A stretch of DNA of 64,000 nucleotides from Sessilibacter corallicola (GTDB lineage: Bacteria > Pseudomonadota > Gammaproteobacteria > Pseudomonadales > Cellvibrionaceae), in NCBI RefSeq assembly GCF_021290925.1, contig NZ_JAJSLX010000002.1:709001-773000 (forward strand), given 5' to 3'. Position numbers and translations under genes: made by a program. Shown here piece by piece: positions 1-64,000 of this stretch (the stretch's first letter is position 1; every line of letters starts with the position of its first letter). Under the pieces are notes generated by a model. That model was given only the letters and a program-made list of their open reading frames with translations, was not told where the DNA came from and searched no databases.

Positions 1-274
1 AAGCAGATTGGGGGAGGGTTTATTTGGAATGAATTTTAAGCTATGGCTTAATTTGAGGCACGATGTTTTATTAGAGATTGATGTTATGCCAACTTTTTTG
101 GACAACCCGTGAAATCGTCTGATTTCTTATCCTTAAGGTTATAGAAACTTAAATAAACGTTGGAATAGACACTTAGGTTTTTAGTATCAGCTCTGGTGGA
201 CAAGAGAGAGCTGCACAGAAGCATAGTTAAAATAAATAATCCCGAGCAAATATTTTTATTTTTGATAAAAATTC

Positions 275-694
275 TTATACAACGCTGCGGCGTTCTCGTG
301 TTTTTCTACGCTCATGCGCGGCACCTTGTTGAATGCCTCGTTCTTTCCATAGTGCAAATAAATTGCGTCGATCTGGATTCTGACGTCTGTCAGAAAAATG
401 TCGGTAGGAGCACAAACAATCCGGTTGCGTGCATTTATTCAGTGGCAGAGAAGGGGCCTCGTTAGTGAGGAACATTTTGTTTTGAATGGTTTTAGCCGCG
501 TGACAGCAACCCGGTAACGTTACAATTGAAACCGCCTTGTAAGGATTCTCATCTTTGCCGTTGCCTCGGCTGTGTGGCGACGGTTTCGACCTTCTTTCTT
601 CGTCATCCGGACGATTAAATTTTACCAATGCCAATAATACGAACATGAGTCCAACGCCAAAAAACAAAACGACAGACGGTGAAAATTGAATCAT
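275..694 (-). CDS. Small single-pass membrane protein, basic C-terminus
   Basis: A 139-residue protein I do not recognise as a named family. Residues about 5-25 form one hydrophobic segment (VVLFFGVGLMFVLLALV), so it is probably anchored in the inner membrane with a cytoplasmic, very hydrophilic tail. The middle carries a cysteine/histidine cluster (GCCHAAK, then C-x4-C-x-C around residues 88-94) that could bind a metal. The C-terminus is rich in Arg/Asp/Glu with repeated DRR and ERR triplets (SDRRQNPDRR, HERRKTRERR). It stands alone, with no same-strand neighbour within several hundred bases. The plus-strand ORF across it has less protein-like composition and is taken as a shadow. Real gene likely, function unknown. 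Confidence 0.6.
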   Translation of the reverse strand: MIQFSPSVVLFFGVGLMFVLLALVKFNRPDDEERRSKPSPHSRGNGKDENPYKAVSIVTLPGCCHAAKTIQNKMFLTNEAPSLPLNKCTQPDCLCSYRHFSDRRQNPDRRNLFALWKERGIQQGAAHERRKTRERRSVV

Positions 695-1439
695 ATTTGG
701 CTCGCAAAGTTAAAATCGGTTGCTAGTGTTTGCTGAACTCAGTAGCTAAGTTTCAGCGTCGGTGCGTGTTGACGTTCAAGTAAGCGTTTCAAATACATTG
801 GAACTGGTTCACACGCGGTTCTTGTTTGCTCACTCATTCAGTTTTCATTGCTAATGCAATCGTGAGCAGACTCGATTTCCTTTTAAACTAGCGGCGTTGC
901 TCCTGTTGGTAAAGTGTCTAAAAAAAGTAATTCCGTTTTCTTTGAACTCGTTATTATTAGCCGCTTATATTCAAGTCAGATAAAGCATATACCGCTCAAT
1001 ATAATTGTAAGCATAGGATCTAATCTAGACCAAAATCGAAAATAAGTTGTAAAACACAGTGTGGTTGTGAGAGTTATTTTTTTGACAATAAATTCAATTT
1101 GAATCAAACCATCAAGAAAATTTTATTGAATTATTGGTCATTATTTTTTAGGTCGACAAAGCTTTCAGAACCATAGTGAATGGCTATAGCGTTATGGTCA
1201 GTACAGGCATCGATGTGTATATCGACGAACATACGATTAACAGTATGGCTGAGAATAGTGCAGGCTAACAGGGTAGGAAATCAAACCGCGTTAATATTTA
1301 TTGAAGAAAGATTTAAAATCGGATTCGGTTCACAATAACTGACTGATGTAATCGGAACCGAATCGAGAGAGGTTTAGTGACACTTAATAAAAGTGTCATC
1401 TAAATAAAGGAATTGAAGTTAGACGTTACCCAAAATTTC
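695..1439. other. Intergenic stretch with inverted repeats and a short ORF remnant
   Basis: About 745 AT-rich bases between the small membrane gene and the end of the rnf operon. Two inverted repeats lie just past rnfE: arms of 10 bases at 1322-1331 and 1355-1364 (GATTCGGTTC / GAACCGAATC), and a hairpin at 1378-1398 (TGACACTT, 5-base loop, AAGTGTCA). They are candidates for the end of the rnf transcript, though neither has a clear U-tract on the minus strand. A 38-codon open stretch at 1152-1268 on the plus strand is less AT-rich than its surroundings and may be a gene remnant; no start or RBS is evident. Confidence 0.5.
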
Positions 1440-2156
1440 TTAAGTAATATTACCAGTGGTTCTGACTCGGCGACTAACGGCTTCGGTCTCTTGCGTTTGT
1501 CGCAATTTTTCTCTGCGCTGCAATTCACTGTCAATAATATTTTTTAACGCAATCAAAAAGCCGGTGACCAAAAACGCACCCGGTGGCAGTACGGCGACCA
1601 AAAAGCCTGGATAGTTTTCACTGAGTTGAAGAGTCCAACCTCGACCGAATTCACCGAGCAACAAATGCATGTCGGCAAATAAGGTTCCGTTGCCAAGTAG
1701 CTCACGAATGGCACCAACGATAACAAGCACAACACTGAACCCAAAGCCCATCATGATTCCATCAATGACTGCGGGTACGGGTTTGTTTTTACACGCGAAG
1801 GCGTCGGCTCTGCCTAGGATTGCACAATTAGTAACAATCAGAGCGATGAACAGACCGAGAATCTGGTACAGCTCGTAGGTGAACGCTCGCATTAATAATT
1901 CAGCACAAGTGGTGAACGAGGCGATGATCATTACGAACGCGGGCAGTTTGATGGCATCGGTAACGGCGTTGCGAATCAGAGAAACCGATAAGTTAGAACC
2001 AACCAAAACAACAATTGTGGCTATCGATAGCCCGAGCGCATTGACCACAGAGCCACTGACGGCCAGTAGTGGACACAGGCCAAGTAACTGCACCAGTGCC
2101 GGGTTATTTTTCCACAAACCGTTGTGAACAATTTCTTTGTAATTTACGTCACTCAT
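1440..2156 (-). CDS. rnfE: Rnf electron-transport complex subunit E
   Basis: Integral membrane subunit of the Rnf ferredoxin (flavodoxin):NAD+ oxidoreductase, which couples electron transfer to ion movement. The 238-residue protein opens with the typical [21 protein letters not shown] signature and has about six membrane segments; the [12 protein letters not shown] motif near residue 110 is the one shared by RnfA/RnfE and NqrD/E. It is the last gene of the minus-strand operon, and its ATG overlaps the rnfG stop by 4 bases (ATGA), implying translational coupling. The C-terminal tail is charged ([10 protein letters not shown]) and cytoplasmic. The nth gene that follows rnfE in E. coli is absent. 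Subunit assignment is secure; whether the coupling ion is Na+ or H+ cannot be read here. Confidence 0.96.
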
Positions 2157-2797
2157 TGTGAATTCGCTTGCTCTGTCGTTGGAGTAGGGTCAAAAAGTGT
2201 TGAATGGTTTGCTTGAACGAACTGCAAAGCTTTTTCAACTTGCTTCACGACCGCACGAGGCGTAATCGTTGCGCCAGTGAATTGATCGAACTCACCGCCG
2301 TCTTTTTTAACTGCCCATAAAGAAGGGGCTGTTAGAGACTTACCGTTGAAGCTCAATACCCAATCGCTCTTTTTCAAATCTACTTTATCGCCGAGCCCTG
2401 GAGTTTCGTTGTGAGTTAGGATTCGAACACCGGCAATGTCGCCGTTTTCCCAAACACCAACGATCATACGAATGGCACCGCTGTAACCGTCTGGGGCAAC
2501 GCTCGGTACGATAACTGCGACAACCTCGTTGTTTTTCTTGGCGATATGTATGTTTTCTTGGCTTCGAAGTCCCAATTGCTTTAGGTTGGCCTGTGGAATT
2601 GCCACTAAATCGACCAGCATGTCATTGTCGTGTTGGTCTGGGGCAACGACTTCGAGCAGAGCTTTTTGCGCCGCTGAACGCTCACTGGCGGCGATGCTTT
2701 TTTTGGTGCCCTGAAAGGTCACTGCCAACAGGCCCGCTGTGCACAGAGCAAAAACTGTGAGAATGAAACTGTTCTTACTGATTGCCTGACCGATCAT
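2153..2797 (-). CDS. rnfG: Rnf electron-transport complex subunit G
   Basis: Flavoprotein subunit of the Rnf complex, anchored by one N-terminal membrane helix (about residues 8-28) with an FMN-binding domain on the periplasmic side. The covalent-FMN motif is visible as [18 protein letters not shown] near residues 170-187, where the last Thr of TGAT-I-T is the expected phosphodiester attachment site. The [17 protein letters not shown] motif about 45 residues upstream is also characteristic. At 214 residues it is of normal length. It starts within a TAATG junction with rnfD (1-base overlap) and overlaps rnfE by 4 bases. Confidence 0.96.
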
Positions 2798-3843
2798 TAC
2801 ACATCCACCTTTTCGGTTGCTCGTCGTGACTTGTTGTGGCCGTAACTGCGTGGCAGTGTGTAGTAGTCAATAAACGGCGCGGCGAAGTTCATTAACAAAA
2901 CAGCAAACGCGATGGCATCAGGGTAGTTACCAAAGTGTCTGATCATAAATACCAACAGGCCAATACAAGCGCCGAAAATGAGTCGGCCTTTTTGTGAAAC
3001 CGCCGAGCTGACTGGATCGGTGATAATAAAAAATGCACCTAACATAGTTGCACCTGAAAGCAGGTGCGTGAGCACAGGCGCGCCGCTGTCAGATCCACCG
3101 TTATAAAATAAGAATGAACACACAGTGAGTGTGACAAGCATGGCTACGGGTGCGTGCCAGCTGAAAATTTTTCGCCAGAGCAGAAATAATCCGCCGAGTA
3201 AGAAACCGAGGTTCACCCATTCCCAACCGGCGCCTGCAATTACCGCGTCTGAAAAGATACTTTCATTTTGATAAATCTCAGCAACGGTTTCACCTTGTGA
3301 TTGCTTGAAGGCATCTAATGGTGTTGCGCCGGTGTAGCCGTCTAAAGGGGCGTTTAGAAATACGCTGCTAAAGGCTTCGGCTAGAGACGGTGCATTGGCA
3401 AATCCAACCGGTGCAGTCCAAAGCGTCATGTTGACGGGGAAAGAGATCAGCAGAACGACGTAACCAATCATTGCCGGATTGAAAGGATTAAATCCCAAAC
3501 CGCCGTACAATTGTTTGGCGACTACGATAGAGAAGATACAGCCGACAAAAATTAACCACCACGGGCTGTAGGGCGGCAGTGCTAGGCCCAATAAAATGGC
3601 GGTCACTAAAGCGCTGCAGTCGGATAAATAAAATTTAATTGGCCGTTTTCTTAAGTAAAGAACAAGGGCCTCTAAAGCGAGCGAAAAAATAATCGCAAGC
3701 GCAAGATTGATAATGACACCGACACCAAAAAAATACACCAGAGCGATAAACCCAGGTGTGGTTGCCGCAGCAACGGTCAGCATCACTTTTTGCGTGCTGT
3801 TTGTTGCGTGAGCGTGTGGGGAGGACTGGCTAATAAAACTCAT
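2797..3843 (-). CDS. rnfD: Rnf electron-transport complex subunit D
   Basis: Polytopic membrane flavoprotein subunit of Rnf, homologous to NqrB. The 348-residue protein has about eight to ten hydrophobic segments. DGYTGATPLDAFKQ near residue 168 is the covalent-FMN attachment motif, and LLSGATMLGAFFIITDPVSS near residue 262 is the conserved downstream signature. The start follows rnfC by 6 bases and its stop is joined to rnfG by TAATG. All key motifs are present and length is normal. Confidence 0.96.
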   Translation of the reverse strand: MSFISQSSPHAHATNSTQKVMLTVAAATTPGFIALVYFFGVGVIINLALAIIFSLALEALVLYLRKRPIKFYLSDCSALVTAILLGLALPPYSPWWLIFVGCIFSIVVAKQLYGGLGFNPFNPAMIGYVVLLISFPVNMTLWTAPVGFANAPSLAEAFSSVFLNAPLDGYTGATPLDAFKQSQGETVAEIYQNESIFSDAVIAGAGWEWVNLGFLLGGLFLLWRKIFSWHAPVAMLVTLTVCSFLFYNGGSDSGAPVLTHLLSGATMLGAFFIITDPVSSAVSQKGRLIFGACIGLLVFMIRHFGNYPDAIAFAVLLMNFAAPFIDYYTLPRSYGHNKSRRATEKVDV

Positions 3844-3849
3844 GAATGC

Positions 3850-4630
3850 TTACTCTTCTAACTCCGCCAGTTCTTTTTCGGTGGCTTCTAATTTCTGTTT
3901 TAGCTTGTTTAAGCCAAGCGACAGAGCTTCTTGGTTATCGCTGTTTTCTTCTACTGCGGTGTCGTATTTGATTTGCGCTTTACCAATGCGGGTTTTTAAA
4001 CTCTCAATCTGATTTGCGAGTTTTTCCTTTGGCGTTAACTGAGCGTTAGCCGCAGCTTTCGCTTTCGCTCGTTCGATGGCGGCCTGCGCGGGATCAAGTT
4101 CTTCTTTTTGATCTGCTTCTTTGGCGGGCTCCTTCGGTGCCAACTCTTTCAGTTCTTGCTGCGCGGCGTTTAATTTCTCTTTCAGTTTTTCGACACCCAA
4201 TGCCAGTGCGTCGACATTTTCACTTCCGTCCGACACTGCCTGAGCGTGCTTCTGTTGCGCTTTTTCTAAGCGATTAGTCAGTGATTCAACCGAGCTTTGT
4301 GCTTTTTCGTAAGGCGACATGGACTGTTTGGCCAGTGCTTTTGCCTTGGCTTTTTCGATAGCGGCCTGAGCGGGATCGAGTTCTTCTTTCTGAGCTGCTT
4401 CTTTAGAGGGCTCGTCTGGTGCTAACTCTTTTAGCTCTTGCTGGGCGGCGTCTAATTTTTCTTTCAGTTTTTCCACGCCCAACGCTAAGGCATCGATATT
4501 ATCGCCACTGTCTGAAACCGCTTGAGCGTGTTTTTGTTGTGCTTTTTCTAAGCGGTTGGTGAGTGATTCAACCGAGCTTTTTACTTTCTCATAAGGCGAC
4601 ATGGATTGTTTGGCCATAGCTTTTGCAATG
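3850..4630 (-). repeat. Tandem 282-bp coding repeats in rnfC tail
   Basis: The tail of rnfC contains in-frame tandem repeats. The block encoding AKQSMSPYEK begins near 4313 in one copy and near 4595 in the next, a period of 282 bases (94 codons). These two copies are nearly identical over most of their length; a third copy, toward the 3' end of the gene, is clearly diverged (NAQLTPKEKL in place of KQSMSPYEK). The units encode heptad-like coiled coil (SSVESLTNRLEKAQQKHAQA) followed by LALGVEKLKEKL. Confidence 0.85.
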
Positions 4631-6468
4631 GCTTTTTCAACCGGATTGTCGGCGTCTGTTGAGCTGGATGTTGGAGCACTTACTTGAGAATTGTCTGCTG
4701 AGGTATTCGCCGGTGCAGTTTTTAGCGCGGCTAATTTGGATTTTGCGTCCTCAACGCGGGTTTCTGCTTGTTTTACTTTCGCCGCTAATTGCTCAACTCG
4801 ATCGCTGTTTTCTGCGACTGCTTCTTGATGTTTGTTTTTTGCAGACTCCAAACGAGTTTGTGCCGAAGCCAAGGTTCTCTCAAGCCTTGCTCGTTCGTCT
4901 TCGACTTTAGGCGCCGCCGGTTTTGTTGGCGTTGCCTCAGAAGAACCCGATTGCGCTTTTTGTTCTTCTAATTTCTTCTTAGCTTCTTGCGCCGCTTTTT
5001 GACGAGCCAAACGTTTGGCTTCTTTTTCGGCCTCGGCTTTGGCGATTCTCTCTTGCTTGAATTCAAACCTTTTACGCGAACGATCCGATTTTGCTTTTTC
5101 CTCTCGCTCGGTTCGAATAGCACCTTTAGCGGCACGGTAATATTGCACCAGCGGAATATGGCTAGGACAAACGTAAGAACAGGCACCGCATTCGATACAA
5201 TCGAACAGGTTGTGAGTCAGCAATTTTTCGTGATCGTCTGAGCGTGCGTACCAATACAATTGCTGAGGCAACAATTGCGCGGGACACGCTTCGGCACACA
5301 TGCCACAGCGAATACACGCCTGTGCCGGTGTTACCGGAGGCATTTCTTTTTTGCTGGGGGCGATAATGCAGTTAGTGGTTTTTAAAACAGGTACGTCCGC
5401 GTTTGGAATAACGAAGCCCATCATGGGACCGCCCATAATGAGCTGGGACGATTTTTTAGCCTTGAAGCCAAACTGATCGAGCAAGTCACTCACGGGTGTG
5501 CCGATTCTAGCTTCAATATTACCGCTGTGTTCTAAGGCATCACCGACGATGGTCGTTATGCGTTTGATCAGAGGTTCGCCGTAGCGCACCGCTCGGTATG
5601 CTGAATAGGTAGTACCAATGTTTTGAACCACAGCACCAACGTGGATAGGCAATTTGCCGCTCGGTACTTCTTTACCGGTCAAACGTTGGATCAGTTGTTT
5701 TTCACCACCCGATGGATATTGGCAGGGGAAGGAAACCACTTGAATGTTCGTGCCCATCGCCGCGTCGCGCAGTGCTGCCAGTGCTTCGGGTTTGTTCTCT
5801 TCCAGGCCGATGACGATGTCTTTAGGATTGCCCAGCAAATGCGCCAACAATTCCACCCCGTGAATAATTTCATAGGGGTAGTTGCGCATTAAAATATCGT
5901 CAGCGGTAATGTAAGGCTCGCATTCAGTACCGTTGATAATCAAGTGTTCGATGGGAGCTTGCCCGGCAAGTTTGACCGAGGTGGGGAAACCTGCGCCACC
6001 CATACCAATCAATCCGGCGGAGCGAATTTTTTCAATCAGTTCTTCGCGGCCCAATTCCATGTAATTTTCACACTCATCTTGAGCGGCTTTTTCGTCTTTG
6101 CCGTCAGAATGAATAATGATGCATGGCCCCGTTAAGCCAGAAGGGTGCGGAATGGGTAATTCTTCAATGGATTCGACAGTACCTGAAATACTGGCGTGAA
6201 TATTAGCGCTGACAAAGCCTTTTGCTTCGGCGACCAGTTGGCCGGTAAGTACACGCTCGCCAACAGCGACCAGCGGTTTTGCGGGCGCACCAATGTGTTG
6301 TGCCAGCGGTAAAATGACTTTTTCAGGTAGGCGTGCGCTGACCAGCGGTCGTTGTAAAGACTGAGATTTATTTTGCGGCGGATGTACGCCCCCAGCGATT
6401 GGAAAGATTTTCCGTGCGTGTTGTGCGCTGGTGGCGATTAATTCGGTAGTGATAGGTTTTGCTGTCAC
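3850..6468 (-). CDS. rnfC: Rnf electron-transport complex subunit C with long C-terminal repeat tail
   Basis: Peripheral cytoplasmic subunit carrying the NADH/FMN site and two [4Fe-4S] clusters. Residues 1-370 hold the RnfC barrel-sandwich and NADH/FMN domain (GMGGAGFPTSVKL, SGGEKQLIQRLTGKEVP). Cluster motifs are CIRCGMCAEACP near residue 386 and CIECGACSYVCP near 425. From about residue 450 the protein becomes a 420-residue Ala/Lys/Glu-rich coiled-coil tail including three tandem repeats of about 94 residues. At 872 residues it is much longer than minimal RnfC (about 450), though long tails are known in gammaproteobacteria. It starts with GTG preceded by GAAGGA; no nearby ATG gives a better start. 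Confidence 0.96.
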   Translation of the reverse strand: MTAKPITTELIATSAQHARKIFPIAGGVHPPQNKSQSLQRPLVSARLPEKVILPLAQHIGAPAKPLVAVGERVLTGQLVAEAKGFVSANIHASISGTVESIEELPIPHPSGLTGPCIIIHSDGKDEKAAQDECENYMELGREELIEKIRSAGLIGMGGAGFPTSVKLAGQAPIEHLIINGTECEPYITADDILMRNYPYEIIHGVELLAHLLGNPKDIVIGLEENKPEALAALRDAAMGTNIQVVSFPCQYPSGGEKQLIQRLTGKEVPSGKLPIHVGAVVQNIGTTYSAYRAVRYGEPLIKRITTIVGDALEHSGNIEARIGTPVSDLLDQFGFKAKKSSQLIMGGPMMGFVIPNADVPVLKTTNCIIAPSKKEMPPVTPAQACIRCGMCAEACPAQLLPQQLYWYARSDDHEKLLTHNLFDCIECGACSYVCPSHIPLVQYYRAAKGAIRTEREEKAKSDRSRKRFEFKQERIAKAEAEKEAKRLARQKAAQEAKKKLEEQKAQSGSSEATPTKPAAPKVEDERARLERTLASAQTRLESAKNKHQEAVAENSDRVEQLAAKVKQAETRVEDAKSKLAALKTAPANTSADNSQVSAPTSSSTDADNPVEKAIAKAMAKQSMSPYEKVKSSVESLTNRLEKAQQKHAQAVSDSGDNIDALALGVEKLKEKLDAAQQELKELAPDEPSKEAAQKEELDPAQAAIEKAKAKALAKQSMSPYEKAQSSVESLTNRLEKAQQKHAQAVSDGSENVDALALGVEKLKEKLNAAQQELKELAPKEPAKEADQKEELDPAQAAIERAKAKAAANAQLTPKEKLANQIESLKTRIGKAQIKYDTAVEENSDNQEALSLGLNKLKQKLEATEKELAELEE

Positions 6469-6491
6469 TAATGTTTCCTTCGGCTAATGAT

Positions 6492-7091
6492 TTATGCTGC
6501 CTGGTGTTGAGGGTTGTCGGTTGCGATAATGTTTGGGTTCGGCTTCTGCCATGCCCAATTTTGCAACGTGACTGGAATTGGGAGCATGTCGATACAATCG
6601 ACTGGGCAAGGCTCAACACACAGGTCACATCCGGTACATTCATCAGAAATTACGGTGTGCATTTGTTTCGCTGCACCAAGAATGGCGTCCATGGGGCACG
6701 CCTGAATACACTTGGTACAACCAATACATTCGTCTTCTCGAATCACGGCAACGCGTTTTATGTCGGCGGATTCTGCGCCGCCGCTGTCTAATTGCGGTGC
6801 TTCCACGCCCATCAATTCTGCGATTGCTTCAACGGTGGTTTGTCCACCGGGCGGGCATTTATTGATTTCGTCGCCTTGAGCAATCTGCTCAGCGTAGGGG
6901 CGACATCCTGGATAACCGCACTGGCCACATTGGGTTTGCGGTAATAGAGAATCTAATTGCTCAACAATGGGATCGCCTTCAACTTTAAATTGGACGGAGG
7001 CAAAGCCAAGCAGAGCGCCGAAAAAGAGGGCTAGTAAGCCCAAAGCCACTAAGGCTGCGATTATCGGTTGGTTTGTAATTAACTCGATCAT
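6492..7091 (-). CDS. rnfB: Rnf electron-transport complex subunit B (ferredoxin-type)
   Basis: Iron-sulfur subunit that relays electrons inside the Rnf complex. Residues about 8-28 form an N-terminal membrane anchor. A four-cysteine Fe-S domain follows ([19 protein letters not shown], then NKCPPGG), and then two bacterial ferredoxin motifs, [16 protein letters not shown] and [16 protein letters not shown], each with four cysteines for [4Fe-4S]. At 199 residues it has normal gammaproteobacterial length. It lies 10 bases after rnfA and 23 bases before rnfC, inside the same minus-strand operon. Confidence 0.97.
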
Positions 7092-7101
7092 TGTGGATAC
7101 C

Positions 7102-7677
7102 TCACACCAATCCCGCGAAGCCCATAAACGCTAAAGACATCAGTCCAGCGGTTATCATGCCGATTGCAGCACCTTGAAACGGTACGGGAACATCTGCGAC
7201 TGCAAGTCGTTCTCTCATTGCAGAGAACAATACTAAGACCAGTGAAAATCCAATCGCAGCGCCAAAGCCATACAGGCTCGATTGGAAGAAGTTTAGGTCT
7301 TTGTTGGTATTTTGAAGGGCAACCCCTAATACAGCGCAGTTGGTGGTAATCAGTGGCAAAAAGACACCGAGAACGCGGTACAGCAGCGGACTGGTTTTTT
7401 CGATAAACATCTTGGCAAACTGCACGACAACTGCAATAACCATAATAAAGGTAATCGTGCGCAGATATTCTAGCCCGAGCGGTTCAAGGATAAAGGTGTA
7501 CGCCAGGTAGCTGGAAATGGATGCTAGGGTCAGTACAAATGTGGTTGCTCCAGCCATACCAATAGCAGTTTCTAATTTATTAGAAACTCCCATGAATGGG
7601 CATAGCCCTAAAAACTGAACAAGCACATAGTTATTTACGAGCACTGTTCCGAGTAAAATCGCTGCAAATTCCGCCAT
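7102..7677 (-). CDS. rnfA: Rnf electron-transport complex subunit A
   Basis: First gene of the rnf operon. This integral membrane subunit (191 residues, six predicted helices) is homologous to NqrE and pairs with RnfE. Recognisable motifs are [18 protein letters not shown] near the N-terminus and [11 protein letters not shown] near residue 110, the pseudo-symmetric NCAVLG element shared with RnfE. The promoter should lie in the 258-base AT-rich gap upstream (7678-7935); no clear FNR, ArcA or other operator was recognised there. Confidence 0.97.
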
Positions 7678-7935
7678 AAACCGTTGCTAAATTGAAGGAA
7701 AATTAAAAATACTGAGGACCCATAGTGGTCTGGGCGCGAGATTGTAGCAGCAATGTACAGAGACATCTAAATAGTAGTGTTGTTATTGTATATCTGCAGA
7801 ATCGATTAAATGTCTTGTAATGTATTTGTTTTTTGGTTATATGGTTATAATGGAATTTTAACCCTTTGAAATAAAAAGAGTTTTTTATGTTTTGGTGGGG
7901 TTGTTCGGTAGGTGGGAGCTCTGTTAATGAGCTTC

Positions 7936-8412
7936 CTATTTAATCTGGGTGATCGTTAAGTTGGCGCCTTTTTGAGAAAACTCAACTCGTCTCAGCGCCG
8001 ACATTCCTAGCAAAACCTCTTTGCCATCCATTGCCGGGTTAACAATAGCCTCAATATTTTTAAGTTTAATCGGGCCAAACGTGATTTGATCAAGTTCGGT
8101 TCTGTAACCAACGGCGATGCCATTTGCGGTATGCATTCGGGTTTGACCCAAGTTTTCTAAAGAAAGTGTGTTGGCCAGTTCGTCAGAAACCACGACGTGA
8201 GTGGCGCCTGTATCTAAAAGAAAGTAGACGGGAGAATCGTTGATGGTGCCTGTGGTGGAATAAGAGCCGTTAAAACCGTTGATAACCAAAGAGTCTTCGC
8301 TGCGATTATCAAGGTATAACATCAGGAAAATGACGCAAAAGATGGCTACCCACAATCCCCAAATCATCGCTTTGGCAAACGGGTTTGTCGACTCGTTATG
8401 ATGCTCATCCAT
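7936..8412 (-). CDS. Membrane-anchored retropepsin-like aspartic protease (clan AA)
   Basis: A 158-residue protein with one N-terminal membrane segment (about residues 13-32), then a single retropepsin-like domain. The catalytic motif is FLLDTGATHVVVSDELA near residues 63-79, and the second conserved turn is LLGMSALRRVEF near residues 135-146. This is the TIGR02281-type family of small bacterial aspartic proteases, thought to act as a dimer on the periplasmic side; substrates are not established. It is monocistronic, with a perfect 18-base palindrome 23 bases upstream of its start. Confidence 0.85.
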   Translation of the reverse strand: MDEHHNESTNPFAKAMIWGLWVAIFCVIFLMLYLDNRSEDSLVINGFNGSYSTTGTINDSPVYFLLDTGATHVVVSDELANTLSLENLGQTRMHTANGIAVGYRTELDQITFGPIKLKNIEAIVNPAMDGKEVLLGMSALRRVEFSQKGANLTITQIK

Positions 8413-9399
8413 AAATAATTTATTTTTCCAATCGTATTGATATAAATATCAATTTGTTAAGTCTCTTTGCATAAATTAGTAAAAAAATAATTCTATGCAG
8501 CAGCTGGATCAATGAAATAAAAAATTAATGCGTCAAAAATCGCATTTGCATTATCTAACAGTTTAAAACAAAGTTTAAAGCGGTGTTAATGTCACTGTTC
8601 GTTCGATTTCCATTGTTTCTATCTCTAATAAATAACTTTTGGGTGTAGAGCCATACAAAAGTTATTTGCGCTACAACGTATGTATCGTATGTATAAAGAA
8701 CCGCAAAGAGTTTGATGTACTGACGGAAACATGTTTTACCCGTTGATAATAACGTGTGTTGTTATTGTGTTACGTGTTCATGTTTTGGCTTTAATTCCGG
8801 ATATCAATAAATGATTGTTTGGAATTTGTTCTTTAAGCGTAAAATTTGTGTTTTATTTGCGGTAATACTCTTTTAGATACATCCCTAAATTGTTCATAAT
8901 TAGTTGTCGTTCAATCAGATTGATTGTCTTGTTTTATGGCTCTGATTGTTGTTTTTATTCCCGCTATTGTCGGTTATTTCCGCGATTTGCAATTTGAGGA
9001 ATAAGAATACTCCCAATGAAATAGATTGTGTGAAACTCATCTCGATCTAAAGTTTTGGGGTTATACGGCAGCAAAATTTAGGGGTATAACGTTATTATTA
9101 AATGTTCAATTCGTAAGAGCTTAAGTGATATCTGCGTGATATTCTCAGCGCCTTTTTAATACACATTAAAACACAAACATTTGATGGTATTGGAACTGGC
9201 AACCAATGAGGTATTTTGGTAGGTTAAGCACCCTAACCAAGAAAGCAGTATCAAAATGCTATAGCTTGTCTCTTTTTAGTTTGCTTAGTCTAAAGCTCTG
9301 ACGAACACTCTCGAAGGAATGGTTACGCTGCAATGGGTATCGCGGCTGCCTGCAAGTTAAACGTTTTCATTAACTGTATCTGGTAAGTGGTTAGGTTTT
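8413..9399. other. Long AT-rich intergenic region with possible structured leader
   Basis: Nearly 1 kb between the protease and the DUF1631 gene, both transcribed outward. It holds no convincing ORF of normal size. A palindrome near 8436 belongs to the protease promoter. Toward the DUF1631 side there is a nested stem-loop (outer arms 9213-9221 and 9249-9257, inner arms 9222-9226 and 9234-9238) and a 17-codon mini-ORF at 9333-9386 ending 13 bases before the DUF1631 start. No tRNA or known riboswitch signature was recognised. Confidence 0.5.
8436..8453. promoter_or_regulatory. Perfect 18-bp palindrome, candidate operator
   Basis: ATTGATATAAATATCAAT is a perfect inverted repeat 23 bases upstream of the aspartic-protease start codon. 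It contains TTGAT and ATCAA half-sites as in an FNR/CRP-type box, but with 6 rather than 4 bases between them, so FNR binding is doubtful. Its position would suit repression or autoregulation. Confidence 0.4.
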
Positions 9400-11784
9400 A
9401 TGTCTCATAAATCCCAAGGTAATGTTGTAGAGCTGAGGCCCCCGGCGAGCACTCCTAGCAGACGTCCGAATAAAATGGTTCGTTTACCCGCTGCAGTTCA
9501 TCTGGTTAAAGAAAAAGCAACTTATTTTTTGCAATCTTCTCTTCTTGCGTTGTTCGATAACGTAGACGATACCCTGTTCGAGCTTGCCGATAAGTCAAAT
9601 AATAACCAAGATCAAAATTTGTACTTCGAGTCCATGCGTCAGGTTCGCCTGAAACGACGCGAGATGGAAACGGAGTTTATCCAACGCATTCACGATTCGT
9701 TCGACCGCTTAGCTCAGTCCCAAGAAGAGGGCGCTGAGGAACAAGAGTGGAACGAAAATCTAGACTTAGATAACCTCGCGCTAATCAACAACGATCAACT
9801 TGAGCAAAACGTTGCCGTTGAATCCATGGTTAATAAAGCGGTAGAGCAATCGTCTACTGCACTGCAAAATCTTACTTTGCGTGTTAACAGCCTTGTGCCA
9901 GTTAAAGTCAGTCAGCGCAATAACCCCATTGGTCCTAGTGAGATTTGCAATTCGTTTTTGAAAGTGTCCGAGTCACTTGAAGCGAATATCAAAGTTAAAT
10001 TAGTGCTGTTGAAGTTATTTGATCGTCACTTAGTGTCTGGTTTGCGCGGCTTTTATGGCCAAATGAATGACATCCTTATTCAGCGCGATGTACTGCCAGA
10101 ATTAAACGACGGTTCTGCACGAGCGGCAAAACCGAATTCTCCGCGCGGCTATCGCAAGCCTGCACCACAAGGCGATCAAAACGGCGCTGAAAATGGGGCG
10201 CAAGAAGGCAGTTTTGTTCCTCAAGATGTTCTCCAAACATTCCGCAACTTAATCGGCAATGCCGAAGCTGATCTCAGTCAACAAGCGCCAGTTGAGGAAG
10301 ACAGTGTTGTTATCGATGAAGGTGCACTTGTGCACTTGCTGTCGCAAATCCAGAAAAAACAGTCGGCCAGCGAAAACAACACAGCCAATCTAGACGTTAA
10401 CAATCTTCAAAAGATTGTTTCAGCGACCAATCAAGGCGCCATCGGTCAATTGGATCGAGATGTCATTAACTTAATCAATATGCTCTTTGAGTTTATTGTT
10501 AATGACCGAAACTTGGCTGCTGAAATGAAGGCACTGTTGAGTCGCCTTCAAATTCCAATGCTGAAAATTGCTATTTCCGACAAAGAATTCTTTGATCGCG
10601 GTGGCCATCCGGCGAAACGCTTGTTGAATGAAATGGCGACAGCAGCCCTCGGTTGGGTTCCCAATGCTAAGGGTCGCGACAATCTGCTCGGAAAAGTTGA
10701 AGAGACTGTCGATAAAATATGCGATGACCCGAACGTTGGCGCTGACGTATTCGAACAAATGCTGACTGACTTTTTGTCTTTCGTAGAGAAAGAGAAGAAG
10801 CAAGCCGCTATATTAGAAAAAAGAACTTTAGACGCCGAAGCTGGTAAAGCAAAAGCTGAAACCGCACGTCACATTGTTGAAGAGTCAATTGCTAAACTGA
10901 ATAACGTTGATCAATTGTCTGAGCCCATGCAAACCCTAGTGCACGAAGCGTGGGCAAATTTCATGTTCCTAATTGCTTTAAAAGAAGGGACGGACAGCCC
11001 GAAGTGGGTGTCTGCACAAAGTACCGTTCGTAATCTTGTGTGGAGTTTAACGTCTAAGATTACTTCTTCTAATCGCGTTAAGTTGGTCAAATTACTACCA
11101 GAATTGTTGAAGCGCTTGCGAGCCGGTCTCGAAAGTATCAGCTACAACGCTTACGACATGGGCAAATTGTTCAAGCAGTTAGAAGCTGAGCATTTAGCGC
11201 AATTGAAAGGCCAGCCTCGCCCAGAGCCCAAAGTGAATATGCCGGGAGCAGCAAAACCGGTGCGCAGTTCTGAATCTGCGTTGGCTAAGCTGGCAAAAGC
11301 ACGACAAGATCGTCGAACGGCAGAAAAAGCCGAAGACGGAGATGTTCCTGCAACACCTGTAGCTGAACGCAATCCTTTAAATCAGCGTCCAATTTCGCCC
11401 GAAGCTCACGCACAATCGTTGGTTAACCGAAACATTGGCAACCCAATTAGTACGTCGCCACAAGAAGAGCCGGTTGAAGAAGCAGAATCGAATGACCCAG
11501 AACCACAATTCTTAGATCAAGTTGATAGCTTGTCTCAAGGCAGTTGGTTTGAAATCAAAGAAGGTCCGGTGCCAATTCGTTGTCGACTCGCAGCGATTAT
11601 TCGTCCAACAGGCAAGTATATCTTTGTTAATCGCAGTGGTATGAAAGTCGCTGAAAAAGACAGAAACGAACTGGCTATTTGCCTTCGCAGTGGTGAGGTT
11701 CGAATGCTTGATAACAGCATGCTATTTGATCGCGCGTTAGAATCCGTGATTAGCAATTTGCGTCAAAGTAAAGGCTTAAGCTAA
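9400..11784 (+). CDS. DUF1631 family protein
   Basis: A 794-residue, mostly helical cytoplasmic protein of the DUF1631 family, found in Pseudomonas and relatives; its biochemical role is not established. The N-terminal part (residues about 25-110) is the typical start (LPAAVHLVKEKATYFLQSSL, then MRQVRLKRREMETEF). A Glu/Lys-rich linker around 480-510 is probably coiled coil, a low-complexity acidic/proline-rich stretch spans about 600-720, and a compact C-terminal domain (GSWFEIKEGPVPIRCRLAAI ... YIFVNRSG) recalls the PilZ-like end seen in this family. It is a single gene ended by a good terminator. ATG 9400 is preceded by GGTTAGG. Confidence 0.85.
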   Translation: MSHKSQGNVVELRPPASTPSRRPNKMVRLPAAVHLVKEKATYFLQSSLLALFDNVDDTLFELADKSNNNQDQNLYFESMRQVRLKRREMETEFIQRIHDSFDRLAQSQEEGAEEQEWNENLDLDNLALINNDQLEQNVAVESMVNKAVEQSSTALQNLTLRVNSLVPVKVSQRNNPIGPSEICNSFLKVSESLEANIKVKLVLLKLFDRHLVSGLRGFYGQMNDILIQRDVLPELNDGSARAAKPNSPRGYRKPAPQGDQNGAENGAQEGSFVPQDVLQTFRNLIGNAEADLSQQAPVEEDSVVIDEGALVHLLSQIQKKQSASENNTANLDVNNLQKIVSATNQGAIGQLDRDVINLINMLFEFIVNDRNLAAEMKALLSRLQIPMLKIAISDKEFFDRGGHPAKRLLNEMATAALGWVPNAKGRDNLLGKVEETVDKICDDPNVGADVFEQMLTDFLSFVEKEKKQAAILEKRTLDAEAGKAKAETARHIVEESIAKLNNVDQLSEPMQTLVHEAWANFMFLIALKEGTDSPKWVSAQSTVRNLVWSLTSKITSSNRVKLVKLLPELLKRLRAGLESISYNAYDMGKLFKQLEAEHLAQLKGQPRPEPKVNMPGAAKPVRSSESALAKLAKARQDRRTAEKAEDGDVPATPVAERNPLNQRPISPEAHAQSLVNRNIGNPISTSPQEEPVEEAESNDPEPQFLDQVDSLSQGSWFEIKEGPVPIRCRLAAIIRPTGKYIFVNRSGMKVAEKDRNELAICLRSGEVRMLDNSMLFDRALESVISNLRQSKGLS

Positions 11785-11810
11785 GCCTTTACTGCCCTCG
11801 GCAGTATTTT
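11771..11810 (+). terminator. Rho-independent terminator after the DUF1631 gene
   Basis: An inverted repeat at 11771-11789 (AAGGCTTA, AGC, TAAGCCTT) spans the stop codon. It is followed at once by a 7-bp perfect hairpin (TACTGCC, CTC, GGCAGTA) and TTTTCT. Confidence 0.75.
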
Positions 11811-11954
11811 CTGCTCAATTCTAGCGGTTTCAATGTCAATCTCGATAATCGTTAGAATCAATATCTTATTCTTTATCCTTATCTATTCCTTTGCGGCATT
11901 TCTAGTGCTTTGATTTCCGTTTGTGTTATTGTCCAGTTTTCGCTGGAGAATAAG

Positions 11955-12521
11955 ATGATCGATCATGGTGGTTGGTTAATGGAATTGGGCCGTTTTGCCG
12001 TGGTTCATCGGCACTCGTCCAACTTCAATTTTCGACCTCAGCACTGTGATATTGATCTATTGGTTATTCACAACATCAGTTTGCCAAAAGGTGTCTTTGG
12101 CGCTGGTAATATCGAAAAGCTCTTCTCCAACGTTCTTGATCCCCGCCAGCACGAAAGCTTCTCTTCCTTAAAAGGCCTTAAAGTTTCCAGTCATCTATTG
12201 ATCGATCGTAATGGCGATTGCACTCAGTTTGTTAGCTTTAACGAACGAGCTTGGCACGCGGGTATATCGGAATTTGCTGGGATTGAGAATTGTAACGACT
12301 TTTCTATTGGTATTGAGTTGGAAGGAACAGATGAAATACCATACACCGATGATCAATACGAATCACTGATTGAAGTCTCCAATTTATTATTGGCGTTATA
12401 TCCTAAAATAACAAAAGAGCGAATTACCGGTCACGAACACATTGCTCCAGGGCGCAAAACCGATCCAGGTGATGTTTTTGATTGGAACCGATATAAATCG
12501 AGACTAACAACTCTTTCTTAA
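11955..12521 (+). CDS. ampD: 1,6-anhydro-N-acetylmuramyl-L-alanine amidase AmpD
   Basis: Cytoplasmic zinc amidase that removes the peptide from anhydro-muropeptides during cell-wall recycling and so lowers the ampC-inducing signal. The amidase_2 fold is clear: IDLLVIHNISLPKGVFG (zinc His in VIHN), VSSHLLIDRNGDCTQFV, ERAWHAG, NDFSIGIELEG, and ITGHEHIAPGRKTDPG (second zinc His, catalytic Lys, and the Asp of the DPG motif). I chose ATG 11955 (MIDHGGWLMELGR), preceded by GGAG at 7-base spacing, because family proteins begin here; the 15 extra codons upstream do not resemble AmpD. It is followed by ampE, the usual partner. Confidence 0.95.
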   Translation: MIDHGGWLMELGRFAVVHRHSSNFNFRPQHCDIDLLVIHNISLPKGVFGAGNIEKLFSNVLDPRQHESFSSLKGLKVSSHLLIDRNGDCTQFVSFNERAWHAGISEFAGIENCNDFSIGIELEGTDEIPYTDDQYESLIEVSNLLLALYPKITKERITGHEHIAPGRKTDPGDVFDWNRYKSRLTTLS

Positions 12522-12605
12522 CGAGTAACTGGGTTGTTAGGTAGAAAAATTCATTGATATTAAAACAAACACGTAATTTGTGATTTACCTTAATAAAGGA
12601 CAGCG

Positions 12606-13457
12606 ATGATTTTAATCACACTAGTTGGCGCTTTACTCTTAGTCCAAATTTGGGGATCGGGAAAGCCGTTTCACAAAGATGCTTGGTTTTTTCAGTGGAT
12701 CGACCGTGTTAATCAATGGGAAATATTTGAAGCGAACAGCTACGTTAAAATACTGTTCGTTATTCTGCTACCCGTCATTTTTGTTCTCCTTGTTATCGGT
12801 GCTTTAGAACACATTGTGTCCGTGTTGGGATTGTTGGCGGCAATTGCGGTTCTGACTTACAGTTTTGGCCGAGGTGAATTCAATTCTTTATCGAAGTCAT
12901 ACATTGCGGCTTACCGACAATCGGATTGGGACGGCGCCATTTCTCAAGCAAAATTCTTAGAAGTGAATGTTCACCAAATTGAGCCCGATGATTGGAGTGA
13001 TCTGAACCACCAAATGGTGGTAGCGCTTGCTTATCGCGGTTTCGAGAGAATGTTTGCGGTAATTTTTTGGTTGTTACTGGGTGGTGTCGCCGGTGCACTT
13101 GCCTATCGATTGCTCGCGCTTTACAAGGCTGAAACCGACAGTAACGATGATTTCGAAAAATTAGACAAAATACTGTGGCTTTTTGAGTGGATTCCAGTTC
13201 GTATTTTTGGTCTATCCATGGCGTTGACCGGTAACTTTGCCAGCTGCTTTTACCGATGGAAACAGCATTTCTGGTGCAGCGAGCAAAATTCGATTCGTCT
13301 ATTAATTTATTACGTTGAAAGCGCTTTAAATGTTACAAAAAATGACATTGAAAACCCTAAGTGTGGTGAAAAAGAACTCAATGAGCTGACGCAGTTGTAT
13401 TCTCGCACCTTAATTCTATGGGTATGTGCTATCGCCGTGTGGTCGTTAGTTTTCTAA
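12606..13457 (+). CDS. ampE: Inner-membrane protein AmpE
   Basis: A 283-residue polytopic membrane protein of the AmpE/CobD-like family, co-transcribed with ampD and proposed to act as a sensor or signal modulator in beta-lactamase regulation; its molecular role is unsettled. Membrane segments lie at about residues 1-15, 45-80, 145-175, 190-210 and 265-283. Characteristic features are LLTYSFGRGEF-like (LTYSFGRG near residue 84), VALAYRGFERMFAVIFWLLLG near 140, and LYSRTLILWV at the C-terminus. Start ATG is preceded by AAAGGA. Its place 85 bases after ampD supports the call. Confidence 0.93.
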   Translation: MILITLVGALLLVQIWGSGKPFHKDAWFFQWIDRVNQWEIFEANSYVKILFVILLPVIFVLLVIGALEHIVSVLGLLAAIAVLTYSFGRGEFNSLSKSYIAAYRQSDWDGAISQAKFLEVNVHQIEPDDWSDLNHQMVVALAYRGFERMFAVIFWLLLGGVAGALAYRLLALYKAETDSNDDFEKLDKILWLFEWIPVRIFGLSMALTGNFASCFYRWKQHFWCSEQNSIRLLIYYVESALNVTKNDIENPKCGEKELNELTQLYSRTLILWVCAIAVWSLVF

Positions 13458-13511
13458 TTACGATTCTAAAACGACTAAAAACAGCAAATTTCAGAGAGAT
13501 AAGAGTCAGTT

Positions 13512-13994
13512 ATGCCTTCATTTGATGTGGTATCGGAAGTTGATAAACAAGTGCTTACCAATACTGTGGATCAGTCAAACCGATTGATCAAAAATAGATT
13601 TGACTTTAAAGGCGTTGACGCCGAATTCGAACGCAAAGATTATTTGGTTACATTAAGAGCCGACGCGGAATTTCAAGTTACGCAAATGCTCGATATCTTA
13701 AAATCGACTCTGCACAAAAACGGCATTGATATTCGATGCTTAGAAGAAGCGGAATGTTACCAATTGGGTAAACAATGTAAGCAAGAAGTGACGGTTAGAA
13801 CCGGATTAGAATCCGATTTGTGCAAGAAAATCGTCAAGCTGATCAAAGATAAAAAGCTCAAGGTTCAGGCACAAATTCAAGGTGATCAAGTACGCGTAAC
13901 CGGTAAGAAGCGCGACGATCTTCAAAATGTTATCGCCACTTTGAAAGAAGCCGATATCGATTTACCGCTGCAATTCAATAATTTCAGGGATTAA
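13512..13994 (+). CDS. yajQ: YajQ family cyclic-di-GMP / nucleotide-binding protein
   Basis: A 160-residue DUF520/YajQ protein made of two RRM-like alpha/beta domains. Family members bind nucleic acid or nucleotides, and in Xanthomonas one acts as a c-di-GMP effector. Visible signatures: MPSFDVVSEVDKQ at the N-terminus, RFDFKG near residue 28, KDKKLKVQAQIQGDQVRVTG near 115-134, and KKRDDLQNVIA toward the C-terminus. It lies 54 bases after ampE on the same strand with its own RBS (GAGAGATAAGAG). Length and motifs are fully standard. Confidence 0.95.
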   Translation: MPSFDVVSEVDKQVLTNTVDQSNRLIKNRFDFKGVDAEFERKDYLVTLRADAEFQVTQMLDILKSTLHKNGIDIRCLEEAECYQLGKQCKQEVTVRTGLESDLCKKIVKLIKDKKLKVQAQIQGDQVRVTGKKRDDLQNVIATLKEADIDLPLQFNNFRD

Positions 13995-14007
13995 TTCGCA
14001 GAGAAAA

Positions 14008-14039
14008 GCCTTTGATTACTAGCGACAGTAATCAGAGGC
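14008..14039. terminator. Hairpin between convergent yajQ and ABC permease genes
   Basis: GCCTTTGATTACT and AGTAATCAGAGGC form a 13-bp stem with one mismatch and a 6-base loop. Read on the minus strand it is followed by TTTTCTC, so it best fits termination of the minus-strand ABC operon; it may also stop yajQ transcription. Confidence 0.6.
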
Positions 14040-14084
14040 TCCTGTGTTTGACAGCATGTTTACCAGCATGTTTGTAAGTGTTTG

Positions 14085-15101
14085 CTAACTTTCTCGCCAG
14101 CGGAAAATGCTGGTGGCGATAATCATAAATACCATTGTCATTAACCCTAGTACCAGCAGGTGGTGACTGATATCGGCCAAACCTGCGCCATCGAGCATGA
14201 TTGCTCGCGCACTTTGCACCATGTGCGTCAGCGGTAAACACGAGCTTATCGTCGACATCCATTGTGGCGCGCCATCAAGAGAAAACCACACTTCTGACAG
14301 CAGCATCATCGGGAAGGCAAAAAAGTTGAGCAAACCGTTGGCAAATTCTTCGTTGGCCAGTCGGCTCGCGACGATCAATCCCAGCGATAACAGCGATAAC
14401 ATGCCCAATACCGCCACTAGGAACAGATTAAAGTAGCTGCCTAGCATCACGAAATCCAAGATGAAATTCGCCACCATAAACACAATCGCACTGACGATTA
14501 TCATAATAATTAAGCGCGAGAGAATCTGAGCAGTAAGAAATTCGATGGGGCGTACGGGAGACGCTTGCAGTCGTTTTAGCACACCATTTTTTCGGTACCG
14601 AACAATCACATAGCCAATCCCAAATAAACTGCTGAACATCAGGTTCATGCCGATAATTCCGGGAATGGCCCAGTCGACGTACCGAACCTTGTTACCGCTG
14701 ACGGTATTTTCTTGCCAATTGCTGGTACCTGATTCGAACGAGGCGTGATCGATAAACAGCGTTTTTACAAAATCCGACTTTTGGGAAATAGGGTTGACCC
14801 AAAATTGTTCGGTGGACGGTTGTATCAACAAATCGATTTGGTGGTACTTTATTTTTTGCAGCGCTTCTTCTTGATCATCGTAGCGAATTACCTGTACGCC
14901 TTTTTGATCAATTTTTTGGCTGATTTCGGCGGTTGTTTCACCGAGAACGCCAAGTCTAAACAAAGGTTGCTCGCCACGAGAAAACGCCAGAGCAACCACC
15001 GCGATAATCAAAGGTGGCATGACAAACGACCATATCAGTGAGGCGCGGTCACGGTAATATTCTTTGTTGCGAGCCAAGAATAAGCTCAAAATTCGTTTCA
15101 T
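14085..15101 (-). CDS. ABC-2 type transporter permease
   Basis: Membrane permease of an ABC-2 exporter (DrrB/YhhJ-like layout). An N-terminal helix follows KRILSLFLARNKEYYRDRAS. A roughly 130-residue extracytoplasmic domain follows, then five helices with the NGVLKRLQASPVRPIEFLTA motif near residue 180, typical of ABC-2 permeases (the coupling segment before TM2). ATG 15101 is preceded by TAGGA at good spacing; the longer frame would need a TTG at 15131 that overlaps the ATPase stop. It is the second gene of an ATPase-permease pair. Substrate is unknown; drug or lipid export is typical. Confidence 0.88.
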   Translation of the reverse strand: MKRILSLFLARNKEYYRDRASLIWSFVMPPLIIAVVALAFSRGEQPLFRLGVLGETTAEISQKIDQKGVQVIRYDDQEEALQKIKYHQIDLLIQPSTEQFWVNPISQKSDFVKTLFIDHASFESGTSNWQENTVSGNKVRYVDWAIPGIIGMNLMFSSLFGIGYVIVRYRKNGVLKRLQASPVRPIEFLTAQILSRLIIMIIVSAIVFMVANFILDFVMLGSYFNLFLVAVLGMLSLLSLGLIVASRLANEEFANGLLNFFAFPMMLLSEVWFSLDGAPQWMSTISSCLPLTHMVQSARAIMLDGAGLADISHHLLVLGLMTMVFMIIATSIFRWRES

Positions 15102-15127
15102 GAAAAATCCTAAAAAAGACAATCTGA

Positions 15128-16012
15128 TCAATCGCGAAGACTGTGACCGGTTATTTTTAAAAATAGGTCATCAAGCGTTGGGTTTCGCACTTGCAGCGCC
15201 GATAGGTTTGCGCCGCAATTAATCAATTGCTGAAGGGTGCTCTCTAAATTTTTACTGATGATAGTAATTTCATTTTTTTCAGTCGATGTGACTTCAAATT
15301 GATCAAACTGGTCAGGGCTTAAATCGCCGTCTCTCAAACAAATGTACGACACGCCAAAATGCTCATTGAGCAATGCTTGCGGTGTGCCTTCGGCAATAAT
15401 TTTACCTTTATCGACAATCACCAATTGATCACACAAGGATTCGGCTTCATCCATGTAGTGAGTGGTTAAGACAATCGTTTTACCCAGGTTTTTGATGTTA
15501 TTAATCAGATTCCAAAAGTTTCTGCGCGATTGTGGGTCTAAACCGGTGGTGGGTTCGTCGAGGAAAATAATTTCCGGGTCGTTAATTAAAGCAATTGCCA
15601 GCAGCACACGCTGGCGTTGTCCGCCCGAGAGTTTTGATGCTGGGTGATGTAAAAACTCTGACAGTGCGCACTGTTCTACCAATTTTTCGATGGGCAGCGA
15701 GTTTTTGTAAAAGCCGCCGAACAGCTCCAACACCTCAATGACTTTTAGATAATCCATCAGCGCGGTGGATTGAAATTGAATACCGGCCTCGTGGCGGAAC
15801 TGTGGATTGTTTGGCACCCCTTTGTAGCGAATTTCTCCGGAAGAGGGTGGGGTAATACCTTCAATCATTTCAATGGTGGTTGTTTTACCCGCACCGTTAG
15901 GTCCGAGCAGACCAAAGCAGGTTCCTTTTTCGATTTCAAAGGAGATTCCGTTAACGGCGTTGACGTTTTTGTACTGCTTGTGGAGATCTCTGATTTCTAA
16001 AATAGCCGACAT
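15128..16012 (-). CDS. ABC transporter ATP-binding protein
   Basis: ATPase partner of the downstream ABC-2 permease. All nucleotide-binding motifs are present: Walker A GLLGPNGAGKTTTIEMIEG, Q-loop GIQFQ, signature LSGGQRQRVLLAIAL, Walker B IIFLDEPTTGLDPQSR, and H-loop TTHYMDEAESLCD. The C-terminal 80 residues are the accessory domain common in DrrA/NodI-type proteins. The start is taken at ATG 16012 (MSAILEIRDLHKQY), where family alignment begins. The 34 upstream codons fall in 15-base tandem repeats and look non-coding. Confidence 0.92.
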   Translation of the reverse strand: MSAILEIRDLHKQYKNVNAVNGISFEIEKGTCFGLLGPNGAGKTTTIEMIEGITPPSSGEIRYKGVPNNPQFRHEAGIQFQSTALMDYLKVIEVLELFGGFYKNSLPIEKLVEQCALSEFLHHPASKLSGGQRQRVLLAIALINDPEIIFLDEPTTGLDPQSRRNFWNLINNIKNLGKTIVLTTHYMDEAESLCDQLVIVDKGKIIAEGTPQALLNEHFGVSYICLRDGDLSPDQFDQFEVTSTEKNEITIISKNLESTLQQLINCGANLSALQVRNPTLDDLFLKITGHSLRD

Positions 16013-16063
16013 AACGGGTAGTGGGTTCCAACAATGATTATCTGAGTGAATGTAAACTGCCAG

Positions 16064-16105
16064 TAAACAATGAATAAATAAACAATGAATAAATAAACAA
16101 TGAAT
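16064..16105. repeat. Short tandem repeat, 15-bp period, about three copies
   Basis: TAAACAATGAATAAA is repeated head to tail from 16064, 16079 and 16094 (last copy incomplete). It sits in the leader between the AmpG-like gene and the ABC ATPase. Because 15 is a multiple of three, it keeps an upstream reading frame open, which artificially lengthens the ATPase ORF. Confidence 0.85.
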
Positions 16106-16162
16106 ATTACTCAATGAGTGTGACAGGGCAAAATTTCTTAAGGAATTTTGCTGAAATGGTGA

Positions 16163-17473
16163 TCAGCCATTTTGAATGATTGCGGCGAGTTTTTTTCGAA
16201 TACTCACAAGCAGAAGTAGGCTCGGTAACACCATAATTGACGTCATGATGAAGAAAAGCTCCCAACTGCCAAGCCAATCTACTGTGTGACCACTTACTCC
16301 GGCTAAGCTGATTCGTCCAAAATTACCAATGGATGCAAACAGCGCGTACTGGCTGGCGCTGAATGTTCGCCCGGTAATGGCGGACAAAAAAGCCACCAAA
16401 GCAACGGATGAAAACGCTGCGGTGAAGTTATCCACCACCAGTGTGATGGCAAACAGAGATTCCGACGGCCCGACTTTAGCAATCAAAGCGAACAATAAGT
16501 TGCTTGAGGCCATGGCAACTCCGCCAATCAGTAAGCCCTTGATGACACCAAAGCGTGTGTTAAATAGGCTGCCTAACAAGGTGAAAATAACGGTTAAAAA
16601 CCAGCCAAAGGCTTTGCTGTAGGTGGCAATTTGATCGTTGCTGAAACCGACTTCTCGATAAAACACCACCGACATTCGGCCCAAGAACGCTTCCCCGATT
16701 TTGAAAAGGAAAATAAACAGAAGCAGTGTTAGTGCGATTCTAACGCCGTTGCGGGTGAAAAATTCGGCAAAGGGTTGAACCAGAGTCTCATAAAACCAAT
16801 GGGAAGGCGTGTTGTTTGCGGGGGTAACCGTAGCGGTATTCTTACTTCGGTCGGGTGAATTATCACCAATGGCCATGACCGCGAGCATCAAAACAATCAA
16901 CACGACGATCATCAATTGATACACCATGTTCCAACCCAGCGCATCTGCGTTGGAAAATGCCAAATACCCAGGCCCGGAATAACCGGTCCACCAACCGATA
17001 ACGCTCATTGCGGCGGCGGCGGGAAATTTTTCCGCTTCATTGTTACCGAATTGATCAATTCGAAACGCATCGACGGCAACATCTTGCGTTGCTGAACAAC
17101 AGGCAATAGAAAAGGCGAGTACGCCGAAAATAAACAATTCGTTGGCCGGATTAACCGTTACCATCGCCAACAAAATAAACAGCATAAAGGTCTGCGACAG
17201 TAGTACCCAGCTGCGACGAGTACCAAATCGATTAAAAACCGGTATACGGAATTTATCGAGCAGCGGAGCCCAAAGGAAATTGATGGCATAAACCAGAGAA
17301 ACCGAGCCCAAAAGGCCAATGTCTCCTCGGCTGATACCGGAGTCTTTGAGCCAACCGCTTAAATTGCTGCCTATTAAAGCAGCGGGAAAGCCACTGCAAA
17401 CCCCCATCAGAAAAATCCACGCCATCCTTTTATCGAGATAGAGCTTGAATGAATCTTTCCAGGTGTTATGCAT
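16163..17473 (-). CDS. ampG: AmpG-like muropeptide MFS permease
   Basis: A 436-residue major-facilitator protein with about 12 membrane helices. The N-terminal region matches AmpG: LMGVCSGFPAALIGSNLSGWL, GDIGLLGSVSLVYAINFLWAPLLDKF, then RRSWVLLSQ. AmpG imports GlcNAc-anhydro-MurNAc peptides from the periplasm to the cytoplasm for recycling. AmpD and AmpE, encoded 3 kb away, act in the same pathway, which supports the call. A related MFS family could look similar (AmpG, acetyl-CoA transporter and some siderophore-product importers share this N-terminus), so substrate is inferred. It lies 81 bases downstream of the ATL gene on the same strand. Confidence 0.82.
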   Translation of the reverse strand: MHNTWKDSFKLYLDKRMAWIFLMGVCSGFPAALIGSNLSGWLKDSGISRGDIGLLGSVSLVYAINFLWAPLLDKFRIPVFNRFGTRRSWVLLSQTFMLFILLAMVTVNPANELFIFGVLAFSIACCSATQDVAVDAFRIDQFGNNEAEKFPAAAAMSVIGWWTGYSGPGYLAFSNADALGWNMVYQLMIVVLIVLMLAVMAIGDNSPDRSKNTATVTPANNTPSHWFYETLVQPFAEFFTRNGVRIALTLLLFIFLFKIGEAFLGRMSVVFYREVGFSNDQIATYSKAFGWFLTVIFTLLGSLFNTRFGVIKGLLIGGVAMASSNLLFALIAKVGPSESLFAITLVVDNFTAAFSSVALVAFLSAITGRTFSASQYALFASIGNFGRISLAGVSGHTVDWLGSWELFFIMTSIMVLPSLLLLVSIRKKLAAIIQNG

Positions 17474-17554
17474 ACATTGACTCGATGAATATAACGGTAA
17501 TTGAGCTTGTTCAGACTCGAAATGAAGAGGGCGATTTGGCTGAAAATACCTCAG

Positions 17555-17857
17555 CTATGGATTCCAATGATAGGCTTTAAGCCTGACTCTATCGTTAGTG
17601 AATTCCACGTTTTCTTTTTTAAGCCGCCTTTTTTGCACTTCGCCTCTCTCTCCCGGAAGGGAAATTTTGCCCTGGCTGTTGATCACTCGGTGCCAGGGCA
17701 GTTTTGTCTCTTCGGGTAAATTTTTGAGCACATAGCCCACCCAGCGAGCGCCGCCGGGTTTGCCAATCATTTTTGCCAAGCTTCCATAGGTGACGACGGT
17801 ACCTTTAGGTACCTTATTTAATTGGGCGTAAAGAGACAGTATTTCGGGAGAATCCAT
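17555..17857 (-). CDS. Alkyltransferase-like protein (ATL, MGMT fold)
   Basis: A 100-residue protein equivalent to the DNA-binding C-terminal domain of O6-alkylguanine-DNA alkyltransferase: VPKGTVVTYGSLAKMIGKPG (helix-turn-helix), GARWVGYVLKNLP, then LPWHRVINSQGKIS. The active-site Cys of the PCHR motif is replaced by Trp (PWHR), the hallmark of ATL proteins, which bind O6-alkylguanine lesions and flag them for nucleotide excision repair rather than repairing them. The start overlaps the DUF481 stop in a TAATG junction, so the two genes are translationally coupled. Confidence 0.9.
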   Translation of the reverse strand: MDSPEILSLYAQLNKVPKGTVVTYGSLAKMIGKPGGARWVGYVLKNLPEETKLPWHRVINSQGKISLPGERGEVQKRRLKKENVEFTNDRVRLKAYHWNP

Positions 17858-18558
17858 TAGAAACTATAAACAAGGTTCACTGATGTAATAGTATCTTGAC
17901 TCTCATCACCCTCGGCAGGTTCACTGTTGTAGCGAATTTCGTAACCGAGCTTTAGCGCCAGAGACGAATTAATCGCAACATTCAGGCCGAGTTTGTTTTG
18001 GACAAAGGTATTGTCAGCGGCAGATTCCAAACGAGTGTCGTTGGTGAGTGTGGTGGTTTCTGTCAGCTGATGGCTAAACGTTGATGTGCTTAAGAACGTT
18101 GAGCCACTTTGGTTCTCACCGGTATCTTCGAGTTCGGTTTTTCGAAAACCAATACCGGAGGAAATATCCCACTGTGTTTTTTCTGACAACAACACCTTAT
18201 AACCAACACCGACACCGCCAGTTTTGATGGAATCGAAAGAATCAAACTTGTCGTCGAAATAACGAATATCACCAAACAAGAAAAGCCTTTCGCTCAAGAG
18301 AAATTTGGTATCCCACTGGGCTGTGTAGGATTCGGCGCTTTTTTCACTTTCGCTTTCTGCGGAGGTTGCCGCAAGTTCAGTAGAGTGTTCCCATCTTTTA
18401 CTGGCTTTACTCAGCTTTATAGTGGTATTTAAAGTTTTTGATTGCGAATTACCATCGACAATAATTAACCCAGCCTCGCCAACGCCGTCCCATTGGGCGG
18501 AAACCAATGTGGGGGATAAGGTCAGTAATAGGGTGCAAAATGTAAAAAGGGCTCGCAT
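17857..18558 (-). CDS. DUF481 family outer-membrane-type protein
   Basis: A 233-residue exported protein. It has a clear signal peptide (MRALFTFCTLLLTLSPTLVSA) and then alternating beta-strands in the DUF481 (YdiY-like) pattern: KRWEHSTELAATSAES, YTAQWDTKFLLSERLFLFGD, VGVGYKVL, and a final aromatic strand ending in LVYSF, typical of outer-membrane beta-barrels. Function of the family is not established. It leads a minus-strand run with the ATL and AmpG-like genes. Confidence 0.85.
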   Translation of the reverse strand: MRALFTFCTLLLTLSPTLVSAQWDGVGEAGLIIVDGNSQSKTLNTTIKLSKASKRWEHSTELAATSAESESEKSAESYTAQWDTKFLLSERLFLFGDIRYFDDKFDSFDSIKTGGVGVGYKVLLSEKTQWDISSGIGFRKTELEDTGENQSGSTFLSTSTFSHQLTETTTLTNDTRLESAADNTFVQNKLGLNVAINSSLALKLGYEIRYNSEPAEGDESQDTITSVNLVYSF

Positions 18559-19148
18559 AAAACATAACTCCTGTCGAGAACCGCCGTGTGTTCTAACTTA
18601 GATTAATCTTTGGATCATCATGCAAGAAATTGCCAAAATTAAACTTTCATGAAAATCAAATATTGATAGTAAACAATTTCCTGTAGAAATCGAATTTCTG
18701 CCCAGTGGCTGTGCCAATCACAATGGCAGTGTAAGAAGCGAGTTTGCATTGAGTAACGCCTTTGTGTTCTTACTTGTGACGATTGATCGGTTCACAGATG
18801 CAGATTTTGGCGGGGGAGTTTATCGCATCCATAAAACTTCACTACAGAAATTCACTAAAAATTATAGGATGTGTTTGCGAACTGGCGAGTGTTAGCAATG
18901 AAATGGCCCAATTAACCTTGAATGAATATTTTATCTGTTCTGAACCTGATTGTTGGAAACAACAGTCGCTTCCTTACAAATACGTCGATTCGTTTTTAAC
19001 TGTTGATCATTGTGAATTTGCCCCAATTATCTAGCTACGGGTTTTCCAACGCATCCCGGATGTTGGCTAGGGTCTAGGTCTTTTTGATGTAAAGTTTTGC
19101 TAAACTGGTCGTCTGGGTGCAATTTTAATAACGAAATCGAGGATCACA
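18559..19148. other. Intergenic region between divergent DUF481 and fxsA genes
   Basis: About 590 bases that should contain the promoters of both the minus-strand DUF481 gene and fxsA. The half nearest DUF481 is AT-rich. The only ORF is the doubtful 18798-19034. No tRNA, riboswitch or clear operator was recognised. Confidence 0.5.
18798..19034 (+). CDS. Doubtful small ORF
   Basis: A 78-residue open frame from ATG 18798 (a TTG lies 15 bases earlier) in the gap before fxsA. The predicted protein is mixed in character, has five cysteines (CVCEL, CSEPDCW and HCEF among them) and no recognised domain or signal peptide. No convincing ribosome-binding site precedes either start. It may be chance; listed only because the gap is otherwise empty. 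Confidence 0.2.
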   Translation: MQILAGEFIASIKLHYRNSLKIIGCVCELASVSNEMAQLTLNEYFICSEPDCWKQQSLPYKYVDSFLTVDHCEFAPII

Positions 19149-19625
19149 GTGCCCCTAATTCTTCTTTTTATTGTTTCGGCTTTTATCACCGAGCTTTGGG
19201 TTTTAATTCAAATTGGTGATGAAATCGGAGCTTTGTCTACCGTTGCAGCCACACTGCTGACGGCAATTATTGGTATCGCGTTGGTTAAGCGCCAGGGGCT
19301 AAAAACGCTGGTGCGGGCTCAGGAAAAAATGGCCCAGGGCGAGTCGCCAGCAAAAGAAGTGTTTGAGGGTATTGCGTTATTTTTAGCGGGGATTTTTTTG
19401 TTAATTCCCGGCTTCGTCAGTGACTCCCTCGGTATTGTTCTGCTCATTCCCGGAGTGCGCGGTGCACTGGCTGGTTTTATCCTGCGTAAATTTGGTGCTC
19501 TGTCAGGCGATCGCTTTAGCGCCCACAGTCGTTATCGCCAAGGAAATACCTACGAAGGCGAATTTAGCCACCAAGATCACGATAAATCCGACAAAGACGA
19601 AAAAAATCAAAATTTTTTGCCTTGA
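19149..19625 (+). CDS. fxsA: FxsA family cytoplasmic-membrane protein
   Basis: A 158-residue FxsA-type membrane protein (in E. coli, suppressor of F-plasmid exclusion of phage T7), with hydrophobic segments at about residues 1-20, 27-45 and 75-105. Family signatures are GALSTVAATLLTAIIGIALVKRQGL, then FEGIALFLAGIFLLIPGFVSD and GIVLLIPGVR. The C-terminus is hydrophilic and charged. It starts with GTG, with GAGGA just upstream. Placement directly before groES is the arrangement seen in many gammaproteobacteria. Confidence 0.92.
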   Translation: MPLILLFIVSAFITELWVLIQIGDEIGALSTVAATLLTAIIGIALVKRQGLKTLVRAQEKMAQGESPAKEVFEGIALFLAGIFLLIPGFVSDSLGIVLLIPGVRGALAGFILRKFGALSGDRFSAHSRYRQGNTYEGEFSHQDHDKSDKDEKNQNFLP

Positions 19626-19627
19626 AG

Positions 19628-19657
19628 GTGTTGAAATCATTCCGGTGATCCCCATTT
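19628..19657 (+). promoter_or_regulatory. Sigma-32 (RpoH) heat-shock promoter for groESL
   Basis: A -35 element GTGTTGAAA (19628-19636) and a -10 element CCCCATTT (19650-19657) are separated by 13 bases. This matches the RpoH consensus and is very close in form to the E. coli groE promoter, which has TTGAAG, 13 bases, CCCCATTT. It begins 3 bases after the fxsA stop and 143 bases before groES. No CIRCE element was seen. Confidence 0.85.
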
Positions 19658-19799
19658 TCTCAACCACGAGTTTCAATGGCTTTTGGCAAAGAATGGCCAG
19701 AGCCAAGTTTGGCGGAAGCTCCGCCCTATCTACTTGATAAACGCAGACACAGATAATCCGTGATTACGGGTCATCTTAATACTTCAGGAGACATGAAAA

Positions 19800-20090
19800 A
19801 TGAACATTCGTCCTTTACACGATCGTGTTGTGGTTCGCCGCAAGGAAGAAGAAAAAACTACTGCTGCTGGTATCGTGTTGCCAGGTTCCGCTACTGACAA
19901 GCCTAACCAAGGTGAAGTTATAGCAGTAGGCAACGGTCGTATCTTGGATAACGGCGAAGTTCGCGCAGTAGATGTAAAAGTTGGTGACATCGTTGTTTTT
20001 GGTAAGTATGCAGGCAGCGACACTATTGACGTAGACGGTGAAGAGCTTCTCATCTTAAGTGAATCTGATATCAAAGCGGTTGTTGTCTAA
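19800..20090 (+). CDS. groES: Co-chaperonin GroES
   Basis: The 96-residue heptameric lid of the GroEL folding chamber. The start [18 protein letters not shown], the mobile loop [16 protein letters not shown] (residues about 20-35) and the end [16 protein letters not shown] are all standard. A strong RBS (AGGAG) lies 7 bases upstream, and a sigma-32 promoter lies before it. It is followed by groEL after 58 bases. Confidence 0.98.
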
Positions 20091-20133
20091 TTCACCGCTT
20101 GCAAACACTACGTTTGAATCTGAAAAAGTTTAA

Positions 20134-21807
<1,674 letters not shown>

Positions 21808-21862
21808 ATCACGCTTTCCGGCACTGTTCCCCAGCAGGCAAGCTTATGTTTACCTGCTGTCA

Positions 21863-21894
21863 AAAAAGGTCCTTCATTCAAGGGCCTTTTTTTG
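21863..21894 (+). terminator. Rho-independent terminator of groESL
   Basis: AAAAAAGG-T-CCTT, loop CATTC, AAGG-G-CCTTTTTTT: a stem with one internal mismatch and a run of seven T, 56 bases after the groEL stop. Confidence 0.9.
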
Positions 21895-22079
21895 TACCTA
21901 AAAATCACGTGTGGCGTTCACGTTGATTCAAAGCATTAAGGCTTTTGGTACAAGCACGGTTGAATCTTGGTGAAACTAAGATCGTGGTGTAGATTCTAAC
22001 CAGCAATCACGAAAAATTTGGTTTACTATCAAGTTATTAATTAACACTCATTATCTAAAGTTACAGGAATACTCGCATT

Positions 22080-22913
22080 ATGGTGCAGTCCAGAAAAGAA
22101 CCCACTTTATCTTCTGATATCCATACTGCCTTAGACGACGAGCCGCAAAGAAAAGCAAAACCCAAGCAGCGAACAGCGGCTCCCAATCCCGGTGCTGCGA
22201 AAGCTGGCGAAAAACCGTCGAGACCGTCTGCGCAAGCTGCACCAGCCGCTGCTCCGGTAGTCGTTCAAAAATCTGGGGGTGGGGCATTAGCGGGCTTTGC
22301 CCTATTTGTTGGTGTGATGGGGCTGGGGCTTGCGGCGTTCGCGTTTTGGCAACTCAATGAAACCCGCACCGCACTGAGTGATGCCGAAACCCGAATCGTC
22401 GGTCTTGAGCAGCGCTTAGAGCTTTCCGATGACGAGTCGACTCAATCAGTGACCGCTTTGCAGGCGAACTTAAAGAAAACCTCCGCCGAATTGAGATTCG
22501 CCGAGTCTGAGATTCGCAAATTGTGGGATACACGCAATGTGAATCGCAAAGCCATCAGCGATAACAAAAGTGCCCTCGGTGCGGTTTCCAGTAAAATCGA
22601 CAAAGGCGATCAACAAGCTCTGGCGCAAATCAAATCTTTGGAGTCATCACAGAAAGCGAGTCTTACCGATATTGAATCAAGCCTAAGTTCTCTTGCCGAT
22701 GAGCAAAAAGTGCTTTCCGAACTTGTCAGTGATAACGGCGATATTGAATCACTCGAAAGACAAATTGCCAGCTTAAAATCTCAGCTTGCCAAAATAGACG
22801 ATTTAACCAGCCGCATTACCAATAACGAAGAGGCTATCGATGCGATTGATGCTTACCGATTGAATATCAATCGCCAGTTGGTAGATCTGCAAAAGAAAGT
22901 GTCCGTACAGTAA
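22080..22913 (+). CDS. Membrane-anchored coiled-coil protein
   Basis: A 277-residue protein of no recognised named family. Residues 1-60 are a basic, Ala/Pro-rich cytoplasmic region (AKPKQRTAAPNPGAAK). One membrane helix spans about residues 68-90 (GGGALAGFALFVGVMGLGLA). The remaining 185 residues are predicted almost entirely coiled coil (LSDAETRIVGLEQRLELSDD ... IDDLTSRITNNEEAIDAI). This is the layout of a bitopic inner-membrane protein with an elongated periplasmic rod, as in some division or envelope scaffold proteins, but no specific function can be claimed. It stands alone after groEL and is followed by a long hairpin. Confidence 0.75.
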   Translation: MVQSRKEPTLSSDIHTALDDEPQRKAKPKQRTAAPNPGAAKAGEKPSRPSAQAAPAAAPVVVQKSGGGALAGFALFVGVMGLGLAAFAFWQLNETRTALSDAETRIVGLEQRLELSDDESTQSVTALQANLKKTSAELRFAESEIRKLWDTRNVNRKAISDNKSALGAVSSKIDKGDQQALAQIKSLESSQKASLTDIESSLSSLADEQKVLSELVSDNGDIESLERQIASLKSQLAKIDDLTSRITNNEEAIDAIDAYRLNINRQLVDLQKKVSVQ

Positions 22914-23499
22914 TTCAAATTTTTCAGTCAGTTATAACCGTTTATTTAGATAAAGTTTTAAAAAATAAATGGTTATAACTTAGTGTTTTTGTCAATAAAT
23001 GCCCTGCCTTATTTTCTCCTTGATTGAATTTCTCACTTTTTCAAAATTTTTCTTTCCTTCTTGATTAAACGCCTGAAATTTTTGTAAAAACAAATGTTGC
23101 CGACGTATTTTTATTGCTTGGCGATATATGTTCTATAAATGTATAAAATTATTTGATTTAACGTTAAAAGAATTTTTCTTGTTTTGGTTTCTTTTTTTAT
23201 TTAATTTTTAATTTTAACTTTTTTGTGTTTATGACTTCTTTATTGCTTTTTAAAAAGAAGTTACAGTTTTTTGTAGGTGAAAATTATCGAAATTGTGAAC
23301 TGATTACTGTTTGGTTTTCCTGTTTGCTTGGCGTTTAAAAAAACAAAACACAGAGTTCGATTAAATGATCTGCATTTTTTCTTTTGTTTGATTTATTGTT
23401 CCGTCTCTCGTTATTCCCGAAGTTTCTAATTCGTAAAAATACGTTATTAAATTCCGTGCGCTGTGCTGAACGGGCGTGTCTGGGTTGTGGGTGACAGTT
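22914..23499. other. Very AT-rich leader of the three-gene cassette
   Basis: About 585 bases, with an inverted repeat at its start (22930-22980) and a strongly T-rich middle. No ORF, tRNA or lux-box-like palindrome is seen. It should carry the promoter of the cassette at 23.5-25.6 kb. The drop in GC relative to groESL suggests a boundary of transferred DNA. Confidence 0.5.
22930..22980. terminator. Long inverted repeat after the coiled-coil gene
   Basis: Arms of 18 bases at 22930-22947 and 22963-22980 (AGTTATAACCGTTTATTT against AAATAAATGGTTATAACT) pair with one mismatch around a 15-base loop. It begins 17 bases after the stop codon. Stem is AT-rich and no U-tract follows, so it could be a transcript-end hairpin or a binding palindrome. 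Confidence 0.55.
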
Positions 23500-24372
23500 A
23501 TGCGATTAAATTCATGTCGAGCAGAACTTGAAATAATAGATTCATCTATTGAATCTAAGAGTGTTAATGATTTTTATCCTGTTGTATTCAAGAAAATTAT
23601 CGATGATGGTTGTGCTGACAGTATTTTTTATTTCAGCCATACGGATGATAAAAAGTTTCCGTGGCCAACGTCTGATTTTGAAAGTCTTCAGGTGGATGCT
23701 AAAAAAGTATTGGTCAATTACAGCCGTTCTTTTTCTTATTCTGAAGATGATTCTTTCTTATATATTAAGTCTCTAACCAATCATCGATCATTAGAGTTTT
23801 TGTTGGAATTGATTTTTTGCCAAAAAGTATCGGTAATTATCGCGTCTGTTAACAGTTTTTTGCTTTTGGCTGATTTTACTCACCAAAAAGGCGTAAACCT
23901 CAGCAGTATTTCCAGTGTTAGAGCGTTGATGATTGATGGATTTTCAATATCTGATGCAATGATAAAAAATTTAAAATCAATCTGGGGTTTAGATCTTGTT
24001 TGTAATGTTGATTTAACGGTTGATACTGATTCAAATTTGAATCAACAGTCTTCAAGAGAATTGAATTTAGACCGCTGTGCTTTCACCAATGTTCAGGTAG
24101 AGCAAGCGATTTTGCAGGGTGTGACTCATGTTTTAAGTTACCACTTGATGGTTTGCAAAAATAACACTGTGATTATTCGTATGGAAATCGACTCAGAAAA
24201 AATCGCTGATAAAAAACAGTTTATAAAGTCAGTTGAGACGAATGTTTACAAAGAGCTGGGCGTTCGCGCAACGGTGATCATTTCAGGTGGGTTAAATCAA
24301 GGTTTTTATCAAGGCGTTGAATCTACGTGGCAATCAGCAAGGGTGATCGATGCACGAAAATATTCCTTATAA
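23500..24372 (+). CDS. Degenerate PaaK-like adenylate-forming protein
   Basis: A 290-residue protein with no strong family match. By pattern it resembles a shortened phenylacetate-CoA-ligase (PaaK) type adenylate-forming enzyme. SVRALMIDGFSISDAMIKNL (about residue 150) corresponds to the segment before the AMP-binding core. The last 90 residues correspond to the C-terminal subdomain (NVQVEQAIL, VIIRMEIDSE, ELGVRATVIISGG, then SARVIDARKYSL, cf. KAxRVxDxR). The phosphate-loop and YGxTE-type motifs are not visible, so it may be a pseudoenzyme or a non-catalytic partner. ATG 23500 is preferred to GTG 23476. Its end overlaps the next gene by 23 bases, and composition is AT-rich. Confidence 0.5.
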   Translation: MRLNSCRAELEIIDSSIESKSVNDFYPVVFKKIIDDGCADSIFYFSHTDDKKFPWPTSDFESLQVDAKKVLVNYSRSFSYSEDDSFLYIKSLTNHRSLEFLLELIFCQKVSVIIASVNSFLLLADFTHQKGVNLSSISSVRALMIDGFSISDAMIKNLKSIWGLDLVCNVDLTVDTDSNLNQQSSRELNLDRCAFTNVQVEQAILQGVTHVLSYHLMVCKNNTVIIRMEIDSEKIADKKQFIKSVETNVYKELGVRATVIISGGLNQGFYQGVESTWQSARVIDARKYSL

Positions 24373-24859
24373 AATACACCAAATAGTACCATCGTCGCCG
24401 TCCTATCAAGATTTTCAATTGATAAAAAACCAGTTGTTGGGGAAAAACCCGGGTAAAGAAATAAACATTGAACGCAGGGAAGAGCACCGCGATTGGTGTT
24501 CGTACAGTCTTGGTTTTTATAACGACAATAACGTTGTTGGCGGTATTCGATTCAGTCCTTTAGGGCACGGGTTAACGTTCACTGAGTTGCATTCAAATAT
24601 AGTTGAGTGCGTCAGTAATCCATTTGGCTGTTTTGAAGCAAATCGGTTGGTATTAATAAAAGATTATCGCCGCGGTGATGCGGCTTATTCCTATCTGGTC
24701 GATACCATCGAATGGATGGGGCGAGAAACCAGTTGCCATACGATTGTTGCATCGAGTGTGAGTCGATTTTTGAGTCTGTATAAAAGGCTCGGTTTTTCAG
24801 TGGTTGGCGAGTTTGATATTTCAGGTAAACACTATAATTTAATTCTTAAGGAAATTTAA
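24350..24859 (+). CDS. GNAT-fold acyltransferase
   Basis: A 169-residue protein with a GNAT / autoinducer-synthase-like pattern. A central strand NNVVGGIRFSPLG leads to GCFEANRLVLIKDYRRGDAAYSYLVDTI, where RRGDAAY is the pyrophosphate-binding turn, followed by ASSVSRFLSLYKRLGFSVVG, the classical Y-x-x-x-GF end. The donor may be acetyl-CoA, or an acyl-ACP as in FeeM/LuxI-like and thermostable-hemolysin-type proteins of the same fold. It overlaps the preceding gene and is only 2 bases from the next, so the three genes are surely one operon. Confidence 0.65.
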   Translation: MHENIPYKIHQIVPSSPSYQDFQLIKNQLLGKNPGKEINIERREEHRDWCSYSLGFYNDNNVVGGIRFSPLGHGLTFTELHSNIVECVSNPFGCFEANRLVLIKDYRRGDAAYSYLVDTIEWMGRETSCHTIVASSVSRFLSLYKRLGFSVVGEFDISGKHYNLILKEI

Positions 24860-24861
24860 AG

Positions 24862-25572
24862 ATGGCTGAAACTGCATTTATTGATGAACTTAATGTGTTG
24901 GTAAAAAATCGTTGGGAATCGATTTATAAAGGTGCTTTTTTTACCTACATTGGTGAAAATCAAATGGATAAAGACCTTTACGCCAGTTTTATGTACGAGT
25001 TGTATCATTACACGCGTCATAACTCGATTAACCAAGCTGTTGCGGCAAATGCAACGTCACCCGAAGATCGTGGTTTGTTGAAATTCGCATACAAGCACGC
25101 GCTCGAAGAGCTAGGTCATGAAAACATGGTGCTTGCCGATTTAAAACGCGTTGGCGTTGATCCAGACGTGGTTGTTGAGTCTTTACCGCTACCGCCAACC
25201 AACGCGCTAACCGCGTTTATTTATCAAACTGCACTTAATCAAGGCGCAAAAGCCCGATTAGGGTACAGCTTTTGGGCCGAAGACTGCTACGGTTATATCG
25301 ATGGTTTATTGACAAAAATACGCACCGACTTACAGTTGGTTGATAAAGACATGAGCTTTTTTGTCGCGCATTCTACCATTGATGAAAAGCATTCCGAGGA
25401 AGTTGAAGAAGCCATCGCAGGCTTTGTTCATACCAAAGAAGAAATGCAGGCGGTAGCCCAGGTTGCGGATACAACCTTGTATTTAACCGGAAAATTATTG
25501 GATGAATCTCTCAGCCGTTATCTCAGCGGCTGGTCACCAAAGTATTTGTCGAGCGTCGATAAAGCGGCCTAA
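24862..25572 (+). CDS. Haem-oxygenase-like diiron protein (TenA/PqqC/HDO superfamily)
   Basis: A 236-residue all-helical protein of the superfamily annotated as TenA-like or iron-containing redox enzyme. Candidate metal ligands fall in the expected helices: E46 in MYELYHY, E83/H86 in HALEELGHE, E140 in FWAEDC, and H170, D174, H177 in the H-x3-D-x2-H motif AHSTIDEKHS. This H/D/H set is the one seen in haem-oxygenase-like diiron oxidases such as CADD. It is therefore more likely an oxidase acting on a small or acyl substrate than thiamin-salvage TenA, which lacks this set. Good RBS (AAGGAA); third gene of the cassette. Confidence 0.75.
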   Translation: MAETAFIDELNVLVKNRWESIYKGAFFTYIGENQMDKDLYASFMYELYHYTRHNSINQAVAANATSPEDRGLLKFAYKHALEELGHENMVLADLKRVGVDPDVVVESLPLPPTNALTAFIYQTALNQGAKARLGYSFWAEDCYGYIDGLLTKIRTDLQLVDKDMSFFVAHSTIDEKHSEEVEEAIAGFVHTKEEMQAVAQVADTTLYLTGKLLDESLSRYLSGWSPKYLSSVDKAA

Positions 25573-25711
25573 AAACGATTTACCAATAAGTCAAAAAGGC
25601 GTAGCAATAAATTCCGGTTTGTCCGTTGATAAATCGGAATTTATCGAGCTTTTGTGAGTTTCAGGTACGTTTATTTTAAATCGGTTAATTTATAGGTAAA
25701 TCAAAGGCTTT

Positions 25712-26641
25712 TTAATCATCCGATTTTTGAAGATTGTGTTGAAACGAATAACTGTATTCAGCGTAAAGCTCAGTTAAAATTTCAATAAATGCACTGATTT
25801 TTTTCGGCACATAGCGAATGTTGGGATAAACCACATAAATGCCCACTTCGCGGTATATATAGTCTTGTAAAACCGGTTCCAACTCTCCGGATTTCACTTG
25901 ATTATTAGCAAGATAAACCGGCATAAATGCGAGGCCAATTCCCATGCACGCGGCTTCACGTAGAGTTACCAGTGAGTCGGCCTGAAAGCTACCGGTAATA
26001 CGAATGCTGTCGGCTTTGCCATCCACCGTAACGGGCCATTCGTTGGCGCCTGTTTCTTGATAACTGAATTGCAGGCAGTTGTGTTTTTCCAAATCAAAAA
26101 TACTGTCAGGGCGACCAAATTCTTTTAAATAATTCGGCGACGCATACACATTCCAGTGCGACATCACCAGAAGCTTTGCTCGCAAGCTGGAATCCAATAA
26201 TGTGCCCGTGCGAATGGCCAGATCAAACCCTGCAGAAACCAAATCTTGAAAGCTGTCTTCAATGACCATCTCTACCTGCATTTGCGGATACTGTTTAAGG
26301 TATTCACTAATCACGCGCGGCAAAAAATAATGGCCAGAAACAATTGGCGCAGAAATTTTCAGTTTGCCTTTGGGCTCTTTGGTGTGTTCTGAAACCGCCA
26401 GCTCCGCCAACTTAATACCGTTTTCCACTTGCAGACAGTGGTCATAAAACTCTTCACCGGCCTCAGTTAAATTCAGTTTGCGTGTTGTTCGCGTCAGCAG
26501 TTGCACACCGAGGCGTTTTTCCAAACGCGATATGTGCTTACTAACCACAGAACTGGCGATGCCTTCTTGGTCTGCGACGGCCCGGAACGACTTCTGTTTA
26601 ACTACTTGAACGAACAGTAGCATATCATCGAGATTACTCAT
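25712..26641 (-). CDS. LysR family transcriptional regulator
   Basis: A 309-residue LTTR. The N-terminal winged HTH is clear (MSNLDDMLLFVQVVKQKSF, AVADQEGIASSVVSKHISRL, EKRLGVQLLTRTTRKLNLTE), followed by the two-lobed co-inducer domain (KGKLKISAPIVSGHYFLPRV, then DLAIRTGTL). It belongs to the CrgA/DmlR-like branch. It is divergent from the D-lactate dehydrogenase gene, 166 bases away, with a repeat array in between, so the dehydrogenase is its likely target; a lactate-type co-inducer is inferred. ATG 26641 fits the family start. Confidence 0.92.
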   Translation of the reverse strand: MSNLDDMLLFVQVVKQKSFRAVADQEGIASSVVSKHISRLEKRLGVQLLTRTTRKLNLTEAGEEFYDHCLQVENGIKLAELAVSEHTKEPKGKLKISAPIVSGHYFLPRVISEYLKQYPQMQVEMVIEDSFQDLVSAGFDLAIRTGTLLDSSLRAKLLVMSHWNVYASPNYLKEFGRPDSIFDLEKHNCLQFSYQETGANEWPVTVDGKADSIRITGSFQADSLVTLREAACMGIGLAFMPVYLANNQVKSGELEPVLQDYIYREVGIYVVYPNIRYVPKKISAFIEILTELYAEYSYSFQHNLQKSDD

Positions 26642-26648
26642 GACGGCT

Positions 26649-26741
26649 CTTATTGGTCACTCTTATTAGTCAATGCTTATTAAAAAACGGCTTATTAATC
26701 AACTTAGGGAATCAATCAAATTCATTATTGCTTATTAATTA
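26649..26741. promoter_or_regulatory. Array of five CTTATT-type repeats, candidate LysR operator
   Basis: Five direct repeats of the form CTTATT(A/G)-x-x-x-A start at 26649 (CTTATTGGTCA), 26662 (CTTATTAGTCA), 26676 (CTTATTAAAAA), 26691 (CTTATTAATCA) and 26731 (CTTATTAATTA). Spacings are 13, 14, 15 and 40 bases. They fill the gap between the divergent LysR and dehydrogenase genes. Confidence 0.5.
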
Positions 26742-26807
26742 ATATATAGGAATGCCGTTAATCTGTCGCCAATCATAATAACTACGTTTTAGCCCCAAGG
26801 TGACGAC

Positions 26808-29621
26808 ATGCCAGACTCCGCCAAGTACGAAGAATTCAAAACTCGCGCTGCCGAATTCATTCCTCAAGATCGCATCATCACGGATTATCTCCGCACATTA
26901 GCCTACGGCACCGACGCCAGTTTTTATCGGTTGTTGCCGAAAGTGATCGTTCAAGTTGCTAATGAAAATGAAGTCATTCGTTTGATGGCGTTGGCAACCG
27001 AGCTGAGTCTTGCCATTACCTTTCGCGCTTCAGGCACCAGTTTGTCGGGGCAAGCAATTACCGACTCGATTCTTTTAAGATTAACGCCGGACTGGAAAGA
27101 CTATGAGATTCTAGAAGACGGTAAAAAGATTCGTATGCAGTGTGGTGTTTTGGGCAGTGATGCCAACAAATACCTCGCGCCGTTGCAATATCAGCTAGCG
27201 CCCATGCCTGCGTCGATTGACGCCGCCACCGTAGGCGGTATTGCCATTAACAATGCCGCCGGTATGAACTCTATGGACACTTACGGCGTGATGGAGTCGG
27301 CGCGCTTTGTTTTCCTCGATGGTACGGTGCTCGATACAGGCTCCGAAGAAAGCCGTAATGCTTTCCGAGAAAGTCACGCCACCATGATTGCGGAAGTGTC
27401 GATGCTCTCTCAGCAATTGCGCAGTAACACCGCGCTGAGCGAGCGCATATTGCGTAAATACGAAGTGAAAAACACCACCGGTTACGGCTTGCGATCACTG
27501 CTCGAATGGGACGATCCCATCGACATGATCGCTCGATTGATGATCGGCTCGGAAGGCACCCTGGGTTTTATTTCAGAAATTACTCACAACACCATTCGCA
27601 AATACCCATTGAAAGCGTCTGCGTTTTTGGTATTTCCTGATATCCGAACCGCAAGTACCGCGGTTATGCGCTTTAAAATGAACAACACGCCGGTAACCGC
27701 CGCCGAGATGATTGATTACTACGCACTAAAAGCAGTGCAAGATATGGATGGCGTACCCGATTACATTGCCGACGTACCCCAAGGCGCCACCGCTATTTTG
27801 GTTCAAGCCGAAGCCGACGAGAGAGAAAATTTAGAGCGCGACGTGGCGACCATTTTGGCAGAAATCGACGATCTAGAATTAGTGGTTCCGGCAAGTTTTA
27901 CCGACAAACCCGAAGAGTACCAAGCCTATTGGACCATTCGTAAAGGTATTTTTCCCGCCGTGGGTGCAACCCGGCCAAAAGGTACAACTGCGCTGATCGA
28001 AGACGTCGCTTTTCCCATCGAAACCCTGGCAGACGCGTTGGTTGATTTGCAAAATCTGATGCAAAAATACGGTTACGATGACGGCGTTATTTACGGTCAT
28101 GCTCTAGACGGAAACCTGCATTTTATTTTCTCTCAAGGATTCAGCAATAAAGAAGAAATTGATCGCTACGAACGTTTTATCGACGAGGTGTGCGATGTGG
28201 TCGTGGATAAATACGATGGCTCTTTAAAAGCCGAACACGGAACCGGCCGTAATATGGCACCGTTCGTGCGCAAAGAATGGGGCGAAGAAGCCTACAACAT
28301 TATGTTGGAGATCAAACGTATTTTTGATCCGCAAGGCATTCTCAATCCAGACGTGATGATCACCCGCAACCCTAAGCTTCATATCAGCAATTTAAAACCA
28401 ATGGGTGCAGTGAGCGATATTGTTGACCAGTGTATTGAGTGTGGTTTTTGTGAGCGCATGTGTCCGTCGAAAAATTTAACACTCAGCCCTCGTCAGCGCA
28501 TTATTGGTAAACGCGAGTTATCGTTATTGGATGGCGAAAATCAAAAAACATTTGCCGACGAATACGATTACATGGCCATCGATACCTGTGCCGGATGCGG
28601 CCTATGTTCAACAGTATGCCCGGTGGGAATTAATACCGGCGATTTAGTGCGACAACTTCGTCACGATCGTAACGCCGACCGCGAAGGGGTTTCGCAATGG
28701 ATTGCCGATCATTTTGGTACCGTAACCAGTGTCGCCAAAGCCGCGTTTGGTGTTGCCAATGTCAGCCACGGCGTTTTGGGCAGTAAGGTCATGGGCACCG
28801 TTACACGCACCGCACGTAAATTGTCGGGCAATAAAATGGGGTATTGGAGCCCAGAAATGCCAACACCGGCACCAAAATTAATTGCCAGTGATCGCCCGGC
28901 AGCAACCGACTCTAAGTTTAAAGTGGTTTATTTGCCCAGTTGTTCGAGCAGAACCATGGGCCCCGCACGCGATGCCAAAGAACAAACACCACTGGCAGAA
29001 AAAACCGAAGCGCTGTTACGCAAAGCAGGGTTTGAAGTGATTTATCCTAACAACTTGGAAAATCAATGTTGCGGTATGCCGTTTAAAAGTAAAGGTATGT
29101 TTAACCAAGCCGACGCAAAAGCAGAAGAGACTATTAACAATTTGCTTGAAGCCAGCAACAACGGTGAAATCCCAGTTTATTGCGACACCAGCCCGTGTAC
29201 CATGCAATTAAAAGATCATCTAGATTCGCGGATTAAATTATTCGAACCCGTCGACTTTATTCATACCTTTATGATGGATAAATTAAACTTTACCCCCACC
29301 GACGAAAAAGTCGCCCTACACATTACCTGTTCCGCACGTAAAATGGGGCTCGACCAAAAAATTGTAGAATTAATGCAAGCGTGCAGCACCAACGTAGTTA
29401 TTCCTGATCAAATCACTTGTTGTGGTTTTGCCGGTGATAAAGGTTTTAGCACACCAGAATTAAATGAATCGGCATTAAGCACACTGGCAGACCAAGTAAA
29501 AGATTGTAACACCGGTTATTCCACCAGCCGCACCTGCGAAATAGGATTAAGCCACCATTCGGGCATTGATTATCAATCCATTGTTTATTTGGTAGACCAA
29601 TGCACCGAAGCGAAAAACTAA
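26808..29621 (+). CDS. dld-II: FAD- and Fe-S-containing D-lactate dehydrogenase (Dld-II type)
   Basis: A 937-residue respiratory-type dehydrogenase. The N-terminal FAD_binding_4 (VAO) domain shows YGTDASFYRLLPKVIVQV and ITFRASGTSLSGQAI with GGIAINNAAGMNS; a FAD-oxidase C domain follows (YGHALDGNLHFIF, KAEHGTGRNMAPFVRKEWG). Two ferredoxin motifs are present, CIECGFCERMCP and CAGCGLCSTVCP, then a C-terminal CCG domain (VVYLPSCSSR, NQCCGMPFKSKG, CCGFAGDKGF). This single-chain architecture is that of Shewanella/Pseudomonas D-lactate dehydrogenase (Dld-II), which oxidises D-lactate to pyruvate and passes electrons to the chain. Other D-2-hydroxyacids are possible. Regulated most likely by the divergent LysR gene. 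Confidence 0.9.
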   Translation: MPDSAKYEEFKTRAAEFIPQDRIITDYLRTLAYGTDASFYRLLPKVIVQVANENEVIRLMALATELSLAITFRASGTSLSGQAITDSILLRLTPDWKDYEILEDGKKIRMQCGVLGSDANKYLAPLQYQLAPMPASIDAATVGGIAINNAAGMNSMDTYGVMESARFVFLDGTVLDTGSEESRNAFRESHATMIAEVSMLSQQLRSNTALSERILRKYEVKNTTGYGLRSLLEWDDPIDMIARLMIGSEGTLGFISEITHNTIRKYPLKASAFLVFPDIRTASTAVMRFKMNNTPVTAAEMIDYYALKAVQDMDGVPDYIADVPQGATAILVQAEADERENLERDVATILAEIDDLELVVPASFTDKPEEYQAYWTIRKGIFPAVGATRPKGTTALIEDVAFPIETLADALVDLQNLMQKYGYDDGVIYGHALDGNLHFIFSQGFSNKEEIDRYERFIDEVCDVVVDKYDGSLKAEHGTGRNMAPFVRKEWGEEAYNIMLEIKRIFDPQGILNPDVMITRNPKLHISNLKPMGAVSDIVDQCIECGFCERMCPSKNLTLSPRQRIIGKRELSLLDGENQKTFADEYDYMAIDTCAGCGLCSTVCPVGINTGDLVRQLRHDRNADREGVSQWIADHFGTVTSVAKAAFGVANVSHGVLGSKVMGTVTRTARKLSGNKMGYWSPEMPTPAPKLIASDRPAATDSKFKVVYLPSCSSRTMGPARDAKEQTPLAEKTEALLRKAGFEVIYPNNLENQCCGMPFKSKGMFNQADAKAEETINNLLEASNNGEIPVYCDTSPCTMQLKDHLDSRIKLFEPVDFIHTFMMDKLNFTPTDEKVALHITCSARKMGLDQKIVELMQACSTNVVIPDQITCCGFAGDKGFSTPELNESALSTLADQVKDCNTGYSTSRTCEIGLSHHSGIDYQSIVYLVDQCTEAKN

Positions 29622-29862
29622 ATTAATGGGAAAATCGATAGATGGGTGTTTGAGTTATTCTAAAGAGGGATTTGTTAGTGGCTTAAGTACCCGTTGTGGT
29701 TTGGAGGGATAGGGTAGGGTGTATTAAATATAAACGTGGGATTTATTATTAGTTGTTATTTTTCAGGCTGTTTTCTCATGAGTAACTATAATAGCTCCAA
29801 AAGTTGGCTGCTAAAGTAGGAAGGTGTTTTTACCTGAAATTACTTGCACAACTAAGAACAAA

Positions 29863-30585
29863 TTAAGCGGTTCTATTTTTGTTGGCTTTCGCGATAACAT
29901 GCTCAGGAAAATGTAAAACCTCTTTTCCATCAACTAGCTGTTTGCTGCTTGGTTCACTTTCTTCGGCGATTATTTTTAGGCACCAACCAAAAATATGCTG
30001 CTCATGAAACAAATCAATTCCATTTGATTCACAGTATTCCGAAACTGAGATAAATTTTTGTGAAGTTTGAGGTGTTGATGAATTCGCAATTTGTTTACTT
30101 AAATTATTTAGCATGTTTTCATGCCTTTTAAATTGCTCTTTTGTTCTTTGTTCTAACTTTTCTCTTTCCTCAATTTCCATCAATAATGATTGAACGATTC
30201 GCTTAACATCAGAGTTTTGCTCTACTAGCGGAGGCGGGTAAGTCCCATATTTCTGAATCGATGGTAATACTTCATGTAATACCCAGCGTTGAAAACGTTT
30301 ACAAGCAGCACTGTTATCTCTCAATATAATCCGAAAAAGACCTGGTTCTGTTACGTACAACTCACCTTGAACGTCTATGCATTCATCTTCTTCAAGGACT
30401 TCAATTTGAGCCTTTATCATTCCACTAAGGCCGTCTCCCTTACCTCCTTGAGCAATTTGAGTATTTTGTTCCGCTAGAGTTTTAACGACATCAATAAGAG
30501 AAAAGTAAATTACGGATTCTTCAGTAATTGTTCTTATTTGATTTCCTGAGTCTGGGTACGACAATAATATCTGATTGTTGCTCAT
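29863..30585 (-). CDS. BRO-N domain protein
   Basis: A 240-residue protein. Residues about 15-115 have the BRO-N / phage antirepressor pattern: an opening strand, SVIYFSLIDVVKTLAEQN, then VTEPGLFRIILRDNSAACKRFQRWVLHEVLPSIQKYGTY split over two segments, ending in the diagnostic F.RWV..EVLPSI.K.G.Y. A Glu/Lys-rich helical linker follows, then a roughly 60-residue C-terminal domain (FISVSEYCESNGIDL ... LHFPEHVI) recalling a small DNA-binding module. BRO-N proteins are typical of phages, plasmids and islands. It is preceded by AAGGA and lies 71 bases after the deoxyribosyltransferase-like gene on the same strand. Confidence 0.75.
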   Translation of the reverse strand: MSNNQILLSYPDSGNQIRTITEESVIYFSLIDVVKTLAEQNTQIAQGGKGDGLSGMIKAQIEVLEEDECIDVQGELYVTEPGLFRIILRDNSAACKRFQRWVLHEVLPSIQKYGTYPPPLVEQNSDVKRIVQSLLMEIEEREKLEQRTKEQFKRHENMLNNLSKQIANSSTPQTSQKFISVSEYCESNGIDLFHEQHIFGWCLKIIAEESEPSSKQLVDGKEVLHFPEHVIAKANKNRTA

Positions 30586-30656
30586 TTTTTTTCCTTGTTT
30601 TGATGAAAGTAGTTGTTTGAAAAAGATTTAACGTCTTAAATACTGCTTCAGTTTTT

Positions 30657-31181
30657 CTAGGTCTGAGTGCTTTGACCTATTAGGTTTAAATCTACGTTAT
30701 CTAGTTGGTAAAATAGATCTTCTATGGAATTATATTTCATTATCTTTTGTAGTGATGGAAGCCCTAATGCCATCAACGAAATATAACCTTCACCTATTTG
30801 CAACTCATGATCAATATTATCAATACCTCTATATTTTTTTGGTTTAGCTTTGTAGCTTGAATCAGGCCTAAAGCACATTACAATTGGAATTTCGTTGCTG
30901 TCAGCTAATTGGAGTTCGATTCCCATTCCTGTTGAAGGAAAGCTAGCCTCAGCTACTATCAAATCAGCCCAAAGTACCATGTCTCTATCCCACTGATAAC
31001 ATAGTCCTGCTTTACAGGATTCTTCTCGATTTGCCAGTTGGGGATCGCTGTTTGCAAGAGCATATTTAACTTTATTACCAGAAGCAGTTAAGTACTCAGC
31101 AATGCTTACTAGTAGGTTGGAGTACTCTTCAAATGAGTATTCAGGGACGTGTGTTAGGGCACATGCTAGGTAGATGTTCAT
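30657..31181 (-). CDS. Nucleoside 2-deoxyribosyltransferase-like protein
   Basis: A 174-residue Rossmann-like protein of the nucleoside deoxyribosyltransferase / TIR-like superfamily. It opens MNIYLACALTHVP (first strand plus loop); WDRDMVLWADLIVAEASFPS places D67 and D73 in the nucleotide-binding positions; and STGMGIELQLADSNEIPIV carries E89 in the spot of the catalytic Glu. Enzymes of this fold cleave N-glycosidic bonds of nucleosides, nucleotides or NAD+. The start shares a TAATG junction with the YaaC-like gene, so the two products are made together, which suggests a two-component effector/sensor pair. Actual substrate is unknown. Confidence 0.65.
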   Translation of the reverse strand: MNIYLACALTHVPEYSFEEYSNLLVSIAEYLTASGNKVKYALANSDPQLANREESCKAGLCYQWDRDMVLWADLIVAEASFPSTGMGIELQLADSNEIPIVMCFRPDSSYKAKPKKYRGIDNIDHELQIGEGYISLMALGLPSLQKIMKYNSIEDLFYQLDNVDLNLIGQSTQT

Positions 31182-32224
31182 TAGGTTGCAGACCTTACAT
31201 TTGGTATTAGAAATTGATACCCTGTAATTTCGGAAGCTATTTCATCGAAAAACTGATTTGGCGCTTGTTGTATAAATTCACTCAGAAGCCAGTTTTTTTG
31301 CCCTGACAGAAAAGAATCAAGTTCTAGAGGTTTATATCGACTCAGTTCACTTAATCTATGCATCGCTGCAAGCGTTAAAGTTGAAGGTAGTTTAGAGATT
31401 CTTTTGGGTCCTGAAACCTTAGACTTTATATACCATAAAGTTTGGGCTCCATTAATGTACTGCAAGTCGTAACGTAGAGTTTTGTGAAGACTTAGAAGGT
31501 TATTAATATCAGTAGCTGTAGGTTTTCCAGGTCGTAAAAACGATACCGTTTCCGAGGAACAAATTATTCCTTGATCGATGGTTTGAGTGAAAGCTGGTGG
31601 TAATCTTTTTATAACCTGTGTGGTTGAGAAATCTTTCGAGAGCTTGGCTCTAAAATATGCTCGTTTAATTGATTTATCGACGACAAATTCCGCATCCTTT
31701 ATGGGGATGAACATATCCGTTTGTGATGGGTAAGTTAAGCAGTAGGTCCGATGGATGTACGGCAAGTTAAATAACAACTCTTTCAAGTTAAATTTAGTGG
31801 CTTGTTCTGGTTCGCCATAATATGTGGATAGTGACGGTAATATGCCGTTTTCTTTTATTTTTACTCCCTCATTTGTAAGGCTAATTTTACTGCCCGGATT
31901 ACGTAAGTTATTGGCTACAACACCATGTTGTTCTATAAATTTAATACCTTTAGTAGTTAATAGGGCTTTAACGGCATTCATAAAGGAGTAATAGTGTAGA
32001 AGTGGGGCTGACTGTGTAGGTAAACCCTTTGACGCTTCATGAAATACCCTAGCTTGATTCCAGTAAAACAACGCGTTCTTCTGCTTTTCTTTCTTCATCC
32101 ACAGATCAACAAAGTCCCAGGGGCTATTGGTAAGTACATTTCTGGCCGTTAGCTCGGGGGACACGATAGATTTGTGTGGACGTATTTCCTTCCCTTTCAG
32201 TTTTATTTGTATAATCTCTGACAT
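31181..32224 (-). CDS. YaaC-like protein
   Basis: A 347-residue protein whose first 90 residues match the YaaC (PF14175) pattern: NSPWDFVDLWMKKEKQKNAL, then WNQARVFHEAS and LLHYYSFMNAVKALLTTKG. The rest is helical with few recognisable motifs (RISKLPSTLTLAAMHRLSEL and PLELDSFLSGQKNWLLSEF near the C-terminus), also typical of that family. Biochemical function of YaaC is not established. It is the first gene of a coupled pair with the deoxyribosyltransferase-like gene (TAATG). Composition is AT-rich and unlike the chromosomal genes on either side. Confidence 0.55.
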   Translation of the reverse strand: MSEIIQIKLKGKEIRPHKSIVSPELTARNVLTNSPWDFVDLWMKKEKQKNALFYWNQARVFHEASKGLPTQSAPLLHYYSFMNAVKALLTTKGIKFIEQHGVVANNLRNPGSKISLTNEGVKIKENGILPSLSTYYGEPEQATKFNLKELLFNLPYIHRTYCLTYPSQTDMFIPIKDAEFVVDKSIKRAYFRAKLSKDFSTTQVIKRLPPAFTQTIDQGIICSSETVSFLRPGKPTATDINNLLSLHKTLRYDLQYINGAQTLWYIKSKVSGPKRISKLPSTLTLAAMHRLSELSRYKPLELDSFLSGQKNWLLSEFIQQAPNQFFDEIASEITGYQFLIPNVRSAT

Positions 32225-32779
32225 ATTATTTATTTGTTATTGGGAGTAGAAGATTAACGGTTTAATAAATGTCCTAATAATTTTTTCCTAATTCAATACA
32301 CATTCCAGAATGTATTATCACTGTTAGACTTGGTTTGGGGAAGTGTCTCCCCATGTAACCCTGTAATATCTATCAAGGTTATATTTCGATGTGTTTGGCA
32401 TTGAATTCATCTTTTGATGTCAGTACATTTTTTATAAATTCGTAACAGTCTATTTTATAAATTTGGTTGATTATAAAATGCCAGAATTCAGAAGTATTAA
32501 TTAAATCTCTTCGAAAAATCAGTTATGATTCTTTTCTGTTTATAGTTGTTTTAATTATTAATTTGTTAGGTAAAATTTACGTTTATGTATTAAGAGTTTT
32601 TTCGCTGCACTCATTTCGAGCAAAAAGTCCTCGGTTTTGTAGTGATTTATAAGAATCAAAACAGAGAAAATCGGTGTTCAAACTATGGATAACGATCAAC
32701 ACCAGGTCTTTATTTATAAAAATATCGAACCACTACAGTCTACAGTTCGAGTAATACTAATTTCTGTTGAAATTTCTAG
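32225..32779. other. AT-rich gap inside the accessory island
   Basis: About 555 bases between the small-gene cluster and the YaaC-like gene. It probably holds the minus-strand promoter for the YaaC-like pair. A plus-strand open frame at 32467-32652 has a weak start and no RBS and is not accepted. No hairpin with a U-tract was recognised. Confidence 0.4.
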
Positions 32780-32959
32780 CTACTTCTCGTTATCAAGGTC
32801 TAAATGCTCTGGGCCGCCTGATAACAACCCAGTCGGTTCATCTTCATCAATTGGTGGCGTGATATTTCTTTTTTTCAACTCTTTAATTTTCTTATTTAGT
32901 CGTTCGATACCTTCGGTTTCGCTCAACTCTTTCTTACTATTGCTACAATCATCGCTCAT
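32780..32959 (-). CDS. Tiny protein B of a tandem paralogous pair
   Basis: A 59-residue hydrophilic protein starting at ATG 32959, preceded by GTGAGGA. It begins MSDDCSNSKKELSETEGIE, continues with a Lys-rich helix (RLNKKIKELKKRN), then PPIDEDEPTGLLSGG and an acidic tail. It lies 19 bases downstream of a second small gene with the same design (Ser/Lys start, SE-x-E, Lys helix, N-x-x-P-x-I, EP-x-G), so the two look like diverged tandem copies. No known family recognised. It belongs to the same transcription unit as the GNAT gene upstream. Confidence 0.55.
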   Translation of the reverse strand: MSDDCSNSKKELSETEGIERLNKKIKELKKRNITPPIDEDEPTGLLSGGPEHLDLDNEK

Positions 32960-32978
32960 AGAAGAATTCCTCACTAAG

Positions 32979-33137
32979 TTAGTCAATTGCTTTGGTTGTA
33001 TTTATATGACCTATGGGTTCGTTTGGTATAAGTGGCTTATTTGCTTTCTTAATTTTCTTAGCATACTCTTTAAGTTTTTGTGAAAATTCTATCTCAGAAA
33101 CATCTTTTATTTTATCTTTTTTTGAAGAATTACTCAT
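32979..33137 (-). CDS. Tiny protein A of a tandem paralogous pair
   Basis: A 52-residue protein read on the minus strand from ATG 33137 to TAA 32979. It begins MSNSSKKDKIKDVSEIEF, has a Lys-rich helix (SQKLKEYAKKIKKANK) and ends PLIPNEPIGHINTTKAID. It starts 10 bases after the GNAT stop, with GAGGG-type purines (TTGAGGGTAAATG) as RBS, and is followed 19 bases later by its apparent paralogue. Small, basic and co-transcribed with a GNAT: it could be an antitoxin-like or adaptor peptide, but that is inference. Confidence 0.5.
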   Translation of the reverse strand: MSNSSKKDKIKDVSEIEFSQKLKEYAKKIKKANKPLIPNEPIGHINTTKAID

Positions 33138-33147
33138 TCATTTACCC

Positions 33148-33687
33148 TCAAGTTAAATTTTTAACTAGATACCTTGGTTCATTCTTGTTGCCGGACTTCA
33201 GTGCATAGCCTAATGCTTTATATGAATTTATTGCACCCTGAACTGGATCGATTATTCTTACTTGGCTCGCTCCACAAGCATATCCATATAATTCTGTAGC
33301 TGTTAATGCTATAAAAGCAATCCTTCCTCGTAAAGGGTGTCTGTAATTAGGAGATCCCTCAAGAATTTCAAGTCGAACGTGAATGTTTTCCCCTGAGGCT
33401 TTTCCCAAGCATAAGCCGCAAAGCTGATTTCCGTACCATATTGCAGCTTCGAAGCGTTTATGGTGCTTTCTTCTATAGTCGCTTACCCACGATTCCCAAT
33501 CCCATCCACCATTCGGAGGTATTCTACCGGATGAGTGCCAAGAAGTATTTTGAGCTAACGCTTCATTATTAATAGGTGTAAGATTGACATGTGGCATATT
33601 AATAACATTAGGTACTGCTTTATATACTTGCTCCCTATAATTGGAATATTTTTCTTTGAATTCCGGAAACGTCATTCTTTTTTGCAT
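33148..33687 (-). CDS. GNAT-like acetyltransferase
   Basis: A 179-residue protein. The N-terminal 70 residues are variable (PPNGGWDWESWVSDYRRKHH). A GNAT-type core follows: FEAAIWYGNQLCGLCLGKAS (strands beta2-beta3), HVRLEILEGSP (beta4), HPLRGRIAFIALTATELYGY (CoA-loop and helix 3), and IIDPVQGAINSYKALGYALK (beta5, helix 4, Y-x-x-LGY end). GNATs on islands act as toxins on aminoacyl-tRNA, as resistance enzymes, or on proteins; the target is unknown. It heads a minus-strand unit with two tiny genes. ATG 33687 gives the full fold. Confidence 0.6.
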   Translation of the reverse strand: MQKRMTFPEFKEKYSNYREQVYKAVPNVINMPHVNLTPINNEALAQNTSWHSSGRIPPNGGWDWESWVSDYRRKHHKRFEAAIWYGNQLCGLCLGKASGENIHVRLEILEGSPNYRHPLRGRIAFIALTATELYGYACGASQVRIIDPVQGAINSYKALGYALKSGNKNEPRYLVKNLT

Positions 33688-34409
33688 GATTTCTCGTTCC
33701 TGTATTTTCAGTTGAAATTATACCACCGCACTTTAGACGAGTTACACCGCATTTAGTCCGTAATAGAATTTTTTTGCGTGTGATTTCTAATGTCTTTGTT
33801 TTCTTTTTTTGGAGATCAAAGGGCGAAATTAAAATCCAAAATGCATTCTATTTCTAATCACATGAACTGAACTACTGCTACGTCGTTTTTTCGTGAATAT
33901 GCACTCATTTATTATACCTGTTTGAGGAAAATATCTCATAAAATAAGACTGTAATTTCTGAATTCGAGTTTTTTGGCATACAATTCATTATTCTGTATTT
34001 CACGCCGAAGCTATATCTGTTTCAAAAATATCATCATTTTATATTGTGAATCTTTTGCCATCCTAAAGATTAATAATTTTAATTAATGTCTATTTCACTT
34101 TACCAAATATAAAAATATTGTTTCCGTACTTTTTTATTACCGACTCCTTCTTTCTTTGCAGGAGAGATGCTTAATTGAAAGTGCCATTTTTTGGGGTGTG
34201 TACTAGAAATATAACTGTTGTATTTTATGGTTAATCAGAGGCTCCTCTAGCTTGCGATAGTAAACTAAAGTATTAGTTTTGAGGTGACAAAAAATAACAT
34301 AAATTAACGTTAAAAACTGGGTCTCTCTTTGGCTTAATTACGGTTTCTCTTGTTTTTCACTCTTGTTATTATCGGGTTAAAAGGACATTAAACTAAAGAT
34401 AAGGCACCG
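33688..34409. other. Divergent AT-rich gap between island and MoxR-vWA operon
   Basis: About 720 bases separating the minus-strand GNAT unit from the plus-strand SWIM/MoxR operon. It is strongly AT-rich, with no ORF, tRNA or att-like repeat recognised. Promoters for both directions must lie here. The segment 34232-34246 shares a 15-base word with 14029-14043, considered chance. Confidence 0.45.
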
Positions 34410-35852
34410 GTGAATATGGAAGTATCTTTAGAGAGTATTCAGGAGCTAGCACCTGATCAATCTTCTCTTTCCGCCGCAAAGAAGTTGTTAAAAAAACAGA
34501 AGTGGCCAAGTGTTGGGCAATCCGAGGCGCATAAAACCATTTGGGGTATGTGTCAGGGGTCGGGATCAAAGCCGTATTATACGATGGCAGATCTGTCTAA
34601 TTTAGGTTACAAATGCACCTGCCCATCGCGAAAATTCCCGTGTAAGCATGTTTTGGCGTTGCTGTGGCAATACAGCGAACAATTGCACGATTTTCAGGAA
34701 CAAGAACTCCCACAGTGGGTTTTAGACTGGCACGGTCGGCGCAGAAAAACATCGTCTTCTCAAGCTTCTACTTCTACATCCTCTAAGGGCACTGATAGCA
34801 GTACTAACAAAAACATCGATAAAATTATTGATGCCGATGACGCCTCAATCGAATCCACAGCGCCTGAAATCAATGAAAAAAGCGAAGCGCAAAAACGCAA
34901 ACGCGCTGAGTCTTTAAAGGCCAAGACCGATGCGTTGATCAGTGCGGGTTTGGAAGAGCTGCAACAGTGGATGGAAGATCAATTACGATCAGGCATCAGC
35001 CAGTTTTTAAAAGACAGTCACAGTCGTTGCCGCAATATTTCTGCTCGTTTAATTGATTCCAAAGCTTCCAATTTAGGCGTTACCTTGGATGAGTTGCCAG
35101 CGAAAATTCTCGAATATCCCATTGAAGAGCAGCCGTCGATTGTGGTTCGAGAATTCGGGCGGTTGGTGCTGCTCTGTAACGCTTGGTTTACTGATAACAA
35201 TGATCTTGACGCTCGCCGAGCCATTGCTTCGGCAGAAAAGAAAGATCAGTTGTTAAGCGCAAATACTAACGCCAATACCGATACCAACGCCGTCAGCGGT
35301 ATTTGGCAAACCATCGGTGAGCAAAGCTATACTCGTCGCGATGGATTAATTACTCAAACCACTTGGTTGTTGAATATTAATAGCAGTGAACCGCAATTTG
35401 CGAAGTTGGTTGATCATTTTCCGGCGGCATCAGGTCGCAAAATGATTGGTGCGGGTTTTAAATCGTGTGTTCACGGCGATATCGTGTTTTATCCGTCCAG
35501 GGTGAATCTGCGTGGAGTATTACAGAACTACGAGATTATTCCCAAACCCAGCGAATCTCTGTGGCCGGCAACTTCCCAGCGATTACCGACTCAGTTTTTA
35601 ACGCTGCAATCTCAAATTCCTTGGCTAGACAATATTCCTTTTATTTTAGCCGATGGCCGAATTGCCGTGACCAAAGAAGGTGAATACTGGTGGCAATCCA
35701 ATAATCTTGAAGAACACTATTTACTGACTAACAACACAATCAGTTCGGTTTTGTTGGGTTGTGAAATTGAGCGTGCGTTTATTCTTTGGGACGGAAGCAG
35801 AGCGCTGTTGTTGAGTGCGGTGGCGAAACAATGGGGGGCTATGCCGTGTTAA
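34410..35852 (+). CDS. SWIM zinc-finger protein (YehQ-like)
   Basis: First gene of a five-gene MoxR/vWA operon. The 480-residue protein has a SWIM zinc finger at residues 69-80: YKCTCPSRKFPCKHVLALLW with C69-x-C71 and C78-x-H80. Family members start this way (SAAKKLLKKQKWPSVGQSE). A Ser/Thr-rich linker (residues about 112-140) separates it from an alpha-helical and then beta-rich region (IWQTIGEQSYTRRDGLITQT). SWIM fingers bind DNA or proteins. E. coli YehQ carries the same finger in the yehLMPQ set. Start may be GTG 34410 or ATG 34416; AAGG at 34401 serves either. Confidence 0.85.
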   Translation: MNMEVSLESIQELAPDQSSLSAAKKLLKKQKWPSVGQSEAHKTIWGMCQGSGSKPYYTMADLSNLGYKCTCPSRKFPCKHVLALLWQYSEQLHDFQEQELPQWVLDWHGRRRKTSSSQASTSTSSKGTDSSTNKNIDKIIDADDASIESTAPEINEKSEAQKRKRAESLKAKTDALISAGLEELQQWMEDQLRSGISQFLKDSHSRCRNISARLIDSKASNLGVTLDELPAKILEYPIEEQPSIVVREFGRLVLLCNAWFTDNNDLDARRAIASAEKKDQLLSANTNANTDTNAVSGIWQTIGEQSYTRRDGLITQTTWLLNINSSEPQFAKLVDHFPAASGRKMIGAGFKSCVHGDIVFYPSRVNLRGVLQNYEIIPKPSESLWPATSQRLPTQFLTLQSQIPWLDNIPFILADGRIAVTKEGEYWWQSNNLEEHYLLTNNTISSVLLGCEIERAFILWDGSRALLLSAVAKQWGAMPC

Positions 35853-37357
35853 GCGAAGAAGAATTTATCGATGAAATTAATCGTGGCCAACAACTGGAGC
35901 AACGCTGGTTAATCGGCGGTGATACGCTTTATGACGCGGCCCAACTGCCTAATTCGTGGCGCTTATTGATTGAGAGTCTTCCGCCAGAACGGCGTAATTT
36001 GTCAGTGTTGGCACTGGTTGCGCAGCAGAAATCACTGCTGGCTCGATCAACCCATCCTGAGTCTGAATTTCTGTCTGGCCGTACGTTACCGCAATTGCCG
36101 TTACCGGTTTTGCCGGAGCATTTACGGTTTTTGTTTCGTTCTTGTTTAGAATCTGTCACCAAAACAACTTATCACAATTTAGATTCGGTGCTGTTGCATT
36201 TGGTTTATTGCAGAGGTTATGTGAGCCATCCTTTTGATTGGCTGCCCAAAAACACCGACGATAAACTCCCCGAAGTTTACTGGCCTTGGGTCAGGTGGCA
36301 ATCAAACATCAGTCAGTTTCGTTCAACCGAGGCGTTGGAATTAACCAGCGAGAACTGGGACCACTGGTTGCCAGCAGAGCGTTTGTCTCTGCTTAAAAAA
36401 ATGCGCGTTAATAATGCTGAGCAAGCTCGATTATTACTTGAAAAGCACGCAGTGAATGAATCCGCCGACAAACGCGTTAAATTAATTGAAACGCTGAGCG
36501 TGAATTTATCGCAAGACGATGCGGATTTTCTGAAAACTCTAGCGTCTGATCGTTCGAAAAAAGTAACAGCGCTTGCTCAACAATTTTTATTGCGATTATC
36601 GAGCGTATCTGCACCATTAGATCGAGAACCTTTTGCCGAAACGTTACAAGAGTTGTCGCAAGTTTACGATCTTACAAGCACAGGAATCATCCGTAAAAGC
36701 AAAAAGTTCGTGCCAAAAAAATTGAAAAATAGCGTACAGCGTGGCACGAGAACACAAACGATTGGCACAATACCATTGGCTCTATTGGCAGCTGAATTTG
36801 ATCTTTCTTTGTCAGAGCTTGCCTCGATTTGGGATTTTGGTGCTAATACACAAAACGATAATCTTGCGTTCGTTGAAAACGCCGCTGAATCCATGCCGCT
36901 GGAAGAACTAGAAATACTGGTGGCGAATTTTTTGAATTCTGATGAAAAGTTTAACAATTTAATCTATTGGCTGAGTCGTTGTCTGCATAGATTTACCGAT
37001 CAAAAACGAGAGTTGTATGTAATAAATTTATTGATGAAGAATGATTCAGACACTCTTGTTCACGACGTACTATTACTGCTTGATAAACCTTCTACAGAAA
37101 TAACCTGGGCTGATATTAAATCCAGTTCAGCGTGGAAGAATTTAATAAACGATTTAAAAGAACAAACAGACGTTGGCGGCTTTGTTGAAGGCTCACTGAT
37201 TCTGTCATTACAAACATTGGGTTTGTATTTGCCGAAACCGAGCGCCACCGAAGCACTTAAACATATTATTGATCTTGGAATGAGTCAATCTGACCCCGCG
37301 CTGATGTGTCTGAAATTGAATACTCAGTTAGAGTCTAGCGAAAATACAAAAGGATAA
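35831..37357 (+). CDS. DUF5691 family protein
   Basis: Second gene of the operon, a helical, HEAT-like protein of about 508 residues of the DUF5691 family, known only from SWIM/MoxR/vWA neighbourhoods. Signatures include AQLPNSWRLLIESLPPERRN, LPVLPEHLRFLFR, then ADFLKTLASDRSKKVTALAQ and IPLALLAAEFDLSLSELASI. It overlaps the end of the SWIM gene. The longest frame would need a TTG at 35786; ATG 35831 or GTG 35846 (7-base overlap, GGGGGG upstream) is more plausible. Its biochemical role is unknown; the repeat-like lysine/leucine helices suggest a scaffold. Confidence 0.8.
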   Translation: MGGYAVLSEEEFIDEINRGQQLEQRWLIGGDTLYDAAQLPNSWRLLIESLPPERRNLSVLALVAQQKSLLARSTHPESEFLSGRTLPQLPLPVLPEHLRFLFRSCLESVTKTTYHNLDSVLLHLVYCRGYVSHPFDWLPKNTDDKLPEVYWPWVRWQSNISQFRSTEALELTSENWDHWLPAERLSLLKKMRVNNAEQARLLLEKHAVNESADKRVKLIETLSVNLSQDDADFLKTLASDRSKKVTALAQQFLLRLSSVSAPLDREPFAETLQELSQVYDLTSTGIIRKSKKFVPKKLKNSVQRGTRTQTIGTIPLALLAAEFDLSLSELASIWDFGANTQNDNLAFVENAAESMPLEELEILVANFLNSDEKFNNLIYWLSRCLHRFTDQKRELYVINLLMKNDSDTLVHDVLLLLDKPSTEITWADIKSSSAWKNLINDLKEQTDVGGFVEGSLILSLQTLGLYLPKPSATEALKHIIDLGMSQSDPALMCLKLNTQLESSENTKG

Positions 37358-37361
37358 AATT

Positions 37362-38441
37362 ATGGGTAATATTCTTCGACAACCTGCAGAGCTGAGTTTT
37401 CAATCTGAGCTGGATATTCTTAAGTCAGAAGATACCGGTCCTAAGCCGAGTAATTGGCAGTTGAGCCCGCAAGCTGTTGTTACCTATTTGTTGGGCGGTA
37501 AATCGCCTTCTGGCAAGGAAATTTCTGCAAAATACATCGGCAACCGTCGGTTGATTGAAACCGCCGTAGCCACCTTAGCCACCGACCGTGCATTGTTATT
37601 GTTGGGGGTACCGGGTACGGCCAAATCTTGGGTGTCTGAACATTTATCGGCCGCAATCTGTGGCGACAGTACGCAGGTGATTCAATGCACCGCTGGCACC
37701 GACGAAAATCAAATTCGTTACGGTTGGAATTACGCTCAGTTATTATCAAAAGGGCCGAGCAAAGATGCTTTAGTGCCCACGCCTTTGTATCGCGCAATGG
37801 AATCGGGCACCCTGTGCCGGCTGGAAGAATTAACTCGAATGGGATCGGACGTCCAAGATACGTTAATTACCGTGTTGTCCGAAAAAATGTTGCCGATTCC
37901 CGAACTCAACGATGCCGTTTTTGCCGAACGTGGGTTTAACGTTATTGCTACCGCAAACAATCGCGATAAAGGTGTTAATGAATTATCGTCTGCATTAAAA
38001 CGACGTTTTAACGTAGTGGTTTTACCGTTGCCAAATGATCTTAACCAAGAGCTGGAAATTATTAATCAGCGAGTTGCGGAAATGGGAGCAAGCCTGGATA
38101 TTCCAGTGCCGAAAAATGCCGTGGAAGAAATTAAAAAGGTGGTTACCATTTTCCGTGAGCTTCGCGGTGGTGAAACCTTAGATGGAAAAATTACCTTAAA
38201 AACGCCAACCGGTAATTTATCCACCGCCGAAGCCATTGCCGTTATGGTGGGTGGTTTAAGCCAAGCAAACTGGTTTGGCGGTGGCAGTTTAAGCGCTGAA
38301 GATATTAGCTCTAATATTGTTGGCGCTATTGTGAAAGACCCCGTGCAAGACAAAGTCGTGTTAGAAGAATATCTAGAAACCGTTCTTAAAAAACGTCGAG
38401 ATTTTGCCGATTATTATCACAACATTAATGAAGTGTTGTAG
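37362..38441 (+). CDS. MoxR family AAA+ ATPase (YehL-like)
   Basis: Third gene. A 359-residue AAA+ ATPase of the MoxR clade: Walker A LLLGVPGTAKSWVSEHL (residues about 81-97), Walker B with acidic pair TLCRLEELTRM, sensor 1 FNVIATANNRDKGVN, and arginine-finger region SSALKRRFNVV. MoxR ATPases work with vWA proteins as chaperone-like remodellers, often activating or loading metal-dependent partners. The vWA partner is encoded two genes on. Good RBS; 4 bases after the DUF5691 stop and 2 before the DUF5682 start, so tightly coupled. Confidence 0.93.
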   Translation: MGNILRQPAELSFQSELDILKSEDTGPKPSNWQLSPQAVVTYLLGGKSPSGKEISAKYIGNRRLIETAVATLATDRALLLLGVPGTAKSWVSEHLSAAICGDSTQVIQCTAGTDENQIRYGWNYAQLLSKGPSKDALVPTPLYRAMESGTLCRLEELTRMGSDVQDTLITVLSEKMLPIPELNDAVFAERGFNVIATANNRDKGVNELSSALKRRFNVVVLPLPNDLNQELEIINQRVAEMGASLDIPVPKNAVEEIKKVVTIFRELRGGETLDGKITLKTPTGNLSTAEAIAVMVGGLSQANWFGGGSLSAEDISSNIVGAIVKDPVQDKVVLEEYLETVLKKRRDFADYYHNINEVL

Positions 38442-38443
38442 TT

Positions 38444-40789
38444 ATGGCAGTTGCACAAAACGACATTCACTATTTTGGTATTCGTCATCACGGACCGGGT
38501 TCTTGCCAGCGTTTGTTGTCTGAATTAGAAACATTAAAGCCTGCCAAGATTTTAATTGAAGGGCCCAGTGATTGTTCCGAAGACATCCAATGGTTAGCAA
38601 AGCACGGCATGACGCCGCCGGTTGCGTTACTCGCTTATAACGCAGAGCAAAGCGGTTCGAGTTTGTACTACCCATTCGCGGAATTTTCTCCAGAGTACCA
38701 AGCGTGCTTATTTGCATTACAACGCAAGCTTGACGTTGCTTTTATTGACTTGCCCGTTGCCATTCAATTGGCGAAGCCCGAACCTCAAGCGGAAGAGTCA
38801 GCGCTTGACGATTCGGAAGCTACGCTGGAAAAATCCGATCAAGAACCCGAAGCCAAATCTGAAACAGAAGAGCCTATTTGTTCCGATAATCCCTTGAACG
38901 AATCATCGGAAATCTCCAAAGATCCGTTTTCTTATTTGGCAGAATTATCGGGTTACGAAGACGGCGAATCTTGGTGGAACGATTTTATTGAGCAAAACAG
39001 CGATAACCAGTCGCTGATTTTTGAATTGATCGAAACCATTATGACAGAGCTGCGTGCTCACACGGAGATTTCTGATCGAGACATTCAGCGTGAAGCTTAC
39101 ATGCGTTTAGAAATCGATAAAGCGCGTAAACAAACCGAAGGCCCAATTGCGGTTATTTGTGGTGCTTGGCATGTGCCTGCGCTAAAAGAAAAACACACCT
39201 TAAAAGCCAATCGAGAAATACTGAAATCGCTACCGCCAAAGCTGACCAAAAGCAAAGTTAGATCGGCGTGGGTGCCCTGGACGTCACCGCGTTTGGCCGT
39301 CGCTTCCGGTTACGGTGCCGGTGTTAAAGCGCCGCAGTGGTATCAACATCTTTGGCGTCACCGAGATAACCCACAGTCGCTGTCGTTGTGGCTTGGCAAA
39401 ATTGCTCAAACGTTGCGAGAGAAAGGCCATATTGTTTCTACAGCATCGGTTATTGAGGCGGTTAGGTTGTATCAAGCATTGGCTGTGATTCGCAATAAAC
39501 CCAATGTTGGGCTCGAAGAAGTTCGCGATTCGGTTATATCGAGCGTATGTTTCGGCGAAGAACTGCAGTGGCGAGAGATCGAACAGCGATTGTTATTAGG
39601 CAACGAGGTCGGTTCCATTCCCGACGATGCACCGCTTATTCCGTTGTTAGAAGATTTACAAAAGCAACAAAAAGCCCTGCGTTTAAAACCGGAAGCCTTA
39701 GAAAAAAACTTAGCGCTGGATTTACGCTCCAGTGCGGGGCTAACAAAATCAATTCTGCTTCATCGGCTGACCGTGCTTAATGTGCCTTGGGGTAAAATTA
39801 CGGATGCAGGGAACAGTCGCGGTACCTTTCGAGAACGTTGGATTCTATGTTGGCAACCTGAGTTTTCAGTGCAATTAATTGAAAACTTAGTCTACGGAAA
39901 CACCATAGAACTGGCCGCAAACAATAAATTAATTGAAGCCTTCAACCAAGAAAATCAGCTCAGCCAGTTGGCAAATTCAGTTCAGTTGGCGCTGGAAGCA
40001 CAATTAAACGCGGCTGCGGAAGTAGGGCTAAAACGTATCGATGAACACGCAACCCACACCACCGACACGCTCGAATTATTATCCAGCTTATCGCCGTTAA
40101 TTTCGATTGTTCGTTACGGAACCGCTCGCGAACTGTCGTTGCATCAAATTGGCGAATTAGTCGAGCGGCTTATGGTGCAAGCGGCGGTGTCACTTCCTTA
40201 CAGTTGCCGCAATTTAAATCAAGAAGAAGCCATTCATTATTGTCGTGTGATTAACCAAGCGCATCAATCCATTCTGATCGCGGAATTTGAGCAAGACTTA
40301 ATGTCCGAGTGGTGGAGTTCTCTTCGTGACGTTATGGCGTTGGATTCTGCCGATGCTCAAGTGCGCGGATTAAGTGCACGGCTGTTGTATGTTTCCGAAA
40401 AAATAGACGCTGACCGTCTGCATATTTTATTGCAGAGAATGTTGTCTTCGTCGGTTGAAGTGTCTGAATCGGCGAAATTTTTTGAAGGGTTTTTTGACGG
40501 TGTTATTGATCGGTTATTGTTTGATACATCTCTTCGAAAAACCGTTGAAAATTGGTTGATTGATTTAGACGAAGACGTGTTTGTTGAGTTTCTACCGTTA
40601 TTTAGGCGTGTTTTCTCGCAATTGGATGCAATGGAAAATCGACGTTTTTTAGATACCGTACTCAACGGAAAACAAAATGCAACCCGTGGGACAACGCCGG
40701 ATCTGTCATTAACGGATTCTTGGACGGAACACTTTACGGCGGTGAGTAAACTGATTCGCCGAGATACTAAATGGACTCAAAACCAATGA
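38444..40789 (+). CDS. DUF5682 family protein (YehM-like)
   Basis: Fourth gene, 781 residues. The N-terminal domain begins IHYFGIRHHGPGSCQRLLSE and continues KPAKILIEGPSDCSEDIQWL, ending near residue 240 with PIAVICGAWHVPALK. The paired motifs (HHGPGS ... EGP ... GAWH) recall TraB/EreA/ChaN-like folds that place His and Glu around a metal or catalytic site; that is inference. An acidic low-complexity insert lies at about residues 110-160. The C-terminal 500 residues are helical. E. coli YehM is the counterpart in yehLMPQ. It overlaps the vWA gene at its stop. Confidence 0.85.
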   Translation: MAVAQNDIHYFGIRHHGPGSCQRLLSELETLKPAKILIEGPSDCSEDIQWLAKHGMTPPVALLAYNAEQSGSSLYYPFAEFSPEYQACLFALQRKLDVAFIDLPVAIQLAKPEPQAEESALDDSEATLEKSDQEPEAKSETEEPICSDNPLNESSEISKDPFSYLAELSGYEDGESWWNDFIEQNSDNQSLIFELIETIMTELRAHTEISDRDIQREAYMRLEIDKARKQTEGPIAVICGAWHVPALKEKHTLKANREILKSLPPKLTKSKVRSAWVPWTSPRLAVASGYGAGVKAPQWYQHLWRHRDNPQSLSLWLGKIAQTLREKGHIVSTASVIEAVRLYQALAVIRNKPNVGLEEVRDSVISSVCFGEELQWREIEQRLLLGNEVGSIPDDAPLIPLLEDLQKQQKALRLKPEALEKNLALDLRSSAGLTKSILLHRLTVLNVPWGKITDAGNSRGTFRERWILCWQPEFSVQLIENLVYGNTIELAANNKLIEAFNQENQLSQLANSVQLALEAQLNAAAEVGLKRIDEHATHTTDTLELLSSLSPLISIVRYGTARELSLHQIGELVERLMVQAAVSLPYSCRNLNQEEAIHYCRVINQAHQSILIAEFEQDLMSEWWSSLRDVMALDSADAQVRGLSARLLYVSEKIDADRLHILLQRMLSSSVEVSESAKFFEGFFDGVIDRLLFDTSLRKTVENWLIDLDEDVFVEFLPLFRRVFSQLDAMENRRFLDTVLNGKQNATRGTTPDLSLTDSWTEHFTAVSKLIRRDTKWTQNQ

Positions 40790-41976
40790 ATAATGATCAT
40801 GAAAAAGAACGTCGTTGGCGGTTAGTATTAGGTTCACAAGATTCAAGCCAATGTCTTTCGGAGCGCGATGTTCGAATCGCTTCTGCTTTGGATGCGTTGT
40901 ATCAAAATAATAATTCCAGTAAAAATGGCGGCAGAGGCGCGCGTGGAGGCTTAAATCGCTCTGCGCCAACAGTATCGAAATGGCTTGGCGATATTCGAGA
41001 GTTTTTTCCAAGCTCTGTCGTTCAGGTGATCCAGAAAGATGCGTTTGACCGTTTAGGGCTCAAGCAAATGTTAACCGAGCCCGAGTTTCTTGCCGCAGTA
41101 GAGGCTGACGTTCATTTGGTGGCCGATCTCATCAGTTTGCGTTCGGTTATGCCCGAAAAAACCATCGATACCGCACGTGAAGTGATCAAAAAAGTGGTCG
41201 ATGAACTTATCGAAAAACTCGAACGAAAAACCGCCGAAGCCGTGCGAGGTGCGCTTAACAAATCCAAACGAACCTTTCGGCCCAGACACGCCGATATCGA
41301 TTGGCATCGCACAATTACCGCAAATTTACGCCACTACCAAGAAGATTTAAACACCATCATTCCCGAAAAATTAATTGGGTATAAACGTCAACACCGTCGC
41401 GTTGTTGATTTGGATGAAGTGATTTTATGCGTCGATCAATCCGGCTCAATGGCAACTTCCGTAGTCTACAGTTCCATTTTTGCTGCGGTGATGGCCTCGT
41501 TGCCCGGTGTTAAAACACAATTGATTTGCTTTGATACTGCGATCTTAGATTTAACCGAAGAATTGAACGATCCGGTACAAGTATTATTTGGCGTTCAATT
41601 GGGCGGTGGTACCGACATTAACCAAGCCGTCGCCTATTGCGAAAGTAAAATCGAGCGGCCGAGTAAAACCCATTTAATTTTAATAACCGATTTGTACGAA
41701 GGTGGAGATGCTAACGAATTGAAAAACCGCGTTGCCAATTTAATTCGACAAGACGTAAATGTTATTACCTTATTGGCATTAAACGACGATGGAAAACCTT
41801 CTTACAGTGCGCATTTAGCACAAGAATTTGCCGCCATTGGTTCACCAGTTTTCGCCTGCACACCCGATCAATTCCCCGATTTAATGGCAACCGCGTTAAA
41901 ACGGGAAGATGTACTCACTTGGGCCGGAGACCAAGATATCGTAACCGTACGACCAGTAGAAGATACTACTGTGTAG
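40786..41976 (+). CDS. vWA domain protein (YehP-like)
   Basis: Fifth gene. The N-terminal half is helical (ERRWRLVLGSQ, then LKQMLTEPEFLAAVEADVHL); the C-terminal half is a von Willebrand A domain with an intact MIDAS site: ILCVDQSGSMATS (DxSxS), GVQLGGGTDINQAVAYCE (Thr), and LILITDLYEGGDANEL (Asp). This is the usual partner of the MoxR ATPase. ATG 40786 overlaps the DUF5682 stop as ATGA; an alternative ATG lies 15 bases upstream at 40771. A decayed duplicate of its 3' end lies downstream at 42.3 kb. Confidence 0.92.
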   Translation: MNNDHEKERRWRLVLGSQDSSQCLSERDVRIASALDALYQNNNSSKNGGRGARGGLNRSAPTVSKWLGDIREFFPSSVVQVIQKDAFDRLGLKQMLTEPEFLAAVEADVHLVADLISLRSVMPEKTIDTAREVIKKVVDELIEKLERKTAEAVRGALNKSKRTFRPRHADIDWHRTITANLRHYQEDLNTIIPEKLIGYKRQHRRVVDLDEVILCVDQSGSMATSVVYSSIFAAVMASLPGVKTQLICFDTAILDLTEELNDPVQVLFGVQLGGGTDINQAVAYCESKIERPSKTHLILITDLYEGGDANELKNRVANLIRQDVNVITLLALNDDGKPSYSAHLAQEFAAIGSPVFACTPDQFPDLMATALKREDVLTWAGDQDIVTVRPVEDTTV

Positions 41977-42582
41977 GTTGCTGCTGATTTGCTGTTTGTG
42001 TATCAATTTTAGGAAAGTAGCTTAAATTTAATCTGACAGGCGTCTTTTATAAGTGGGTGGTTGTCAGATTTCGTTGGAACAAATACACATAACTATCAAA
42101 GTAGTGAGCAGTAACAAAATTCTAAGTCCCTTTTAGGCGGTTTGTTACGGTTTAATGAGTCAACTGTTTTTCAGTCTGTCGTAAAAAAAGCAATTAATTT
42201 CAATCTTCACTTACAATTACATGTTTGAAATTTGGCAGAGTATTTCAGATGTTAATCGACAATTTTTAAATGTCTTTTAATCAACTCGCCAATTTAATTC
42301 GACAGCATATAAATGGTATTACACGGTTGGAGTTAAACGACTGCATTGCGACGAGAACACACACAGGTTGGAGCAGTGGGCAGGAGATGTAACGCTACTT
42401 GCGAAAGTAGAATCTTTGAGTAGTTAACTATGCTGTATAAAAAATAATCTTTATGCGTGCAGATAATAACCACACATAAATCATTAGGTTACCCACAAGT
42501 CTAGCAGCAATGCTCTTTGGGATGTTGTAGAATTGCGCCAGATCAACCAAAACCTAGCCGATAATGAAAAGAGAAGTGCGCA
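41977..42582. other. Gap after the MoxR-vWA operon, containing a vWA gene remnant
   Basis: About 605 bases before fumarase. The part from 42288 to 42423 is a decayed copy of the end of the upstream vWA gene (listed separately). The first 300 bases are AT-rich without recognised features. The last 100 bases should carry the fumarase promoter. Confidence 0.6.
42288..42423 (+). pseudogene. Decayed duplicate of the vWA gene 3' end
   Basis: Two blocks match the end of the vWA gene in order. Block 1, 42288-42343, aligns without gaps to 41734-41789: 43 of 56 bases agree by hand count, and the frame reads ANLIRQHINGITRLELND against ANLIRQDVNVITLLALND. Block 2, 42367-42423, aligns to 41917-41976 (QWAGD against TWAGD, then GTAAC-x-x-TAC and AGTAGAA, ending in TAG). 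About 100 bases between the blocks are deleted and the frame is broken. It cannot encode a functional protein. Two sources are possible: tandem duplication, or replacement of an older vWA gene. Confidence 0.75.
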
Positions 42583-44100
42583 ATGACCACTATAATCCGT
42601 CCACAAGATCTTATCGATAGCATCGCTGACGCCCTGCAGTTTATCTCTTATTACCACCCGAAAGACTTCATTAAAGCCGTACATGAAGCTTATGAGAGAG
42701 AGGCCAATCCCGCCGCGAAAGACGCTATGGCGCAAATTCTCATTAACTCTCGTATGTGTGCTGAAGGTCACCGCCCAATTTGCCAAGATACCGGCATTGT
42801 GAGTGTGATCATGAAGATTGGTATGAATGTTCAGTGGGATACTGATCGAAGCATCGAAGATATCGTCAATGAAGGTGTGCGCCAAGCATACAACCACCCA
42901 GACAACAAACTTCGTGCCTCGGTGTTAGTTGACCCAGACGGTGCTCGCAAAAACTCTGGCGACAATACGCCTGCGATGATCACCTACAAACTGGTTCCTG
43001 GCGATAAAGTTGACGTTCACGTTGTCGCAAAAGGCGGCGGTAGTGAAGCAAAAACTAAGTTTGCGATGTTGAACCCGTCTGACTCTGTCGTCGATTGGAT
43101 CTTGAAAATGTTGCCAACCATGGGTGCTGGCTGGTGTCCACCAGGCATCTTAGGTATCGGTATCGGTGGTACTGCCGATAAAGCCATGGCAATGGCAAAA
43201 GAAGCCTTGCTTGATCCGATTGATATCCAAGATTTGAAAGAACGCGGCGCCTCTAACCGTGCCGAAGAACTTCGTTTAGAAGTGATGGATAAGGTCAACA
43301 AATTGGGTATTGGTGCCCAAGGTCTTGGCGGTTTGACGACGGTTCTTGATGTGAAGGTTAAAGATTGCCCCACTCACGCAGCCAACAAGCCAATTGCCAT
43401 CATTCCAAACTGTGCCGCGACTCGTTTGGTTAAATTCACGCTAGACGGTTCTGGCCCATCGTTGCAAACACCGCCAAGCCTAGACGATTGGCCAGAAATC
43501 ACTTGGGAAGTGGGTTCTGCGCGTCGTGTGAATCTTGATGAGCTGACCAAAGAAGACGTTGCTGAGTGGGAACCCGGTGAAACCGTATTGTTGTCCGGTA
43601 AGTTGTTAACCGGCCGTGATGCCGCCCATAAGCGTATGGTCGATATGATCGCCAAAGGCGAAGAATTGCCGGTGGATTTCACGAACCGCATGATCTACTA
43701 CGTAGGTCCTGTTGATCCTGTTGGTGAAGAAGTGGTTGGTCCTGCTGGTCCTACTACCGCGACGCGTATGGACAAGTTCACCCGCACTATGCTCGAAGAA
43801 ACCGGCCTTGCTGGTATGGTAGGTAAAGCTGAGCGCGGTCCTGCGGCCATTGAAGCCATTAAAGACAGCAAAGCGGTGTACCTAATGGCGGTGGGCGGTT
43901 CTGCTTACTTGGTTTCTAAAGCGATTAAAGCCGCGAAAGTGGTTGCGTTCGAAGATTTGGGTATGGAAGCTATCTACGAGTTCGAAATCGAAGATATGCC
44001 CGTTACCGTGGCGGTGGATTCCAAAGGTGAATCTGTTCACCAAACGGGCCCACAAATCTGGAAGGCAAAAATTGAAGAAGGCACCATCGAAGTTCAATAA
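42583..44100 (+). CDS. fumA: Class I fumarate hydratase
   Basis: A 505-residue, iron-sulfur, single-chain class I fumarase interconverting fumarate and malate in the TCA cycle. Both domains are present in one chain. The N-terminal (alpha-like) half has CAEGHRPICQDTGIVSV (cluster ligand) and KGGGSEAKTKFAMLNPSD, with GAGWCPPGILGIGIGG and NCAATRLVKFTLDGSGPSLQ. The C-terminal (beta-like) half has LLTGRDAAHKRMVDMI and YYVGPVDPVGEEVVGPAGPT. The labile [4Fe-4S] cluster makes it oxygen-sensitive. Symbol fumA is used for the class, not to distinguish it from fumB. Ended by a strong terminator. Confidence 0.95.
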   Translation: MTTIIRPQDLIDSIADALQFISYYHPKDFIKAVHEAYEREANPAAKDAMAQILINSRMCAEGHRPICQDTGIVSVIMKIGMNVQWDTDRSIEDIVNEGVRQAYNHPDNKLRASVLVDPDGARKNSGDNTPAMITYKLVPGDKVDVHVVAKGGGSEAKTKFAMLNPSDSVVDWILKMLPTMGAGWCPPGILGIGIGGTADKAMAMAKEALLDPIDIQDLKERGASNRAEELRLEVMDKVNKLGIGAQGLGGLTTVLDVKVKDCPTHAANKPIAIIPNCAATRLVKFTLDGSGPSLQTPPSLDDWPEITWEVGSARRVNLDELTKEDVAEWEPGETVLLSGKLLTGRDAAHKRMVDMIAKGEELPVDFTNRMIYYVGPVDPVGEEVVGPAGPTTATRMDKFTRTMLEETGLAGMVGKAERGPAAIEAIKDSKAVYLMAVGGSAYLVSKAIKAAKVVAFEDLGMEAIYEFEIEDMPVTVAVDSKGESVHQTGPQIWKAKIEEGTIEVQ

Positions 44101-44109
44101 GCTTCCACG

Positions 44110-44137
44110 AAAAAAGGCCGGTTTAACCGGCCTTTTT
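44110..44137 (+). terminator. Rho-independent terminator of the fumarase gene
   Basis: AAAAAAGGCCGGTT-TAACCGGCCTTTTT: a perfect 8-bp GC-rich stem (GGCCGGTT / AACCGGCC) flanked by A and T runs, 10 bases after the stop. Confidence 0.93.
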
Positions 44138-44308
44138 CTTTAATGAGATCGCAAAGTGCTCCAAAGACTCAATACAACCTTATGACAGGTTAAAAAGTTA
44201 TTGGGAACGTGCCTGAGTTTTGATAAATCCGCTTTTGTTTTATCGGCATTGTAGTATTCTCAAGTTTTTCAAACTGATAAAAATAATAACGAAAGGGGCG
44301 GGTTAATC

Positions 44309-44620
44309 ATGAGTCAATATTCTCAAATGAATGAACGTGATATCGATCAAGAATTATCACGTCTGATTGGTTGGATCAAAATAGAGTCTGAAGGAATCGC
44401 CAAACTAGAAAAAGTTTTTAGTTACCGAGACTATCAGCAAGCGGTTCAAAGCGCTCAGCGCGTGGCTGACTTGGCGGACGAACACAACCATCACCCTTTG
44501 TTGATTATCGAATGGGGAAAGCTGACGGTTCAGTGGTGGACTCACACCGCCAACGGCCTGAGTGAGACCGATTTTAATCTTGCCAGAGCAACCGATGATT
44601 TATTATTTGTTCCCCAATAA
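44309..44620 (+). CDS. phhB: Pterin-4a-carbinolamine dehydratase
   Basis: A 103-residue PCD/DCoH protein that regenerates tetrahydrobiopterin by dehydrating 4a-hydroxytetrahydropterin. The catalytic core is DLADEHNHHPLLIIEWGKLT (the paired His) followed by VQWWTHTANGLSETDFNLA. The family partner phenylalanine hydroxylase (phhA) is not in the window, so some members with no such partner may act elsewhere. RBS GAAAGG precedes ATG. Standard length. Confidence 0.92.
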   Translation: MSQYSQMNERDIDQELSRLIGWIKIESEGIAKLEKVFSYRDYQQAVQSAQRVADLADEHNHHPLLIIEWGKLTVQWWTHTANGLSETDFNLARATDDLLFVPQ

Positions 44621-44716
44621 TCAGAAATTTTCTGTTTGCTATAGGTAGAATATTTAAGACTGATTGGGTTTTGGTAAACGGACCCTACAAAAAGCGAATT
44701 AAAAATAAGGATTATT

Positions 44717-45037
44717 ATGTTAAAAACTACCACTTCTAATATTGATGGTCACAAAATTACTGAATATTTAGATGTTGTTGTCGGCGAAGCTATTTTAGGT
44801 GCGAACATTTTTAAAGATTTATTCGGTGCTATTCGCGACATCGTTGGTGGTCGCTCTGGCGCTTATGAAGCAGAAATGGGAAAAGCCCGTCAAATCGCTT
44901 TCGATGAAATGGAAGAGAAAGCGCGCGCATTAGGTGCCAACGGCATTATTGGTATCGATATCGACTACGAGGTTGTCGGTGAAAAAGGCAGTATGATGAT
45001 GGTCAGCGTGAGCGGAACGGCGGTAAGGTACAGCTAA
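44717..45037 (+). CDS. YbjQ family (UPF0145) protein
   Basis: A 106-residue protein of the YbjQ/UPF0145 family, pentameric small proteins with a putative heavy-metal-binding fold and no settled function. Signatures are [32 protein letters not shown], then [28 protein letters not shown] precedes ATG. It is joined to the next gene by one base (stop 45037, next start 45039), so the two are co-translated. Confidence 0.9.
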
Positions 45038-45038
45038 G

Positions 45039-45356
45039 ATGACTCAGTTGGCTGAAACGCCAGAGCCGCCTTACTACGCGGTAATCTTTGCCTCCATCAA
45101 AATTGAAGAGGATCAAGGTTACGCTGAAACCAGCGCGAGAATGATTGAGCTTGCCAAAAAACAACCGGGGTTTATTGGAATGGATTCCGCCCGAGTTGAC
45201 GTTGGTGTGACCGTCTCTTACTGGCAAGATCTGGCTTCTATTAAACAGTGGAAACAAAACGCGGAACATCAAGTTGCTCAAGCACTTGGTCGAGAACAAT
45301 GGTACAGCCGCTATAAAATTAGAATTGCAAAAGTTGAGTTGGAATACGGCAATTAG
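45039..45356 (+). CDS. Antibiotic biosynthesis monooxygenase (ABM) family protein
   Basis: A 105-residue ferredoxin-like alpha/beta protein: YYAVIFASIKIEEDQGYAET, KKQPGFIGMDSARV, then VTVSYWQDLASIKQWKQNAEH, ending WYSRYKIRIAKVE. Members dimerise and include quinone monooxygenases and haem-degrading proteins, but most like this one are uncharacterised. Its tight coupling to the YbjQ gene suggests a shared role. Confidence 0.88.
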   Translation: MTQLAETPEPPYYAVIFASIKIEEDQGYAETSARMIELAKKQPGFIGMDSARVDVGVTVSYWQDLASIKQWKQNAEHQVAQALGREQWYSRYKIRIAKVELEYGN

Positions 45357-45429
45357 TTTTTCAGCAACTTATAATCAGTTCACTGTTTTTACCTAATAAT
45401 TTAATGTTAAAACGTAGTAAAGGTCTGTT

Positions 45430-46845
45430 TTGAGTAGTTTCTTTTGGCATGATTACGAAACCTGGGGCGCTACCCCATCGAAAGATCGCCCTGTGCAATT
45501 TGCCGGAATTCGTACCGATCTCGATTTAAATATTATCGATGATCCCGTCAATATTCTCTGTAAACCCACACCCGATTTTTTACCACACCCTCAGGCGTGC
45601 TTAATTACTGGAATTAATCCGCTGCATGCCTTAGAGCATGGTATGCCCGAGAAAGATTTTATTGAGCGAGTGCATGCGGAATTATCGCAGCCCGATACCT
45701 GTGGTGTTGGCTATAACAGTATTCGGTTTGACGATGAAGTCACTCGTTATTCTTTGTGGCGCAATTTTTACGATCCCTACGAGCGCGAATGGAAAAATGG
45801 CAACAGTCGTTGGGACATTATCGACATGGTTCGGCTTTGCTACGCGATTCGACCCGAAGGCATAGAATGGCCAATGGTAGACGGCGTTGTTAGCTTTAAA
45901 CTTGAGTTGTTATCGGCTGCTAATAATTTAAGCCATGAATCCGCTCACGATGCCTTGTCGGATGTGTACGCGACGATTGAGTTGGCAAAACTCATTAAGC
46001 AAAAACAGCCGAAATTATTTGATTACTGCTTTGGATTGCGCAACAAACGAAAAGCGTTTGAGTTGTTTGATGTCGCTAACACAAAACCGCTGTTTCATGT
46101 TTCCTCAAAATTTCCGGCAATACGAGGATGCGCATCGCTGATTGCACCCATTGCAATGCATCCAAAAAATAAAAACTCGGTGATTTGTTTTGATTTAACC
46201 TGTGATCCTGAGCCTCTGTTTAATCTATCTAGTGCTGAAATTTTAGAGAAGTTATACACACCAACGGCAGAATTGGCCGAAGGTGAAGAACGTATTGCGT
46301 TAAAAGAAATTCATTTGAATAAAAGCCCAGTAATAGCCACGCCAAAATTGCTCGATGAGGCATCGGCCAATCGTTTAGGAATTGATTTAAATATCTGTCG
46401 CTCCAATTGGCAGAAGTTAAAAGGGCACACATTGGTCCATAAAATGAATGATGTGTTCACCGCGAACCCATTTTCTAAATCAACGTTAGCCGAGCAAGCT
46501 TTGTATGACGGTTTTGTCTCTGATGCTGATAAATCCAAATGTTTGCAAGTGCGCAGTTCAACGGGTGAAGAAATCGCTCGCTCTGGCATTGTCTTTGATG
46601 ATTCTCGCCTGAACGATATTTTGTTTCGTTATCGCGCACGAAATTATCCTGAGTCTTTGTCCTATGAAGAACAGGAGCAGTGGCATGAGTATCGGGTGAA
46701 AGTTTTAACTGAACCCGGTTTTGGTTCGTTAACATTAGATGAGCTGCACGAGCTGATATTTTCTCTGCAAGAAAGCGGCGAGCTTTCCATGGAAAAGATT
46801 CAGCTGTTAGACGATGTTTCTAATTATTCTGATATGATTTTGTAG
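45430..46845 (+). CDS. sbcB: Exodeoxyribonuclease I
   Basis: A 471-residue 3'-5' single-strand DNA exonuclease for recombination and mismatch repair. DEDDh motifs are visible: SFFWHDYETWGATPSKDRP (Exo I), VGYNSIRFDDEVTRYSLWRN (Exo II), and ESAHDALSDVYATIELAKLI (Exo III His/Asp). SH3-like and C-terminal helical domains follow as in E. coli ExoI (475 residues). The start is TTG 45430, preceded by AAAGG, giving MSSFFWHDYE; no ATG fits. Terminated by a symmetric hairpin shared with the convergent gene. Confidence 0.95.
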   Translation: MSSFFWHDYETWGATPSKDRPVQFAGIRTDLDLNIIDDPVNILCKPTPDFLPHPQACLITGINPLHALEHGMPEKDFIERVHAELSQPDTCGVGYNSIRFDDEVTRYSLWRNFYDPYEREWKNGNSRWDIIDMVRLCYAIRPEGIEWPMVDGVVSFKLELLSAANNLSHESAHDALSDVYATIELAKLIKQKQPKLFDYCFGLRNKRKAFELFDVANTKPLFHVSSKFPAIRGCASLIAPIAMHPKNKNSVICFDLTCDPEPLFNLSSAEILEKLYTPTAELAEGEERIALKEIHLNKSPVIATPKLLDEASANRLGIDLNICRSNWQKLKGHTLVHKMNDVFTANPFSKSTLAEQALYDGFVSDADKSKCLQVRSSTGEEIARSGIVFDDSRLNDILFRYRARNYPESLSYEEQEQWHEYRVKVLTEPGFGSLTLDELHELIFSLQESGELSMEKIQLLDDVSNYSDMIL

Positions 46846-46856
46846 CAGCTTAAAAA

Positions 46857-46884
46857 GGAAAACTCTGATGGTTCAGAGTTTTCC
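46857..46884. terminator. Bidirectional hairpin between sbcB and the convergent 534-residue gene
   Basis: A perfect 12-bp stem, GGAAAACTCTGA / TCAGAGTTTTCC, with loop TGGT. It lies 11 bases past the sbcB stop. The A-run before it reads as a T-run on the minus strand, so it can stop transcription of the convergent gene too. Confidence 0.8.
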
Positions 46885-46900
46885 GTCTTATTAAAAAATA

Positions 46901-48505
46901 TTATTTTCTGTAGCTGTATAGGTGATAAGCGTCTGTTTTACTCTTCAGAGACACTTCTTGGGTATTCAAATTAATTACCGGAGCCTTGTCGTCATCTAAG
47001 GTTACCCAGTAATTCTGGTTCTTGTTCCATCCCGATTTATTAAATTCCCCTTCCTCGTAAAGCTTTTTCATTTTTTGGTAACTTAATAATTTTCCGTTCG
47101 TACCTTTGTTAAGTGCGTAATCAAATGAGTGACTTTCATCAGTTTGCAAATAACCGTTATCGGTTGGGCAAGTGTAATGTAAGTATTCTGATTTATGAAC
47201 GAAATATACGACTCCTGTTTTAATGTCGAATGCGAGTCGCTTACCAGCATCGGTTTCTTTGTGAACCCAATAATCGCAATAGTCCGGCCATCCATGTGCT
47301 CTGGGGAAGTCACAGTTAATTAAATCGCGCATTTCATCTAAGGTAAGAATATGATGTAACGAATTAGAGTAATTTAAAGCATGGTTATAGTTCCATTGAT
47401 CCTGCGCTGTGGGTTTATGCAGAGATTGAACTTCTGCGTTGGCTTGAGCTTCGGAATTTGCAGCAGCACACCAGTTTTCCATACCAACGCTGTAGCAAAT
47501 ATGATAGACCGCGCCTTCACCATCACGTTTACCGTAGCTGTCGGCAATTTCGATAACCGCAGGGCCATCCATTTCTGCAACACCACCGTTGCAAGTTGTG
47601 CCGTTAACGCCGTCAGGTGTGTCGACACGTAAATTGTCGGGGGTAATAGTCAAGGTTCCAATGTTAATATCCGCTAAAATATCATCGTGTTCTCTAAGTT
47701 GAATGGTCACAGGACCTTGATCGAGTGGAAAACGGAAATAAGATCCGTATAAATCTTCGAAGTACACTTCATCGCCGTCATCCATTTTATAAACAGCAGA
47801 ATCTTTCGGGAAAAAACCACCATCGTGACCACGAGTTTCCACCAAGTGTTTCATATAAACGTCGTCTTTGCCTTCAATAATTCCCGCAATCCAAACAACA
47901 ATTTCTTCCACTTCTTTTAATGCCTTCGAGGCTGCTTTAAAACCATCGGCAATCAACTTTCGGCTTGGGCGCGGGCTTTTACCAATAACGTTAGCTGCCG
48001 CTTTACAGGCTTTTTCTGCAGTTTTTGCAACAGCGTCGGCAACGTTGGTATTCATGCCAGCCGAAGACTTTTCACAGCGAATACCAAGAACTCGTACGGT
48101 AGGGATTGGGTTTTTAATGACTCGGAATTTAACTCCGTATTCGGCTTCGGCATCACCAGAGGTTTGGTGCTTTCTAACTTCGCCACAGTTATTGCTGTCG
48201 AGTTTAGTATCACGGTTGATGTAGAGTGTTACTAACTTATCGTCATCGGTAGAGGAGTCTTGATCCCATACCTGAATTTCAATTTCGTTGGTATAGGTGA
48301 CATTAATCTCTAAATCAATGCTGTCTCTGTCACCAGTATTCATATCCCAAACTTCGTCACTGGCACCTTCGGGATAACGACCCAAATAATTTCCATCAGC
48401 GTAAACTTTGATGTAGGTTTCGTCGTCGCCTTTACCGGGATCATCATGGCTTTCGTGATAGCAAATTAATGTTTCTAAAAGTAAAACGGCACTGTGTTTT
48501 ATCAT
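46901..48505 (-). CDS. Orphan protein with C2-like N-terminus and DUF1566-like C-terminal repeats
   Basis: A 534-residue protein of no firm family. Residues 1-100 read like a C2 beta-sandwich (HDDPGKGDDETYIKVYADGN, then EIEIQVWDQDSSTDDDKLVT), with acidic loops that could bind calcium. Residues about 135-215 are helical and lysine-rich; about 225-330 are beta-rich (DEVYFEDLYGSYFRFPLDQG). The C-terminal 150 residues hold two related units: ALNYSNSLHHILTLDEMRDL followed by a YWV strand, and ALNKGTNGKLLSYQKMKKL followed by another YWV strand. That is reminiscent of DUF1566/Lcl-type modules. There is no signal peptide. AAGGAG precedes ATG. Neighbouring gene is convergent sbcB. Confidence 0.55.
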   Translation of the reverse strand: MIKHSAVLLLETLICYHESHDDPGKGDDETYIKVYADGNYLGRYPEGASDEVWDMNTGDRDSIDLEINVTYTNEIEIQVWDQDSSTDDDKLVTLYINRDTKLDSNNCGEVRKHQTSGDAEAEYGVKFRVIKNPIPTVRVLGIRCEKSSAGMNTNVADAVAKTAEKACKAAANVIGKSPRPSRKLIADGFKAASKALKEVEEIVVWIAGIIEGKDDVYMKHLVETRGHDGGFFPKDSAVYKMDDGDEVYFEDLYGSYFRFPLDQGPVTIQLREHDDILADINIGTLTITPDNLRVDTPDGVNGTTCNGGVAEMDGPAVIEIADSYGKRDGEGAVYHICYSVGMENWCAAANSEAQANAEVQSLHKPTAQDQWNYNHALNYSNSLHHILTLDEMRDLINCDFPRAHGWPDYCDYWVHKETDAGKRLAFDIKTGVVYFVHKSEYLHYTCPTDNGYLQTDESHSFDYALNKGTNGKLLSYQKMKKLYEEGEFNKSGWNKNQNYWVTLDDDKAPVINLNTQEVSLKSKTDAYHLYSYRK

Positions 48506-48981
48506 GAGAACAAACTCCTTGTTGATTTATATATTGCGCTTGAATAATTATTACTTGTGCAAGTGTTGGCGATTTTTACTCTCTCAAAAATGAATAAAAA
48601 CAGCCGTTTTACAAAAGGAGTGAGTTAATTTACATTGCTTGAAAAACAAATAAATTTTTATTGAAAAAAGAAATTTAAGAATAAAATTTTAGTATCAATA
48701 ATGAAATTAAAAATTAAGACGATGGAATTGGGTAGGATTAAGTTAGATGGAATTTAATCAGGTTAGATAGAATTAAGTTGAGAGGAATTAAATCGAGTTA
48801 AGAGAAATTAGTTGTGCGGGATTAACAGCGGTTGTTTGGTAAAGAAAGTTAGAGAGAGGAATCCCTCCAGTTATAACACTGAAAATAAGTGAAGGGAAAA
48901 AGCATTGGATGTTAGGGCTTACTCAAGTCTACTGGATTGACGTTATGCGATTGAATAGCCCTAATAAATGTGGCGATATTA
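48506..48981. other. Intergenic region with degenerate purine-rich repeats
   Basis: About 475 bases upstream of the 534-residue gene. From 48724 to about 48812 it consists of loosely repeated GGAATTAA-GTTAGAT / GAGTTAAGA words. No ORF, tRNA or operator recognised. Confidence 0.5.
48724..48812. repeat. Degenerate short direct repeats (GAATTAAGTTAGA-like)
   Basis: Words such as GGATTAAGTTAGAT, GGAATTTAATCAGGTTAGAT, GAATTAAGTTGAGA and GGAATTAAATCGAGTTAAGA follow one another at irregular 15-20-base spacing, giving a strand-asymmetric purine-rich tract. Confidence 0.6.
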
Positions 48982-49314
48982 TTAATATTGCGTTCGAGAT
49001 TGATAAACGAGAATTCGTTTGTCAAAAAAATTGGTTTTATTGAGCGTGCTTATCGCTTTTTCTGCACTTTCTTTTGAACTCATTTCTACAACACCAAATC
49101 CACGGTGTTTGCCAGTTTCTCTGTCTTTAGCAATACTAACCGAAAGAACTTCACCGTACGTGGTGAATAAACTTCTAAGTTCTTCTTTGGTTGCTAAATT
49201 GGATAGGTTTCCTACGACGACTCTCTCACTTGCTTGGCTGTAACTTACATTAACAAAGCTCAGTAAAACTGTAAAAACAAACAGCTTAAATGGAGCAATT
49301 AAATCTTTCTGCAT
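48982..49314 (-). CDS. RNA-recognition-motif protein with N-terminal signal peptide
   Basis: A 110-residue protein (from ATG 49314, with AAGGA 7 bases upstream; the longer frame needs TTG 49335). Residues 1-27 form a hydrophobic signal-peptide-like segment (LIAPFKLFVFTVLLSFVNVS, then YSQASE as a possible cleavage site). The rest is one RRM: RNP2 VVVGNLSN, a helix (ATKEELRSLFTTYGEVLSV) and RNP1 GKHRGFGVVEM, then helix 2 and the last strand. RRMs in bacteria are usually cytoplasmic cold-shock or RNA-binding proteins; a secreted or membrane-anchored one is unusual. Single gene. Confidence 0.78.
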   Translation of the reverse strand: MQKDLIAPFKLFVFTVLLSFVNVSYSQASERVVVGNLSNLATKEELRSLFTTYGEVLSVSIAKDRETGKHRGFGVVEMSSKESAEKAISTLNKTNFFDKRILVYQSRTQY

Positions 49315-49819
49315 AAATGATTCCTTATAAAGCAAATATAGTTTGTAAAAAGTATGTATTTCTTTTGGTGCTGTTTTTATTGTTGTGGTTACTTACGTTA
49401 AATGTGCCTGAAAACTTTTCTCTAAATCTTGTATTTCTGGTGGCAATGCTTGTTTGCCTCCCGTATAGAAAATCTATCTGTCACTGTTAGTTATATTTAA
49501 TGATGCCAAATCTAAAAGGTTTAACTTATTCAGAATAAAATCATCAATAAATAGGAATTCGTAAAATATTTGTTAACAGTAAATTTGAAGCGAAATTCTA
49601 GTGAGATATATAAAAAAATAAATGTATAAAAATTCAATTTTTCAATTGTTATAAAAATTGGATGAATAGGCGGGTATTGCAGAAGCTCGTTAGAACAAAA
49701 AGTTTCTAAATCTTTTTTTCTATGGTGTATAGTATTAGGAAATTTTTCAATTATACTGGTTAGTTATAATTTAATTAGGATGACGTTCATTGAGTTATAA
49801 ATGCGAATTGGGTAAATCC
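49315..49819. other. AT-rich intergenic region
   Basis: About 500 AT-rich bases between the divergent RRM and NYN genes. Promoters for both must lie here. No repeat, tRNA or ORF recognised. Confidence 0.5.
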
Positions 49820-50296
49820 ATGAAAAAATTGGCGGTATTTGTAGACGTGCAAAACGTCTATTACACGGTAAGACAAACTTATCGGCGCAACTTCGATTAC
49901 AATAAATTTTGGTCTGAAGTTTCAGAATTGGGTGAAGTGGTAACTGCCTACGCTTATGCGATTGATCGAGGAGATCGTAAGCAGGAAGAATTTCAGAATA
50001 TCTTGCGAGCGATTGGCTTTCAGGTAAAGCTAAAACCCTACATTCAGCGTTCGGATGGTTCTGCCAAAGGCGATTGGGATGTCGGTATTACTCTTGATGT
50101 GATGGATGTTGCCGATGACGTCGATATCGTTATTCTTGTATCCGGTGACGGCGACTTTGATTTGTTGGTAAATAAAGTCAGAACCCAAAAAAGTAAGGTG
50201 GTAAAAGTTTACGGTGTTCCGCAATTAACCGCTTCTTCATTGATTAATTCTGCTACTGATTACATTCCAATTAATGAACAATTATTGATGAGCTAA
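49820..50296 (+). CDS. NYN-domain (LabA/DUF88-type) protein
   Basis: A 158-residue PIN-like NYN domain protein: KKLAVFVDVQNVYYTVRQTY with the first Asp and Asn, GDRKQEEFQNILRAIGFQVK in the middle, KGDWDVGITLDVMDVADDVD with two acidic residues, and IVILVSGDGDFDLLVNKVRT carrying the conserved SGDGDF. These are the residues of metal-dependent RNases in this family. ATG 49820 (preceded by GGGTAA) is preferred to TTG 49790. LabA-type proteins are often regulatory; a specific target is not known. Confidence 0.88.
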   Translation: MKKLAVFVDVQNVYYTVRQTYRRNFDYNKFWSEVSELGEVVTAYAYAIDRGDRKQEEFQNILRAIGFQVKLKPYIQRSDGSAKGDWDVGITLDVMDVADDVDIVILVSGDGDFDLLVNKVRTQKSKVVKVYGVPQLTASSLINSATDYIPINEQLLMS

Positions 50297-50327
50297 CTGC
50301 TCATTAATTGAATGTTAACGGCCAGCA

Positions 50328-50345
50328 GTGGAGCCTGGGCTCCAC
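50328..50345. terminator. Hairpin between convergent NYN and lipoprotein genes
   Basis: GTGGAGCC-TG-GGCTCCAC is a perfect 8-bp GC-rich stem that lies between the two convergent stop codons. No U-tract, so it may act as a Rho-dependent or weak intrinsic signal. Confidence 0.5.
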
Positions 50346-50352
50346 GTTAGCA

Positions 50353-50856
50353 TCAGTTCACACGAGTCATTTTGCTGCGTAGTTCTTCTGGCACATCTTG
50401 CAATAAAACAATGGAAATGCTGCCATCTTTACCGGTGTTTTCTGCGGTTTGATCGCCTAGTGAGGATTCAATTTCACCTGGAGAAAGTGTGTACATTGAA
50501 CCGCTAAATGGGTCTAAAACAAACCAACCAATTAAACCACCGAAAACTAGGTTTCCGGCTAAATACCAACCGTTTGCTTTCGCTTTAACAGGGATTTTGG
50601 TGGTTGCGTAACCGTCTTTTGAGATTTCAATCGTAAAGCTTTTTCCGCCCCAGTAAGAGCCGTCGCTTTTCGGTAAGGTAACGCTGGTTGGAGTGATGCC
50701 TTTAAAGACTTTTTTGCCTGTTTCATCAACAATAACGATGTTTGCTTCGCTCGGTGTGCTCGAAATTGGTAACGTTTGGTTTGGGTTACCTACGATGGAT
50801 GCGCAACCGGTGAACAATAGGGAAGACAGTGCGAATGCACCTAATACCTTTTTCAT
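50353..50856 (-). CDS. Lipoprotein with PEGA-like domain
   Basis: A 167-residue lipoprotein starting at ATG 50856 (AAGGAGA just upstream; the longer frame is rejected). The signal peptide MKKVLGAFALSSLLFTGCAS has a clear lipobox (LFTGC), followed by ASIVGNPNQTLPISSTPSEA. The next 60 residues fit a PEGA-type beta module (ANIVIVDETGKKVFKGITPT, FTIEISKDGYATTKIPVKA). A hydrophobic stretch (YLAGNLVFGGLIGWFVLDPF) follows, characteristic of this small lipoprotein family. It is probably attached to the inner or outer membrane. Function unknown. Confidence 0.82.
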   Translation of the reverse strand: MKKVLGAFALSSLLFTGCASIVGNPNQTLPISSTPSEANIVIVDETGKKVFKGITPTSVTLPKSDGSYWGGKSFTIEISKDGYATTKIPVKAKANGWYLAGNLVFGGLIGWFVLDPFSGSMYTLSPGEIESSLGDQTAENTGKDGSISIVLLQDVPEELRSKMTRVN

Positions 50857-51178
50857 GAAACTCTCCTTAATAAATTTCGGCGCGAGTATATAGTCTTTCA
50901 ATTGTTTCTTAAACAAATTTGCAGAGGATAAAGAAAAAGGATTTTGATTTAATCAATCGTCTAACACTTTAGTTTATTTATATTAATTTTTTGATGAGGT
51001 GTCGTTGAGTTAAAAATAACCCATCATGATTTTGAAGAAATAAGCTGATGGCGTGACGGTGATTAAATCAGAGAGTGTTTGAGACTAAAGTATTAATTGG
51101 TTCTATAGAAATAAAAAATAATAAGAGATATTTTTGGTGTGCAATCAGATAACAAAAAGCAAATATAACGCTATTTTA

Positions 51179-52150
51179 TTAGCTGGGTTGCTGAGCTGTG
51201 TTGGGTGTGCTTTCTTTTGTTTTTGATTCTTGTTTTTGTGATGTTATTTTTTTTGTGTCGACAAAGTCTAACTGGAATTTCTGGGGCGACATGTGAGCTT
51301 CGTAAATTTTAATTTGCCGATTGATCTTCCTGATTTTTTGAATCAATTTCAGTTTGACGTTTGGGTTCATTTCGGCGCCCAAAAAAACTTCTTTAATATC
51401 GTTTTCTTGAAAGCCAATATCGGTGGTGCCGAATTCTTTAGAATCTAAAATGATGTCTGGCGAATTGGCCAGCAAACGAAAACATCTGAGTTCGGCCTCG
51501 GCTGCAAACGGTTTGGGTTTGCTGAGGAATTTTTTTGGAAATTCTTCTGCGTATTTAGGAACCCGGCCGAGCATAATTTCTAAGACTTGTTCGGTGAGCG
51601 TTGTTATCTCCGGGCGATCATCCTGATAGAGTATTTTTTTTGCAACACCCAATGTGGTGTTTTCTCCCGATCGAAACTTAAACGCAACACCCGTGTGAGC
51701 GTCGGCGTAGCGCTGCCACGCAACTAAGTTATCAACGCGTTCGCTAAAGCAGCAAATGCGAGTGCGTAACGCATAGCTTTTCCAATTATTGAGCAACTTA
51801 TCTAAAGCGGGTTTTCTTGCCGTGACGACCTGAGAGAGTAGCTCCGTCAGTACTTCCTCGGCTTCTTCTTGCTCATCGAAGCGTTCTTCTTCTCGCCAGC
51901 GATTGATGGCATGAATGACTTTGCTGTTGCCAGTGGGTTTTTCAAATTGAAAGATCAAGGTCAACGATCGCTTCACCAAAGTCTTGAGCAGTTCTGAGGA
52001 GGAGAAATTGAGTTCTGATTGGTAGGTCAATTCTAACGGGTCTTCAAAATGGTGCGGGGCGCTCCAACGAAGGGTTCGTGTCGAAAGGATTTTGTCAGCC
52101 GTTTGGGCCGAACAAAACTTTATTAAGTAATCAGACGTTTGATCAGCCAC
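51179..52150 (-). CDS. DUF2971 family protein
   Basis: A 323-residue protein with the DUF2971 outline: LIKFCSAQTADKILSTRTLR near the N-terminus, APHHFEDPLEL, RTRICCFSERVDNLVAWQRY near residue 130, and HTGVAFKFRSGENTTLGVAK, then YQDDRPEIT and FLSKPKPFAAEAELRCFR. The family is common but unassigned, and frequently found in accessory regions. The C-terminal 30 residues are Lys/Ser/Thr/Gln-rich and probably disordered. GTG start with AAAGGA upstream. Single gene, divergent from pyrB. Confidence 0.8.
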   Translation of the reverse strand: MADQTSDYLIKFCSAQTADKILSTRTLRWSAPHHFEDPLELTYQSELNFSSSELLKTLVKRSLTLIFQFEKPTGNSKVIHAINRWREEERFDEQEEAEEVLTELLSQVVTARKPALDKLLNNWKSYALRTRICCFSERVDNLVAWQRYADAHTGVAFKFRSGENTTLGVAKKILYQDDRPEITTLTEQVLEIMLGRVPKYAEEFPKKFLSKPKPFAAEAELRCFRLLANSPDIILDSKEFGTTDIGFQENDIKEVFLGAEMNPNVKLKLIQKIRKINRQIKIYEAHMSPQKFQLDFVDTKKITSQKQESKTKESTPNTAQQPS

Positions 52151-52428
52151 AGGCTATCCTTTCACACAAAGTAAGCTTCATTGGTGCCCCGCTATTGACC
52201 GTGCTTTGGGCAACAGTCTAACTATCGGCAATGGTTAAAATAAGTTTACTGCTTGTTGGTCAAGCTCATTGATTGATTTTGAATGCTATTTTTTAGCGTG
52301 ATTGATGGAAATTCACGTTTAATTTGCACCAATGTTTAACGATAGGCGTTAAAATTACCTAATACGCGCTATACCTTTTCGAACAAAGCATAGCTCAAAA
52401 ACACCAGATACGAAGTTTAGGAGTCGCC

Positions 52429-53439
52429 GTGGAGCTTACTGGAAGCCACATTTTGTCTATTTCTCAATTTGACCGAGCCACCATCGATAGAATATTCGAT
52501 GTCGCTGATTCAATGGCACCCTATGCCGCTCGGCAGAAAGTTACCCGTGTGCTTGAAGGCGCAATCTTAGGAAACATGTTTTTCGAGCCCAGTACCCGCA
52601 CGCGGGTGAGTTTTGGCTGTGCGTTTAATTTGCTCGGTGGCAATGTTCGTGAAACGACCGGTTTTGAAACCTCCGCCATTGCCAAAGGGGAATCCCTCTA
52701 CGATACAGCGCGGGTGTTGTCCGGTTACAGCGATGTAATCTGCATGCGCCACCCCGAATCAGGGTCTGTGGCAGAATTTGCCGAAGCCAGCCGAGTTCCA
52801 GTGATTAACGGCGGGGACGGGCCCAACGAACACCCGAGCCAAGCCTTGTTAGATTTGTACACCATTCGCCGAGAGCTGGCGGGAAAGAGTCGCGGTATCG
52901 ACGGTTTGCGAATCGCCATGATTGGCGATCTAAAATACGGTCGAACCGTGCATTCGTTGGCTAAATTACTGAGCCTTTATGAGAACTTGCAGTTGGTGTT
53001 TGTATCGCCCAAAGAATTGGCGATGCCTGAGTCGATTATTGAGTTAATGCGAGAGCGTAACCATTCCGTTACGGTAACCGACGAGTTAACCGAGAGCATC
53101 AAAAACGTTGATATTGTGTATTCCACCCGAATTCAAGAAGAGCGTTTCACCAGTAAAGATGAAGCTGATTTGTACCGCGGCCGTTTCCGTTTAAACCAAG
53201 CGATTTACACCCAATTTTGCGAGCCTAACACGGTGATTATGCATCCATTACCGAGAGACTCGCGCGCAGACGCCAATGAATTAGACAACGATCTCAATCA
53301 AAACCCGAATTTGGCTATTTTTAGACAAACCGATAACGGCATTTTGGTGCGAATGGCTTTGTTTGCCTTGGTTTTGGACGTTGCAGATCTGGTTGATAAG
53401 TACGCTCACGACGTTCGCTGGTTTACCGGCAGCCGATAA
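52429..53439 (+). CDS. pyrB: Aspartate carbamoyltransferase
   Basis: A 336-residue enzyme catalysing carbamoyl phosphate + aspartate to carbamoyl aspartate in pyrimidine synthesis. Motifs: FFEPSTRTRVSFGCAFNLLG (carbamoyl-phosphate loop), KGESLYDTARVLSGYSDVIC, INGGDGPNEHPSQALLDLYT, MIGDLKYGRTVHSLAKLL, and HPLPRDSRADANELD. It is slightly longer than E. coli PyrB (311). No regulatory pyrI or pyrC follows, so it stands alone. The start is GTG 52429, with TAGGAG upstream; no attenuator-like terminator/pyrimidine stretch was identified. Confidence 0.95.
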   Translation: MELTGSHILSISQFDRATIDRIFDVADSMAPYAARQKVTRVLEGAILGNMFFEPSTRTRVSFGCAFNLLGGNVRETTGFETSAIAKGESLYDTARVLSGYSDVICMRHPESGSVAEFAEASRVPVINGGDGPNEHPSQALLDLYTIRRELAGKSRGIDGLRIAMIGDLKYGRTVHSLAKLLSLYENLQLVFVSPKELAMPESIIELMRERNHSVTVTDELTESIKNVDIVYSTRIQEERFTSKDEADLYRGRFRLNQAIYTQFCEPNTVIMHPLPRDSRADANELDNDLNQNPNLAIFRQTDNGILVRMALFALVLDVADLVDKYAHDVRWFTGSR

Positions 53440-53880
53440 TTATTCGGTTATAACCGTTAGCTTTTAATTGGTTTTGGTTTTAATACAGAATGTTTTTAAA
53501 GCTTTATGCGTTTTGGTTATTTGAGCACTATTTTTGCTCCAATTATTAATTATATGAATGATGGTTCTGTGACCAAGTAGACACTCTATGGAATGAACTT
53601 TCCCCTATGATTATTGGGGTCTGTTCACACTTATGTATTAGTTCTAGAACATGCAGAGTGAGTGAACCGACAAAATGTAGGGACACGTTAGAGTATGCTG
53701 ATTTGGCGCAGAATTTAACACTTCTAATACTTAATAATAATTAACCCGTGAGCTGTTTGTATTTATGGTAATTTTTTGGGCTAATTGTAGTCTTATTAAG
53801 CAGTGAAAGTGCATTAACGGCAAATTTCACTACCATAAATATAAATCAGGCCCGCTCAGGGGTTATCGGTGGGAGCTAGG
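53440..53880. other. Intergenic region
   Basis: About 440 AT-rich bases between pyrB and the EF-hand gene, both plus strand. A small palindrome CGGTTATAACCG lies just past the pyrB stop (53445-53456). No ORF or tRNA recognised. Confidence 0.45.
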
Positions 53881-54369
53881 ATGATGCCGTTTTTCAAAAG
53901 ATCAAAACACGTTCGTGGTTTGCAAGCCGCGTTGTTAACGTTAGTTACCGGATTTTCTTTCTCAATTAACGCAGATGATACTTCTCAGTCAGACCATCGT
54001 TGGATTTTGGCTAAGTATGATCTCAATGGTGACGACACCATTACTGCGGAGGAAATAACGTCTAAAAAACTGCGCGTATTCCAGTTTATGGATACCAACC
54101 AAGACGGAGCCGTCAGTGTTGATGAGTACATCGTCAGCGACGCTCAGCGCCGTGAAACCTTGCTAAAAGCGCGGTTTGACAAGTTGGATCTTGATCATGA
54201 CGGCATTATTGACGGTGAAGAATACACCTCATACCTAGGCTTGTTCGCCAGCATTGACGGTGATGGCGACGGCAATATTTCTGAGTCTGAAGTGAAAGCT
54301 GCACAGTCTGAAATCGAGTATAAAACTCGCTGTTTGTGGGTGTTCTGCCTGCGAACGCAATCTAACTAG
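53881..54369 (+). CDS. Exported EF-hand calcium-binding protein
   Basis: A 162-residue protein starting at ATG 53881 (GGGAGCTAGG directly upstream; GTG 53869 is less likely). The signal peptide MMPFFKRSKHVRGLQAALLT leads to a hydrophobic stretch and FSINADD. Four EF-hand loops are visible: KYDLNGDDTITAEE, MDTNQDGAVSVDEY, LDLDHDGIIDGEEY, and SIDGDGDGNISESEV, each with Asp/Asn/Gly/Glu at ligand positions, so it should bind calcium in the periplasm or outside. It ends with two cysteines (CLWVFCL). Monocistronic with a strong hairpin after it. Confidence 0.85.
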   Translation: MMPFFKRSKHVRGLQAALLTLVTGFSFSINADDTSQSDHRWILAKYDLNGDDTITAEEITSKKLRVFQFMDTNQDGAVSVDEYIVSDAQRRETLLKARFDKLDLDHDGIIDGEEYTSYLGLFASIDGDGDGNISESEVKAAQSEIEYKTRCLWVFCLRTQSN

Positions 54370-54386
54370 CGGTTGTTTATCATATC

Positions 54387-54432
54387 TGTTGAGACTGCGT
54401 TTTCCGTATTCGCTGGAAAAGCAGTCTCAACA
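54387..54432. terminator. Long hairpin between convergent EF-hand and DUF3549 genes
   Basis: TGTTGAGACTGCGTTTTCC (54387-54405) pairs with GGAAAAGCAGTCTCAACA (54415-54432), a stem of 18 pairs with a single bulged G and a 9-base loop. It is a plausible bidirectional terminator. Confidence 0.7.
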
Positions 54433-54515
54433 CATTTCTATTTCTAAATCTGGCCGTTATTAATCTAGCTAATACTGATCCAGTTATTAGCAATTCAGCC
54501 GTTCAATTGCCGAGA

Positions 54516-55580
54516 TTACTGCGCTGCGTTTGCCGCAAGTTGGTTAATCTTTTCGAATAATGCACCAATAGCTTCCATCAACACCTGTGATCGATTGGGT
54601 TGACGCATGGCTTGTAGCAGGTGAGGGCGCAACTCGCTCAGTGCCATTAAGTCACTGATGACTTGGATAAAGTTCTCGTGCCCGAGCTTAGCCAGGAGTT
54701 CAAGAAATTGCAGGCCCAACGTAGGGTTCGATAAATCATTGCAACAGCGAGAAGCGATGGCAGCGACCACTTCAACGTCGGCGGAGCCCATTAAGGCCAT
54801 TGCTTTGGTCAGTGCTTGCTGGCGTAAGCCGTTGGCTTCGCTGTGAGACATGCCGCGAATTGCCGCGGCCACCAAATTGCCTGCCGGCGCTTCGGTTTTT
54901 AACTCTCTTTCTAGGCGATCGATGATTGACTGAGTGACTTTGGCGTTGAGTTGTTCGTGCTCAAGCAACTGTGCAAGGCCGATAAACGCGGGGTTAGGTG
55001 CGGACTCTAAGGCTTTGCGCAACAGTGCATCGTTGTCTTGCCAGCGTGCTGCGACGTCGGCCAAACCTTGAATACCCAGCGATTGCCAACCGTCTTCCGT
55101 CGGATTTTCTAGGTACGCTAAGGTGGGTTCGTAAAAACGGCTTGCCGGTCTTTTCAGTTGCGCACTGATTTTTGCGTGAAAGGCGGCTTTTCTGTCTTCG
55201 GGAAGATCAAACGCGTAGGGATTGTTATCCAATACCGCGCTGAGTTCCTTGCCCGTGCGGGCGGCGTGAATGTTGGTGCCGATGGTGATGAGCAGTTGCT
55301 GTAAAAACTGATCACGGTCGTTGGGTTGCAGAAACCCTTTTTCGTCGAGTGGCAGCTTTAGCGTCCACACCATTGGGCTTTGAAAATTTTCTTTACTCCA
55401 AAACACAACGCCCAACCAAGCGGATTTCAAATAAGGCAGTGGGTAGGGTTTGGAGAGATCATCGGCCGCTTCAAAGCTGCTTTTGCTGAGCGGGCGAATT
55501 CTTCTGCCCAAATCGTAGTACGAAGCTTTTACCCCTAGGTAGTCAAAAAAACCTCTAATACCTTCAACTTTTGCCACCAT
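54516..55580 (-). CDS. DUF3549 family protein
   Basis: A 354-residue protein of the gammaproteobacterial family DUF3549. The diagnostic N-terminus reads GIRGFFDYLGVKASYYDLGR, then RRIRPLSKSSFEAADDLSKP and YLKSAWLGVVFWSKENFQSP. The body is helical, with HEAT-like character toward the C-terminus (ALMGSADVEVVAAIASRCCN). No enzymatic motif is visible; function unestablished. Start ATG 55580 (GAGG upstream) is preferred to GTG 55583. Confidence 0.85.
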   Translation of the reverse strand: MVAKVEGIRGFFDYLGVKASYYDLGRRIRPLSKSSFEAADDLSKPYPLPYLKSAWLGVVFWSKENFQSPMVWTLKLPLDEKGFLQPNDRDQFLQQLLITIGTNIHAARTGKELSAVLDNNPYAFDLPEDRKAAFHAKISAQLKRPASRFYEPTLAYLENPTEDGWQSLGIQGLADVAARWQDNDALLRKALESAPNPAFIGLAQLLEHEQLNAKVTQSIIDRLERELKTEAPAGNLVAAAIRGMSHSEANGLRQQALTKAMALMGSADVEVVAAIASRCCNDLSNPTLGLQFLELLAKLGHENFIQVISDLMALSELRPHLLQAMRQPNRSQVLMEAIGALFEKINQLAANAAQ

Positions 55581-55776
55581 CACGACCTCATGCTTATGTG
55601 CTTGCTATCCATTGGACGCCCGTCCAACTTTTGAGAGCCGGGCATTGTACCTGATTAATCACGGGATAGTTGCTGTTGGCGATAGAAAAGCGACAGGCTT
55701 GACTATACTCATAGGATGAAAACCACCCAATAAAATCAATAACCGAAAATCAATAACGACGTGCTTTATTGCCAGA

Positions 55777-56982
55777 ATGTCTCCTATGACTGATATCTCT
55801 CCGTATCGACAATCTCCCAACGTGCTCGCTTCGCATTACGAAGACGCCAGCGTCGGATTAAAACTGCTGTTAACCGGACACGTTCAACAGGCGTTACCCG
55901 ACATCGCCCGCGATGCGTATTCCGAACATTGGCAATACGTGAGCAAATACGGCCATGAATGCTTTGATTTACAGTTTGATCAAAGCTTGCGAATACGCGA
56001 CGCGTTCGCTCATCTCATTCACTCGAAATCACACCAGATTGCGCTGGCCAGCAGTATTCACGAACTCTTCATCCGTTTTTTGTCGTGTTTAGATATCACT
56101 CGGCGCCGACGTATTATCACCACCTCTGACGAGCATCCTTCCATTCTTCGGCAATTAGTGGCGTTAAAAAAACAGGGCGTGGAGCTTGTGGTGCTCGATA
56201 GCCAACCCGCGGCAACGGTCACCGAGCGCTTGGCGGATGCGTTAACGGATGACACCGCCGCCGTGTGTGTGTCTACGGTTAATCACGTGACGGGGCAACG
56301 AATTGATGATCTTGATGTCTTGATCGAACGCTGTCATCAGCGCGAAATCGAGTTGTTTGTCGATGCTTATCTGAGCGTCAATGTGCTGGATTTTAACTTA
56401 CAAGACAACGGCTTGAAGCAAGCCTTTGTTGCTGGCGGCGGCGCAAAATACTGCCAAATGGGCGACGGTGTTTGTTTTATGCACGTGCCTCCGCATCGCA
56501 ATTTGAGCCCGACGATTACCGGCTGGTACGGCGTCTTTGATTTAGCCTTGGATTCCCCGGCGAAAGAGCCGTTGATTTACGCCGATATTGTTGCCAGTCG
56601 CTTTGATGGCTCCACCAAAGATACCTTGCCGCATTTTCGTGCCGAGAAAGTGTTCGAATTTTTTAAAAACCAAGGGCTCAACCAAGCACTGTTACAAGCG
56701 ATTAATCAGCATCAAATCAGCGTTTTGCTGAAAACATTCCACGATCAGGATTTTGATCCCGACATGATTTCGGCGTTTGCTGAGGAAAATAACGTCGGCA
56801 GTTTTGTTGCCTTTCGAACGCCTCATTCGCAACGATTACAAGCGCAACTGCGCGATATTGGCGTAATTTGCGACAACCGAGGCGATTTTATCCGTTTTGG
56901 ACCGGCACCTTATTTAAGCGATGAACAACTGACCGACGCCATTATTGCGCTTAAAGAAACGGTCAGCATGATCAAAAAATAA
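55777..56982 (+). CDS. Kynureninase-like PLP-dependent enzyme (aminotransferase class V fold)
   Basis: A 401-residue fold-type I PLP protein. Segments matching the class V / kynureninase layout are RRIITTSDEHPSILRQLVAL, AAVCVSTVNHVTGQRIDDLD, ELFVDAYLSVNVLDF (Asp that binds the pyridine nitrogen), and FVAGGGAKYCQMGDGVCFM, in which the Lys is the candidate Schiff-base residue. The C-terminal domain ends GVICDNRGDFIRFGPAPYLS as in kynureninases. No other tryptophan-degradation gene is adjacent, so the substrate is inferred and may differ. Start ATG 55777 is the first of two (MSPMTDI). Confidence 0.75.
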   Translation: MSPMTDISPYRQSPNVLASHYEDASVGLKLLLTGHVQQALPDIARDAYSEHWQYVSKYGHECFDLQFDQSLRIRDAFAHLIHSKSHQIALASSIHELFIRFLSCLDITRRRRIITTSDEHPSILRQLVALKKQGVELVVLDSQPAATVTERLADALTDDTAAVCVSTVNHVTGQRIDDLDVLIERCHQREIELFVDAYLSVNVLDFNLQDNGLKQAFVAGGGAKYCQMGDGVCFMHVPPHRNLSPTITGWYGVFDLALDSPAKEPLIYADIVASRFDGSTKDTLPHFRAEKVFEFFKNQGLNQALLQAINQHQISVLLKTFHDQDFDPDMISAFAEENNVGSFVAFRTPHSQRLQAQLRDIGVICDNRGDFIRFGPAPYLSDEQLTDAIIALKETVSMIKK

Positions 56983-57008
56983 TTGTCTGATTTTGGAAGG
57001 CCAACTCT

Positions 57009-57530
57009 TTAAGCTAAACAGCACTTTTTGGCTTTTTTACCGCTGTTACACGGGCAGGGTTCGTTGCGGTTTATTTTGATGGGTTCCTGAGCAATACCTT
57101 GAGTAAACATCCAACGTGAATCGATCTTCTCAAAATGCGAGTATTCGTGGTGCTGGTGCAGTATCGGTTTCGCCTCGGAACCAGAAGACGCAGAAGGCTC
57201 TTGATAAAACGCGACAAATTCCACTTCGCCCGTGTCATTGTTGGTTTTACCCTGCCGAGTTTTGAGGATTTTTAGCATTCCCCAGGTTTTGGTTGTGGAC
57301 CAGTTTTTCAGTTCTTCAATGGCATTGGGAGCGGTTTCTTTGGGGTGGGCGGTATCGAGTAAATATTGCCATTGCTCCTTCACAAAGGCGCAGAAACGAG
57401 AGCGCATCAGTTGTTCGGCGGTCTGTGCGGATTTTTGTCGAAGGTGGAGTGGTTGGCAGCATTCTTCGTAGCTGGCATTGTTGCCACACGGGCATAAATT
57501 AGGGCCGCCTTGGCGATCTGAATTGGGCAT
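57009..57530 (-). CDS. ychJ: YchJ family SEC-C motif protein
   Basis: A 173-residue protein with a SEC-C zinc motif at each end: LCPCGNNASYEECCQPLHL at the N-terminus and EPCPCNSGKKAKKCCLA at the C-terminus, both with the C-x-C ... CC pattern. Between them lies the NTF2-like YchJ domain (EQLMRSRFCAFVKEQWQYLL, TKTWGMLKI, VEFVAFYQE, HHEYSHFEKIDSRWMFTQGI). E. coli YchJ has the same plan. Role is unproven. The stop is 26 bases from the kynureninase-like stop (convergent). Confidence 0.92.
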   Translation of the reverse strand: MPNSDRQGGPNLCPCGNNASYEECCQPLHLRQKSAQTAEQLMRSRFCAFVKEQWQYLLDTAHPKETAPNAIEELKNWSTTKTWGMLKILKTRQGKTNNDTGEVEFVAFYQEPSASSGSEAKPILHQHHEYSHFEKIDSRWMFTQGIAQEPIKINRNEPCPCNSGKKAKKCCLA

Positions 57531-57683
57531 TGGATTGTTGGTAGTAATCTTCTGTAAATTTAGGTATGTTTGCGCATTTTTATGTCCCGGTAAAGTGAGT
57601 GGTTCTTCTCACAAAACGGGCTAAATATTGAGCGAAGACTCGCTTTTAATGTTTGCGAGATAGGGTGGAAAACAATACTCCGC

Positions 57684-58865
57684 ATGGTAGATTTTGATGA
57701 TATTCGTCCTTACGAGGATAGTGAAGTAAAACCAACCCTTCGCCGGTTGTTAAAAGATCCTGAGTTGCTCGATACTGTAGCGACCTTCCGGTTTCCTCAG
57801 CTTTCCCAGCGCTGTCCGTGGTTAATTAAGCCTATTGTTTCTCTGTACTTACGCCATCAGTTTGGCTCTGTAAGTCGAATTGACGAAGTTCAGGCGGTGT
57901 TGGAGCGTTATTTAAAACGCACCTTGAATACCACCACCAAAGGCTTGTCGGTTTCGGGACTCGATAAGCTCGACCCCAAACAGAACTACTTGTTTGTCTC
58001 CAATCACCGAGACATTTCAATGGATCCTGCGTGCGTAAATTGGGCGTTATATCACCATGAATTTACCACTTTAAGAATTGCCATCGGCGATAACTTACTC
58101 ACCAAACCCTATGTCTCGGATTTGATGCGTTTGAACAAAGCGTTCATCGTTAATCGTTCAGCGAGTTCGCCGAGAGAAAAGCTGAAAGCAGCCAAACATC
58201 TGTCGCACTACATTCATCATTCCCTAACAGAGGATCACTCCAACATTTGGATTGCCCAACGTGAAGGGCGAGCCAAAGACGGTCGAGACATCACCAACCG
58301 TGCAATCATCAGTATGTTTTCGCTAAATAAGCCGAAAAAGATGGCTTTTGGCGACTACATTGCAGAATTAAAAATTGTCCCGGTGTCTATTTCTTACGAA
58401 TGGGATCCGTGCGATTCTGCGAAAGCCCATGAACTGCATCGGCTTGAAGTGGACGGCATGTACGAAAAGCAAGAGCACGAAGACGTCGCCAGCATTGCCA
58501 AAGGAATTTCAGGTGAGAAAGGTAAGGTTCACTTGGCGTTTGGTGAAGTGTTGGGATCGGATTTCAGCGATGCAGAAGAAGTATCGACCGAAATTGAGCG
58601 CCAAATTCAAAATAATTACTTGATTCATCCGAGCAATGTCGCCGCGTACATTCGTTTGTACGGCGAGGAGCCCGAGGTTTCCTTGGCCCGAGAAACCTTT
58701 GAGCCAGCGCAATACGCTGCCGCGGAAGAGGAGTTGGATCAGCGCTTAAAAGCACTTCCGGCTGGGGAGCGAGAAATCTTTTTGAAAGGTTACGCCAATC
58801 CAATCATTGCCAAGTTTTCGTTTTCCGATAACGATTCCGGTCTTGAATCTGCCATGAATACCTAG
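57684..58865 (+). CDS. Glycerol-3-phosphate acyltransferase-type (PlsC-like) acyltransferase
   Basis: A 393-residue acyltransferase-family protein. The HX4D catalytic motif lies in YLFVSNHRDISMDPACVNWA; the downstream acceptor motif is MRLNKAFIVNRSASSPREKL; and the third motif corresponds to NIWIAQREGRAKDGRDITNR (EGR in place of EGTRS), followed by LKIVPVSISYEWDP. It probably acylates a phospholipid precursor, at the cytoplasmic face of the inner membrane. The substrate is not defined by sequence. It has no adjacent plsB/plsC partner. Ended by a 10-bp hairpin. Confidence 0.85.
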   Translation: MVDFDDIRPYEDSEVKPTLRRLLKDPELLDTVATFRFPQLSQRCPWLIKPIVSLYLRHQFGSVSRIDEVQAVLERYLKRTLNTTTKGLSVSGLDKLDPKQNYLFVSNHRDISMDPACVNWALYHHEFTTLRIAIGDNLLTKPYVSDLMRLNKAFIVNRSASSPREKLKAAKHLSHYIHHSLTEDHSNIWIAQREGRAKDGRDITNRAIISMFSLNKPKKMAFGDYIAELKIVPVSISYEWDPCDSAKAHELHRLEVDGMYEKQEHEDVASIAKGISGEKGKVHLAFGEVLGSDFSDAEEVSTEIERQIQNNYLIHPSNVAAYIRLYGEEPEVSLARETFEPAQYAAAEEELDQRLKALPAGEREIFLKGYANPIIAKFSFSDNDSGLESAMNT

Positions 58866-58872
58866 AATCAGT

Positions 58873-58900
58873 ATTGCAGGGTGAGTATTTACCCTGCAAT
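58873..58900 (+). terminator. Hairpin after the acyltransferase gene
   Basis: ATTGCAGGGT, 8-base loop, ACCCTGCAAT: a perfect 10-bp stem 8 bases after the stop codon. The following sequence (TGCCCAC) has no U-tract. Confidence 0.6.
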
Positions 58901-59038
58901 TGCCCACAGTTTTATTGAGAGCTGTTCTCTAGCGCGGTGAAATCCAGCCGCCTCCATTCCTAACCATTGCCATGATCTGAGCACTAGCGTTAGTCTTTAC
59001 GCCAAATTCATAAAGTAGTCACAGTATTCAAACCGTCT

Positions 59039-61168
59039 ATGTTGAGCGATGAAATCAAGCAAACCATTCAAGGTGCGTACAGCCAGTTCCTAACCAGCCA
59101 AGGCTTAAAAGCACGCTACGGTCAGAAATTGATGATCGCTGAAATTGCCCGAACCTTGGCAGGTATTAAAACCGACGAAAATCATCGCCGAGTCAGCGAC
59201 GGCCAAGTGTGTGTTGTAGAAGCGGGAACCGGTACCGGTAAAACTGTCGCCTATTTGCTGGCGGCCATTCCGGTTGCTCAATTGCTGAATAAAAAACTCG
59301 TGGTTTCCACGGCGACGGTCGCGCTGCAAGAGCAAATTGTTTACAAAGATTTGCCCGAGCTGAAACAACACTCTGGCCTTGAATTCTCCTACTCGTTGGC
59401 CAAGGGCCGACGCCGGTATTTGTGTTTAAATCAATTGGATCGAGTGCTTCACGAACAGCAATCGGCCAGTGACCCCACGCGCGCGCTCTACGAAGATGAA
59501 ATGCCCGATGTTAGCGAAGAAGACATCGTTCTTTATCGCAGCATGATGGATGCTCTTGCCAGTGGTGATTGGGATGGCGACAAAGACGACTGGAAAGACG
59601 AACTTGAAAATAAGGTGTGGTTTCGAGTAACCACCGATCATCGGCAATGTACTGGGCGAAAATGTTCCAACGTTAGCCAATGCAGCTTTTTTAAGGCCCG
59701 CGACGATCAAAGTAACGTCGATATTATCGTTACCAATCACGATATGGTGTTATCCGATTTGGCTCTGGGTGGGGGCGCGATTTTACCGGCACCGGAAGAT
59801 TCGATTTACGTGTTCGACGAAGGTCACCATTTACCAGATAAAGCACTCAACCATTTCTCATCTCACGTTAGAGTCATCAGCACAACGCGATGGTTAGACC
59901 AGTGCATTAAAAGCGTAGGGCCCTTGCTGAGTGATTTGGGTGAATCGATGCAGGTCAGTCGATTGGTCGAGTCGTTGCCGAATGATCTTACCGCGACCAA
60001 ATCCAATATGGAGTTACTTTGGCCGCAGTTGCAAGCGCTGGCAGGTGATCTCGCCGACAGCCAAGAAAAAAGCCCTAAATACCGTTTTCCTGGCGGCGAA
60101 GTACCGGAGCGGCTGCGAGAACTGGCGTTAAATTTACATCAAGATTTTGTTCGCCTGCACGGCAAGTTTGAAAAGCTGTGCCAGGAAGTTGAAGACTTAT
60201 TGGAAGATAAATACGGTCCTATCCCCAAGGTTGATTTAGAAAATTGGTTTCCGGTGTTGGGATTGTGGTCAGGCCGAGCTGAGGCGAGCATTCAATTGTG
60301 GTCGAGTTACGCCCACAAAGATGCGGCTAGCCTAATGCCAAAAGCGCGATGGCTCACGTTATTTGATACCGGCGCTTATGTTGATATCGAGATTTGCTCC
60401 AGCCCGATTCTTGCCGCGAATAATTTAACCACGAATTTATGGAATCAATGTTGTGCTGCGGTAGTTACTTCGGCCACTTTGGCAGCGCTGGGCCATTTTG
60501 AGCGTTATCGCATGCGCTCCGGCACGCCGGAAGATTCGGTGTATCAAATTGTGCCGAGCCCGTTTAATTTCGCCAATGCACGTTTTCAAGTACCCGCAAC
60601 CGCATTTGATGCCAGTAAAGCAGAGCAGCACACGCAATCGGTGATTGAGCAATTACCTGAATTAATTAACGTTGACGAAGGTTCGCTGGTGTTGTTTTCT
60701 TCTCGGCGACAAATGCAGGATGTTTTTGAAGGATTACCGAGCCGAATGCAGCGGATTATTTTGTTGCAAGGCGAGCGCTCCAAGCAAGAAACGATTCGAA
60801 CGCATAAATTAAGAATCGACGATGACGAAGGCAGTATTTTATTTGGTTTAGCAAGTTTTGCCGAAGGTTTGGATTTGCCGGGTAACTATTGTAAGCACGT
60901 CATTATTGCGAAAATTCCATTCTCCGTTCCCGACGATCCCGTTGAAGCCTCTTTGGCGGAATGGATCGATGCGAAAGGTGGCAACGCGTTTATGGAAATG
61001 AGTGTTCCCGATGCTGCGATTAAGCTTGTGCAAGCGTGTGGTCGGTTATTGAGAAAAGAAAGCGACGAAGGCACCATCACGGTTTTAGATAACCGCTTGC
61101 TTACGCGCCGTTACGGTAAAACCCTGATCGAAAGTTTGCCGCCTTACAATTTGTACTTAAATAAATAA
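59039..61168 (+). CDS. dinG: ATP-dependent DNA helicase DinG
   Basis: A 709-residue XPD-like superfamily 2 helicase with a [4Fe-4S] cluster, unwinding R-loops and forked DNA. Motifs: Walker A VVEAGTGTGKTVAYLLAAIP, the Fe-S cysteines within CTGRKCSNVSQCSFFKARDD, DEAH box YVFDEGHHLPD, motif III VVTSATLAAL, motif V ILFGLASFAEGLDLPGNY, and motif VI QACGRLLRKESDEG. The DinG pattern is GHH-type rather than YoaA. No obvious LexA box (CTG-N10-CAG) was found in the upstream 170 bases, but this was not searched exhaustively. Confidence 0.95.
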   Translation: MLSDEIKQTIQGAYSQFLTSQGLKARYGQKLMIAEIARTLAGIKTDENHRRVSDGQVCVVEAGTGTGKTVAYLLAAIPVAQLLNKKLVVSTATVALQEQIVYKDLPELKQHSGLEFSYSLAKGRRRYLCLNQLDRVLHEQQSASDPTRALYEDEMPDVSEEDIVLYRSMMDALASGDWDGDKDDWKDELENKVWFRVTTDHRQCTGRKCSNVSQCSFFKARDDQSNVDIIVTNHDMVLSDLALGGGAILPAPEDSIYVFDEGHHLPDKALNHFSSHVRVISTTRWLDQCIKSVGPLLSDLGESMQVSRLVESLPNDLTATKSNMELLWPQLQALAGDLADSQEKSPKYRFPGGEVPERLRELALNLHQDFVRLHGKFEKLCQEVEDLLEDKYGPIPKVDLENWFPVLGLWSGRAEASIQLWSSYAHKDAASLMPKARWLTLFDTGAYVDIEICSSPILAANNLTTNLWNQCCAAVVTSATLAALGHFERYRMRSGTPEDSVYQIVPSPFNFANARFQVPATAFDASKAEQHTQSVIEQLPELINVDEGSLVLFSSRRQMQDVFEGLPSRMQRIILLQGERSKQETIRTHKLRIDDDEGSILFGLASFAEGLDLPGNYCKHVIIAKIPFSVPDDPVEASLAEWIDAKGGNAFMEMSVPDAAIKLVQACGRLLRKESDEGTITVLDNRLLTRRYGKTLIESLPPYNLYLNK

Positions 61169-61181
61169 AACGGCAATTCTT

Positions 61182-61547
61182 CTATTGTTGTTCAAACAGC
61201 GGTGATTTCTCTGGGCCTAAACTTGCGTCTTTAACCGCTGTGCCTTCGGTAATAATACCGTGTAATTCGGGTAACTTTGCCACCAATTCTTCTTCCGTCG
61301 ACGGCGATAAAATTAAATTACCATCGTGATCAAAAACCGCGTACTTGGCTTGAGAATTATCGGTCAGCAGATGAATCACGTATTGATTAGTTTTAAGAAC
61401 CCCTAGAGGCTGAGGGCTTGCCAACAATGGCGCAGAAAAAACGCCACTTACCGTCAGCGTGGTGGTAAGTAAAAATGCGAAGGTAGAATTTTTAAAGGTT
61501 ACTGCTGGTTTTTTCGTAATGCGTACTAATGAATTTTGGTAAGACAT
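61182..61547 (-). CDS. Small exported protein
   Basis: A 121-residue protein from ATG 61547 (a GTG lies 9 bases upstream). After a basic N-terminal region there is a hydrophobic signal-like segment (STFAFLLTTTLTVSGVFSAP) with a plausible cleavage at LLASPQPLG. The mature part is mixed (YVIHLLTDNSQAKYAVFDHD, then NLILSPSTEEELVAKLPELH). No family recognised. It starts 43 bases after the AraC-like stop in the same direction, so it may be controlled together with that gene. Its stop is 13 bases from the dinG stop (convergent). Confidence 0.65.
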   Translation of the reverse strand: MSYQNSLVRITKKPAVTFKNSTFAFLLTTTLTVSGVFSAPLLASPQPLGVLKTNQYVIHLLTDNSQAKYAVFDHDGNLILSPSTEEELVAKLPELHGIITEGTAVKDASLGPEKSPLFEQQ

Positions 61548-61589
61548 AAGCTGCACTCTGGAAAATACATCGTTAATTTTTCAATGTGT

Positions 61590-62609
61590 TTACCACTGAG
61601 AACTCGCTGCAATTTTATCCATTAACAGTTCGTTGAGTCGTGGTTCATTGCCTGGCATTAAAGTACTTAAAATGAGTTCGGTTGGTGCGTTTAACTGAGT
61701 TAAATAAAAGTTGGCTTTTTCACAAACCTGTTCTTCTAGCAGGGAAATAAAAGAAATTGCTCGCTGTTCGAGTCGTTTTGAAAAGTCATTTGGACTGAGC
61801 GATAAAAATTGTGCCACTTCTTCTAAGGTGCAATTGGCAAAATTTAATCGCTGATTAATAATCTGGCGAGCATTCGATAGAATATCACCACCGCACAGTA
61901 TTTCTTTATTCAAACTTTCAATATGTTGTTCGATATTGAACAGTAGCTCGTTATCCGCAGATACGATTGCATCGTTTAAATGTTCAGCGTCGAACGAAAT
62001 ACCTTCGAATGCTTGATCAAATAATACTGGGCAGTCAAAAAAATCATGGTAGGTTTGAGCGAATTTTCCGCCCGGATTTTTATGGCTGAAACTGACGCTT
62101 GCAGGTTTCCATTGAGAATCACATAACTTGATAATCAAAGAATACATTTGCGCTGTGCCAAACAAACTGCGTTGCAGGTATTTCTGTTGATCTTCGCAAT
62201 CTTGGACTTTAAACACTTTTACCGTCTCGTCACTCACCTGATATTGCCAAGGTCCGGTATCTCGGTAGAAAGCACTATAATGAGTCGCTTTATCGAGCGC
62301 TTGTTTAACATTTTGGCAAAGTGACATGACTCGTGTGGGGAGACCAAGGTGGGGCGCACTTAGATGTTTTGCCATTTGAATGCCTAAATCGTAGCAATTT
62401 AAGCTCTTGGCGATTCTTTCGAGTAGGCAGTTAAATAACTGGGAGGGCACAAACAAGTCTGGATCATTGAGCAAACTCGGCGGTAAACCCAGTTTTATAA
62501 CTTCTTCTTCTAGATCAAAGCCTAGATCTTTAGTCGCAGATTCTAAGCTACGCAGAACATCAGCATCCTGTGAAATTATTTGCTTCATAGTTTGTTTGTC
62601 TGTATTCAC
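61590..62609 (-). CDS. AraC-family-like regulator with divergent C-terminus
   Basis: A 339-residue protein. Residues 20-210 are the Arabinose_bd domain type (PF12625) used by OruR/ArgR-like AraC regulators: PPSLLNDPDLFVPSQLFNCL, NCYDLGIQMAKHLSAPHLGL, and KPASVSFSHKNPGGKFAQTY, ending FEGISFDAEHLNDAI. One HTH-like segment follows (LEEVAQFLSLSPNDFSKRLE, then ISFISLLEEQVCEKANFYL). The second HTH expected after this (GF-x-x-x-S-x-F-x-R-x-F-K) is not recognisable; the sequence instead reads LILSTLMPGNEPRLNELLMD. Start GTG 62609 with GGAAAA upstream, or ATG 62588. Confidence 0.75.
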   Translation of the reverse strand: MNTDKQTMKQIISQDADVLRSLESATKDLGFDLEEEVIKLGLPPSLLNDPDLFVPSQLFNCLLERIAKSLNCYDLGIQMAKHLSAPHLGLPTRVMSLCQNVKQALDKATHYSAFYRDTGPWQYQVSDETVKVFKVQDCEDQQKYLQRSLFGTAQMYSLIIKLCDSQWKPASVSFSHKNPGGKFAQTYHDFFDCPVLFDQAFEGISFDAEHLNDAIVSADNELLFNIEQHIESLNKEILCGGDILSNARQIINQRLNFANCTLEEVAQFLSLSPNDFSKRLEQRAISFISLLEEQVCEKANFYLTQLNAPTELILSTLMPGNEPRLNELLMDKIAASSQW

Positions 62610-63352
62610 TTTTCCAAATCCATTTTAGTTACAGATTATCTTAGCAAATATTGTTCCCCAAGCGATCATGTCCAATATCTGAGGCTTGAGACGCCGCCGA
62701 GCTATAATAATGGCGGATTGCAATTAGGCAAAGCATTTTTTATTGAATTTGTTTACTTCGGATTCATCTGAAGTTTTTGTACTAATTAACCAACGTTTTT
62801 AAATTTGATGTTTCGTTCACTATGATCAGATTTTCTGGATTGATCATTCTAGAGTGGGTTAATTTGCTGTTTTAAATACCTAAAAACAAGCAATAACAAG
62901 GTTGTACGATTAATTATGGTTAAAAAATACGATTTGCTTTACCGTCTGCCTTTATTCTTATGATAAACCTGCTCTTATATTTGCCGTTTTTATTATTCTT
63001 CAAACGAGTTTTATGTTGGCGTAATTTTTCTTGTTTGACAAATAACTCAATCCTAATTTAATTATTTTAATCGGTTAAATTTATTGGTTAAGCCACGATA
63101 TTTCTCAAGGTGAAAATATTAATATTGTATGTTATTGATTTTACGATTTTTTACGTACTTGAATTAACAATGAAAAATTAAGCGTTAAAGAAAAGTAGAA
63201 GGTGAAGGTGAGAAATAGAGAATAGGTGAGTGATTAGATTGGATTAAATGAAAAGCAAATAAAAATACAAATTTTTCTGTTTGAGTTTTTAGAAGACAAA
63301 AAATAACCCGAGCGAATCGGGTTATTTTTAACGGCGGGAGATTAAGATCCGT
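62610..63352. other. Long AT-rich intergenic region
   Basis: About 740 bases between the YHS gene and the AraC-like gene, which share the minus strand. It includes a plus-strand TATAAT-like hexamer at 62704, a purine-rich tract around 63175-63245 and, near the end, the YHS terminator at 63299-63329. No ORF, tRNA or riboswitch recognised. Confidence 0.5.
63299..63329 (-). terminator. Rho-independent terminator of the YHS gene
   Basis: On the minus strand: AAAAATAACCCG, loop ATTCGCT, CGGGTTATTTTTT. The perfect 12-bp stem with T-run lies 24 bases past the YHS stop. Confidence 0.88.
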
Positions 63353-63823
63353 TTATTTTTTTAGCACTTCTGGCCATGCTTCGTCAGCACGCTTAATGAA
63401 ATCGTCTTGATTCTTTACCCACTTTTTAGCAATTGATTTGTTGTAGTTTAAGTAAAGCTTGTCATCAACAACTTTCCATGCATTTGGGCTGATTTTAGCC
63501 GCTGAACCGTGCGCTACTGCGTAAGCACAGTAACCGCCGTATTGTGGAGCGTATTTTTCTGGGCTGTCGATGAATTTCTGGCGGTTCTCTGCAGAAGAGA
63601 ATTTCCAGGTTGCGCCGTTCCATTCGTAAGTAAAGTCATCGCTACCAAGAATGGCTTGTTCGCCAGGTAGAAGTGAAAAATACGCAACAGGGTCAGCTCC
63701 AGCAATGGCACCTTTTTTGTTGCTGAAAACTGGATCAGCTGCATTAGCAAAACCGGCAAATAAAATAGCAAAAATTGCCATAACTTTTACCGCATAAGTA
63801 CGAATTTTAAACTCAGTTGCCAT
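63353..63823 (-). CDS. Exported YHS-domain protein
   Basis: A 156-residue protein. The N-terminus RTYAVKVMAIFAILFAGFAN is a signal peptide with likely cleavage after ANA (residue 28). The YHS-type module follows: FSNKKGAIAGADPVAYFSLL, DDFTYEWNGATWKFSSAENR, QKFIDSPEKYAPQYGGYCAY, then NAWKVVDDKLYLNYN. The conserved GGYCAYAVAHG carries the Cys used by copper-binding or metal-handling YHS proteins. It is probably periplasmic. RBS is weak by eye, and a good terminator follows. Similar proteins are widespread, annotated only as YHS domain proteins. Confidence 0.9.
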   Translation of the reverse strand: MATEFKIRTYAVKVMAIFAILFAGFANAADPVFSNKKGAIAGADPVAYFSLLPGEQAILGSDDFTYEWNGATWKFSSAENRQKFIDSPEKYAPQYGGYCAYAVAHGSAAKISPNAWKVVDDKLYLNYNKSIAKKWVKNQDDFIKRADEAWPEVLKK

Positions 63824-64000
63824 AATTGAAAATTACCTGTTCTTAATTAACTAATTGCCAACGCTTGGTACGTGGCTTTGTTCAATAATAATATTCGGTG
63901 TTTCGCGAAAAAGGATTTATTGATCTCTTCGACAATACACCGAGAATGTTAAATCTTAAGTACTAGCTACATTGCATGGACCTTATCTTGTCGTGGTTTT

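Follow-up and report, generated by a model that had tools for sequence, protein, structure and literature searches.

RRMs are considered to bind nucleic acids in the cytoplasm or the nucleus, and a bacterial gene that appears to place a hydrophobic leader in front of such a domain therefore raises the question of what the domain would be doing if it left the cytoplasm. The gene considered here lies on the minus strand (complement 48982-49314) of the 64,000-nucleotide stretch of Sessilibacter corallicola DNA that we analysed, referred to below as the window, and its reading frame and RRM_1 match indicate a leader followed by a single RRM in 110 amino acids. A sequence-only reading of this DNA had proposed an RRM protein with a signal peptide, and had pointed to RNA binding outside the cytoplasm, or to membrane-localised RNA, as the consequence. 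Whether the leader is real, whether the domain behind it still looks like an RNA binder, and where the gene might come from are the questions addressed here.

The gene and its start

The open reading frame, its strand and the ATG at 49314 were verified, and the encoded protein is MQKDLIAPFKLFVFTVLLSFVNVSYSQASERVVVGNLSNL...RTQY. A Shine-Dalgarno-like TAAGGA (49322..49327, minus strand) is located 7 nt 5' of this ATG, and the start that had been assigned earlier on the strength of an AAGGA was thus borne out. The frame stays open upstream, where the only alternative ATG, GTG or TTG start covering the RRM is a TTG at 49335, which has no Shine-Dalgarno match. Within the gene, the codon listing gave zero in-frame ATG, GTG or TTG over codons 2-77, and the first in-frame start codon past the initial ATG is the ATG of codon 78, which falls within RNP1; the RRM could not, for this reason, be translated without the leader, barring a non-standard start. 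Initiation downstream, at the RRM itself, which had been named as the finding that would speak against a leader, is hence excluded for ATG, GTG and TTG starts. No sigma-70-like promoter was found upstream of the gene on its strand. On the 3' side, we noted a weak terminator-like hairpin (48850..48869, minus strand), the same scan having returned another one inside the gene, and, just 3' of the gene, a degenerate tandem array (48737-48825 of the window, period 35, 2.6 copies).

The leader as a candidate signal peptide

The hydrophobic leader spans residues 1-28 (MQKDLIAPFKLFVFTVLLSFVNVSYSQA; 49231..49314, minus strand), with a predicted signal peptidase I (SPase I) cut at SQA|SE, and was evaluated by means of a classifier, chance controls and its low pLDDT in the structural model. 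It has the sequence features of a Sec/SPase I substrate, namely an n-region with a net charge of +1, a core of 2.7 KD, and small residues at -3 and -1 of SQA|SE. The leader was correctly described in the sequence-only reading as hydrophobic and ending in SYSQASE, but 28 residues, rather than the 27 given there, precede the predicted cut.

The classifier was a small logistic model trained on 125 proteins (29 exported, 27 membrane and 69 cytosolic) from five E. coli K-12 stretches, with labels taken from product names, a few genes labelled from general knowledge, and weights for positions -3/-1 likewise taken from general knowledge. On leave-one-out, it found 28/29 exported proteins and made false calls for 3/27 membrane and 4/69 cytosolic ones. 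When read from the ATG at 49314, our ORF obtained a p of 0.67 with the cut at SQA|SE; from the TTG at 49335 the score falls to 0.34, and the RRM paralogue in the same genome scored <0.01 in both of its start versions. Signal-peptide prediction, which had been proposed as a check, did therefore return a signal peptide with a cut at SQA|SE, but a moderate one, equalled by about 5% of random leaders. More precisely, when 3000 random leaders each were generated with the base composition of the flanking intergenic DNA or of the leader itself, 139/3000 and 187/3000, respectively (4.6-6.2%), reached the observed score, while 42/3000 and 81/3000 matched the observed core and cleavage-site scores jointly. 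On this chance test, the signal-peptide features encoded here are suggestive, not overwhelming, and because random leaders do reach its score, the leader is best described as a plausible, not compelling, signal peptide.

A further caveat concerns anchors. The classifier gave 0.97, 0.51 and 0.22 to three RRM proteins with two N-terminal membrane segments (L130, L062 and L129, respectively, of the group discussed below), and miscalled the anchored TolA as exported; because two-segment membrane proteins also score high, it separates a cleaved signal from an anchor poorly. The data support an obligatorily translated N-terminal leader with the features of a signal peptide and a plausible site for SPase I, albeit one not well distinguished from an uncut anchor. 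Cleavage is favoured by the AlphaFold2 model, since the predicted beta-1 strand of the RRM begins two residues past the predicted cut at 28|29. Similarly, the positive-inside rule favours a location of the RRM on the outer side of the membrane, whether the leader is cut or uncut, because the charge is net positive before the core and about neutral after it. A search with the 173-nt start region returned no further match in its own genome at E 0.1, and the possibility that the leader was copied from elsewhere in the genome was therefore rejected.

An RRM fold with a probably altered RNA-contact surface

The RRM_1 profile (PF00076) matches residues 32-101 (49012..49221, minus strand) with 77.6 bits against a gathering cut-off of 20.7 (E 6.8e-22), and both AlphaFold and PDB matches agree with this assignment. 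In the AlphaFold2 model, built on a 52-sequence alignment, block-mean pLDDT is 95-97 over residues 31-100, 84 for residues 101-110, and 55-66 in the leader, which falls outside the predicted fold. The predicted strands (residues 30-35, 56-63, 70-78 and 102-105) and helices (43-51 and 81-91) follow the b1-a1-b2-b3-a2-b4 order of the RRM. RRMs were also what Foldseek returned, the first match by E-value being CAPER RRM2 (2jrs, TM-score 0.69), with HuR, PG1 and CyP33 chains reaching a TM-score by target length of 0.87-0.94. The solved HuR RRM1, CyP33 RRM and PG1 RRM (PDB 4fxv, 3lpy and 7jly) resemble our protein in fold but, unlike it, have no leader. The predicted mature part, computed on residues 28-110, is basic (pI 9.4) and has no Cys.

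In typical RRMs, positions RNP2-2, RNP1-3 and RNP1-5 are aromatic and stack on RNA. In the protein studied here RNP2 reads VVVGNL (49204..49221, minus strand), with Val33 at RNP2-2 in place of Tyr, Phe or Leu, and RNP1 reads RGFGVVEM (49081..49104, minus strand), with Phe73 kept at RNP1-3 and Val75 replacing Phe at RNP1-5. Only one of the three canonical aromatics (V33, F73, V75) is thus retained, fewer than a canonical RNA-binding RRM would have. Among 104 other RRM domains collected from our homologue searches, with identical domains removed, RNP1-5 is Phe in 104/104 and RNP2-2 is Tyr (72), Phe (17) or Leu (15), so that Val at either position occurs in 0/104; the description of this domain as an otherwise canonical RRM was therefore not borne out. 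Phe was also found at RNP1-5 in 160/160 further loci, which add little because they were partly gathered with patterns requiring the RNP motifs.

The obvious comparison is with the leaderless single-RRM proteins of bacteria, represented by NF058537 Rbp_regulator, the cyanobacterial Rbp proteins and AB-Elavl of Acinetobacter baumannii (PMC9313427), which are likewise single RRMs of about 80 residues. The predicted fold is shared, but these proteins start at the RRM, typically with M-K or M-N, whereas our ORF has a leader, and its RGFGVVEM and VVVGNL motifs set it apart from them. It also departs from the bacterial RNP1 pattern, (K/R)GF(G/A)FVEM (PMC9313427). The best NCBIfam match (E 3.2e-22) covers residues 32-107, and against NF058537 Rbp_regulator the ORF scores 78.6 bits, below the curated cut-off of 100. 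Taken together, and judging from sequence, the ORF most likely encodes a protein specific to its lineage that has the RRM fold and is probably exported, and whose RNA surface is weakened or altered. Canonical binding has probably been lost; RNA binding may persist in some form, because F73, the basic character of the protein and the fold all remain.

Homologues keep the RRM but not the leader

The genome matches listed are 26-50% identical to the ORF. Thirty of 97 relatives, own genome included, had a match at 1e-5, and we read 30 loci of the 41 matches listed among them. One of these is the query; the 29 remaining loci, and the paralogue in the own genome, all lack a hydrophobic segment ahead of the RRM in the open frame. 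At the level of the class, 120 of 369 genomes matched at 1e-10, and we read 69 of the loci listed, a biased choice made of the 29 best and of 40 picked because their frames were long or their matches extended into the leader. Two N-terminal hydrophobic segments occur in 13 of them and a single one with a long linker in one (L075), while the other 55 show no such segment before a start. Seven of the 398 genomes of the phylum, own included, matched at 1e-14, and added two loci of the two-segment type (L129 and L130). As for the family, 3 of 144 genomes, own included, passed 1e-12, the two non-own ones at 35-39% identity and over the RRM only, and no orthologue was found in these 144 genomes besides the gene itself. 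The other genome of the genus that was searched (G001) yielded no RRM above the cut-off, which leaves the gene in one of two genus genomes, and peptide patterns taken from the full protein identified no close relatives in genome contigs or viral contigs.

Mobile elements were also searched. The ORF was matched by 202 plasmid records, and in 10 of these the match covers 80% of the query or more; in each of the three inspected (H11 and H20, belonging to the 10, and H26) the match starts before an annotated leaderless RRM start, and the plasmid sequence facing the leader is for this reason upstream DNA. A phage origin was rejected, as the 3 phage records that match cover 68-73% of the query, none reaching 80%, and no PHROG match was obtained; two of these three matches start at query residue 13.

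When 265 loci were scanned for single leaders, 49 were flagged. Of these, 45 belong to the two-segment group, and represent internal starts in the membrane region, while the four outside it (L008, L050, L090 and L227) result from upstream reading. The leader plus RRM architecture was therefore seen in no inspected homologue, some of which have two segments in place of the single leader; this is the outcome that had been named beforehand as counting against a signal peptide, and because no homologue keeps the leader, no conservation backs it. The accompanying expectation, that a leader is normally missing from bacterial RRM proteins, is correct for most inspected homologues, but not for the gammaproteobacterial group with two N-terminal hydrophobic segments. 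No report of exported bacterial RRMs was found in the literature searched, which covered few subscription journals.

A tentative reading and its closest rival

The account that we prefer, with some reserve, is that of a lineage-specific, small and basic RRM-fold protein with a Sec-type signal peptide, acting as a repurposed or as a weak or altered binder. According to this account, the N-terminal Sec-type signal peptide would direct the protein through SecYEG and be removed by signal peptidase I behind Ala28, releasing into the periplasm a mature form of about 82 residues that begins two residues before beta-1; without cleavage, the protein would stay attached to the inner membrane and expose the RRM to the periplasm. 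As two of the three stacking aromatics are missing from the RNA platform, the domain would then serve not as a canonical single-stranded RNA reader but as a repurposed fold, in contact with a protein or a polyanion, or as a weakened and altered binder of nucleic acids. To go further and read the signal peptide and the aromatic loss jointly as the mark of an RRM turned into a periplasmic protein that binds a new ligand, that is, as a fold exported and rebuilt, is a more doubtful step. A genuine periplasmic RRM, if true, would show that this fold can be repurposed after export.

Since nothing conserves the leader, two other explanations remain serious, the first of which involves the two-segment group. 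Using a profile built from four such proteins and searched against genome contigs, we obtained at least 583 relatives among at least 595 pattern matches, and the best 80 of these 583 or more came from Colwellia, Pseudoalteromonas, Thalassotalea, Vibrio, Photobacterium, Aeromonas and others. In the same best 80, our start picker gave two segments for 57, three windows for 6, and fewer for 17, where the starts picked were apparently internal ones; applied to 80 viral loci, it found a membrane segment in 0/80. RNP2-2 is Tyr in all 80, RNP1-3 is Phe in 76 and Tyr in 4, and RNP1-5 is Phe in all 80. Like our ORF, these proteins place N-terminal hydrophobic sequence before one C-terminal RRM, but they have two segments and a linker where the ORF has one segment and no linker, and they keep the RNA-contact aromatics that the ORF has lost.

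It is conceivable, if unlikely, that our gene is an offshoot of this group that lost the second segment and the linker, in which case the leader would be an uncut anchor that keeps the RRM attached to one or the other face of the inner membrane. Marine Gammaproteobacteria commonly have membrane-linked RRM proteins, and the poor separation of anchors from signal peptides by our classifier leaves room for this explanation. In a quick tree of 105 RRM domains and 82 columns, moreover, the query falls among 10 two-segment rows with a support of 89, below the starred level of 95, and a tree holding the query with 13 two-segment rows has a log-likelihood 20.09 above that of the freely searched tree (p-AU 0.769). 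Such placement, however, depends on those 82 columns and on a long branch (1.16 for the query vs a median of 0.19). The spacing between RNP1 and helix 2 also argues against it, being 8 in the query vs 7 in 13/16 membrane-segment rows (it is 8 in 44/88 leaderless rows), and with no linker and beta-1 two residues past the leader, the arrangement would be tight for an anchor.

The two-segment proteins (L129, L130 and L146-L225), which are widespread in Gammaproteobacteria and combine two N-terminal hydrophobic segments with an intact C-terminal RRM, deserve attention in their own right. Their RRM would be expected on the cytoplasmic side, and neither a name nor a report for them was found in the literature searched, where few subscription journals were covered. 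For a test of membrane-localised RNA in these bacteria, this group is better suited than our orphan ORF. In the case of L129, the gene is convergent with an ORF, presumably glutamate-racemase-like, and extends into its end.

Genomic neighbourhood and the remaining explanations

In the genus mate (G001), sbcB and a gene for an NYN-domain protein are adjacent, separated by a 767 bp gap, whereas in the window 2974 bp lie between them, a gap occupied by the RRM gene and a 534-aa orphan ORF (46901..48505, minus strand), within a stretch absent from the mate. No RRM remnant was detected in the gap of G001 by tblastn at E 10. The sbcB-NYN neighbourhood is not general, because a match to sbcB is absent from the 12 kb around the NYN gene in three further genomes. 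The orphan has no Pfam, NCBIfam or PHROG family match, was found in 1/58 relatives, its own genome, and is a possible companion of the RRM gene. Based on the two genomes compared, both genes are specific to this lineage, whether they were gained here or lost from the mate.

This setting bears on the second explanation, according to which an acquired RRM lost its start and is now read from an upstream ATG through AT-rich codons that are hydrophobic by chance, making this a decaying or newly fused gene with no selected function. We consider it a little less probable than an uncut anchor. Besides the location of the gene in a stretch missing from the other genus genome, its orphan status, its long branch and the two key substitutions would all fit, as would the frequency with which random AT-rich leaders score equally well. 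The frame, however, is intact and preceded by a good Shine-Dalgarno sequence, the RRM_1 match is strong and the predicted fold confident, and the substitutions are to strand-compatible Val, which does not resemble random damage. Furthermore, among the approximately 169 loci outside the two-segment group (265 - 80 - 16), an in-frame upstream stretch scores >0.5 only in L008, which has its own ATG.

The periplasmic or surface RNA-binding protein proposed by the sequence-only reading is, finally, very improbable, for even though the leader, the RRM fold, the retained Phe at RNP1-3 and the pI are compatible with it, the Val residues at RNP2-2 and RNP1-5 are shared by none of the 104 homologues, no conserved partner or architecture was found, and binding of RNA outside the cytoplasm is accordingly not supported.

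On the other side of the RRM gene, and divergent from it, the NYN-domain gene (49820-50293, plus strand; PF01936, E 1.3e-43), which we take to be LabA-like, is 84% identical in the genus mate. Beside it lies an ORF (50353-50916, minus strand) with a lipoprotein-type signal, LLFTGC, and a 323-aa protein encoded at 51182-52150 on the minus strand matches phrog_1762, of unknown function, at E 1.1e-29.
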